DNA of 37,949 nt from Dietzia aerolata (GTDB taxonomy: Bacteria > Actinomycetota > Actinomycetes > Mycobacteriales > Mycobacteriaceae): positions 1-37,949 of the forward strand of contig NZ_JAALDM010000130.1 of the NCBI RefSeq assembly GCF_014144865.1, in the 5' to 3' direction. The notes under the pieces were generated by a model. The model was not told the DNA's origin. It made no database searches and worked only from the letters and a program-made list of their open reading frames with translations. The position numbers and the translations under genes are program-made. This document shows positions 1 to 37,949 of the stretch, one piece after another. The number at the start of each line of letters is the position of its first letter. Position 1 is the first letter of the stretch.

Positions 1-775
1 CAGCGGACCGGCGCGCGGCGTCCTTCACCGCGACCAGGCGCCGGAGGATGGGCTCCCGCGTCGCGGCGTCGACGCCCAGGCCGGGCCGGGACAGCGCCAG
101 GGAGGTGATCGCCTCGACCCGATCGATCCGGTCGACGAGTTCCAGTACCCGGGAGGGCAGGCCCGGCGGCAGCCGCGTGACGGTCGAAGGTACGTCCACG
201 CGGCCGGCGGCACCTCCACCGGACGCCGATCGCTCGATGAGTTCGGCGGCGTCCATCACGGCGCGGCCGAGATCGGACATCGCCTCGGACGGGCCGGGCG
301 GTTGCGGCGCGACGGGGCAGTCCACGACGCCACGTAGTCGCCACCGGAGCACGTCGGGGTGCGGTCGCACGCAGGTCAGGCACAGCGCCTCCCGCGTGCC
401 CGGATCTCGGATGAGCACGCCCCACCCGGCTTCGGCGACGTCGGCACGCACCGCCGGCACGGGCGGAAGGCTCGAGGAGTCGCCCGGGGCGGTCGTCAGG
501 AGCGAGAGCACCTCGACGGCCGGGGAGGAGCCACCCACCCGGCGCAGCGTGCGCACGATGCCGGGCAGGATCCCCACCGCACCGGCAACGGGATCGACGT
601 CCTCCAGCCCGAGCACCGGGTCCCCGGCGACCTCCATCAGGTTCGACTCGGCCAGCCCGCTGACGTGCGAGCTCAGGTCATCGAACGGCAGGTCCGCCCA
701 CGCGGTGCGCAGGAGGTAGAGGGGCAGCGCCCAGGCGGGGGACAGCGCCGTACTGGTGGTGAGGGGGCGGGACAT
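1..775 (-). CDS. Hypothetical protein, C-terminus off the left edge
   Basis: I do not recognise this protein. The minus strand is open from an ATG at 775 to the window edge (258 codons, no stop), so the gene is 3'-truncated by the window. The visible part is rich in Ala, Leu, Val and Pro. It has no signal peptide, no obvious membrane segment, and a close Cys pair (LCLTC) near residue 134. The ATG is supported by a TAGGAT hexamer 8 nt upstream, which suggests a leaderless transcript. The gene is divergent from the DUF3097 gene, with 67 bp between start codons. Overlapping plus-strand ORFs in this stretch are Arg/Ser-rich shadows. Confidence 0.6.
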   Translation of the reverse strand, partial: MSRPLTTSTALSPAWALPLYLLRTAWADLPFDDLSSHVSGLAESNLMEVAGDPVLGLEDVDPVAGAVGILPGIVRTLRRVGGSSPAVEVLSLLTTAPGDSSSLPPVPAVRADVAEAGWGVLIRDPGTREALCLTCVRPHPDVLRWRLRGVVDCPVAPQPPGPSEAMSDLGRAVMDAAELIERSASGGGAAGRVDVPSTVTRLPPGLPSRVLELVDRIDRVEAITSLALSRPGLGVDAATREPILRRLVAVKDAARRSA

Positions 776-842
776 GACGATCGATCCTACCGCCGGTGCG
801 CCATCGCGCCGCCGGTCGTCGCGCCGACTACGGTGTCGGGCC
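776..842. promoter_or_regulatory. Divergent promoter pair with leaderless layout
   Basis: This 67-bp spacer separates two divergent start codons. On the minus strand TAGGAT (784-789) lies 8 nt before the ATG at 775. On the plus strand TACGGT (829-834) lies 8 nt before the ATG at 843. Both fit a TANNNT -10 element placed so that transcription starts at or next to the start codon. No good Shine-Dalgarno sequence precedes either start. Confidence 0.5.
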
Positions 843-1664
843 ATGGCTGATATGTACGGCTCCGACGTCCTGTCCGGCACCGCGCGGCGTCGCCGCCCCC
901 AGGTCCCCGTCGTGGATGCGGAGCGGGAGCTGGTGGTGGAGGACGCCGAATCCGGCTTCTGCGGCGCGGTCGTGGGTTTCGATCGGAGCTACGACGGGGA
1001 GTTCGTCAAACTCGAGGACCGCAAGGGGCGGGTCCGCCTGTTCGCCATGACCCCGTCCGCCTTCCTCATCGACGGCAAGCCGGTGACGCTGCGCAAGCCG
1101 GCGCCCGCCAAGGCGACGGGGCCCACCGTGACGGCCTCGGGGTCGCGGAAGGTGGAGGGACTACGGGCCCGCACCGCCCGGGCCGGTCGGATCTGGGTGG
1201 AGGGCATCCACGACGCGGCGCTGGTGGAGAAGATCTGGGGCCACGACCTGCGGGTCGAGGGCATCGTGGTGGAGCCGCTCCACGGCATCGACGATCTGCC
1301 GGGGCTCGTCGCGGAGTTCGGGCCGACCCCGCAGGCCCGCCTCGGCGTGCTGGTGGACCATCTGGTGGAGGGCAGCAAGGAGTCGCGGATCGTGGCCGGT
1401 CTGGGCGGGGACGTCCTGGTGACCGGCCATCCGTACGTGGACATCTGGCAGGCGGTCAAGCCCGCCGCAGTCGGCATCCGCGAATGGCCGGTCGTGCCGC
1501 GCGGGGAGGACTGGAAGACCGGGATCTGCTCCCGCCTGGGGTGGGGCGAGCCGGCCGACGGATTCCGCCACGTCCTGTCGTCGGTGAGCAGTTACCGCGA
1601 CATCGAGCCGACCCTGCTCGGCGCCGTGGAGCGCCTGGTCGACTTCGTCACGGATCCCGCCTGA
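843..1664 (+). CDS. DUF3097 family protein
   Basis: This is a 273-aa protein matching the actinobacterial DUF3097 family: the N-terminus has MADMYGSDVL, followed by VVEDAESGFCGAVVGF. The function is unknown. A central stretch (about residues 115-230) contains WVEGIHDAALVEKIWG and later GVLVDHLVEG. By eye this resembles a TOPRIM-like fold, with an acidic residue after the first strand and an Asp after a hydrophobic strand, but that is an inference. A longer in-frame ORF begins at 756, but the ATG at 843 fits the family N-terminus and has a TACGGT hexamer 8 nt upstream. Its last 17 bp overlap the end of the convergent TVP38-type gene. Confidence 0.85.
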   Translation: MADMYGSDVLSGTARRRRPQVPVVDAERELVVEDAESGFCGAVVGFDRSYDGEFVKLEDRKGRVRLFAMTPSAFLIDGKPVTLRKPAPAKATGPTVTASGSRKVEGLRARTARAGRIWVEGIHDAALVEKIWGHDLRVEGIVVEPLHGIDDLPGLVAEFGPTPQARLGVLVDHLVEGSKESRIVAGLGGDVLVTGHPYVDIWQAVKPAAVGIREWPVVPRGEDWKTGICSRLGWGEPADGFRHVLSSVSSYRDIEPTLLGAVERLVDFVTDPA

Positions 1665-2283
1665 CCGGCAGTCGTGCGTCGAGCACCATCCCCGCCACGC
1701 CGACGGCGGCGAATCCGACCGTGGCCCACAACGCCGCACCGCCTTCGCCCGCGGTAAGGGCGTTCCCGAGCAGGATCGCCGCGACGGTGCCGGGCGCGCT
1801 GCCGATCACGGTCGCCGGCAGGAATTGCCGCCGCGGGATCGAGGTGAGGGCGGCCGCGTAGTTCACGACCGAGAACGGCACCGCCGGCACGAGTCGCAGA
1901 CTGCCCACCGACAGCCAGCCCCGGCGCCGGAGCCGCACGTCCACCCGCTCGATGCGGGGGTCCGCACGTAGGGCCGCCGTGCGCTCGTGACCGAGCCTGC
2001 GGACAAGTTCGAAGGCCAGCGCCGCGGCGACCCCGGTCGCGACGAGGGACCAGGGGATGGCCACCGACGGTGGGAACAGCACCGCCGCCGAGTAGGTGAA
2101 GGTGGAGCGGGGGATCGGCGCCACGGTCACGACGGCGTAGGCGACAAAGAACGCGGGTACGAACCACGGGCCGAGCTGGGTCGCCCAGGAGCGGAGCTGT
2201 TCCAGCCCCGGGGTGGGGACGAAGGTCGCGAGGACGACGACGACAACGACCGCCGTCACCCACCCGATCACCCGTCTGCGCAC
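1648..2283 (-). CDS. TVP38/TMEM64 family membrane protein
   Basis: This is a 211-aa integral membrane protein of the DedA/VTT (SNARE-associated) superfamily. It has an N-terminal hydrophobic helix (about residues 5-22), a second segment containing FFVAYAVVTVAPIPRS, and helices around AIPWSLVATGVAAALAFEL, then the family-type loop RRRGWLSVGSLRLVPAVPF and two C-terminal hydrophobic segments. Members are thought to move lipids across membranes; the substrate here is unknown. The ORF stays open to 2682, but that extension runs into mutA. GTG 2283 is preferred because TAGAGT (2291-2296) lies 7 nt upstream. From memory, a homologue (Rv1491c) is also divergent from mutA in M. tuberculosis. Confidence 0.85.
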   Translation of the reverse strand: MRRRVIGWVTAVVVVVVLATFVPTPGLEQLRSWATQLGPWFVPAFFVAYAVVTVAPIPRSTFTYSAAVLFPPSVAIPWSLVATGVAAALAFELVRRLGHERTAALRADPRIERVDVRLRRRGWLSVGSLRLVPAVPFSVVNYAAALTSIPRRQFLPATVIGSAPGTVAAILLGNALTAGEGGAALWATVGFAAVGVAGMVLDARLPVRRDP

Positions 2284-2388
2284 CGGGACGACTCTAGCTC
2301 CCTCGGATGTGGCCGGTTTCCCCCTTTCGGAGTCCCCAGCACGCCAGGCATGTTCCTGCCGTCTCGGACGCTGCACTAGAGTCGCGAG
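2284..2388. promoter_or_regulatory. Divergent promoter region, TVP38 gene / mutA
   Basis: The same hexamer, TAGAGT, occurs once per strand: at 2291-2296 (minus), 7 nt before GTG 2283, and at 2377-2382 (plus), 6 nt before GTG 2389. This is the expected geometry for leaderless transcripts in both directions. No convincing -35 element or operator palindrome was found. A second mutA start (GTG 2425) has a GAGG 5 nt upstream and would be the choice if the message carries a leader. Confidence 0.5.
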
Positions 2389-4263
2389 GTGACCCCCTTC
2401 ACTCCACAAGAGAACGAGGTACCGGTGACCAGTCCGACCCCAGGTCCTGACCTTCACTCCTGGTACGCCTCTGTGGGAGCCGTCCTCGCGAAGGCCGCCC
2501 GCAAGGATCCCGCCGAGATGCCCGACGACGCCTGGCGTTCGCTGATCGCCACCACTCGTGACGGGATCGAGGTCAACCCGCTGTACACGCGAGCCGATGA
2601 GCTCGCGGAGCGGACGGCACCGGGCGAATTCCCGTACGTTCGCGGCGGCAACCGGACCGGTCTGCCGGACAACGGCTGGCACGTCAGCGCTCGCGTCGAG
2701 GCGACCGGTGATGTCTCGCAGGTCAACACCGCGATCCTCGATCAGCTCGAGCAGGGCGTGTCGGCACTGTGGCTCACCGCCGAGGCCTCCGACCTCGCGG
2801 GCGTCCTCAAGGACGTCTATCTCGATCTGGCTCCGGTCACCTTCGAGTCAGGGAAGGACCTGGTCGAGGTCGCCGAGGCTTTCCTCGGACTGCTCGATCA
2901 GCGACTCGCCGCCGGCGACGGGGTGACCGACCGCGCCGCCGTGGTCGCCGACCTGGGGGCCGCTCCCGTCACCGCCGCCTACGCAGGCACCGATTCCATC
3001 GGCCTGGATGCCGCCGTGCGCCTCGCGGCCCGCGTCTCCGAGCGCGAGGAGACCCTCCGCACGTTCGTCGCTGACGGCACGGTGTTCCACGCCGATGGCG
3101 CCGGCGATGCCCAGGAACTCGCCTACGCCGTCGCGGCCGGACTCGAGTACGTCCGCGCGCTCATCTCGGCGGGGATGTCCGCCGAGACCGCGCTCCGTCA
3201 GGTGTCGTTCCGACTGTCGGCCACCGATGACCAGTTCGCCTCGATCGCCAAGTTCCGCGCGGGCCGTCTCATGTGGGCGCGCGCGGCGGAGCTGCTCGGC
3301 GCTCCGGAGGCCGGCGGTGCCCCGCAGCACGCGGTCACCTCGTCGGCGATGATGTCGCGTCGTGACCCGTGGGTGAACATGCTCCGCACCACGCTCGCGG
3401 CCTTCGGCGCGGGTGTCGGCGGCGCCAACGCCGTCACCGTCCTGCCGTTCGACGCCTCGGTCCCGGGCGGGATCGAGAGCACGTCCCGCTCGTTCGCCGA
3501 CCGGATCGCCCGCAACACGCAGCTGTTGCTGCTCGAGGAGTCCCACCTGGGCCACGTCGTGGATCCCGCCGGTGGCTCGTGGTACGTCGAGTCCCTCACC
3601 GACTCACTCGCCGAGGCCGCCTGGTCGATCCTGCAGACCGTCGAGGCCGGCGGTGGCCTGTCCGAGGCGATCGCGTCCGGCTCGGTGGCCGAGGCGATCG
3701 CGCGGGTGCGCGACGCACGCGATGCCGACATCGCGCACCGCAAGGCGCCGATCACCGGTGTCTCCGAGTTCCCGAATCTCGGCGAACCGGCGTTCGACGA
3801 GTCCCGTCGGGGTGGTGAGGGCTACCGCTACGGTCTGGCCTTCGAGAACCTGCGTGACCGTTCGGATGCCCACCTCGAGGCGACCGGATCGCGGCCGACC
3901 GTGTTCCTCGCCGGTCTCGGCCCGCAGGCGGAGACCACGCCCCGCGTGACCTTCATCGCGAACCTTCTCGCTGCCGGCGGCATCGAGGCCCGCAACCCGG
4001 GTGTCACCGAGGCCGGTCAGTACGCCGACGCTCGTGAGGGTGATGAGATCGCCGTGCTGTGTGGCGGCGACAAGCGCTACGCCACCGAGGGCTCGGACGC
4101 CGTCGCCGCGCTCCGCGCCGCCGGTGTGTCGACCGTCTACGTCGCGGGAGCCGAGAAGGGTTTCCCGGCCGATGCCACCGACCGTCCCGACGGGTTCCTG
4201 GGCCTCGGTATCGACGCCGTCGCCGCCCTGTCCACCCTCCTCGACCAGCTGGGAGTGAAGTGA
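2389..4263 (+). CDS. mutA: Methylmalonyl-CoA mutase small (beta) subunit
   Basis: This is the non-catalytic partner of MutB in the adenosylcobalamin-dependent interconversion of (R)-methylmalonyl-CoA and succinyl-CoA. It links propionyl-CoA from odd-chain fatty acids, branched amino acids and cholesterol-type substrates to the TCA cycle. The 624-aa product has the TIM-barrel domain (to about residue 450) and a C-terminal flavodoxin-like domain from about residue 500. That domain has [11 protein letters not shown] where MutB carries the cobalamin His motif DGHDRG, as expected for the small subunit. GTG 2389 is chosen from the upstream TAGAGT; GTG 2425 (612 aa, GAGG upstream) is a real alternative. 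The mutA stop is 1 nt before mutB, so the pair is co-transcribed. Confidence 0.95.
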
Positions 4264-4264
4264 G

Positions 4265-6556
4265 ATGACGACCTTCCCCGATTTCAGTACCGCTCCACTC
4301 CGCGAGGGCTCCGCGACCGCAGACGCCGAGGTGGACGCCGCCGCGACCGCGACCGCGTCTGATTCCGCCGCTGACGCCGTCTGGGAGACCCCCGAGGGCA
4401 TCGACGTCAAGCGGGTCTACACCAAGGCCGACCGCGACGGTGTCGAAGCCGGCACCACGGCGACCGACGACGGCGAGACCGTTACCCCGTTCCCGCTGGA
4501 CACCGTGCCCGGTGCCGCCCCGTTCCTGCGTGGGCCGTACCCGTCGATGTACGTCAACCAGCCGTGGACCATCCGCCAGTACGCCGGCTTCTCGACCGCC
4601 GCCGAGTCCAACGCTTTCTACCGCCGCAACCTCGCGGCCGGCCAGAAGGGCCTGTCGGTCGCGTTCGACCTGGCCACGCACCGTGGCTACGACTCCGATC
4701 ATCCCCGCGTCGCGGGTGACGTCGGTATGGCCGGCGTGGCGATCGACTCCATCCTGGACATGCGCGAGCTGTTCGACGGTATCGATCTGTCGGCCGTGTC
4801 GGTGTCCATGACCATGAACGGCGCGGTGCTGCCGATCCTCGCGTTCTACGTGGTGGCCGCCGAGGAGCAGGGGGTGACGCCGGAGCAGCTCGCGGGGACC
4901 ATCCAGAACGACATCCTCAAGGAGTTCATGGTCCGCAACACCTACATTTATCCGCCCAAGCCGTCCATGCGGATCATCTCGGACATCTTCGCCTACACCT
5001 CGCAGAAGATGCCGCGGTTCAACTCGATCTCGATCTCCGGGTACCACATCCAGGAGGCCGGGGCGACGGCCGATCTCGAACTGGCGTACACGCTCGCCGA
5101 CGGCGTCGAGTACATCCGGGCGGGTCTGGAGGCCGGTCTCGACATCGACAAGTTCGCCCCGCGTCTGTCCTTCTTCTGGGCGATCGGCATGAACTTCTCG
5201 ATGGAGATCGCCAAGTTGCGCGCCGGTCGCCTCCTGTGGAGCGAGCTCGTCGAGAAGTTCGATCCGAAGAACGCCAAGTCCAAGTCGCTGCGTACCCACT
5301 CGCAGACCTCGGGCTGGTCCCTGACCGCGCAGGACGTGTTCAACAACGTCGCACGCACGGCGATCGAGGCCATGGCCTCGACGCAGGGCCACACGCAGTC
5401 GCTGCACACCAACGCGCTCGACGAGGCGCTGGCACTGCCGACCGACTTCTCCGCTCGCATCGCCCGAAACACCCAGCTACTGCTTCAGCAGGAGTCGAAC
5501 ACCACCCGTCCGATCGACCCGTGGGCGGGTTCGTACTACATCGAGTGGCTCACCGCGCAGCTCGCCGACAAGGCCCGCCTGCATCTCCTCGAGATCGAGG
5601 AGGCCGGCGGCATGGCCCAGGCCATCGGCGAGGGCATCCCCAAGCTGCGCATCGAGGAGGCCGCGGCCCGCACCCAGGCGCGTATCGACTCCGGCCGCCA
5701 GCCCGTCATCGGCGTCAACAAGTACGTCGTGGAAGAGGACCAGGAGATCGAGGTCCTCAAGGTCGAGAACTCCCGCGTGCGGGCCGAGCAGGTCGCCAAG
5801 CTCGAGAAGCTCCGCGCCGAGCGCGACGAGGATGCCTGCCAGGCCGCTCTCTCCCGCCTCACCGCGGCCGCGGAAGGTGGACCGAGCAGCGATCTGGACA
5901 ACAACCTGCTCGCGCTCGCGATCGACGCCGCCCGGGCACAGGCCAGCATCGGTGAGATCTCGGATGCACTGGAGAAGGTCTACGGTCGTCACAAGGCGGA
6001 GATCAAGACCCTGTCCGGTGTGTACCGGCAGGAGGTCACCAAGGAGGGCGCCGTGGACAACGTCACCCGTGCCATGCAGATGGCCGACTCGTTCGCCGAG
6101 CAGGAGGGGCGTCGTCCCCGCATCCTGCTGGCCAAGATGGGCCAGGACGGCCACGATCGCGGTCAGAAAGTCGTCGGCACGGCGTTCGCCGACCTCGGCT
6201 TCGACGTCGACATGGGTCCGCTGTTCCAGACTCCCGAGGAGGTCGCCCAGCAGGCCGCCGATGCCGACGTGCACGTCGTCGGTGTCTCCTCGCTCGCGGC
6301 CGGCCACCTCACGCTGGTCCCGGCCCTGCGTGCGGCGCTGGCCGAGGTTGGTCGTGAGGACATCATGGTCACCGTCGGCGGCGTCATTCCGCCGGGTGAC
6401 TTCCAGGAGCTCTACGACGCCGGTGCGGCCGCGATCTACCCGCCCGGCACCGTGATCGCGGAGGCCGCGATCGAGCTGCTCGGCAATCTCGCCGACGAGC
6501 TGGGCTACGAGCTGGGTTCCTCGGGCGAGGAGGCCGGCACGGAGGTGGGGTCCTGA
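4265..6556 (+). CDS. mutB: Methylmalonyl-CoA mutase large (alpha) subunit
   Basis: This is the catalytic subunit of adenosylcobalamin-dependent methylmalonyl-CoA mutase, 763 aa, close to the usual length. The substrate-binding barrel carries RGPYPSMY and [19 protein letters not shown]. The C-terminal cobalamin domain has the full base-off motif DGHDRG (D628-G633, axial ligand H630), followed by GVSSLAAGH and VGGVIPPGD. The first 45 or so residues are an Ala/Asp-rich extension with little predicted structure. It starts 1 nt after mutA and is followed by meaB, forming an operon for the holo-mutase and its repair protein. All key residues I could check are present. Confidence 0.97.
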
Positions 6557-6609
6557 CCCGCCTCGGCTCCGGACCCGACCCCGCGGGGTCGGGGAATCTC
6601 TCGGGCAGC

Positions 6610-7656
6610 TTGTCCACCACGCTCGGCACCGGTGCGGTGCGCGGTCCGGTTCCCGCGGCGACCGGACCGCGACCGCGGCGTGAGATCGACGTCGACGCAC
6701 TGCTGGCCGGAGTTCTGGAGGATCGCCGTCCGATTCTTGCTCGGGCCATCACGCTGCTGGAGTCCACCAACCCGACCCATCGGGAGAAGGCCCAGCAGCT
6801 ACTGCTGGCGGCGCTACCGCACTCCGGCGGTGCACTACGGATCGGGATCACCGGTGTCCCGGGGGTCGGCAAGTCGACGTTCATCGAGTCCTTCGGCCTC
6901 TACCTCGTGGAGAAGGGACTCAAGGTCGCCGTCCTGGCCATCGACCCGTCGTCGACCCGGACCGGCGGATCGATCCTCGGTGACAAGACGCGCATGGCCA
7001 CGCTGTCGACCGAACCGCGGGCCTACATCAGGCCGTCACCGACGTCCGGCACCCTCGGTGGGGTGGCCAAGGCGACCCGCGAGTCAATGGTGCTTCTCGA
7101 GGCCGCCGGCTTCGACGTGATCCTCGTGGAGACCGTCGGCGTCGGCCAATCCGAGGTCACCGTCGCCGGCATGGTGGACTGCTTCACATTCCTCACGCTG
7201 GCCCGGACCGGCGATCAGCTCCAGGGCATCAAGAAGGGTGTGTTGGAGCTCGCGGACGTGGTGGCGGTCAACAAAGCCGACGGTCCGCACATCAAGGACG
7301 CGAAGCGGGCGGCACGTGAACTCGGTGCGGCGCTCCGGTTGGTGCGGCCGGCGGATGCCGTGTGGAAGGTCCCCGTTCTGACGATGTCCGGTCTGGAGGG
7401 CGAGGGACTCGACGGCTTCTGGGAGGCCGTGCAATCACACCAGTCCGAGATGGAGAAGATCGGCGAGGTCGCCGGCCGTCGCGCCAGACAGCAGGTCGAC
7501 TGGACCTGGTCCATGGTCCACGACACGCTGATGGCACGACTGGAGGCCGACCCGGATGTCCGCAGTGTTGCTGCAGACGTAGAGCGTCAGCTCCGTGAGG
7601 GGACGTTGACCGCCGCGCTGGCGGCGCAGTCCATCATCGACGCCTTCGACTCCTAA
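6610..7656 (+). CDS. meaB: Methylmalonyl-CoA mutase-associated GTPase MeaB
   Basis: This is a SIMIBI-class G protein of the ArgK/MeaB family. It gates adenosylcobalamin delivery to methylmalonyl-CoA mutase and protects the enzyme from inactivation. The 348-aa product has Walker A GVPGVGKST (about residues 82-90), the family signature DPSSTRTGGSILGDKTRM, VETVGVGQSE (switch region) and NKAD (base recognition). The start is uncertain: TTG 6610 has no strong ribosome site, and GTG 6637 is possible. No ATG or GTG lies in frame between the mutB stop and 6610. The position downstream of mutAB fits its role. M. tuberculosis carries a toxin-antitoxin pair between mutB and meaB (from memory); nothing is inserted here. 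Confidence 0.93.
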   Translation: MSTTLGTGAVRGPVPAATGPRPRREIDVDALLAGVLEDRRPILARAITLLESTNPTHREKAQQLLLAALPHSGGALRIGITGVPGVGKSTFIESFGLYLVEKGLKVAVLAIDPSSTRTGGSILGDKTRMATLSTEPRAYIRPSPTSGTLGGVAKATRESMVLLEAAGFDVILVETVGVGQSEVTVAGMVDCFTFLTLARTGDQLQGIKKGVLELADVVAVNKADGPHIKDAKRAARELGAALRLVRPADAVWKVPVLTMSGLEGEGLDGFWEAVQSHQSEMEKIGEVAGRRARQQVDWTWSMVHDTLMARLEADPDVRSVAADVERQLREGTLTAALAAQSIIDAFDS

Positions 7657-7689
7657 CGGCCCAGACGCCGTACGGTCGCTCACCGACAC

Positions 7690-7725
7690 AAGACGGTCTC
7701 CCCGCATGAGCGGGGAGACCGTCTT
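7690..7725 (+). terminator. Strong hairpin terminator after meaB
   Basis: A perfect 16-bp inverted repeat (7690-7705 with 7710-7725) encloses a 4-nt loop, 34 nt after the meaB stop. There is no U-tract on either strand. It probably ends the mutAB-meaB transcript and may also stop minus-strand transcription arriving from the methyltransferase remnant. Confidence 0.75.
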
Positions 7726-7773
7726 CGCGTGTCTGGCGGAGCTCTCACCACCGGGGCGGGGCCCCGTGTTGGG

Positions 7774-8160
7774 TCAGCGCTTGCGTAGGACCAAGCCCAC
7801 GGCGGCGATGTGCTTGTCGTGGGTGGTGAACGTCTTGCGCATCGCCAGGACGCGCTTGCGGGCATCGGAATCCCGCACCAGGTTGGAGACGATCTTTGCG
7901 ACACCGTCGATGCCCTCGTCGGCGATCATCTGGCGGGGCTTCAGCAGACCCATGGGCCGGATCTCGGCGGATTCGACGTCGAACCCGGCGGCGTTGAAGA
8001 GCTCGCTCCACTCGGACACGGTGAGCGGGCGGGCGTTGACGCGGATCGAGCGGGCGAGATCCTTGCGGATCGTGGTCTTGATGTCCTCGTCCAGGTCATC
8101 CGGAACCAGGCACAGCTCATGAACCAGGTAGCGGCCGTCGGCATCCAGGACGCGGGCCGG
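7774..8160 (-). pseudogene. 5'-truncated SAM-dependent methyltransferase remnant
   Basis: The minus strand encodes about 127 residues that read as the C-terminal half of a class I methyltransferase. The late-domain strand ARVLDADGRYLVHE is followed by LCLVPDDLDEDIK, LTVSEWSELFNAAGFDV and the terminal strand HIAAVGLVL. The SAM-binding GxGxG half is missing. Reading upstream, the frame hits a stop at 8197-8199, and that DNA belongs to the YCII gene. The only usable start, GTG 8019, would give an 81-aa fragment without a cofactor site. I therefore call it a remnant. It could be expressed as a small protein, but nothing here supports that. Confidence 0.6.
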
Positions 8161-8199
8161 CGTCCTCCCCGTTACCGCCCGACAGCCGACCGCCCGTCA

Positions 8200-8565
8200 T
8201 CAGTACTCCGCGATCGCGCGGACCTCGACCCTGCCCCCGTGGATCCCCGGACAGCGCGCCGCCCACTTCAGGGCCTCGTCGATGTCCGCGACATCGACGA
8301 CGATCGTCCCACCGACGAACTCTCGGCTCTCGGCGTAGGGGCCCGAGGTCACCACGGTTTCGCCGCCGCCTGCGGGCGCGGTGACGGAGACCCCTGTGTC
8401 GGGGTCCTCGAGAGCGAAGCCGCCGGCGAGGACTCCCGCCTTGGACAGCTCGGCGTCGAACTCGATGAACGCCTCCGGACCCGGCCCTTCCTCGACACCG
8501 TTTTCATCCGCCTCGCCGCAGCGAGCGTCCTCGATGCTCCCGAACATCAGCAGTACATACTTCAT
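8200..8565 (-). CDS. YCII/DGPF-domain protein
   Basis: This is a 121-aa protein of the YCII-related (DGPFAETKE) family. It has an N-terminal strand MKYVLLMFG and a central SGPYAESREFVGGTIVVDV block in place of the DGPFAETKE signature, followed by the DIDEALKWAARCPG helix. Members are small ferredoxin-like-fold proteins of unclear function, often near ECF sigma factors; none is visible here. ATG 8565 is chosen over the longer ORF (start 8622) because a perfect AGGAGG (8571-8576) sits 5 nt upstream. The gene abuts the truncated methyltransferase remnant. Confidence 0.85.
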   Translation of the reverse strand: MKYVLLMFGSIEDARCGEADENGVEEGPGPEAFIEFDAELSKAGVLAGGFALEDPDTGVSVTAPAGGGETVVTSGPYAESREFVGGTIVVDVADIDEALKWAARCPGIHGGRVEVRAIAEY

Positions 8566-8731
8566 GTCGACCTCCTGGTCGTCGGTGACGATCGTCGGTC
8601 GCGTCAGGTGCGCCGACATCATCTTGACGAACGGGATACCCCAGATCGACAGGTCCGCCGAAAAAGATTTCTCGGGACGTCAGATTCGGGGGAGTGGAGG
8701 CCTGGGAAGGGGTGGGGGCTCCGGCGTCCGG

Positions 8732-10192
8732 TCAGGGACGTTCGAGCGCCTTGCGGGCGGGTTCCTCGAGGAAATGGTGGCTGGCCGCACCGGCCGCGAT
8801 CGACCCGGCCACGGTGACGGGCCAGATGACGTGCATACGCCGGTCCCACAGGGCGGTCCGGGTCACCGGGAATGCGGCAAGCAGGATCAGCTGGTGCCAC
8901 AGGAATATCCCGTATGACCAGGTTCCGAGCTTTTGTAGTGGAGCGGACTCGAGCACCGGGAATCTGGCCCCCTCGGGCGCAAGAACCACCGGGGCCAGGA
9001 CGAGGAACGCCATTCCGCCGGCCAGACCGGTGCGCGCGGCGAACTCCACCGGTCCTGGATGGGTGAAACCCTCCGAGAACCAGACCGGGACGGTTGTGGC
9101 AACCAGGGCTGCTCCACCGGCGATCCACCAGCCCCACCGGGCCATCGTGTCGCGACACATCCGCACGAGCGTGCCGGGGGGCGCACTGGCGATCTCCGCC
9201 AGGAGCATCCCGGCAGCGAACCACGCGGTGAACGCGGGCGGGAGGATCTGCAGGTTCACCTCGGCGGGGATGATGCCAAGGGCCGCCCACGGGATCGCCG
9301 GGAACACCAGGCCGGAGGCCCCGAAGGCTAAGATCGCAGGAATGCGCCATCCGGCCGAGTTGCCCCGAAGGTTCCGCATGGCGGTCCAGAGCAGGGGCAG
9401 GGCCGCGTAGAAAGCCATCTCCACGGCCAGGGACCAGGCGTGCGTGAGGCCGGCGACGAGGAACTTCGGCGTGTAGATCTGCGTCAGCGTGAGATTGAGC
9501 AGCCACGTGACCGGACCGTTGACGTGGTTCTGCTTCAGCAGCAGCATCGCGGCCCCGACGAGGATCACGTAGGCGGGCATGATCCGCTCGACGCGCGACC
9601 TCAAGAAATCGCCGGTGGTTCTCGCCGTTCCGGGCTTGTCCTCCCATGCGTGACGCGCATGCGACCGCCAGACCAGGAAGCCGGACTTGGCGAAGAACAC
9701 CGCCACGGCCAGGTCCAGCCGCCCGAAGATCCTCTTGACGGGCGAGCCATATGAGGACCGCGTGACAAACGCGATGTGTGTGGTCATGACTCCCACGGCG
9801 GCGAGCCCTCGGATGCCCTCGAGAGCGGGCACAAAGCCACGGGCACCGGCCGGACGTCGAAGTCCGGATGCCTGACCTCCTGAGCCGTCCGTCAACACCA
9901 CGGACTCGGCGACTCCCGCCGTGGAATCGGGCAAGCCACTGCCGGACCCATTGGCTGCCGGAGTGCCGACGCGCACACCCGCCGGCCTACGTACACCGGC
10001 GAACTCCGGCATCGAGTCCGCGAGAACTCGGAGACGGCGATCCACCTGTGCACGCGCCGTGGTGAGGGCATCCCTGACCGTGTCGGCCAGAGGCTCGGCG
10101 CGCCCCTGCGTCACCGCGGTACGCCTGGCGCTCACGCCGGCGACGACGGCCCCACCCGCAGCGACGAGCAGAGCAGCAGCGACCGACCTCAT
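8732..10192 (-). CDS. Acyltransferase-3 family membrane protein with N-terminal extension
   Basis: This 486-aa membrane protein belongs to the acyltransferase-3 (OafA/YrhL-like) family, which moves acyl groups, often acetyl, onto cell-envelope sugars or lipids. The domain starts near residue 120 with LEGIRGLAAVGVMTTH. This carries the family R-x10-H pair (R128, H139), followed by LAVAVFFAKSGFLVWR and about ten hydrophobic segments ending near GAASHHFLEEP. Ahead of it lies an unusual 120-residue extension: a membrane anchor (residues 4-20) and a Gly/Ser/Pro-rich linker, probably extracytoplasmic. ATG 10192 has GGGAG 6 nt upstream and is preferred over an upstream ATG at 10261. In mycolic-acid bacteria such enzymes acylate trehalose mycolates, arabinogalactan or lipoglycans; the substrate here is unknown. 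Confidence 0.88.
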   Translation of the reverse strand: MRSVAAALLVAAGGAVVAGVSARRTAVTQGRAEPLADTVRDALTTARAQVDRRLRVLADSMPEFAGVRRPAGVRVGTPAANGSGSGLPDSTAGVAESVVLTDGSGGQASGLRRPAGARGFVPALEGIRGLAAVGVMTTHIAFVTRSSYGSPVKRIFGRLDLAVAVFFAKSGFLVWRSHARHAWEDKPGTARTTGDFLRSRVERIMPAYVILVGAAMLLLKQNHVNGPVTWLLNLTLTQIYTPKFLVAGLTHAWSLAVEMAFYAALPLLWTAMRNLRGNSAGWRIPAILAFGASGLVFPAIPWAALGIIPAEVNLQILPPAFTAWFAAGMLLAEIASAPPGTLVRMCRDTMARWGWWIAGGAALVATTVPVWFSEGFTHPGPVEFAARTGLAGGMAFLVLAPVVLAPEGARFPVLESAPLQKLGTWSYGIFLWHQLILLAAFPVTRTALWDRRMHVIWPVTVAGSIAAGAASHHFLEEPARKALERP

Positions 10193-10388
10193 GGAATCTC
10201 CCGGGCTGTGAAAAAAGAGAGGACAACGTGCGCGCGACATTCCTGAACCGGGACCGCGCACATCCGAAGGAGCCTAGCACCGGTTCTAGTTCTGCCCGTT
10301 GGGCACCCACGGCCCTGATGTCCGTGGTCCTGCACGGCAAGTCCGGCGACTCGGGTGCGCGCTCAGCGGTGCAGGCCGGTCCTCAGGC

Positions 10389-11423
10389 TCAGCCCAACGA
10401 GGCGATCGCGGCGAGGACCTCGTCGACCACCGCCGGCGGGCCACCGGGGAGCGTGACTGCGGTCGCGATCCGGGCATTGGGCACGTGGCCCCGCTGCCCG
10501 CGCCTGTCCTCGACCGTCATGCCCCGGGTGTGCTCGCCGCGGCACTCGACACGAACGTGGCTCTGCTCCGCCACCACACGGTGCGGATGCAGTGCGAGCC
10601 ATGCCACGAACGGATCGTGCACCTGCGCCAGATAACCCTCGCCCACGGAGTCGTGGAACTCGAAGTACAAGCGCAGGGCGTCGACGAGCGCGCGGGTCAG
10701 CGGGGTGTCGGAGGTGGCGAGCAGCCGCTCCGAGTGCGCCGGAGTCCACAGCGCCTGCTCCGTCAGATTCAGTCCGCACCACAGGGGCGCCGACACCTGT
10801 GAGAAAGAGGCGTCGGGGGCGGCGGACCGCGCGCGCTCCCACGCGAGGCACACGGCGTCGGCGGCCTCGGGGTCGACGTCCACGTTCCATTCGCTGGTCG
10901 GCGTGGTGTTGCCGGGATGCCCACGGAAGGTGCCACCCATCACCACGAGCTCGGACACCAGTCCCGGCAGCCCCGGCTCGAGCACCAATGCCTGGGCCAG
11001 GGTGGAGGAGGGCCCGGTCACCACCGCGACCAGCTCACCGGGATGTTCGCGAGCAGAGTCCACCCAGAGCCCGGCACCACTGCGGGGATCGAGCCGGGCC
11101 CGTGTTGTCGTCGTCCCATGGTCTTTTCCGACCGTCAGGTCGGCGTACCCCGCGCCCCGGGGGCCGTGGGTTTCGGGCGTGAACACGTGCGGCACCACGC
11201 TCGCACCAGCCGCCCCGGCACACACCGGCAGCGGGGGAGCACCGGCGAGGTCCAACCACGCCAGGGCGTTGGCCACGGTGTCGTCGAGTCCCACGTTGCC
11301 GGCGGTACACACCACGCCGACCAACTCGATCCGCCCGGCCAGGTGCTGGGCGACGAGGTAGGCGATCGCTAGGGCGTCGTCGATCCCCGGGTCGCAGTCG
11401 AGGAGGACGGGCGTGGGTTTCAT
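10389..11423 (-). CDS. Inosine/uridine-preferring nucleoside hydrolase family protein
   Basis: This is a 344-aa nucleoside hydrolase. It cleaves N-glycosidic bonds of ribonucleosides to give base plus ribose for salvage. The calcium-binding N-terminal signature DCDPGIDDA (D9, D11, D15, D16) is intact. VVTGPSSTLAQAL, ELVVMGGTF, SEWNVDVDPEAA and a late HDPFVAW supply the other active-site elements. Substrate preference cannot be read from sequence. ATG 11423 overlaps the stop of the DinB-like gene by 4 nt (ATGA), so it is the last gene of a translationally coupled operon starting at the TfoX-like gene. The longer ORF (start 11795) runs back into that gene and is not used. Confidence 0.9.
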   Translation of the reverse strand: MKPTPVLLDCDPGIDDALAIAYLVAQHLAGRIELVGVVCTAGNVGLDDTVANALAWLDLAGAPPLPVCAGAAGASVVPHVFTPETHGPRGAGYADLTVGKDHGTTTTRARLDPRSGAGLWVDSAREHPGELVAVVTGPSSTLAQALVLEPGLPGLVSELVVMGGTFRGHPGNTTPTSEWNVDVDPEAADAVCLAWERARSAAPDASFSQVSAPLWCGLNLTEQALWTPAHSERLLATSDTPLTRALVDALRLYFEFHDSVGEGYLAQVHDPFVAWLALHPHRVVAEQSHVRVECRGEHTRGMTVEDRRGQRGHVPNARIATAVTLPGGPPAVVDEVLAAIASLG

Positions 11424-11968
11424 CGCCTGTAGAGGCCCGTGAGGAGGACGTCGCGGGTCAGCTCGAGGTGGCCGAGATGTCCGGCGACGTCGTGGAGGAT
11501 GTGGGCGAGGACCCAGTCGATCGTGAACGTGCCCGAACGCCGGGCGGTGTCCACGTCGAACGCCGTGCCCGTCGGGTGGGCGAGCTCGCCTCGGACAAAC
11601 GCGGCGGCGGTCCACTCGGGAAGGCGGGCGACGAGCGCGTCGAGACGGTCGAGTTCGGGACCGACCGGCCCGGAGTACGCGAACTCCGAGGTCCGGTCGC
11701 GGTCGACCGCCTCGCCGCCCAGGCACGCCGCGCCCCACGAGGTCACCACGCCGCAGAGGTGGTGGACGAGCGCCGCCGCCGTGTTGGTGGGCCACCCCGA
11801 GTCGTGGGCGGTGGGCGCCGTGTGGACCAGCGACTCGTCGGAATCTCCGCCGAGATCTGCCACTGCCGCGCGCAGCGCCGGCAACAGCTGCGTGGTGAGG
11901 ATCTGCTGGACGGCCCGGCCGGGGTCACCGGAAACGGGCGCGTCACCCGACGCGGTCGGGTCGCTCAC
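11420..11968 (-). CDS. DinB/DUF664-like protein
   Basis: This is a 182-aa protein resembling the DinB/DUF664 four-helix bundle, also called mycothiol-dependent-enzyme-like. VHHLCGVVTSWG (about residues 68-79) offers the first metal-ligand His. The C-terminal HILHDVAGHLGHLE matches the family's H-x3-H ending. Members bind a divalent metal and often use a low-molecular-weight thiol; this genome makes mycothiol (mshC is in the window), so a thiol-transferase role is plausible but unproven. GTG 11968 overlaps the SDR stop by 4 nt (GTGA), and the 3' end overlaps the nucleoside hydrolase start by 4 nt. Confidence 0.75.
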   Translation of the reverse strand: MSDPTASGDAPVSGDPGRAVQQILTTQLLPALRAAVADLGGDSDESLVHTAPTAHDSGWPTNTAAALVHHLCGVVTSWGAACLGGEAVDRDRTSEFAYSGPVGPELDRLDALVARLPEWTAAAFVRGELAHPTGTAFDVDTARRSGTFTIDWVLAHILHDVAGHLGHLELTRDVLLTGLYRR

Positions 11969-13443
11969 CACGGGCTCGGCTCGAAGTCCTTGAGGAAACA
12001 GCCGTAGAGGTCCTCGCCGGCCTCGCCGCGCACGATCGGATCCACCACGCGGGCGGCACCGTCCACCAGGTCGAGCGGGGCGTGGAAGCCCTCCTCGTGC
12101 AGCCGGACCTTGGTCACGTGCGGGCGCTCGTCGGTGATCCAGCCGGTGTCGACGGCGGTCATGAGGATGCCGTGCTCGGTGAACATCTCCTCCGCCGAGG
12201 TGCGGGTGAGCATGTTCAGGCCGGCCTTGGCCATGTTGGTGTGCGGGTGGCCGGCGCCCTTGTAGCGGCGCGAGAACTGCCCCTCCATCGCGGAGACGTT
12301 CACCACGTATTTGCGGCGCGCGGCGGAGGCGGCCATCGCCGGGCGCAGCCGGGAGACGAGGATGAACGGCGCCACCGAGTTGCACAGCTGCACCTCGAGC
12401 ATCTCCATCGGCTCGACCTGCTCCACGGTGGCCACCCAGCTGTTGTGGTCCACCACGTCCGGCAGGAGCCCGCCGGCGTCGATCGCGGTCCCGGCGGCCA
12501 TCCGCTCGAGCGACGACGACCCGGCCTGCAGCGCCAGGGCGGCGATGTGGTCGGCCTCCCGCTCGGCCTCGTCGTGGCCGATCAGCGCGGACTCGCCGCC
12601 CATCAGCGCGGCCGGATGCAGCTCGGACGTGCGCCCCATCGTCACCATCGGCACCTCGGCGGCGCGGCCGGTAATGGGCGCGTTCTCGCCCTCGACCAGG
12701 CCGGAGTAGGAGCCGGGGGAGCGGCGCACGGTCTGCGCGGCGTTGTTGATGAGGATATCCAGCGGCCCGGCGGCGGCGACCTCGTCGGCCAGCGCCACCA
12801 CCTGGGCGGGATCCCGCAGGTCCACGCCCATCACGTGGATGCGGTCGGCCCAGTCCGGGTAGTCGTCCATCTTGGCGAACCGCCGCACGGCGTCGCGCGG
12901 GAACCGGGTGGTGATCGTGACGTCCGCGCCCGCCCGCAGCAGCATCAGCGCGATGTACATGCCGATCTTGGCGCGGCCACCGGTGAGCAACGCGCGGCGG
13001 CCGGTGAGGTTCATGGCCGGGTCGCGGCGGGCACGGTTGGCGGCGGCGCACTTCGGGCACAGCTGGTGGTAGAACGCGTCGACCTGCGTGAATCGCTGCT
13101 TGCACACGTAGCAGGCCATCGCACGTTGCAGGTGGCCGGCGATCGCACCGGGCGTGTTGGAGACCAGCCGGATCCCGGCGGTCTCGTCGTCAATTCGGGT
13201 GGGGGAGCCGGTCGCGGTGGCCTCGATGACCGCCTTGTCCGCCTCCTGCCGCTCACGTCGCACCTCGGCGCGCCGCGCCTTCTTGAGGAGCTTGAACATG
13301 TGGCCCACCGACCGCTGCACCCGGATCGAATCGGGGTGGTCGGACTCCAGCGCGGCCGCCTGCTCGAGGACGCGGTGGAAGGTGTCGAAGTCGTCGGGAT
13401 CGATGCCGGTCACCAGGACACGGTACGACGACGACGACGCCAA
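11965..13443 (-). CDS. Atypical SDR-family protein with N-terminal zinc ribbon
   Basis: This 492-aa protein has two parts. Residues 1-140 contain a basic helical region (FKLLKKARRAEVRRERQ) and a four-cysteine knuckle, CYVC (111-114) and CPKC (129-132). Residues 145-492 form a short-chain-dehydrogenase fold: TGGRAKIG (154-161) in place of TGxxxGxG, NNAAQ (233-237), and Ser384 in VNVSAMEG. The position four before the conserved Lys406 is Thr402, so the usual YxxxK Tyr is missing; Y394 is nearby. The SDR part is larger than normal, with an insertion around 240-340. The start is TTG 13443, 3 nt after the peptidase stop, with an in-frame stop two codons upstream, so the start cannot be earlier. 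NAD(P) binding is likely; the reaction is unknown. Confidence 0.8.
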   Translation of the reverse strand: MASSSSYRVLVTGIDPDDFDTFHRVLEQAAALESDHPDSIRVQRSVGHMFKLLKKARRAEVRRERQEADKAVIEATATGSPTRIDDETAGIRLVSNTPGAIAGHLQRAMACYVCKQRFTQVDAFYHQLCPKCAAANRARRDPAMNLTGRRALLTGGRAKIGMYIALMLLRAGADVTITTRFPRDAVRRFAKMDDYPDWADRIHVMGVDLRDPAQVVALADEVAAAGPLDILINNAAQTVRRSPGSYSGLVEGENAPITGRAAEVPMVTMGRTSELHPAALMGGESALIGHDEAEREADHIAALALQAGSSSLERMAAGTAIDAGGLLPDVVDHNSWVATVEQVEPMEMLEVQLCNSVAPFILVSRLRPAMAASAARRKYVVNVSAMEGQFSRRYKGAGHPHTNMAKAGLNMLTRTSAEEMFTEHGILMTAVDTGWITDERPHVTKVRLHEEGFHAPLDLVDGAARVVDPIVRGEAGEDLYGCFLKDFEPSPW

Positions 13444-13446
13444 GCG

Positions 13447-14241
13447 CTAAACGCTCCGCCCGGTCTCGGGTGGGACGTCTCCCGCTCGTAGCCCGGCGAG
13501 CGCGGCGTCCATGGCACGCTCCTGATCGGTCCGCGATCCCTGCGCTCGTAGCCCGGTGGGGCCGGACTGGTCGACGCGGCGGGCGTACGCCTCGGACACC
13601 AGCTGGGCGTGGGCCTCGAACCCGAGGCTCTCCGGGCCCGGCGCCGGCGTTCCTGCGATCGGGGTCTGGATTCCGGCTACCTGGGTCTGGATCCCGGCGA
13701 TCAGGGCCGGGTTCGCCGTGAGCGCGACGCGCCAGTCATAGGCACGCCGTCCCAACCTGACCTGCTCGACCAGCGCCAGGAGCACGTACCGCGGGCCGAT
13801 GACGCGTCCCTGCCAGATGTGCACGAGTTCGTGGACAAGCGTCGGGGTGGCACAGGGTCGGGCCGTACCCGCCGGCCACTTCGCATCACTCGGGCGGGCT
13901 GCCTCGTCTGCATCGTGTGCGGCTGTGCGGCCCTGCACGTCGCAGACCCGGTGCACGACGCCCGGGTCTTTGCCGAGATAGATCAGGCCGGGCAGCGCGA
14001 AAGCTCTGGGGTGGGGGATCCCCGGGACGTGTCCGCGGCGGATGACGATGGCGTCCGGGTCAACGGTGTCGCCGAAGATCGCGTGCAGGTCATCGCGGAC
14101 CTCCCGCGGGAGGTGCAGGCGGGGCGGCGCCACCCCCGCGATATCGAGAATCCGGTCAACGGCCCGGGCCGCGGTGGCCAGGACCGAGGCGAGGCCATCG
14201 GCGAGACGGACTCCGGCGCGCGGGCGGGCCGGCTCGGTCAT
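13447..14241 (-). CDS. HExxH-motif protein, putative metallopeptidase
   Basis: This is a 264-aa protein with a zinc-peptidase motif HELVH (137-141) in the context TPTLVHELVHIWQG. This is like the DUF4157 and related minimal gluzincin/zincin families, in which the third ligand lies C-terminal. No signal peptide is seen; a moderately hydrophobic N-terminal stretch (about 11-37) is amphipathic. A heptad-like repeat (IAGIQTQ, VAGIQTP, IAGTP) around residues 178-195 is followed by a region with Glu and His residues (GFEAHAQLVSEAYARR). The true substrate is unknown. ATG 14241 overlaps the TfoX-like stop by 4 nt. It could be an inactive relative. Confidence 0.65.
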   Translation of the reverse strand: MTEPARPRAGVRLADGLASVLATAARAVDRILDIAGVAPPRLHLPREVRDDLHAIFGDTVDPDAIVIRRGHVPGIPHPRAFALPGLIYLGKDPGVVHRVCDVQGRTAAHDADEAARPSDAKWPAGTARPCATPTLVHELVHIWQGRVIGPRYVLLALVEQVRLGRRAYDWRVALTANPALIAGIQTQVAGIQTPIAGTPAPGPESLGFEAHAQLVSEAYARRVDQSGPTGLRAQGSRTDQERAMDAALAGLRAGDVPPETGRSV

Positions 14242-14600
14242 CGCCTTCCGTCCGCGGCCGCGCGATTGTGCTCCAGCGCGGTGTCGAGCCAGCTTTCCAG
14301 CGTCGCGTCATCCTCCAGTGCGGGGGCGGATATGGAGATCCAGCCCGGGCCCATGTCCCGGCCCGCACCCATCTCAGCCTGCGACGCGCCGGCACGCGTG
14401 AGCAGCTCGTCGTGGCGTTCGGTGGCCCCCCGCACGAGCAGCGAGCCGTCCTTCCCGGCGCTCACGAGGATCTTGCCCCGCACCATCACGCACACGCCGC
14501 CGAACATGGACTTCTCGTCGGTGATCGTCTCGTCGGCGAGAAGTTCCCGGAGGCGGTCCAGAAGCGACTGCTGAGCTACCGGCTTTGCACGTGGGGGCAT
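14238..14600 (-). CDS. TfoX N-terminal-domain protein
   Basis: This is a 120-aa protein of the TfoX/Sxy N-terminal family. The signature KSMFGGVCVMVRGKILV is followed by LLVRGATERHDELL and a C-terminal helix ending near LEHNRAAADGRR. In gamma-proteobacteria TfoX controls competence; actinobacterial single-domain homologues have no established role, so the name indicates fold only. ATG 14600 (MPPRAKP) is preferred to the in-frame ATG at 14696 because GGAAGG lies 8 nt upstream and family members start near this point. It is the first gene of the five-gene overlapping operon running to 10389. Confidence 0.8.
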   Translation of the reverse strand: MPPRAKPVAQQSLLDRLRELLADETITDEKSMFGGVCVMVRGKILVSAGKDGSLLVRGATERHDELLTRAGASQAEMGAGRDMGPGWISISAPALEDDATLESWLDTALEHNRAAADGRR

Positions 14601-14788
14601 CGGCCCGACCTTCCCAGAAGTGACTTCGTGGCGGCTGAACCGTCCCGGCAGTGCCCGGTGGATCGAGAGCAAGTGCCACACGGTCGTCCGACTCAACCCT
14701 AGGGCTAATGCGTCCGGTGGGGATCAGGTCTGGTCATCGGCTTTCCCGCATGTATCGGGTACCCAGGACTGACCCCGTAAACGAGAGC

Positions 14789-14820
14789 GGGCCCCGGATC
14801 CTTTTCAGGATCCGGGGCCC
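14789..14820 (-). terminator. Hairpin terminator downstream of tRNA-Leu
   Basis: A 13-bp perfect inverted repeat (14789-14801 with 14808-14820) has a 6-nt loop. It lies 21 nt beyond the 3' end of the minus-strand tRNA gene, and GCTCTCGTTT follows on the minus strand. It most likely ends the tRNA transcript and insulates the TfoX operon downstream. Confidence 0.7.
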
Positions 14821-14841
14821 TTCTACTGTCTCGACACAGTG

Positions 14842-14927
14842 TGCGCGAGGGGGGACTTGAACCCCCACGTCCGTTAATAGGACACTAGCACCTCAAGCTA
14901 GCGCGTCTGCCATTCCGCCACTCGCGC
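14842..14927 (-). tRNA. tRNA-Leu (GAG)
   Basis: The minus strand folds as an 86-nt class II tRNA. The acceptor stem is GCGCGAG with CTCGCGC, and the discriminator base is A at 14842. The anticodon arm is CTAGC-TTGAGGT-GCTAG, giving anticodon GAG (reads CUC and CUU). A long variable arm and a T-arm with GTTCAAG follow. CCA is not encoded. The 7-bp acceptor stem and 5-bp anticodon stem are both perfect by eye. Confidence 0.95.
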
Positions 14928-14984
14928 TTGCACACTTGCGGGCTTTCACCGGAACTTTCCGGCTTGGCCGTGCGAGGAATGACA

Positions 14985-15012
14985 TTAGCCGATGCCTGAT
15001 CCGGGGTACAAA
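14985..15012 (+). promoter_or_regulatory. Possible promoter of the PEBP gene
   Basis: TTAGCC (14985-14990) and TACAAA (15007-15012) are separated by 16 bp and lie about 100 bp upstream of the TTG start at 15117. This is the best -35/-10 pair I see in the 189-bp spacer between the tRNA and this gene, but both hexamers are imperfect. Confidence 0.25.
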
Positions 15013-15104
15013 TCGGGGGCCGCGCGTGCCCGACGTTTCGCGGTCAGCGCTGGTAGACAGGGACCTGAACGGCCGGAGACACGCTCCGGATCCGAGGACG
15101 CACC

Positions 15105-15110
15105 AGGAGG
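15105..15110 (+). promoter_or_regulatory. Shine-Dalgarno deciding a TTG start
   Basis: A perfect AGGAGG sits 6 nt upstream of TTG 15117. It fixes this rare start codon for the PEBP-family gene; no ATG or GTG is positioned as well. Confidence 0.8.
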
Positions 15111-15116
15111 ATCACG

Positions 15117-15659
15117 TTGACCGAGTTTCGAGTTGCTGACCCGTACACCGCCCTTCCGGAATTGCCCGCGCTCGAGGTGACGAGCGAGTCCTTCGCCGAG
15201 GGCGCGACGCTTTCCGCCGCACAGTTGGGCGGCGTGATGGGCGTCTCCGGTGGGCAGGACAAGTCCCCTCAGGTGAGCTGGAGCGCCGGGCCGGAGGGCA
15301 CCAAGAGCTACGTCGTGACGGTCTTTGACCCGGACGCCCCCACCGCGTCGGGGTTCTGGCACTGGTCTGTGGCCAACATCCCGGCCGACGTCACGTCGCT
15401 GCCGGAGGGCGCCTGCACCGCCGAGGACACCTCCGGCCTTCCCGAGGGCGCCGTGGTGGTGCGCAACGACGCCGGCTTCAAGGGGTTCGTGGGCGCGGCA
15501 CCGCCGGCCGGCCACGGCCCGCACCGCTACATCCTCGCCGTCCACGCGGTGGGCGACGTGCTCGAGTTGGGCGACGACGCCTCGTGCGCCTTCGTCGGCT
15601 TCAACCTCTTCGGGCAGGGACTGGCCCGCGGGCGCGTCACGGGACTGTTCGAGCAGTGA
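15117..15659 (+). CDS. YbhB/YbcL family (PEBP/Raf kinase inhibitor-like) protein
   Basis: This is a 180-aa cytosolic protein of the phosphatidylethanolamine-binding/Raf-kinase-inhibitor-like family. It shows the usual blocks: a ligand-pocket strand SPQVSWSAGPEGTKSYVV, VFDPDAPTASGFWHW (the DPDAP motif), and GHGPHRYILAVHAVG. The length is typical for the bacterial YbhB type. From memory the counterpart in M. tuberculosis is Rv2140c (TB18.6), also close to pyrD-lppL, so synteny supports the assignment. The ligand and role are uncertain. Start TTG 15117 is set by AGGAGG 6 nt upstream. The gene is convergent with pyrD, with a long hairpin between them. Confidence 0.92.
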   Translation: MTEFRVADPYTALPELPALEVTSESFAEGATLSAAQLGGVMGVSGGQDKSPQVSWSAGPEGTKSYVVTVFDPDAPTASGFWHWSVANIPADVTSLPEGACTAEDTSGLPEGAVVVRNDAGFKGFVGAAPPAGHGPHRYILAVHAVGDVLELGDDASCAFVGFNLFGQGLARGRVTGLFEQ

Positions 15660-15704
15660 CATCCCAGCGGTGAGCGCCGAGCGCTGACACCGGACTCCAG
15701 ACGA

Positions 15705-15747
15705 ACGATGGCCGGTCGTGGGACCCACACCCACGGCCGGCCATCGT
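15705..15747. terminator. Bidirectional hairpin terminator between the PEBP gene and pyrD
   Basis: An 18-bp stem (15705-15722 with 15730-15747, one G-T wobble) has a 7-nt loop. It lies 45 nt after the PEBP gene stop and 13 nt after the pyrD stop on the other strand. It is well placed to terminate both convergent transcripts. No U-tract is present. Confidence 0.75.
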
Positions 15748-15760
15748 GTACCGCTGACAA

Positions 15761-16828
15761 TCAGCGCACTGCTGAACCCACGGCTTGATCCAACGTCGAG
15801 AACCCGGCCTGGCGCAGTCGCCGGGCCACAAGTCGGTTCGTGCCCCCGAGCAGTCCGAGACCGCTGTAGATGAAGCCGGTGTAGGTCTGTACGAGGTCCG
15901 CACCGTGCGTGATGCGGTCCCAGACGTCTTCCGGGCTCTCGATTCCGCCGACCGAGATGATGACGATTTTCCCGCCGGCCCGTCCGTAGATGCGGGACAG
16001 CACCTCGCGGGACCGGGCCGCGACCGGTGCGCCGGAGATGCCTCCGGCCCCGAGCGATTCGACGGTGGACGCTGAGGTCCGCAGTCCGTCTCGGGAGATC
16101 GTGGTGTTGGTGGCGACGATCCCGGCGAGTTCGAGTTCCAGGACGAGATCGGTGACGGCGTCGATGTCGTCGTCGTCGAGATCGGGCGCGATCTTCACCA
16201 GGACCGGAATGGTCGCGACGTCGCGGACCGCGGTGAGGATGGGACGCAACGACTCCACGGCCTGCAGGTCACGCAGTCCCGGGGTGTTGGGAGAACTGAC
16301 GTTGACGACGAGGTAGTCCGCGAGTCCGGTGAGCATCGTCGCGGACGCCACGTAGTCCCCGATGGCCTCCTCGGCCGGGACGACCTTGGTTTTGCCGATG
16401 TTGATCCCCACCGGGTCGGACGTGCGTCGCCGACGAAGATTGTTGGCCGCGTTTCCCGCCCCGTGATTGTTGAAGCCCATCCGGTTGAGGATCGCCCTGT
16501 CCTCCACCAACCGAAACAGGCGGGGAGTGGGGTTCCCGGGCTGCGCGGAGGCGGTGACCGTGCCCACCTCACTGAACCCGAAACCGATCGCCCCCCACGA
16601 GTCCACCGCCGCGGCGTTCTTGTCGAACCCGGCGGCCAGACCGAGCGGCCCCGGGAACGTGCGGCCCAGGATGTTCTGAGCGAGGATCGGATCGTTCACG
16701 CCGAGGACGCGGCGGACGACTGTGCCCAGAGGCGGGACCAGTGTCAGGAGCTTGAGCAGCCCGAAGACCAGGTGGTGGATCCGTTCCGCGGGAAAGCGGA
16801 ACAGCACCTTCTTGAGCAGTGCGTACAC
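15761..16828 (-). CDS. pyrD: Quinone-dependent dihydroorotate dehydrogenase (class 2)
   Basis: This enzyme oxidises dihydroorotate to orotate in pyrimidine synthesis, passing electrons through FMN to membrane quinone. The 355-aa length and the N-terminal membrane-docking helices ([19 protein letters not shown]) mark class 2. FMN and substrate motifs are present: [19 protein letters not shown], the catalytic-base Ser in [24 protein letters not shown], and the phosphate loop [11 protein letters not shown] 16828 is chosen because GAGGAG lies just upstream. It is the second gene of an operon, 37 nt after lppL, the same order as M. tuberculosis Rv2138-Rv2139 from memory. Confidence 0.96.
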
Positions 16829-16865
16829 GATTCTCCTCAGGTGAGACGTCTGCGGTCGGCGTCGA

Positions 16866-17897
16866 TCAGCCGGCCGGGTCGGTCAGGGTCGGTCGGATCA
16901 GGTGAAGCCCGGCGCCATCACCCGACCCGACCACCACGGTGCCGGATTCGGTGACGGCCAGGGCGTCCGGCTGTCGTACGGTCGGAATATCGGCTCGGAG
17001 GACACCGATCCCATCGCCGAGATCGTACGCCTGCACGGTGTTGGTGGCGGTCGACGTGACCCACACGATCGAGTCCGAGGAGGAGTCCTGCGCCACCGCC
17101 CACGGAGCCGGCGCGACCGGGAACTGCTGATGGAGCCGCACCGGGGACGTCGAGTACACCAGCAGGGTTCCACCGACCGTGTCGGACGCGACCAAAGATC
17201 CTTCGCCCAGGTCGCCGATCATCCCCGCACCGCGACCGGCACGCAGGAGCGGTCCCGCGACCTCTTCGGCCGGGTCGACCGAGGCGACGACGGTGTCCGG
17301 CCGACTCAACGCCGTGACCGATCCATCCGGTGCCACGGCGATCTCGCTGACCGTGGTCAGTCCTGCCAGCCGACTCTTCTCGACCCCCTCGGCATCGCGA
17401 AACACCACCTCGCCGGTTTCGGTGCCGGTGATCAGGTCGCCTTCCGGGGTGACAGCGGCAGCGGATACCGGCCCGAGTCCCGAGAGCGTTCGGCTCTCAC
17501 CCTCCGGCGTCACCAGCACCACTCCGTCGGCAAACGGGACGACTATCGATCCGTCGTCGCCCGCGGTGGCGGCGCCCACATCATCGGGCAATTCGACCGT
17601 CTCCTCGGGGATCCACCGGGTTCCCTCGACTCGACCGATCTCGAGGGTGGACGGCGACGTGGTCTGCGCGGCAACCCGGTCGCCGACGGCCACGAGCGCC
17701 CGCACCGTCCCGGGAACCGAGACGACTTCTCCGCCCTCCGGCTCGTAGACCTGCGGGGACTCCGCCGGAGCAGCGTTGCCCTGGGCGAGCTGCGTCTCGT
17801 CGAGTTGATCCGAGGCAGATGAACAGCCGGACAGTCCCACGACGAGTGCGAGAAGTGCGGCGGGTACGCCTGATCGGCGGAGGACACGACGGGTCAC
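16866..17897 (-). CDS. lppL: Putative lipoprotein LppL
   Basis: This is a 343-aa exported lipoprotein. It has a basic n-region (MTRRVLRR), a hydrophobic core and lipobox LSGC with C25 as the lipidated residue. The mature part has repeated beta-strand blocks with DG and GD turns (for example [20 protein letters not shown]), consistent with a beta-propeller-like surface protein. The function is unknown. The name rests on position: it lies immediately upstream of pyrD and divergent from uppP, as lppL does in M. tuberculosis. GTG 17897 has AAAGGA 5 nt upstream. Confidence 0.82.
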
Positions 17898-17965
17898 GGT
17901 GTTCCTTTCGACGCGCCCTATTGTCCACCACGCACGTCCTCCGGCACCGTTCAGGTCCGGGCGAC

Positions 17966-17971
17966 TACCCT
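17966..17971 (+). promoter_or_regulatory. -10 element for the uppP leader ORF
   Basis: TACCCT lies 6 nt before GTG 17978, the start of a 30-codon ORF that runs into uppP. This is the leaderless geometry seen at many starts in the window. No clear -35 element. Confidence 0.4.
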
Positions 17972-17977
17972 CACGGC

Positions 17978-18070
17978 GTGCGGCAGGCGCGGGTGATCGA
18001 TGAGACGGTCACACGTGGATGCGTGCCGGCACCACCAAACCTCGCACCTACGAGAAAGGCCGCACTGTGA
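17978..18070 (+). CDS. Putative 30-aa leader peptide overlapping uppP
   Basis: This short [14 protein letters not shown]...TRKAAL, starts with GTG 6 nt after a TACCCT hexamer and would be translated from a leaderless mRNA. Its TGA (18068-18070) overlaps the uppP GTG in a GTGA junction, and the uppP ribosome-binding sequence (GAAAGG) lies inside it. This arrangement would couple uppP translation to the small ORF. The peptide has no recognisable domain. The same frame is open further upstream into lppL, but that part is antisense to lppL and unlikely to be coding. Whether the ORF is translated is an inference. Confidence 0.4.
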
Positions 18071-18951
18071 ACACCACGGTCCTCGCCGAACCAGCTGTGG
18101 AAGGGATGTCCTGGCTCCAGGTCATCGTGCTGTCGGCCCTCCAGGGGCTCACCGAATTTTTGCCGGTGTCCTCATCCGGGCACCTTCGGATCTTCTCCAC
18201 CTGGTGGTTCGGCGCGGATGCGGGGGCGTCGTTCACCGCGGTCGTTCAGCTCGGCACGGAAGCCGCGGTCCTGGTGTTCTTCTTCAAGGACATCGTCCGG
18301 ATCATCGTGGCCTGGTTCCGCGGGCTGTTCAATGCCGACAAACGTGACGACCCGGACTACCGACTCGGGTGGTTTGTGATCGTGGGTTCGATCCCCATCG
18401 GGATCATCGGGTTGCTCGCCAAGGATCTGATCCGGGACGCGGCCCGCAATCTGTGGATCACCGCCATCGTGCTGATCCTGTTCTCGTTCGTGTTCCTCCT
18501 CGCGGAAAAGATGGGCAAGCAGGACCGCCCCGTGGAGCCGAAGCAGCTCAAGGGGCTCACCATGAAGGACGCGATCGTGATGGGCCTGGCACAGTGCCTC
18601 GCCCTGATCCCGGGCGTGAGCCGCTCCGGTGGCACCATCTCCGCTGGCCTGTTCCTCAACATGTCCCGCGAGGCAGCCGCCAGGTTCTCGTTCCTGCTCG
18701 CCATTCCCGCTGTCCTCGCCTCGGGATTGTTCAGCCTCCCGGACGCATTCGACCCCTCCGTCGGCCAGTCCGCGAGCTGGGCGCAGTTGCTGATCGGTAC
18801 CGCGATCGCCTTCGTGGTCGGGTATGCCGCGATCGCCTGGTTCCTGCAGTTCGTCCAGAAACATTCCCTGGCATGGTTCGCGGGCTACCGCGTCATCCTC
18901 GGCCTGTTGGTCATGGGACTGCTCGCCGCCGGCATCATCCCCGCGACCTGA
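18067..18951 (+). CDS. uppP: Undecaprenyl-diphosphatase UppP (BacA)
   Basis: This integral membrane phosphatase recycles undecaprenyl (in this group, decaprenyl) diphosphate to the monophosphate carrier for peptidoglycan and arabinogalactan building. The 294-aa product has the two active-site motifs, [13 protein letters not shown] near the N-terminus and [11 protein letters not shown] mid-protein, and about eight hydrophobic segments. GTG 18067 has GAAAGG upstream and forms a GTGA overlap with the leader ORF; ATG 18019 (16 residues longer) and ATG 18103 are alternatives. The gene is divergent from lppL-pyrD. UppP loss typically alters bacitracin sensitivity, which is family knowledge. Confidence 0.96.
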
Positions 18952-19007
18952 TCCGTTTGCCACACGCGCATCAACCGCGCCCCTCTGCCGTAGTCGCGCG
19001 GCGTCGG

Positions 19008-19013
19008 TAATCT
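19008..19013 (+). promoter_or_regulatory. -10 element of the phosphatase gene
   Basis: TAATCT lies 7 nt before ATG 19021, and no Shine-Dalgarno sequence precedes this start. It is a likely leaderless promoter within the 69-bp gap after uppP. Confidence 0.5.
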
Positions 19014-19020
19014 GCCTGCT

Positions 19021-19725
19021 ATGACCGTCATCCTCCTCCGACACGGCCGCTCTACCGCCAACACCGCGCTCACGCTGGCCGGTCGGACGCCCGGGGTCGG
19101 CCTGGACGAGCTGGGCCTGTCCCAGGCGGTTGCCCTGTGCCGGCGTCTGGACGGCCTGCCGGTCGGGGCGATCGTCCGGTCACCGCTGATGCGGTGTCGC
19201 CAGACCGTGGAGCCGCTCGCGCAGGCACTCGGTCTGGAGCCGATGGTGGAGGAGGGGCTCGTCGAGGTCGACTACGGAAGCTGGACGGGACGCCCCCTCA
19301 AGGACCTGTCCTCGGAGCACATGTGGTCTGTGGTGCAGCAGCATCCGTCGTCGGCGGTGTTCCCGGAGGGCGAGTCTCTGTCCGGGATGGCCTCACGGGC
19401 CGTCGACGCGGTGCGTCGCCACGACCGGCGTCTGGCTGAGCAGGCCGGTGAGGATGTGCTGTGGGTGGCGTGTAGCCATGGGGATGTGATCAAGTCCGTG
19501 CTGGCGGATGCGTACGGAATGCATCTGGACCAGTTCCAGCGCATCGTGGTGGAACCCGCATCGGTGTCGGTGGTGCGGTACACACCGCACCGTCCCTTCG
19601 TCCTGCGGGTCAATGACACCGGCGGAGACCTGTCCGGTCTGCGAGGTAACCCGGCCGGTCAGGTGGACAAGCCCACGGCCGGACACTCCGAATCCGATGC
19701 GGTTCCGGGAGGGAACGTAACCTGA
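19021..19725 (+). CDS. Histidine phosphatase, MSMEG_4193-type putative phosphomutase
   Basis: This is a 234-aa histidine-phosphatase-superfamily enzyme. LLRHGRSTAN (R7, H8, G9) holds the phosphoryl-accepting His, RSPLMRCRQT the second Arg, VEVDYGSWTGR the acidic region, and CSHGDVI the second catalytic His. Family annotation calls this group a probable phosphomutase (MSMEG_4193 family); the substrate is unknown. It is followed by DUF3090 and SCO1664-type genes, a trio conserved across actinobacteria, which suggests a shared pathway. About 30 C-terminal residues after VLRVND look disordered. The start is ATG with TAATCT 7 nt upstream. Confidence 0.9.
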   Translation: MTVILLRHGRSTANTALTLAGRTPGVGLDELGLSQAVALCRRLDGLPVGAIVRSPLMRCRQTVEPLAQALGLEPMVEEGLVEVDYGSWTGRPLKDLSSEHMWSVVQQHPSSAVFPEGESLSGMASRAVDAVRRHDRRLAEQAGEDVLWVACSHGDVIKSVLADAYGMHLDQFQRIVVEPASVSVVRYTPHRPFVLRVNDTGGDLSGLRGNPAGQVDKPTAGHSESDAVPGGNVT

Positions 19726-19784
19726 TGGACCGCACCATCACCACCATGAAGTTCCAGACCGATACGAGGAGTCGACCGGCATGA
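19725..19784 (+). CDS. Putative 19-aa coupling ORF before the DUF3090 gene
   Basis: This tiny ORF fills the whole gap between two genes. Its ATG (19725) shares a base with the phosphatase stop (TGATG), and its TGA (19782-19784) overlaps the DUF3090 ATG 19781 (ATGA). It encodes MDRTITTMKFQTDTRSRPA. A GGAGG lies 11 nt upstream, which is rather far. It could carry ribosomes across the gap or be chance. No homology is recognisable. Confidence 0.25.
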   Translation: MDRTITTMKFQTDTRSRPA

Positions 19785-20368
19785 GCAGGGCAGTCCACGA
19801 GTTCCGCGACCCGAGCCGGTTCGTGGTGGGCACTGTCGGGGAGCCCGGCGAACGCGTGTTCTTCGTCCAGGCCTCCGAGTCCGGGCGAACGATCACCGTC
19901 CGCTGCGAGAAGCAGCAGGCCAAGATCCTGTCGGACCGGATGGGGGACCTGCTCGACGAGATCGCGTCCAAGTCCGACATCCCGGTTCCCCCGGCGAAGG
20001 GCACGGTCGACGATCTCGACCCCCTCGAGATGCCCGTCGATCCCGAGTTCAACGTGGGCACCATGGGACTCGGGTGGGACGGCGACAAGGGCCAGGTGGT
20101 GGTCGAATTGCTGGCGATCGACCCTGATGCCACCGACGAGTCCGTGGTCCTGTCCGACTCCGAGGACGCCCCGGACGCACTCCGGGTGTTCCTCACGCCG
20201 GACCGTGCCCGACAGTTCGTCCTGCGCAGCGACAAGGTCGTCTCGGCGGGACGTGAGCCGTGCCCGTTGTGCGGGGAGCCCATCGACACCACCGGCCACC
20301 TGTGCATCCGGCTGAACGGATATCGGCCCCGGTCCGGTGAAGAGCTGACCGAACTCGTCGACCCGTGA
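19781..20368 (+). CDS. DUF3090 family protein
   Basis: This 195-aa protein matches the DUF3090 family: the N-terminus has FRDPSRFVVGTVGEPGERVFFVQA. A C-terminal zinc-ribbon-like motif has C161, C164 and C175, with H173 a possible fourth ligand (CPLCGEPIDTTGHLC). The function is unknown. It always seems to travel with the SCO1664-type kinase-like gene, whose GTG overlaps this stop by 4 nt (GTGA), so the two are translationally coupled. An AGGAG lies 9 nt upstream of ATG 19781. Confidence 0.9.
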   Translation: MSRAVHEFRDPSRFVVGTVGEPGERVFFVQASESGRTITVRCEKQQAKILSDRMGDLLDEIASKSDIPVPPAKGTVDDLDPLEMPVDPEFNVGTMGLGWDGDKGQVVVELLAIDPDATDESVVLSDSEDAPDALRVFLTPDRARQFVLRSDKVVSAGREPCPLCGEPIDTTGHLCIRLNGYRPRSGEELTELVDP

Positions 20369-21147
20369 CCACCTCCTCCGACGGACCCGAGCTGACCGTC
20401 GTTCATCGGATCCGATCCGGAAGCAATGCCGTCTATCGCTGCGTGGATCAGCACGACGAGAGTTGGGTCTACAAGCCGTCGGCGGGGGAGCGGCCCCTGA
20501 TGGATTTTCCCGACGGCAGCCTCGCGGCGCGGGAGGTCGCGGCATACACGGTCTCCGCGTCGCTGGGCTGGGATCTCGTGCCCGAGACCGTCACGGCACA
20601 CGGCCCCGGCGGCAAGGGCATGGCGCAGCGCTGGGTCGACGAACGGCAGCCCTCAGACTCCGGCACCCCCGACCCCGTGGACGTGCACCCGGTCGATGCC
20701 GTGCCGAAGGGCCGAGCCGTCGTGCTGCGGGGCGAGGGCGCCCGGGGCGAAGAGGTGGTCGTCGCGCACGACACCGATCAACGGCTACGCCGGATCGCCC
20801 TGTTCGACCACGTGATCAACAACGCCGACCGCAAGGGCGGCCACGTGCTGGTGGATCAGTCCGGCCGGACGTGGGCGATCGATCACGGCCTGTCCTTCCA
20901 CTCCGAGCCCAAGGTCCGCACCGTCCTGTGGGGGTGGGCCGGCCAGCCCCTCGACGGGGGTGAGGTCGAGGGACTGTCGGCGCTGGCGCGGCAACTGTCC
21001 GACGAGGCCGACCTGACGGCGGATCTGGGGCTACTGCTCTCATCGCACGAGATCGCCGCGCTGGCAGACCGCCTCGAGGCCCTGCTCGCCGACGGCAGAT
21101 TCCCCGTCCCCGGCCCCGGCTACCCCTTACCCTGGCCGCTCTTCTGA
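20365..21147 (+). CDS. SCO1664-type protein, PI3/4-kinase-like fold
   Basis: This 260-aa protein belongs to the actinobacterial SCO1664 family, described as distantly related to phosphatidylinositol 3-/4-kinases and HipA-like kinases. Visible kinase-like elements are SGSNAVYRC (nucleotide loop), WVYKPSAGERPL (Lys), a catalytic-loop-like stretch INNADRKGGH (N152, N153, D155, R156), and a metal-binding AIDHGLSFH (D173) in place of DFG. The substrate is unknown; a small-molecule or protein phosphotransferase is plausible. It is coupled to DUF3090 by a 4-nt overlap. mshC follows after 27 nt with its own promoter-like element. Confidence 0.88.
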   Translation: MTTSSDGPELTVVHRIRSGSNAVYRCVDQHDESWVYKPSAGERPLMDFPDGSLAAREVAAYTVSASLGWDLVPETVTAHGPGGKGMAQRWVDERQPSDSGTPDPVDVHPVDAVPKGRAVVLRGEGARGEEVVVAHDTDQRLRRIALFDHVINNADRKGGHVLVDQSGRTWAIDHGLSFHSEPKVRTVLWGWAGQPLDGGEVEGLSALARQLSDEADLTADLGLLLSSHEIAALADRLEALLADGRFPVPGPGYPLPWPLF

Positions 21148-21161
21148 ATCGCCGAAGTCTC

Positions 21162-21167
21162 TAGACT
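21162..21167 (+). promoter_or_regulatory. -10 element of mshC
   Basis: TAGACT lies 7 nt before the mshC ATG at 21175, with no Shine-Dalgarno sequence. It is a likely leaderless promoter inside the short gap after the SCO1664-type gene. Confidence 0.5.
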
Positions 21168-21174
21168 CGCCCTC

Positions 21175-22428
21175 ATGCACTCGTGGTCCTCGCCTGTCGT
21201 CCCCTCGGTTCCCGGCGACGGTCTTCCCCTGAGATTGTTCGACACCGCCGAGGGCGCCGTCCGCGACCTGGACGCGGGGCCCCTCGCCCGGATGTACGTA
21301 TGCGGGATCACTCCGTATGACACCACCCATCTCGGCCACGCCGCGACCTACCTGACCTTCGACCTGGTGTATCGCCAGCTGCTCGATGCGGGGCACGCGG
21401 TGCACTACGTCCAGAACACGACCGATGTCGACGATCCACTGTTCGAGCGGGCCGAGCGCGACGGGGTGGACTGGCGTGAGCTCGGTGATGCGGAGACGGA
21501 CCGCTTCCGCGCCGACATGGAGGCACTGCGGATCATGCCGCCGCAGCAGTATGTGGCCGCCACCGAGACCATCGACGAGGTGGTGGAGATGGTCGCCGAA
21601 CTGATCGACCGCGGTCATGCCTACCGGATCGACCCGTCAGTCGACGAGTACGCCGACGTGTATTACCGCCATCGTGCAACGCCGGACTTCGGTTACGAAT
21701 CAAGATACGACGACGACGAGATGGCTGCCGCATTCGCGGAACGTGGTGGCGATCCGGACCGACCGGGCAAGGAGCATCCCCTCGATGCCCTGCTGTGGCG
21801 AGTGCAGAGACCCGGTGAGCCCTCGTGGCCCTCGCCTTGGGGTGAGGGACGGCCCGGCTGGCATATCGAGTGTTCGGCGATCGCCCGCAACCGGCTGGGT
21901 CTCGGCTTCGACATTCAGGGCGGCGGAAGCGACCTGGCCTTCCCGCACCACGAGTTCTCCGCGGCGCATGCCGAGGCCGCGGCCGACGAGCGCCCCTTCG
22001 CCCGGTTCTACGTGCACGCTGCGATGATCGGCCTCGACGGCGTGAAGATGAGCAAGTCGCTCGGCAATCTCGTCCGCGTGCAGGCACTCCGCGAGGAAGG
22101 CGTGGACCCGGCGCTCATCCGGCTGGGCCTGGCCACCGGCCACTACCGCACGGACCGTTCGTGGTCGGCCGAGGTCCTCGAGGAGGCGCGTGAGCGCTTC
22201 GGGACCTGGACCAGGGCGATCGAGCGTGGCGCGGGCGCCGAGGCCGGCCCCACGATCGCGGCCCTACGGGAGCGGCTGGCGGACGATCTCGACACCCCGG
22301 GCGCGCTTGCGGTGATCGACTCCTGGGCGGCGGCGACGCTGGACGGGGACTCGGCGGACCCGACGGCCGGCAACGCCATCGCCACCGCCGTGGACGCATT
22401 GCTGGGAGTCCGCGCCGCCGATTCCTGA
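21175..22428 (+). CDS. mshC: Cysteine:GlcN-Ins ligase MshC (mycothiol synthesis)
   Basis: This enzyme joins L-cysteine to 1-D-myo-inosityl-2-amino-2-deoxy-glucopyranoside using ATP, the third step to mycothiol. It is related to cysteinyl-tRNA synthetase. The 417-aa product has the zinc/cysteine-site [15 protein letters not shown] (C43, HIGH-like HLGH), a second Zn-site block [19 protein letters not shown], and KMSKSLGN for ATP. The short length and [10 protein letters not shown] signature separate it from CysS, which has a longer anticodon-binding end. A leaderless start at ATG 21175 is supported by TAGACT. It is convergent with the PAC2 gene. Confidence 0.95.
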
Positions 22429-22442
22429 GGGCCAGCATCGCC

Positions 22443-22466
22443 GTTGGCGTTGGCGTTGGCGTTGGC
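22443..22466. repeat. Tandem hexamer, four copies
   Basis: GTTGGC is repeated four times head-to-tail in the 91-bp gap between the convergent mshC and PAC2 genes. No hairpin terminator is evident here. The repeat is non-coding and a candidate variable-number locus. Confidence 0.85.
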
Positions 22467-22519
22467 GACTGAATTCTCCCGGCATAAAGCGTGAGAGCAC
22501 GCCGGGCCCGATTGCCTGA

Positions 22520-23446
22520 CTAACCCGAGCTCGGATCGTCCCGGTCGCCTCGCAGGAAGCGCTCGAACTCGGCGGCGATCGCGTCGCCGTCGACAAGCGG
22601 CATGGCTTCTCCGCTCGAGGCCCGGCCACGATCCGGCTCCGGATCGTCCCCGTGCTCGATCTCGTTCTCCTCGTCCATCCGGTCCTCGAGGGAACGGATG
22701 TAGTCACGCAGATCCTCGTCCTCGCCGGCGGCGGCGTCGACCTTCTCGACCCACGTCCGGGACTGCACGCGTAGCGCATCCATGCCCACGGCCATACCCA
22801 GGTTTTCCGCGAGCCAGGACAGCATCGCTTCGGTGCCGCGCGGATTGGGCGGGGAGGCCACGTAGTGGGGGACACCCGCCCACAAACTCAGGGTCGGGAC
22901 CCCGGCCTCGGTGAGCAGTTGCTGCAGGACCCCCGTCATCCCGGTGGGGCCCTCGTACTCGGTGGCCTCGACACCCATGGTCGACATGCGCTGCCGACTG
23001 AACGCGGACCCGGACAGCGGCACCGGCCGCGTGTGGGGGACATCGGCGAGGTAGGCGCCCAGCAGAACGACCTGGGATGCGCCGAGGGTGTCGACGAGAT
23101 CCACGAACTCCGAGGCGAAGGTGCGCCATCTCAGGGCTGGCTCCGGGCCCTGCACCAGCAGCACGTCGTTGGCCACGCCGTCCGGACGGCAGGCCGAGAC
23201 GACGATGCGAGGCCATTCGATCGACCGGGACACCCCGTTCGACTGGCGGATGACCGGCCGCTGATCCAGGTAGTCGAAGAATTCGTCGCCGCCGATCTCC
23301 GCGATCTGCCGGGCCTCCATGTTGAGCGCGAGATGCTCGATCGTCCCGGTCGCCACGTCCGCTGCGTCGTTCCAGCCCTCGAACGCCACGATCATGACCG
23401 GGTTCTCCAGATCAAGATTCCCGTCAGGACTCCATTCGACAGTCAT
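22520..23446 (-). CDS. PAC2 family protein
   Basis: This is a 308-aa protein of the PAC2 (proteasome assembly chaperone 2-like) family. Characteristic blocks are NPVMIVAFEGWNDAADVAT at the N-terminus, VLLVQGPEPALRW, VVLLGAYLADVPHTRPVP, GPTGMTGVLQQLL and LWAGVPHYVASPPNP. The C-terminal 60 residues are acidic and probably disordered. Despite the name, a proteasome role in actinobacteria is not established, and this locus lacks 20S genes. From memory the M. tuberculosis homologue Rv2125 lies next to metH as here. ATG 23446 has TAGGCT 6 nt upstream. Confidence 0.9.
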   Translation of the reverse strand: MTVEWSPDGNLDLENPVMIVAFEGWNDAADVATGTIEHLALNMEARQIAEIGGDEFFDYLDQRPVIRQSNGVSRSIEWPRIVVSACRPDGVANDVLLVQGPEPALRWRTFASEFVDLVDTLGASQVVLLGAYLADVPHTRPVPLSGSAFSRQRMSTMGVEATEYEGPTGMTGVLQQLLTEAGVPTLSLWAGVPHYVASPPNPRGTEAMLSWLAENLGMAVGMDALRVQSRTWVEKVDAAAGEDEDLRDYIRSLEDRMDEENEIEHGDDPEPDRGRASSGEAMPLVDGDAIAAEFERFLRGDRDDPSSG

Positions 23447-23496
23447 CAGTACAGCCTACGTCCGTCGCATTTCTGCTCACCCATACACTGGGGTCC
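23447..23496. promoter_or_regulatory. Divergent leaderless promoters, PAC2 gene / metH
   Basis: Only 50 bp separate the two start codons. TAGGCT (23453-23458, minus) is 6 nt before the PAC2 ATG, and TACACT (23484-23489, plus) is 7 nt before the metH ATG. The gap is too short to hold a cobalamin riboswitch, which needs roughly 200 nt. Confidence 0.55.
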
Positions 23497-26400
23497 ATGT
23501 CTGTCGATTTCGATTCGCCCTTGTTGGATGCCGCGCGTCGGCGCGTGTTGATCGGCGACGGTGCGATGGGCACGATGTTGCAGGCTGTCGACCTCACCGT
23601 CGACGGCGACTTCCAGGGCCTGGAGGGCTGTAACGAGATCCTCAACGACACCCGACCCGACGTGGTGGAGGATATTCACCGTGCCTTCTTCGAGGCCGGC
23701 GCCGACCTCGTGGAGACCAACACCTTCGGCTGCAACCTGTCCAATCTGGGCGACTACGACATCGTCGACCGGATCGGTGAGCTCGCCGAGAAGGGCGCGG
23801 CGATCGCCCGGAAGGTCGCCGACGAGATGGGTCCGTCAGAAGATGGCACCCCGCGGATGGTCCTGGGCTCGCTCGGGCCGGGGACCAAGCTGCCCTCGCT
23901 CGGTCAGACCACGTTGGCGGAGATCCGTGCCGCCTACGCGCAGGCGGCCGAGGGGTTGGCCCGCGGTGGCGCTGATGCCTTTCTGATCGAGACCAGTCAG
24001 GACCTGCTCCAGGTCAAGGCGGCCGTCCTGGGCTGCAAGGACGGCATGGCCGCGGCGGGGCGGCGGCTGCCGATCATTTCTCATGTGACGATCGAGACCA
24101 CCGGCACGATGCTGCTGGGCTCGGACATCGGTGCGGCACTGACGGCGCTGGAGCCGCTCGGCATCGACATGATCGGTCTGAACTGTGCGACCGGGCCGGC
24201 GGAGATGGTCGAGCATCTGCGCTACCTGTCGCAGCACGCCGGGATCCCGGTGTCGGTGATGCCGAATGCCGGTCTGCCCGAGCTCGGCGCGAACGGGGCC
24301 GTCTACCCGCTGGGGGCTGAGGAATTCGCCCCGCAGGTCGCCGATTTCGTCTCCGAGTTCGGGCTGTCGATGGTTGGTGGCTGCTGCGGCACCACGCCTG
24401 AGCACATCACCCGCCTCAAGGAGCAGGTGCTGTCCAGGACGAAGGCCGAGCGCACCATCGAGCCGGTCAACGCGGTGTCCTCGCTGTACACCTCGACGCC
24501 GCTGCGTGCCGATGCCGGGATCATCATGATCGGTGAGCGCACCAACGCCAACGGGTCAAAGCGATTCCGGGAGGCCATGCTGGCCTCCGACTGGGAGCAG
24601 TGCATGGACATCGCCAAGGAGCAGATGCGCGACGGCGCCCAGATGGTCGACCTGTGTGTCGACTATGTCGGCCGTGACGGTGCCGGCGACATGGCCGAGC
24701 TCGCGGGCCGTTTCGCCACCGCCTCGACGCTGCCGATCATGCTCGACTCCACCGAGCCGGAGGTCATCAAGGCCGGTCTGGAGCGCCTGGGTGGGCGCTG
24801 TGCGGTCAACTCGGTCAACTACGAGGACGGGGCCGGCCCGGATTCACGGTTCCAGAAGATCATGCGTCTGGTCGCCCAGCACGGTCCCACCGTGGTCGGT
24901 TTGACGATCGACGAGGAGGGCCAGGCCCGCACCGCGGAGCGCAAGGTCGAGATCGCCGAGCGGTTGATCGCCGACCTGACCGGCAATTGGGGGGTGGCCG
25001 AGGACGACATCATCATCGACTGCCTCACCTTCCCGATCTCCACCGGTCAGGAGGAGGTGCGCCGGGACGGTATCGAGACGATCGAGGCCATCCGTCGGCT
25101 GACCGCCAAGCATCCACGGATCCACACCACGTTGGGCTTGTCGAACATCTCGTTCGGCCTCAACCCGGCGGCTCGCCAGGTGCTCAACTCGGTGTTCCTG
25201 CACGAGTGCATTCAGGCCGGCCTGGATTCGGCGATCGCGCACAGTTCCAAGATCCTGCCGATGAGCAAGATCGACGAGCGTCAGCGTGAGGTCGCACTGG
25301 ACCTAGTCTATGACCGTCGTCGGGAGGGCTACGACCCGCTGCAAGTGTTCATGGAGCTGTTCGAGGGCGTCTCGGCCGCCAGTGCCAAGGACGCCCGCGC
25401 CGCCGAGCTCGCCGCGATGCCCCTGATGGAGCGGCTGGCCGCGCGGATCGTCGACGGCGAACGCAAGGGCCTGGAGGAGGACCTTGACGCGGCGATGGAG
25501 CAGATCCCGCCGCTGCAGATCATCAACGAGCACCTGCTGAACGGCATGAAGACCGTCGGCGAGCTGTTCGGCTCCGGGCAGATGCAGCTTCCGTTCGTGC
25601 TGCAGTCGGCGGAGACGATGAAGGCCGCCGTCGCCCATCTGGAGCCCCACATGGAGGCCAGTGACGAGGACGGCAAGGGCCGGATCGTGTTGGCCACCGT
25701 CAAGGGCGATGTCCACGACATCGGCAAGAACCTGGTCGACATCATCTTGTCCAACAACGGCTATGACGTGGTCAATATCGGCATCAAGCAGCCGATCGCC
25801 GACATCATCTCCGCCGCCCGCGAGCACAAAGCCGACGTGATCGGCATGTCCGGACTGCTCGTCAAATCGACGGTGGTCATGCGCGACAACCTCGCCGAGC
25901 TCAACACCGAGGGCATCTCAGGCGAGTTCCCGGTGCTGCTCGGTGGCGCCGCACTGACCCGCGCCTACGTGGAGGTCGACCTGGCCGACATGTACCAGGG
26001 CGATGTGTTCTACGCGCGGGATGCGTTCGAGGGCCTACGACTGATGGACGAGGTCATGACCTCCAAGCGCACCGGCGTGCCGATGTCGGAGTCCTCGGAG
26101 TCGGCGGCCAAGGCCGCCGAACGGCGGGAGCGTCGTGCCCGGTCGGAGCGGATCGCCGCCAAGCGGGCCGCTGAGGCCGAGCCCGTGGTCATTCCCGAGC
26201 GCTCGGATGTCGCCGCGGACCAGCCGATCGCGACCCCGCCGTTCTGGGGGACCCGGATCGCCAAGGGCATCCCGGTCGCCGACTACGCCGGCCATCTGGA
26301 TGAGCGCGCCCTGTTCTTCGGGCAGTGGGGCCTGCGTGGCACCCGTGGCGGCGACGGGCCCGACTACGACGAGTTGGTCGCCACCGAGGGTCGTCCGCGG

Positions 26401-27057
26401 CTGCGGGAGTGGATCAGCAAGCTCACCACCGAGGGCATCCTGTCGCACGCGGCTGTCGTGTACGGCTACTTCCCGGCCTACTCGGTCGGCGACGAGATCT
26501 GGGTGCTGGCCGAACCGCGGCCCGATGCCGAAGTGCTCCACAAGATCGCCTTCCCCCGCCAGCAGCGGCCGCGATTCCTTTCCATCCCGGACTTCATCGC
26601 CTCGCGTGAGCGCTGCGAAGCCGAAGGCGTGGTGGACGTCCTGCCCTTCCAGTTGGTCACCATGGGCACGCCGATCGCGGATTTCGCCAACGAGTTGTTC
26701 GCTGCCGACAACTACCGCGACTACCTCGAGGTGCACGGCCTGTCGGTGCAGTTGACCGAGGCACTCGCCGAGTTCTGGCACCGCCGGGTCCGCGACGAAC
26801 TCAGGCTGCCCGACGGCGCCGTCTCCGCCGAGGACCCGGACGCGATCGAGGAATACTTCAACCTCAAGTACCGCGGCGCGCGCTACAGCTTCGGCTACGG
26901 CGCATGCCCCGACCTGGAATCCCGCAAGGTCGTCATCGACCTCCTCGAGCCCGAGCGGATTGGAGTCGAGTTGTCCGAGGAACTCCAACTCCACCCGGAA
27001 CAGTCCACTGACGCCTTCGTGCTCTACCACCCCGAAGCGAAGTACTTCAACACCTGA
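23497..27057 (+). CDS. metH: Cobalamin-dependent methionine synthase
   Basis: This enzyme transfers the methyl group of 5-methyltetrahydrofolate to homocysteine through methylcobalamin. The 1,186-aa product has all four modules in order. The homocysteine barrel (about 1-320) has zinc ligands C230 and C296-C297 (GGCCGTTPEH). The folate barrel (about 345-620) has IGERTNANGSKRF. The cobalamin module (about 630-880) has cap helices and DVHDIGKN with axial ligand H740. The C-terminal reactivation domain (about 900-1186) has RYSFGYGACPDL for AdoMet binding. Residues about 865-900 are a charged linker rich in Ala, Arg and Glu. It starts at an ATG with TACACT 7 nt upstream, and a palindromic terminator follows. 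Confidence 0.98.
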   Translation: MSVDFDSPLLDAARRRVLIGDGAMGTMLQAVDLTVDGDFQGLEGCNEILNDTRPDVVEDIHRAFFEAGADLVETNTFGCNLSNLGDYDIVDRIGELAEKGAAIARKVADEMGPSEDGTPRMVLGSLGPGTKLPSLGQTTLAEIRAAYAQAAEGLARGGADAFLIETSQDLLQVKAAVLGCKDGMAAAGRRLPIISHVTIETTGTMLLGSDIGAALTALEPLGIDMIGLNCATGPAEMVEHLRYLSQHAGIPVSVMPNAGLPELGANGAVYPLGAEEFAPQVADFVSEFGLSMVGGCCGTTPEHITRLKEQVLSRTKAERTIEPVNAVSSLYTSTPLRADAGIIMIGERTNANGSKRFREAMLASDWEQCMDIAKEQMRDGAQMVDLCVDYVGRDGAGDMAELAGRFATASTLPIMLDSTEPEVIKAGLERLGGRCAVNSVNYEDGAGPDSRFQKIMRLVAQHGPTVVGLTIDEEGQARTAERKVEIAERLIADLTGNWGVAEDDIIIDCLTFPISTGQEEVRRDGIETIEAIRRLTAKHPRIHTTLGLSNISFGLNPAARQVLNSVFLHECIQAGLDSAIAHSSKILPMSKIDERQREVALDLVYDRRREGYDPLQVFMELFEGVSAASAKDARAAELAAMPLMERLAARIVDGERKGLEEDLDAAMEQIPPLQIINEHLLNGMKTVGELFGSGQMQLPFVLQSAETMKAAVAHLEPHMEASDEDGKGRIVLATVKGDVHDIGKNLVDIILSNNGYDVVNIGIKQPIADIISAAREHKADVIGMSGLLVKSTVVMRDNLAELNTEGISGEFPVLLGGAALTRAYVEVDLADMYQGDVFYARDAFEGLRLMDEVMTSKRTGVPMSESSESAAKAAERRERRARSERIAAKRAAEAEPVVIPERSDVAADQPIATPPFWGTRIAKGIPVADYAGHLDERALFFGQWGLRGTRGGDGPDYDELVATEGRPRLREWISKLTTEGILSHAAVVYGYFPAYSVGDEIWVLAEPRPDAEVLHKIAFPRQQRPRFLSIPDFIASRERCEAEGVVDVLPFQLVTMGTPIADFANELFAADNYRDYLEVHGLSVQLTEALAEFWHRRVRDELRLPDGAVSAEDPDAIEEYFNLKYRGARYSFGYGACPDLESRKVVIDLLEPERIGVELSEELQLHPEQSTDAFVLYHPEAKYFNT

Positions 27058-27071
27058 TCAATGCCCACTGT

Positions 27072-27105
27072 GAGGTCCGGACCCGATCGATCGGGTCCGG
27101 ACCTC
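27072..27105. terminator. Perfect palindromic terminator after metH
   Basis: A 34-bp perfect palindrome (15-bp stem 27072-27086 with 27091-27105, 4-nt centre) starts 14 nt after the metH stop. TATTTCTCA follows a few bases later on the plus strand. Its position indicates a terminator rather than an operator. Confidence 0.75.
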
Positions 27106-27200
27106 GCCGTATTTCTCACTGATCTCCGTCGTGAACTCCCGGCTGGTCCGCGGACGCTCACCTGCCCACGCACGGCTAACGTTCAGCCCAACCGTGCCGA

Positions 27201-27206
27201 TATAAC
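27201..27206 (+). promoter_or_regulatory. Candidate -10 element of the secreted-protein gene
   Basis: TATAACC at 27201 is one of the most AT-rich -10-like sequences in the window. It lies 35 nt before ATG 27241, leaving a short leader that carries GAGGAG. The -35 region is poor. Confidence 0.4.
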
Positions 27207-27240
27207 CGGCAGAGCCATTGCTTGAAGCGAGGAGTACGCC

Positions 27241-27765
27241 ATGAGTGCTATCCGTCGATCTGCCGCAGCCACGTGCGCGGCCGTGATGCTCGCCGGGGGA
27301 GTGGCGGTGACAACCGCCCCGGTTGCTTCCGCGCAGGTATGGCACGAGCACCCGGCCTGGGATGTACGCCTGCCGTACCCCACGGGGGGCGAACACACCA
27401 TCCGGTACAACGTGTTCCCGAGCTGCAAACTGGGCGATGACGGCCGGTTCCACCAGGCGGTCGCCGCGGGCGCGAGAGACCTGGACCAGCCGGTCGGATC
27501 GTTCGACTTCTGGTCCATGATGTTCCCGTTCAATTCAGCGACGATCTCCTGGCACAACATCGACACCGATGCGCGTGGCTCGGAGACGGTCCAGTCGACA
27601 GGCCCCGAGGTGGGGACCCAGGCGACGATCACCGGGCGCGGACACATCGCGGTGACGGTCTCGGCGAGCAAATCGCTTCTGCCCACCTTCGCACCGGGAT
27701 CCGTGGCGCCTTTCGGATCACACACCCACACCGAGCACTTCATCGTCGCCCCGCAGGCCTGCTAG
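27241..27765 (+). CDS. Secreted protein of unknown function
   Basis: This is a 174-aa precursor with a Sec signal peptide: MSAIRRSAAA, a hydrophobic core and cleavage after ASA at residue 31. The mature part of about 143 residues contains just two cysteines, C62 and the C-terminal residue C174, probably a disulfide joining early and terminal parts. There are many His and aromatic residues and an HTHTEHF motif near the end. I do not recognise the family. ATG 27241 has GAGGAG 6 nt upstream. The gene stands alone between metH and the HAD gene. Confidence 0.85.
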   Translation: MSAIRRSAAATCAAVMLAGGVAVTTAPVASAQVWHEHPAWDVRLPYPTGGEHTIRYNVFPSCKLGDDGRFHQAVAAGARDLDQPVGSFDFWSMMFPFNSATISWHNIDTDARGSETVQSTGPEVGTQATITGRGHIAVTVSASKSLLPTFAPGSVAPFGSHTHTEHFIVAPQAC

Positions 27766-27924
27766 CGCGCCGCAGCCGACAGCCGCCTCAACGTGGCATT
27801 GAACTGTCCCGCGAAGCGGCGCGGTACCTGATGTCCGTCGGAACAACCCGGCTGCGTTCGGTGGGTGTGCCCCCGCGGGCGCTCAGATCTGCCGGCGCGC
27901 GGGCATTCGGGTAGACAGTAGGCC

Positions 27925-28641
27925 GTGACCAGCATCGCCATTGATCAAGCCCCTGCCGCCATTTGTCTCGATATGGACGGCACCCTTGTCGACACCGAAC
28001 GTCTGTGGGACATCGCCGTCTACGAACTCGCTGAGCACATGGGGCGACCGCTGGACGAGGCCACCCGTGAACGCACCCTCGGCAACTCTCTCCAGGGGTT
28101 CTTCGAGATCCTCGGCGAGTACACCGGTCATCGCATCGAGGGCGAGGAGTTCGACCGTCTGGCCCACCAACTCAACACTCGCGTGACCGAGCTGATGCGT
28201 ACCGACATGCAGTGGCGCCCAGGGGCGCAGGAACTCCTCACCGAGATCGCCGACACCGGGACACGCGTCGCACTGGTCACCAACACCACCGCCGACGTGG
28301 CCCAGGTACCACTGGAGTTCATCGACCGATCCCGGTTCGAGGTCGTGGTGACCGGATGCATGGTCCCCAATGGAAAACCTGCCCCGGACCCCTATCTCCT
28401 GGCCTGTGTACGTCTGGGACTCGAGCCCGGGAACACAGTGGCTGTGGAGGATTCGGTCACCGGCGCCACGGCCGCGGTGACCGCTGGATGTCGGGTGCTC
28501 TACATCCCCTCCACCGACGGCCAGCCCGACGTCGCCGGCGCGCACACACACTCAACCCTGGCCGGGGTCGGCATCGCGGAATTGCACACACTCACCTCGG
28601 GCACACCCGTCACCGCCGCTGTGGGAGAATCGGGCGTGTGA
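27925..28641 (+). CDS. HAD-superfamily phosphatase (subfamily IA)
   Basis: This is a 238-aa HAD hydrolase. Motif I is [11 protein letters not shown] (nucleophile D16, acid/base D18), motif II is VTNTT, motif III the Lys in NGKPAPDPY, and motif IV is AVEDSVTG. A helical cap lies between motifs I and II, typical of phosphoglycolate- or sugar-phosphatase-like members. The substrate is unknown. It overlaps hisE by 4 nt (GTGA) and is therefore co-translated with hisE-hisG. A role as the missing histidinol-phosphate phosphatase is conceivable from context only. GTG 27925 follows TAGACA by 7 nt, a weak -10. Confidence 0.92.
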
Positions 28642-28901
28642 AGACCTTCGACTCGCTGTTCGCCGAACTGTCCGAGCGGATTGCCGCGCGCCCTGAGGGC
28701 TCCGGGACCGTCACCGCATACGACAAGGGCGTCCATCATCTGGGCAAGAAGGTCATCGAAGAGGCTGGTGAGGTCTGGATCGCGGCCGAATACCAGTCGG
28801 ATGCGGAACTGGCGGAGGAAATCTCCCAGCTCCTGTACTGGACGCAGGTCATTATGCTCAAGCGGGGTCTGGGCCTCGACGACGTCTACCGACATCTCTA
28901 G
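28638..28901 (+). CDS. hisE: Phosphoribosyl-ATP pyrophosphatase
   Basis: This enzyme hydrolyses phosphoribosyl-ATP to phosphoribosyl-AMP, step two of histidine synthesis. The 87-aa stand-alone HisE has the MazG-like signature [14 protein letters not shown] and the second metal-binding block [19 protein letters not shown] 28638 is fixed by the family N-terminus ([10 protein letters not shown]) and by the GTGA overlap with the HAD gene. A much longer ORF in the same frame is only a shadow of the HAD gene. hisG follows after 48 nt, the usual pairing in mycolic-acid bacteria. Confidence 0.95.
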
Positions 28902-28949
28902 ACCGTCGCGTCCGCCACAACCCTCACTCACTCACTTTCTGGAGCCACC

Positions 28950-29801
28950 ATGCTGCGCGTAGCAGTGCCCAACAAGGGCGCCCTGTCCGAGTCCGCCTCC
29001 GAAATGCTCGATGAGGCCGGCTACCGCCGTCGGCCCGAAGGCAGCAAAGATCTGTCGCTGATCGACCGTGCGAACGATGTCGAGTTCTACTTCCTCCGGC
29101 CGAAGGACATCGCGGTCTATGTCGGCTCGGGCCGACTCGATCTCGGGATCACCGGCCGCGACCTGGCCGCGGATTCGATGGCCGAGGTCGACGAACTGCT
29201 GGAGCTCGGTTTCGGCCGTTCAACTTTCCGCTATGCGGGCCCCGCCGGCGACGGCTGGTCCTCCGAGCGTCTGGCGGGTGCGCGGATCGCCACGTCGTAC
29301 CCCAACATCGTCCGGCGTGACATCGCAGCCCGCGGCATCGAGGCCGAAGTCATTCGCCTGGACGGCGCCGTGGAGATTTCCATCCAGCTCGGCGTCGCAG
29401 ATTGCATCGCCGACGTGGTGGGGTCCGGGCGGACGCTCAAGGTCCACGACCTTGAGGCCTTTGGCGACGTCCTGTGCGACTCATCGGGTGTTCTCATCTC
29501 CCGGGTGGATGCCGACGTCACCCCGGCCATGGCCCAGATGCGCGCACGACTTCAGGGCGTGGTCTTCGCCCAGCAGTACATGATGCTCGACTACAACTGC
29601 CCTCGGGAACTGCTCGACAGCGTCTCCAAGATCACCCCGGGTCTGGAGTCACCGACCGTCTCACCGATGGCGGATCCGGCGTGGATCGCGGTGCGATCGA
29701 TGGTGCCGCGTAAGCAGGTCAACTCGATCATGGACGAGCTCGCTGCGGCCGGAGCCAAGTCGATCATCGCGACCGACATCCGGTCCTGCCGGATGGGCTG
29801 A
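28950..29801 (+). CDS. hisG: ATP phosphoribosyltransferase (long form)
   Basis: This enzyme catalyses the first, feedback-controlled step of histidine synthesis: ATP plus PRPP to phosphoribosyl-ATP. At 283 aa it is the long form, with a catalytic part ([22 protein letters not shown], the PRPP-loop-like [11 protein letters not shown]) and a C-terminal ACT-like regulatory domain (about 212-283) for histidine inhibition; no HisZ is needed. TGGAG lies 6 nt upstream of ATG 28950. No attenuator-type histidine leader is visible upstream. Hairpins at 29859-29942 follow. Confidence 0.97.
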
Positions 29802-29858
29802 CCTCACTCCAAGAGCAGGCTGCGGCCCGCCGCCCATCTGCTGGTTTGCTACACCTCG

Positions 29859-29904
29859 GCCACCGCACCTCCCGTCGATAGTCACCGCCGGGAGGTGCGG
29901 TGGC
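29859..29904. terminator. Hairpin terminator between hisG and the thioesterase gene
   Basis: A 15-bp perfect stem (29859-29873 with 29890-29904) and a 16-nt loop lie 57 nt after the hisG stop and 8 nt after the convergent thioesterase stop. It probably serves both convergent transcripts. Confidence 0.65.
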
Positions 29905-29942
29905 TCCAGTCGCTACACCGCTTCTATAAGCAGCGACTGGAG
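29904..29942. repeat. Second inverted repeat overlapping the thioesterase 3' end
   Basis: An 11-bp perfect inverted repeat (29904-29914 with 29932-29942) spans the thioesterase stop codon region. It abuts the neighbouring hairpin, sharing base 29904. The pair could stack or act as a back-up terminator. Confidence 0.5.
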
Positions 29943-30680
29943 CGTATTGCCGATCTCACCGGACTCGTCGAATAGTGTCCCGGAGGTCGTTCCTACACCG
30001 TCGGGTCCGATCGAGGCGTTCGCCCTGACGCCGATCCACTCGCCCCGCGGCAGACGGTGCAGGTGTGTGACCAGGTCGGTGTTGAGGAAGCGCCATCGGG
30101 CCGGATCGAGGACGGCGCCGACACCGTTGGCGATATCGGCGATGCACATCACCTGAACGACCGGGGTCACGGTCTCCCCGGCGACCAGCGGGTACCGGGG
30201 CCGCGCCCACACCGTGCCGTCCGCGGCGCCGCGGATCTGAAGCGAGTCGATGTATCCGCTGGTCCACTGTGTGAAGAATGAACTGTCCATGTCCTTATCG
30301 GGAAGCTCCCGACGGGGTTCAACGGTCTGCTCCACCGTCTCGGTATCACTCGTGCGCAGCCGCCACGCGCTCGACCGGGCCACGTTCCGGCCGCCGGCCT
30401 CGAGCTCGGACTCGACGAGTTCGATCCGTTTTCCAGGGCGGACGACCCGGGCCCGAGTCCGCAGTTCACCGAGGGGCACCGGCCCGAGGATATCCATCGC
30501 GATACGGGAGATGCGCGTGCCCTCGGCACCCTCCACCCGTTCCATCGCGCGGGTGAGCAGCGCGGACGGGGGAGCCCCGTGCTGCAGCTCCGGGCCCCAT
30601 GCGCTGACCGTGTGCTCGGTTGCGCGGAACCGCTCCCAGCCTTCGTCCTGCCCCAACGGCTCGAAGTAGGCCTGTGTCAT
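29913..30680 (-). CDS. Acyl-CoA thioesterase family protein (TesB-like double hotdog)
   Basis: This is a 255-aa protein with the layout of thioesterase-superfamily/TesB-like proteins. The N-terminal hotdog has HGAPPSALLTRAMERV and RISRIAMDILGPVPLGEL. The C-terminal hotdog has ADIANGVGAVLDPARWRFLNTDLVTHLHRLPRGEW and ends GTLFDESGEIGNTLQSLLIE. It likely hydrolyses acyl-CoA; chain length is unknown. GAGGAG sits 6 nt upstream of ATG 30680. It is convergent with hisG and is not part of the M. tuberculosis order I remember, so it may be a lineage-specific insertion. Confidence 0.85.
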   Translation of the reverse strand: MTQAYFEPLGQDEGWERFRATEHTVSAWGPELQHGAPPSALLTRAMERVEGAEGTRISRIAMDILGPVPLGELRTRARVVRPGKRIELVESELEAGGRNVARSSAWRLRTSDTETVEQTVEPRRELPDKDMDSSFFTQWTSGYIDSLQIRGAADGTVWARPRYPLVAGETVTPVVQVMCIADIANGVGAVLDPARWRFLNTDLVTHLHRLPRGEWIGVRANASIGPDGVGTTSGTLFDESGEIGNTLQSLLIEAV

Positions 30681-30716
30681 CGTGTACTCCTCGACTGTAA
30701 CCGGCCCGGCGGAGGG

Positions 30717-31568
30717 TCAGGGTGTACCGGTGGGAACCACGCGCACTCCGGGCCATCCGGGGTACTCGGGAGGGGTGCCACCGAATGCCGGGCACAATGC
30801 CTGATGATTGCACCAGTCGCACAAGCGGGACGTCTTGGGGCGGAAGTCACCGGACTCACCGGCCTCGACGATCTCCGACCACAGCACGTCAAGTTCCCTC
30901 TCTGTGCTCGACATCATCGCGAGATCAGGCGTCAGGGTGAGCCAACTGCCGTTCTTGAGGTAGATCAACTTGAGCTGTGCCGGAATGACGCCGTGGGTGC
31001 GCTGGTACATGAGGGCGTAGAAGCGCATCTGGAACATCGCCTTGTCCTGGAACCGCGGGTGCGGCGGTTTGCCCGTCTTGTAGTCCACCACCCGGACCTC
31101 GCCGGTCGGCGCCACATCCACGCGGTCGAGGTAGCCGTTCAAGGGGGTTCCGGCGTCGGTGGCGGTGATGATGTACCGCTCACAGGACTCGGGGGTGAAG
31201 CGCTGCGGATCCTCGACGCCGTAGAGAGCGGAGACGAGCGCGGCGACCTCGGCCTGGAACTCGGGCCGCTGCTCTGACGGTACGACCTCCGCACCGGACT
31301 CCAGCTCGTAGAACCGGTCAACCGCCGTGGGAACCAGTTCGGCGGCGCGCTCGGGTGCGCGCTCGGATTGTTCCAGCCCGTACAGCTCCTCCAGGACGGC
31401 GTGGACCACGGTTCCCAGCACCTGCGCACGCGTTTTGGGCTCGGGGATCCGGTCGACCGTCTTGAGCCGGTAGAGCAGCGGACACTGGCGAAAATCCGCC
31501 GCCCGTGACGCCGACAGGGCCAGTGGCTTGGGAGCAGGCGGGGTCGCATCGATTTCGAGGGGATCCAT
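30717..31568 (-). CDS. RecB/Cas4-like Fe-S nuclease
   Basis: This is a 283-aa RecB-family PD-(D/E)XK nuclease. Nuclease motifs: LGTVVHAVLEELY (His), LNGYLDRVDV (Asp) and VRVVDYKTGK (Asp-x-Lys). A Cas4/AddB-like 4Fe-4S cluster is indicated by C29 (FRQCP) plus a C-terminal C-x2-C-x5-C (CDWCNHQALC). It probably acts as a single-strand exonuclease in DNA repair; no Cas genes are nearby, so it is not CRISPR-associated here. From memory it matches Rv2119 beside trmI. ATG 31568 or GTG 31571 is supported by TACCCT upstream; the longer ORF to 31619 is less likely. Confidence 0.9.
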   Translation of the reverse strand: MDPLEIDATPPAPKPLALSASRAADFRQCPLLYRLKTVDRIPEPKTRAQVLGTVVHAVLEELYGLEQSERAPERAAELVPTAVDRFYELESGAEVVPSEQRPEFQAEVAALVSALYGVEDPQRFTPESCERYIITATDAGTPLNGYLDRVDVAPTGEVRVVDYKTGKPPHPRFQDKAMFQMRFYALMYQRTHGVIPAQLKLIYLKNGSWLTLTPDLAMMSSTERELDVLWSEIVEAGESGDFRPKTSRLCDWCNHQALCPAFGGTPPEYPGWPGVRVVPTGTP

Positions 31569-31578
31569 CACACCTGGC

Positions 31579-31584
31579 AGGGTA
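31579..31584 (-). promoter_or_regulatory. -10 element of the RecB-like gene
   Basis: TACCCT on the minus strand lies 7 nt before GTG 31571 and 10 nt before ATG 31568. It is divergent from trmI, whose GTG 31634 instead has a GGAGG ribosome site. Confidence 0.45.
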
Positions 31585-31585
31585 G

Positions 31586-32473
<888 letters not shown>

Positions 32474-32650
32474 CCGACGCAGGGCGCCCTCCGGTCACAT
32501 CCGAACAGGTCAGGTCCGTCCGAATCGGGGGAGGGTTGGTAGGGGCCCAGCCGCCGCGCCCCGTTCCACCTCGGCGATAAGGTGGAGGGGACGACGACGA
32601 GCCGGCATCACCGGGTCTGCTCGTCGACGACCAGGAGGGCAGGTGATCGC

Positions 32651-34351
32651 GTGACCGAGGGACGTTCCCCGGCCGGACAGGGTGATGATCGGGTCACGGT
32701 CGACCGGGCGGAGCTCTCGCGGCTACGCAAGGCGGTCGACGAGGGGGCCCGCTCGGACCGCGAGAAGGCGATCAAGATCGACGCCCTGGGTGCGCGCAAC
32801 GTTCGGCTCGCCGAACTCCTCAAGGACTCCCGCGACCAGCTGGAGGTCCTCAAGGGTGAGGTCGAGCGTCTCGGGAACCCGCCCAACACGTACGGCGTGG
32901 TGCTCTCACGCCCGACGGAGGACGCGACGGTCGAGGTCATGACCGCCGGACGCCGGATGCTCCTCACACTCGCCCCCGGAGTCACCTCCTCGACCGTCAC
33001 GGTCGGCGCGACGGTGCGGCTCAACGAGGCGCTGACGGTTCTGGAGGTCTCGTCCGACCTGCCGACCACCGGGGTCACCGCGATCTTCCGCGACGTGCTG
33101 GCCGACGGCCTGCGCGCCCGCGTCGTGATGGGTAATGACGACGAGCACATCGTGCATCTGGCCGAGGCCCTCCAGGGCGGACGGACTTCCGACCGCCCCG
33201 CCCCGGTGCGGCCGGGGGACGCCGTCCTGGTGGATCCGAAGGCCGCGGTGGCGTTCGAGGTCGTGCCCAAGGCGGAGGTCGACGAGCTGCTGCTCGAGGA
33301 GATCCCGACCGTCGACTACTCCGACATCGGCGGTCTCGGACCGCAGATCGAGCAGATCCGCGACGCGATCGAGCTGCCGTTCATCCACCACGACCTGTAC
33401 CGCGAGTTCCACCTCGCGCCCCCGAAGGGCGTGCTGCTCTACGGCCCGCCCGGCTGCGGCAAGACCCTCATCGCCAAGGCCGTGGCCCATTCGCTCGCAC
33501 GCGCCTCGGCGCTCTCCCGCGGCGATGACGTCTCTGACGGCCACTACCCGAACTCGTACTTCCTGTCGATCAAGGGCCCCGAGCTGCTCAACAAGTACGT
33601 CGGCGAGACCGAACGGCACATCCGGTCGATCTTCGAGCGTGCCCGGGAGAAGGCCACCGAGGGCAACCCGGTGATCGTCTTCTTCGACGAGATGGACTCG
33701 ATCTTCCGTACCCGCGGGTCGGGGGTCTCCTCGGACATGGAGACCACCATCGTCCCGCAGCTGCTCGCGGAGATCGACGGCGTGGAGGACCTGCGCAACG
33801 TCATCGTGATCGGTGCATCCAACCGCGAGGACATGATCGACCCGGCCATCCTGCGCCCGGGGCGACTCGACCTGAAGATCCGGATCGACCGCCCGGACCG
33901 CGACGCCGCCGTCGATATCCTCGGCAAGTACATCACCACGGACCTGCGGTTCGATCCGGAGGACATGAACGGTGCGGGCCCGAAGGAGCACGTGCGGGCG
34001 CTGATCGATCGGGTCGCCGAGCGCCTCTACACCCGTGAACCCGCCACGACCTACGTGCACCTGGTGTTCGCCTCCGGACGGCGGTCCTCGCTGTACCTGG
34101 CCGATCTGACCTCCGGGGCGATGCTGCGCAACATCGTGGACCGCGCCAAGAAGCTCGCGATCAAGGACATCGTCCACGGCAGCGGAAACGGCCTGACCAC
34201 CGATGATTTCCTGGACGCCGTGGACGCCGAGTTCGCCGAGAACACGGACTTGCCCAACACGTCCAACCCGCAGGAGTGGGCACGCCTGACCGGCGTGCGC
34301 GGTGAGCGTGTCGTGGAGGTCACCGTGCCGAACAGGGGAGTGGACGAGTGA
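32651..34351 (+). CDS. mpa: Pup-dependent AAA unfoldase Mpa/ARC
   Basis: This hexameric AAA ATPase recognises pupylated proteins through its coiled coil and unfolds them. The 566-aa product has an N-terminal coiled coil (about residues 15-75), tandem OB domains (about 80-225), and the AAA domain with Walker A GPPGCGKT (265-272), Walker B VIVFFDEMDS (D346, E347) and an Arg finger region near NREDMIDPAILRPGRLD. The C-terminus ends ERVVEVTVPNRGVDE and lacks the GQYL-type tail that opens the 20S proteasome, so the name ARC may suit better. GTG 32651 is preferred to 32582 because the coiled coil starts soon after. The stop overlaps dop by 4 nt. Confidence 0.95.
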   Translation: MTEGRSPAGQGDDRVTVDRAELSRLRKAVDEGARSDREKAIKIDALGARNVRLAELLKDSRDQLEVLKGEVERLGNPPNTYGVVLSRPTEDATVEVMTAGRRMLLTLAPGVTSSTVTVGATVRLNEALTVLEVSSDLPTTGVTAIFRDVLADGLRARVVMGNDDEHIVHLAEALQGGRTSDRPAPVRPGDAVLVDPKAAVAFEVVPKAEVDELLLEEIPTVDYSDIGGLGPQIEQIRDAIELPFIHHDLYREFHLAPPKGVLLYGPPGCGKTLIAKAVAHSLARASALSRGDDVSDGHYPNSYFLSIKGPELLNKYVGETERHIRSIFERAREKATEGNPVIVFFDEMDSIFRTRGSGVSSDMETTIVPQLLAEIDGVEDLRNVIVIGASNREDMIDPAILRPGRLDLKIRIDRPDRDAAVDILGKYITTDLRFDPEDMNGAGPKEHVRALIDRVAERLYTREPATTYVHLVFASGRRSSLYLADLTSGAMLRNIVDRAKKLAIKDIVHGSGNGLTTDDFLDAVDAEFAENTDLPNTSNPQEWARLTGVRGERVVEVTVPNRGVDE

Positions 34352-35910
34352 GTGGCGACAGCTGGCCGGCCGAGGCAAGCCAGTCCGCCATGGGACACGA
34401 GGGTGCCGAGGAGCCGCGCGGTCGGATCATCGGGACCGAGATCGAGTTCGGCATCGTCGCGGTGGGTCAGCCACTGCTGAGTTCGGTGGTCACGTCCACA
34501 CAGGTGATCAAGGCCTACACCGACCCCGGTGAAGGCGTCGGCGGCGCCGACGAGGCACGGTGGGACTACGGGTCCGAGTCGCCGCTGCGCGATGCCCGCG
34601 GCTTCGACCTCGGCATCGCCCGCGCCTATGACCCCAGCGAGTTCGGCGTGACCAACCGCGTGCTCACCAACGGCGCGCGCTTCTACGTCGACCACGCCCA
34701 CCCCGAGTACTCGGCGCCCGAGGTCGACTCGCCGCGCGACGCGGTGATCTGGGACAAGGCTGGCGAGGTGATCATGCACCGGGCCGGCGTCGAGTCCACG
34801 GCCACGGAGGGCAATGCCGAACTCAAGCTCTACAAGAACAACGTCGACGGCAAGGGCGCCTCCTACGGCGCGCACGAGAACTACCTCGTCCGGCGCGACG
34901 TGGATTTTGACGCGCTCACCCTCAGCCTGGCCACCCATCTGCTGTCCCGGCAGATCTACACCGGCGCCGGCCGGGTGGGGATCGGCCAGGAGGGCCAGGC
35001 CGCGGGGTTCCAGATCTCGCAGCGTGCCGACTACATCGAGGTGCTCACCGGGCTAGAGACCACGCTGCGCCGCGGGATCATCAACACCCGCGACGAGCCG
35101 CACGCCACAGACGAGACCTGGCGTCGGCTGCACGTGATCATCGGCGACGCCAACATGGCCGAGCTGCCCACCTACCTCAAGATCGGCACCACCTGCCTGG
35201 TCCTGGACGCAATCGAGGCCGGCGTCGACCTGGCGGACCTGCTGCCCGAGGACCCAGTCGAGGCGGTGCACATCATCAGCCACGACCCCACGCTCACCGC
35301 GACCGTGCGCCTGGGTGACGGGCGGCAGCTCACCGCGCTTCAGATCCAGCGGGAGATCCTCGCCAGGGTCGCCGAGGTGGTGGGCGACGGCCACGGCCGT
35401 CCCGCATGGTCGCTCGAGGTGCTCGCCGAATGGCGCGAGATCCTCGACGCGCTCGGGGAGAACCCGATGTCGTGCGCGGACCGCCTCGACTGGCCCGCCA
35501 AGCTGCGCCTGCTCGAGGGCTTCCGGGCGCGCGACGACCTGTCGTGGGACCACGCGCGGCTGGCGCTGATCGACTTCCAGTACCACGACATCGATCCGGG
35601 TCGCGGACTCTACAACCGTCTAGCGGCCAAGGGGGCCATCCGCAGGCTCACCAGTGACGCCGAGGTCGAGGCCGCGATCACGACCCCGCCGGAAAGAACG
35701 CGGGCGTGGTCCCGAGGTCGCTTCCTGGCCGAACTCGGGGACCGCGTCCACGCGGCGGGGTGGGACCACGTCGTCGTCGTCGACACCCGGGGGCAGGACC
35801 GCCGCATCGACCTCTCCGACCCGTACACCGGCACCAGGGCGTTCTGCGAGGCCACCCCGGACTTCCTGTCGGCCGACGGTCCGAGCGGACCCGACCTACC
35901 CACCGGCTGA
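34348..35910 (+). CDS. dop: Deamidase/depupylase of Pup
   Basis: Dop converts the C-terminal Gln of Pup to Glu and removes Pup from substrates. The 520-aa glutamine-synthetase-like enzyme has the nucleotide-site signature IIGTEIEFGI, the Dop-specific insertion after the first strand (STQVIKAYTDPGEG...YGSESPLRDARGFD) that separates it from PafA, GARFYVDHAHPEYSAPE with the catalytic Asp, and KNNVDGKGASYGAHENYL. The N-terminus is about 24 residues longer than in M. tuberculosis if GTG 34348 is used; ATG 34390 is an alternative. The GTGA overlap with mpa indicates coupling. pup follows after 66 nt. Confidence 0.97.
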   Translation: MSGDSWPAEASQSAMGHEGAEEPRGRIIGTEIEFGIVAVGQPLLSSVVTSTQVIKAYTDPGEGVGGADEARWDYGSESPLRDARGFDLGIARAYDPSEFGVTNRVLTNGARFYVDHAHPEYSAPEVDSPRDAVIWDKAGEVIMHRAGVESTATEGNAELKLYKNNVDGKGASYGAHENYLVRRDVDFDALTLSLATHLLSRQIYTGAGRVGIGQEGQAAGFQISQRADYIEVLTGLETTLRRGIINTRDEPHATDETWRRLHVIIGDANMAELPTYLKIGTTCLVLDAIEAGVDLADLLPEDPVEAVHIISHDPTLTATVRLGDGRQLTALQIQREILARVAEVVGDGHGRPAWSLEVLAEWREILDALGENPMSCADRLDWPAKLRLLEGFRARDDLSWDHARLALIDFQYHDIDPGRGLYNRLAAKGAIRRLTSDAEVEAAITTPPERTRAWSRGRFLAELGDRVHAAGWDHVVVVDTRGQDRRIDLSDPYTGTRAFCEATPDFLSADGPSGPDLPTG

Positions 35911-35976
35911 GACCCGACCTTCGCGCGGACCACGCACGACCCGGCGCCAGGCGCCACTAACCGAGGAGTAAGCACC

Positions 35977-36153
35977 ATGTCCCAGATCCAGAAGAACGCC
36001 GGCGGACCCGGTGAGGGCGACGACGATGCCGGCCAGGTCGCCAAGTCCGCAGACACCACCGCCGCCGACTCGCTGCTGGACGAGATCGACGACATCCTCG
36101 AGACCAACGCCGAGGAGTTCGTGAAGTCCTACGTCCAGAAGGGCGGGCAGTAG
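35977..36153 (+). CDS. pup: Prokaryotic ubiquitin-like protein Pup
   Basis: This 58-aa, acidic, largely disordered modifier is joined to substrate lysines by PafA. The C-terminal half carries the helical Mpa-binding segment (SLLDEIDDILETNAEEFV) and ends in FVKSYVQKGGQ. The terminal GGQ means it needs deamidation by Dop before ligation, and dop is directly upstream. GAGGAG lies 8 nt before ATG 35977. pafA follows after 5 nt. The 20S proteasome genes prcB and prcA, which sit between pup and pafA in M. tuberculosis, are absent. Confidence 0.98.
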   Translation: MSQIQKNAGGPGEGDDDAGQVAKSADTTAADSLLDEIDDILETNAEEFVKSYVQKGGQ

Positions 36154-36158
36154 AGCCC

Positions 36159-37565
36159 ATGCAGCGGCGCATCGTCGGAATCGAGACCGAGTTCGGGATC
36201 ACCAGCGTCGGAGGCGAGGGTGGCCGCTCGCTCGGCGCCGACGAGATCGCGCGCTACCTGTTCCGCCCCGTCGTGGAACGCTGGCGGAGCTCGAACGTCT
36301 TCCTGGACAACGGCTCCCGCCTCTACCTCGATGTGGGCTCGCACCCCGAGTACGCGACCGCCGAATGCGACGGGCTGCGGCAACTCGTGGCCCACGACCG
36401 GGCGGGGGAGCGGATCGTCGACGAACTCGGGCAGCAGGCCGAGCAGTCGCTGGCCGAGCAGGCGATCGATGCCAAGGTCTACCTGTTCAAGAACAACACC
36501 GACTCGGTCGGCAACTCCTACGGGTGCCACGAGAACTACCTGCTCGACCGGTCCACCCAGGTGCGCAGCATCGGCACCACACTGCTGCCGTTCCTGGTGA
36601 GCCGCCAACTGATCTGCGGCGCCGGCAAGATCCTGCCTGGCACCCCGGCGGGCGTCGGGCTGGACGAGACCCGTGACCCGACGTTCTGCTTCTCCCAGCG
36701 GGCCGAGCACATGTGGGACGGTGTCTCCTCGGCCACCACCCGGTCGCGGCCGCTGATCAACACCCGCGACGAGCCGCACGCCGACTCCACGCGGTTCCGC
36801 CGGATGCACGTGATCGTGGGCGATTCCAACATGATCGAGACCACGACGCTGCTCAAGGTCGCCACCACGCGGCTCGTCCTGGAAGCGATCGAGGCCGGCG
36901 TGGAACTCCGGCCCATGGCCGTGTCCCATCCCGTGCGCGCGATCCGCGAGATCAGCCGCGACCTCACCGGCACCCGGCCCGTCACCATGACCGACGGCAC
37001 CACCATGAACGCACTGGAGATCCAGCGGGAGTTCCTCGCCTCGGTCCACCGCTACCTCGACGCCGGGGGATGGGAGCGCCAGGACCGCGACGTGGTGACC
37101 GACTGCGTCGCACTGTGGGAGCGGGTGCTGGACGCCGTCGAGTCCGGCGACCACTCCTCGATCGCCGCCGACATCGACTGGGCCGCCAAACTCCAGCTGA
37201 TCCGGCAGATACAGGACAAGACGGGCGCCGACCTGAACCACCCGCGGCTCGCCCAGATCGACCTGACCTACCACGACATCCGGCCCGGCCGGGGGCTCCA
37301 TTCCGTCCTCGAGCGGCGGGGCCTGGTGTCCCGCGTGGTGACGGACGCGGAGGTCGAGCACGCCCGTACGGTCGCCCCGGAGACCACCCGCGCGGCGCTG
37401 CGCGGCCGGTTCATCCGCGCCGCCCGCGAGGCCGGGCGTGACCACACCGTCGACTGGGTCCACCTCAAGGTCACCGACGGCACCCTGCCCACCGTCGCCC
37501 TGACCGATCCGTTCACGAACGAGGACCCGCGTGTCGACGACCTGATCGCGGCGCTCGGACGATAG
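36159..37565 (+). CDS. pafA: Pup-protein ligase PafA
   Basis: This enzyme forms the isopeptide bond between the C-terminal Glu of Pup and a substrate lysine, using ATP through a gamma-glutamyl phosphate. The 468-aa glutamine-synthetase-like product starts MQRRIVGIETEFGI (metal-binding E9 and E11). It has SRLYLDVGSHPEYATAECD with the catalytic Asp (D58), KNNTDSVGNSYGCHENYL and NTRDEPHAD. It lacks the Dop loop, which supports ligase over depupylase. It is a paralogue of the neighbouring dop. The start lies 5 nt after pup. pafB follows, with a promoter-like hexamer at the pafA stop. Confidence 0.98.
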   Translation: MQRRIVGIETEFGITSVGGEGGRSLGADEIARYLFRPVVERWRSSNVFLDNGSRLYLDVGSHPEYATAECDGLRQLVAHDRAGERIVDELGQQAEQSLAEQAIDAKVYLFKNNTDSVGNSYGCHENYLLDRSTQVRSIGTTLLPFLVSRQLICGAGKILPGTPAGVGLDETRDPTFCFSQRAEHMWDGVSSATTRSRPLINTRDEPHADSTRFRRMHVIVGDSNMIETTTLLKVATTRLVLEAIEAGVELRPMAVSHPVRAIREISRDLTGTRPVTMTDGTTMNALEIQREFLASVHRYLDAGGWERQDRDVVTDCVALWERVLDAVESGDHSSIAADIDWAAKLQLIRQIQDKTGADLNHPRLAQIDLTYHDIRPGRGLHSVLERRGLVSRVVTDAEVEHARTVAPETTRAALRGRFIRAAREAGRDHTVDWVHLKVTDGTLPTVALTDPFTNEDPRVDDLIAALGR

Positions 37566-37568
37566 CGT
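37563..37568 (+). promoter_or_regulatory. -10 element of pafB, overlapping the pafA stop
   Basis: TAGCGT, whose first three bases are the pafA stop codon, lies 8 nt before GTG 37577. It suggests pafB has its own leaderless promoter in addition to read-through from pafA. Confidence 0.4.
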
Positions 37569-37576
37569 TCCTTTAC

Positions 37577-37949
37577 GTGTCCACCTCGAAGTCCCAGCGC
37601 CTGGTCAATCTGGTGATCTGCCTGCGCTCCACCAATGCCTACCTGTCCGCGGACGAGATCAGGCGGATGGTGCAGGGCTACGACGACTGCGAATCCGAGT
37701 CGGCCTACCTGCGCATGTTCGAGCGCGACAAGCGCGAACTGCGGGACGCCGGGGTGCCGCTCGAGCAGGGCGCATCCCTCGCGCCCGGATCGCCGGCCGG
37801 GTACCGGATCCCCGCCCAGGACTACGAGCTGCCCGAGATCAGTCTCACCGCCGAGCAGGCGGGCGTGCTGGCCGTGGCCGCCGAGGTGTGGCGCGAGGGG
37901 GAGCGGTCCGTCCGCGCGGGCGGGGCGCTCGCCAAGCTCACGGCGGCCG
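37577..37949 (+). CDS. pafB: PafB, WYL-family transcriptional regulator (C-terminus off window)
   Basis: Only the first 124 codons are present; the gene runs off the right edge. PafB pairs with PafC and activates the RecA-independent (PafBC) DNA-damage response in mycobacteria. Visible are the winged-helix start STSKSQRLVNLVICLRSTN, the second helix SAYLRMFERDKRELRDAGVPLE, and the onset of the linker before the WYL domain (YELPEISLTAEQAGVLAVAAEVW). GTG 37577 lies 11 nt after pafA. The position beside pafA is standard for the family and secures the call. Confidence 0.93.
   Translation, partial: MSTSKSQRLVNLVICLRSTNAYLSADEIRRMVQGYDDCESESAYLRMFERDKRELRDAGVPLEQGASLAPGSPAGYRIPAQDYELPEISLTAEQAGVLAVAAEVWREGERSVRAGGALAKLTAA

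Follow-up and report, generated by a model that had tools for sequence, protein, structure and literature searches.

In the window, the whole stretch of 37,949 nucleotides of Dietzia aerolata DNA that was analysed, one minus-strand gene encodes an SDR protein that lacks two of the four catalytic residues of this superfamily. Judged by alignment, its tetrad reads Asn-Ala-Thr-Lys, i.e., Ser and Tyr are both lost and Asn355 and Lys406 are retained. The subfamily, here called the finger-SDR family for the four-Cys finger fused to it, is genuine, conserved and unusual, yet its members carry the label "SDR family NAD(P)-dependent oxidoreductase" (two annotated family records). We consider the chances about even that the protein is an enzyme which derives from the SDRs, has diverged from them, binds NADP(H) and works with an active site that is rebuilt or assisted by the substrate. 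Few enzyme superfamilies are as large as the SDRs, whose members mostly owe their annotation to homology. The family offers a clean natural case of an active site rebuilt upon a fixed cofactor scaffold, in which conservation narrows the candidate residues to a handful. All features are listed in Table 1.

Table 1. Position of the gene, its motifs and its neighbours in the window.
Feature	Positions	Strand	Basis or remark
Whole gene	11965..13443	-	492 codons from TTG at 13443
N-terminal helices, residues 16-31 and 37-75, Arg/Lys-rich	13219..13398	-	AF2 models, pLDDT mostly >90
TATG..RIDDET.G segment, residues 76-90	13174..13218	-	close relatives (A2) vs distant clade
Four-Cys finger, residues 101-140 (C111, C114, C129, C132)	13024..13143	-	invariance and predicted order
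TGGRAKIG, residues 154-161, glycine motif for cofactor; Lys159 at middle glycine	12961..12984	-	
NNAAQTVRR, residues 233-241	12721..12747	-	N233, N234, A235, Q237, T238, R241 invariant
Insertion, residues 242-344	12412..12720	-	length across family 68-126 residues
Asn355, tetrad Asn position	12379..12381	-	invariant; aligned to canonical helix consensus Asn
NVSAMEG, residues 382-388; Ala385 in catalytic Ser column, Glu387 at +2	12280..12300	-	alignment to 25 SDRs
HPHTNMAK, residues 399-406; Thr402 in Tyr column, Lys406 kept	12226..12249	-	
Mycothiol-S-transferase/DinB-like (PF04978), downstream	11420..11971	-	34.3 bits, cut-off 27
Inosine-uridine-preferring nucleoside hydrolase (PF01156), downstream	10389..11423	-	240 bits
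264-aa ORF with HELVH, directly upstream	13447-14241	-	

The open reading frame is the one given in the original prediction and is a Dietzia gene, the protein matching Dietzia genomes at 94-95%. The GC content at codon positions 1, 2 and 3 (0.70, 0.48 and 0.96) together with a dN/dS of 0.04-0.05 in pairs among three Dietzia copies indicates a genuine gene under strong purifying selection. TTG is the first start of the frame. In the Dietzia alimentaria homologue the nearest start codon aligns with a GTG of the window at 13413 (residue 11), and this GTG is perhaps the true start, which would give a protein of 482 aa.

For the comparison within the family, 148 sequences (the window and 147 loci) were reduced to 121 that are distinct in the last 390 residues, and residues were counted over these. 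As 114 of the 121 come from the close clade, the invariance is partly a matter of kinship. Over the aligned core, the distant clade (L037-L041 and a Deinococcus plasmid copy, L057) and the close clade are on average 43.5% identical, and 81 positions are invariant in all 121 sequences. In addition three alignments were made: A1 with 17 hand-chosen members, A2 with the window and 40 of 80 loci retained at an 85% cut (41 rows), and A3 with the N-terminal parts of the window and of 16 hand-picked loci out of the 40 in A2.

The protein matches Pfam adh_short (PF00106) with 61.4 bits, against a cut-off of 26.6. The best AlphaFold2 model has a pLDDT of 82 and a pTM of 0.82 (the remaining four of the five models range from 66.1 to 76.5) and arranges the chain as helices at residues 16-75, a finger at 101-140 and an SDR domain at about 145-492. 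This modelled domain aligns with tropinone reductase II (2ae2_A) with a VIA Z of 24.1 and an rmsd of 2.5 over 235 residues. By profile match and predicted fold the protein is thus a member of the SDR superfamily. With classical SDRs (PF00106; FabG, tropinone reductase) it shares the Rossmann fold, the order of the motifs and the tetrad Asn and Lys, whereas the Ser is replaced by Ala385, the Tyr by Thr402 and the middle Gly by Lys159, and the insertion of about 100 residues and the fused finger are added.

The active-site positions were assigned by profile-profile alignment of the 17 members to 25 SDRs encoded in the window's genome (probability 99.8). This genome gave 50 PF00106 matches, from which the best 30 loci were taken, and five of these were dropped as they had no ORF with both glycine motif and YxxxK; the 25 are therefore selected for Tyr, not for Ser. 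Lys406 falls on the catalytic Lys and Thr402 on the catalytic Tyr, both as originally predicted, and GHPH forms four extra residues just ahead. NVSAMEG pairs without gaps with NLSSISG, in which the second Ser of the pair is the catalytic one; its counterpart is thus Ala385, and Ser384 matches the residue before it. The column of Ala385 holds Ser in 25 of the 25 SDR rows (by eye), and a simple count at the position 13 residues ahead of the Tyr found Ser in 20 of 23, two of the 25 SDRs being uncounted. Ser384, which had been taken for the catalytic Ser, was rejected: its aligned column is mixed in the SDRs. In the family, Ser384 is Thr in one of the 121 sequences. N355, A385, E387, K395, H399, P400, T402, N403 and K406 are each identical in 121/121, and at the place of YxxxK every sequence reads Thr402-N-x-x-Lys406; H401 is kept in 114 and is Asn in the other seven. 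The claim of a missing YxxxK tyrosine therefore stands but understates the change, since the catalytic Ser is gone too.

That the protein is a dehydrogenase in which another Tyr, be it Tyr246, Tyr112 or, within the close clade alone, Tyr394, fills the catalytic place is in our view highly improbable. Two tyrosines are invariant (121/121). Y112 belongs to the finger, and Y246 follows the first residue of the NNA motif by 13 positions; in SDRs this motif lies next to the active site. Judged from the sequence, either of them could in principle act as substitute acid, but their placement at the nicotinamide is conjecture, and the loss of the Ser as well speaks against an otherwise ordinary dehydrogenase. 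Tyr394, named in the original prediction as the residue that might occupy the catalytic position, is present in 114 of the 121 distinct sequences and in all 41 rows of A2. It is replaced by Met, Phe, Leu, Arg, Ser or Asn in the other seven, and the loop that holds it (residues 388-396) is predicted with a pLDDT below 50; for both reasons it was rejected as the family-wide catalyst, which leaves Y246 and Y112 as the candidates. The seven relatives without Tyr394 retain E387, H399, T402 and K406. A displaced Tyr is found in the mitochondrial 2,4-dienoyl-CoA reductase, where it lies two residues after the catalytic Ser, whereas the finger-SDR family has Glu387 at this place (121/121) and no YxxxK.

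On the cofactor side of the site, TGxxxGxG is absent and the motif reads TGGRxKxG in 121/121, with Arg157 and K159 both present in every sequence, in line with the earlier remark that TGGRAKIG takes the place of the usual glycine motif; Arg180 belongs to the same invariant variant. Pteridine reductase has the glycine motif TGxxxRxG, which the motif of the finger-SDR family resembles. The predicted insertion of roughly 100 residues was also found; it separates the NNA motif from the Asn helix. N233 and T402 lie 169 residues apart, against 64-80 in the SDRs of the same genome (measurable in 14 of the 25). Most of the insertion is variable; Y246, E253, D322, D329, N334 and W336 are invariant.

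The N-terminal part carries the CYVC and CPKC pairs of the original prediction, and both CxxC pairs are present in every relative examined, C111, C114, C129 and C132 being kept in 121/121 each. The four-Cys module is likely a zinc finger, although putative. In the predicted order, a strand (101-110) is followed by C111/C114, a second strand (117-122) and C129/C132, which open a helix (130-140). Of the "zinc ribbon" first proposed the four Cys are confirmed, and in the model this order of strands and helix looks closer to a treble clef than to a ribbon. Binding of nucleic acid through it, one of the two options first suggested, stays conjectural. When the window itself was scanned, no profile matched the N-terminal module above its cut-off; the finger reached 15.1 bits with DUF2039 in the window (cut-off 27), with a best E of 0.0062 among the 17 members. 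Neither Foldseek (best E 3.3, a RING finger) nor VIA (best Z 2.5) gave a fold match for the module, and this absence is no proof of a new fold. Between helices and finger, residues 76-78, 83-88 and 90 of the TATG..RIDDET.G segment hardly vary across the 41 rows of A2, and the distant clade differs there.

An additional domain at the N-terminus, in which finger and helices are conserved, combined with the invariant loss of the tetrad Ser and Tyr, could also belong to a pseudoenzyme, that is an NADP(H)-binding sensor that reports the redox state to a partner via helices and finger and has no catalysis. Human HSCARG/NMRAL1 is the model for such NADP(H)-sensing pseudoenzymes. The original prediction offered a non-canonical oxidoreductase or an NAD(P) sensor, which was the right pair of options, based on too small a loss of residues. 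We regard the sensor as unlikely. Glu387, His399, Asn403, Lys395 and Lys406 are all invariant, which seems to go beyond the needs of cofactor binding, and the polar site residues Glu387, Lys395, His399, Thr402 and Asn403 are unchanged despite the distance between the two clades. The pocket of a decayed enzyme would be expected to drift, whereas here the site varies no more than the cofactor motif; an enzyme is therefore favored over a sensor. Invariance in the pocket would, however, also be expected if a sensor always bound one ligand. The lack of a conserved operon fits a sensor. No regulator was found among the named recurrent direct neighbours, which counts against it but says little as most neighbour clusters are unnamed.

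For the favored reading, a divergent NADP(H)-binding enzyme, the following arrangement can be proposed. NADP(H) would occupy the cleft usual for SDRs, where Lys406 would contact the nicotinamide ribose, and Arg157, Lys159 and Arg180 the cofactor phosphates. Proton transfer might be carried out by Glu387 or His399, possibly by Tyr246; alternatively, the substrate could take over this task, as it does in eugenol synthase and SimC7. We guess that the substrate is anionic, because Arg241 and Lys395, both basic and invariant, stand in motifs lining the SDR pocket. The finger at the N-terminus probably steadies the subunit or docks a partner. A bolder version would make the family a new SDR catalytic class: Glu387 and His399, with the aid of Thr402, Asn403 and Lys406, would do the acid-base work of Ser-Tyr, the fused finger would take part in a substrate or partner site and the reaction would be an undescribed one. 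This we consider rather unlikely.

SDRs without the Tyr are already known (SimC7, eugenol synthase, WbjB/CapE), and the finger-SDR family is a further variant among them. SimC7 is described as a Tyr-less SDR with Ser-Ile-His and a substrate-derived proton (PMC5039031, Cell Chem Biol 2016); it keeps the Ser and loses the Lys, the reverse of what is seen in the finger-SDR family. Eugenol synthase has also lost the Tyr and kept the Lys, and a substrate hydroxyl is reported to take the place of the Tyr hydroxyl (PMC1991597, PLoS One 2007); in contrast to the present protein it is a plant phenylpropanoid enzyme. For the nucleotide-sugar enzymes WbjB/CapE, Met is reported at the Tyr place of YxxxK and a catalytic Thr is proposed (PMC5774825, PLoS One 2018). 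This Thr lies elsewhere, whereas in the finger-SDR family a Thr occupies the Tyr place itself. For two other SDRs the literature gives an active-site Asp in pteridine reductase (PMC10618315) and an ordinary catalytic triad in a plant SDR (PMC6003104). The finger-SDR family is not named in the titles or opening abstract lines of the matches listed from the open-licence literature.

WbjB/CapE are reported to act on UDP-sugars without the Tyr (PMC5774825), and by analogy the protein could be an NADP+-dependent enzyme without net redox change, of the epimerase, dehydratase or lyase type, which holds its cofactor tightly and acts on a nucleotide sugar or another phosphorylated substrate. The invariant basic residues in the pocket motifs would suit such a substrate, and so would two neighbours in the 105 loci compared: glgC, which immediately precedes the gene in 8, and a nucleoside hydrolase, which follows it within 8 kb in 21. 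These neighbour links, however, are limited to few lineages. WbjB and CapE are extended SDRs, whereas the finger-SDR protein aligns with the classical ones. We judge a non-redox enzyme of this kind quite improbable.

The surroundings of the gene vary. In the Tsukamurella locus the hydrolase (40% identity, local alignment) and the DinB-like gene (37%) are kept and the upstream ORF is not. This 264-aa ORF, whose HELVH we take to be a HExxH-like metal-binding motif, matches neither Pfam nor NCBIfam at E 0.001 and does not resemble the ORF that takes its place in Tsukamurella. Recurrent neighbours in the 105 loci are a DUF2784 protein (17), MeaB (17), DinB/MST (6) and glgC (near the gene in 9), and an ABC-transporter cluster (named by eye) occurs at scattered places in 20. 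The names were checked on examples (two for glgC). Neighbour genes were called by a script based on amino-acid composition, which can overlook small genes; some of its calls are wrong-frame ORFs. A function based on the operon was rejected, as over the 105 loci the neighbours follow lineage or scatter. The varying neighbourhoods fix no substrate and give no pathway that would back a reaction.

Of the 396 genomes sampled from the window's phylum, the actinobacterial one, 37 have relatives (E <= 1e-30), with a patchy distribution; in the window's own taxonomic family 5 of 15 sampled genomes carry the gene, the window's genome included. In the scan of genome contigs at least 589 of at least 593 pattern matches were confirmed as relatives, and the best 80 of the at least 589 were kept. 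Among plasmids 28 records match; most of the query is covered in only four, which come from Tsukamurella, Streptomyces (two) and Deinococcus. The 18 pattern matches on viral contigs yielded no confirmed relative. The Deinococcus plasmid copy stands as a member beyond the phylum, genomes having been sampled within the window's phylum; it is a distant copy with a finger, and its N-terminal part is shorter and different. Two further contigs that seemed to extend the spread, titled Sporosarcina beigongshangi (L121) and Acidobacteria bacterium (L128), were rejected because both genomes fall in the window's phylum: the phylum samples around the two contain the same genomes as each other, with hits at the coordinates seen in the sample of the window's phylum. 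Their record titles look wrong. In both, glgC lies directly upstream, like in the Arthrobacter loci. Within one genus a subgroup (L021, L027, L028, L030-L032 and L034) has HPNTNAAK for HPHTNMAK and NNATQTVRR for NNAAQTVRR, and perhaps represents a second substrate type.

Follow-up and report, generated by a model that had tools for sequence, protein, structure and literature searches.

The window analysed here, a stretch of 37,949 nucleotides from Dietzia aerolata, carries a complete pupylation locus. A trmI-like gene, mpa/arc, dop, pup, pafA and a gene occupying the pafB position follow one another (Table 1), so that ARC is linked to pup, dop and pafA within the window, and all its pupylation genes (mpa, dop, pup, pafA) score above the NCBIfam cut-offs. 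The mpa/arc product matches the equivalog model pup_AAA (TIGR03689; cut-off 504.75 bits) with 713.9 bits over profile positions 5-510 of 512. It aligns with M. tuberculosis Mpa (7ljf/7px9) over residues 30-558 and comprises the coiled coil, the OB domains, the AAA module and the beta-grasp domain; an alternative in-frame start at GTG 32582 gives 589 aa. The protein is 81-88% identical to Mpa of D. maris, D. alimentaria and other Dietzia, and the identity of Dietzia ARC to ARC/Mpa of proteasome-bearing relatives amounts to 56-58%. The TIGR03688 match begins at residue 26 of Dop, and the internal ATG 34390 is a better family start than GTG 34348. Since the C-terminus of Pup is GGQ, deamidation by Dop is required before ligation. 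A PAC2-family gene (PF09754), a homologue of a eukaryotic proteasome-assembly chaperone, lies on the reverse strand about 9 kb upstream of mpa (22520-23446), in a genome with no proteasome.

Table 1. Features of the pupylation locus in the window, and the cpa gene located elsewhere in the same genome
Feature	Position	Strand	Details
TrmI-like tRNA methyltransferase	31634..32473	+	PF14801, PF08704; adjoins mpa upstream
mpa/arc, Pup-dependent AAA unfoldase	32651..34351	+	566 aa from GTG 32651, stop TGA; TIGR03689
Beta-hairpin of the beta-grasp domain	34070..34084	+	ASGRR replacing ANGDK (alignment)
Truncated Mpa C-terminus	34310..34351	+	last beta-strand VVEVT (residues 554-558), then VPNRGVDE and stop
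dop, depupylase/deamidase	34348..35910	+	TIGR03688, 666.5 bits
pup	35977..36153	+	ends GGQ; TIGR03687, 69.8 bits
pafA, Pup ligase	36159..37565	+	TIGR03686, 688.2 bits; best structure match 4b0t
cpa (Cdc48-like), outside the window	genome G000, contig C64:1883-4228 (loci L138, L151, L155)		CDC48_N and two AAA modules (Pfam)

Two other genera of the family recur in the comparisons below. Genus g7 is presumed to be Corynebacterium, and the PafA of one of its members is closest to the structures 4b0t and 4bjr, which we take to be C. glutamicum PafA. Genus g79, with a genome of 1.86 Mb (G381), is perhaps Lawsonella.

Mpa/ARC closes with GVRGERVVEVTVPNRGVDE followed by the stop codon, its terminal stretch as read from the sequence being GERVVEVTVPNRGVDE. 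The earlier note had the chain ending within ten residues of the GERVVEV segment; nine residues (TVPNRGVDE) indeed separate the two, and GQYL is not among them. Against 16 relatives that have the proteasome, the protein can be aligned over its whole length and lacks only the 16 terminal columns that end in GQYL. The last strand falls at residues 554-558 in an AlphaFold2 model whose quality is modest (mean pLDDT 71.5), and the chain would thus end just past the beta-grasp domain. The comparison of C-termini with the occurrence of PrcBA that the same note proposed gives a clear separation: GQYL is exact in all 75 other loci, fetched by similarity from proteasome-bearing Mycobacteriales including Pseudonocardia, and is found in none of the 23 Dietzia genomes, which have no PrcB (five named Dietzia loci among the checks likewise lack it). 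Such a distribution excludes chance. No ARC from the 23 genomes has a penultimate tyrosine; most stop about nine residues beyond the GERVVEV stretch, and the final residues differ from one Dietzia species to another. The GQYL end is also missing from the 30 g7 sequences and from the one g79 sequence. The absence of the tail is a real, genus-wide feature of Dietzia and not a frameshift. The most divergent Dietzia genome (G319, locus L132) has a longer, unrelated, alanine-rich C-terminus ending in AAGKDA, as well as an insertion of about 40 residues after the coiled coil. One g7 protein (L102) ends in HCYG, with tyrosine in the penultimate position; this is probably a chance occurrence, no PrcB having been found in g7.

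The change is not confined to the tail. In M. tuberculosis Mpa the hairpin 501-505 (ANGDK) contacts the gate helices of the 20S particle through D504/K505; its conservation does not extend to C. glutamicum, which has IDGSV there (PMC8755798). ANGDK is present in 75 of 75 proteasome-bearing relatives and altered in all 28 Dietzia rows of the alignment; across the 23 genomes the sequence is ASGRR in 21, ASGRT in one and ASGKT in one. The hairpin charge is reversed in Dietzia, a basic residue now standing in for the acidic one expected to face three arginines. The DK pair never occurs among the 30 g7 proteins, and the g79 hairpin is RDRST.

The partner of these contacts is missing as well. A profile search with PF00227, which covers PrcA, PrcB and HslV, yields zero matches in the D. 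aerolata genome and in 22 other Dietzia (23/23); the former is 88% complete, and 15 of the others, at 95-100% completeness, give the same result. A survey of 401 genomes of the family finds PrcB in 27 of 30 genera; Dietzia (g1), g7 and g79 lack it, and it is missing from 23/23 Dietzia and 61/61 g7 genomes. Proteasome-bearing relatives have prcB/prcA between pup and pafA; here pup ends at 36153 and pafA starts at 36159, leaving no space for the two genes. An assembly gap as the cause of the missing prcBA is rejected, as the interval between pup and pafA is 5 bp and complete Dietzia genomes agree. Bpa, the other activator with a GQYL end, is encoded in 15 of 16 relatives outside both genera but in none of 9 Dietzia and 7 g7 genomes. 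Of the marks of a 20S-docking activator, namely GQYL with its penultimate tyrosine, the D504/K505 hairpin and the 20S genes, Dietzia ARC displays none. In family f8 of the same order, one genome (G022; 100% complete, 4% contamination) contains Bpa and has no PrcB match; its sister genome G008 has PrcB, and the lack in G022 is possibly an assembly gap.

In the RpoB tree Dietzia, g79 and g7 form one clade (support 96/98; 95/92 when g79 is omitted) with Dietzia outside g79 and g7 (97/92), although this single-gene support of 95-98% includes one long branch (G381) and is not final. Read piecewise, G381 contains an ARC ending in RLLSQSSARE, Dop, a Pup ending in GGE and PafA; the same reading turned up none of PrcA, PrcB, Bpa and Cpa. 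Because the three genera belong to one RpoB clade, a single ancestral event explains the loss of both tail and prcBA, and the most economical reading is that prcBA, Bpa and the tail disappeared once. With the two genera joined in the RpoB tree, Dietzia and Corynebacterium need not have lost them separately. The match between tail loss and the absence of prcBA, pointed out in the earlier note, holds, with PF00227 in 0 of 23 Dietzia, the hairpin changed and Bpa gone; in this family the two go back to one clade and count as a single correlated event rather than several separate ones. This weakens any statistical claim of causation drawn from the family data, and the general rule connecting tail and proteasome rests on a wider published survey. 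The position of Dietzia outside Corynebacterium helps to date the loss of the proteasome.

The core of the unfoldase is intact. ARC retains the helix of the N-terminal coiled coil (residues 19-75), the Walker A (GPPGCGKT) and Walker B (FFDEMD) motifs, which are unchanged, and the pore loop KYVGE, with YVG where relatives have FVG. It is present in 23/23 Dietzia and 61/61 g7 genomes, and Pup, PafA and Dop are intact in Dietzia. The dN/dS of Mpa between D. aerolata and 20 other Dietzia is 0.10-0.18 (about 0.14), and 0.27 against the most distant, the values being approximate as some reading frames include upstream extensions. Purifying selection of this kind argues against a relic. A decaying pupylation locus with a non-functional ARC would agree with the loss of prcBA and bpa, with the altered tail and hairpin and with the 56-58% identity to ARC of proteasome-bearing relatives, but it is very unlikely in view of the low dN/dS and intact motifs, the retention of ARC in every Dietzia and g7 genome, and the full arc-dop-pup-pafA set kept even in the 1.86-Mb genome of g79.

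That a sequencing error or frameshift hides a true GQYL-type tail has practically no probability. The draft state of the assembly (339 contigs) is the sole point in its favour, against which a like ending recurs throughout the 23 Dietzia genomes, several of which are chromosomes in one contig, and the mpa stop overlaps the GTG 34348 proposed for dop. A frameshift near 34,330, the one event named beforehand as able to undo the claim, finds no counterpart, as no frame there gives GQYL when inspected by eye and all Dietzia share this type of ending. The truncated ARC might instead dock another peptidase, such as ClpP1P2, through a different surface, and pupylated proteins would then still be degraded. 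Purifying selection on ARC would suit this or any other unfoldase use; the proposal is nevertheless improbable, for the variable last residues form no conserved new C-terminal motif and no PF00227 peptidase occurs in Dietzia genomes. Where the earlier note allowed for an unfoldase acting alone or with another partner, action alone is the better reading, and nothing found supports the partner.

We regard it as highly probable that Dietzia possesses a functional ARC without a proteasome, in which docking has eroded after the ancestral loss of prcBA and Bpa, the core has been kept, and targets are released and not degraded. The missing genes and tail, the altered sequences, the intact catalytic parts, the purifying selection and the single clade are observed directly, and the enzymatic cycle is predicted by homology to C. 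glutamicum. In this account prcBA, encoding the 20S core, and Bpa would have disappeared in an ancestor shared by Dietzia, g79 and Corynebacterium. The ATPase then had no 20S particle to engage, and its GQYL tail and 20S-contacting hairpin would have eroded, the parts for Pup binding and unfolding being kept. Dop would deamidate Pup-GGQ, and PafA would then join Pup to target lysines. The N-terminal coiled coil of ARC would bind Pup, and the target would be threaded and unfolded or dismantled. It would then be released rather than degraded, with Dop taking off Pup for reuse.

ATPases without the docking motif in actinobacteria that lack the proteasome are described in a 2012 review (PMC3511204). 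In C. glutamicum, which has no proteasome, ARC reportedly dismantles pupylated ferritin when iron is limiting (PMC12288473, PMC8223512), and PMC8755798 is also cited for ARC acting alone on ferritin in this species. A tail-less ARC without a proteasome is therefore an already published pattern, to which Dietzia adds a further genus; literature searches, judged by titles and abstracts, yielded no paper on the Dietzia proteasome or pupylation. Ferritin is a possible client of ARC in Dietzia, by analogy. The D. aerolata genome encodes one BfrB-type and one Corynebacterium-type ferritin, and the latter is absent from most Dietzia examined, which have the BfrB type instead. In local tblastn searches the ferritin region that would hold the pupylated lysine known from C. 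glutamicum varies even within g7, so that a ferritin mechanism is proposed by analogy only. A small g7 genome (G218) has ARC and no PF00210 ferritin match; ferritin therefore cannot be the sole client of ARC, and others must exist.

Cpa, a second ATPase of this kind, has been stated to occur only together with 20S subunits (PMC6017811, PMC6466877). The D. aerolata Cpa scores 856 bits against the mycobacterial Cdc48 structure 5e7p and 475 bits against the next structure. Among Dietzia genomes of 90% completeness or more, Cpa is present in 15 of 15 and PF00227 in none. Dietzia Cpa contradicts the published rule of co-occurrence with the 20S, and this observation is new here. The dN/dS of Cpa within Dietzia is 0.14-0.20, and 0.40 against the most distant. 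Its tree places Dietzia as one clade inside the Mycobacteriaceae Cpa group, with the order of genera not settled; this position fits vertical retention rather than horizontal regain by Dietzia. In 25/25 g7 genomes only weaker AAA relatives of the FtsH/ARC kind appear, and together with the result for G381 this suggests that Cpa was lost later, on the branch of g79 and Corynebacterium. The persistence of both ATPases long after the loss of the 20S and Bpa points to a conserved function of Cpa that does not involve the proteasome. ARC and Cpa were probably kept by selection after that loss, the function of Cpa being proteasome-free and its 20S association maybe not its main role.

With its pupylation genes in place and its proteasome gone, Dietzia amounts to a naturally occurring proteasome deletion. 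It marks the surfaces of Mpa that serve 20S docking only, the tail and hairpin being changed and the catalytic parts not. The occurrence of Cpa in the absence of the 20S makes a 20S-independent role of Cpa testable, and provides a clean background for studying the proteolysis-free roles of Cpa and ARC.

The Dietzia protein is an orthologue of mycobacterial Cpa (5e7p), with CDC48_N and two AAA modules; it differs in occurring without the 20S and, at the two Dietzia loci inspected, without the psd/pssA neighbour of cpa. M. tuberculosis Mpa (7ljf, 7px9, 5kwa) shares with Dietzia ARC the coiled coil, the OB domains, the AAA module, the beta-grasp domain and the pore loop at about 57% identity between the mycobacterial and Dietzia proteins, whereas Dietzia ARC lacks the GQYL extension and the ANGDK hairpin and resides in a genome with no 20S. 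C. glutamicum ARC shares with Dietzia the arc-dop-pup-pafA set without prcBA, the missing docking motif, the lack of Bpa and the replaced 20S-contact hairpin (IDGSV there, ASGRR in Dietzia). Dietzia, on the other hand, branches outside Corynebacterium and g79, has in most members examined a BfrB-type and not a Corynebacterium-type ferritin, and keeps Cpa.
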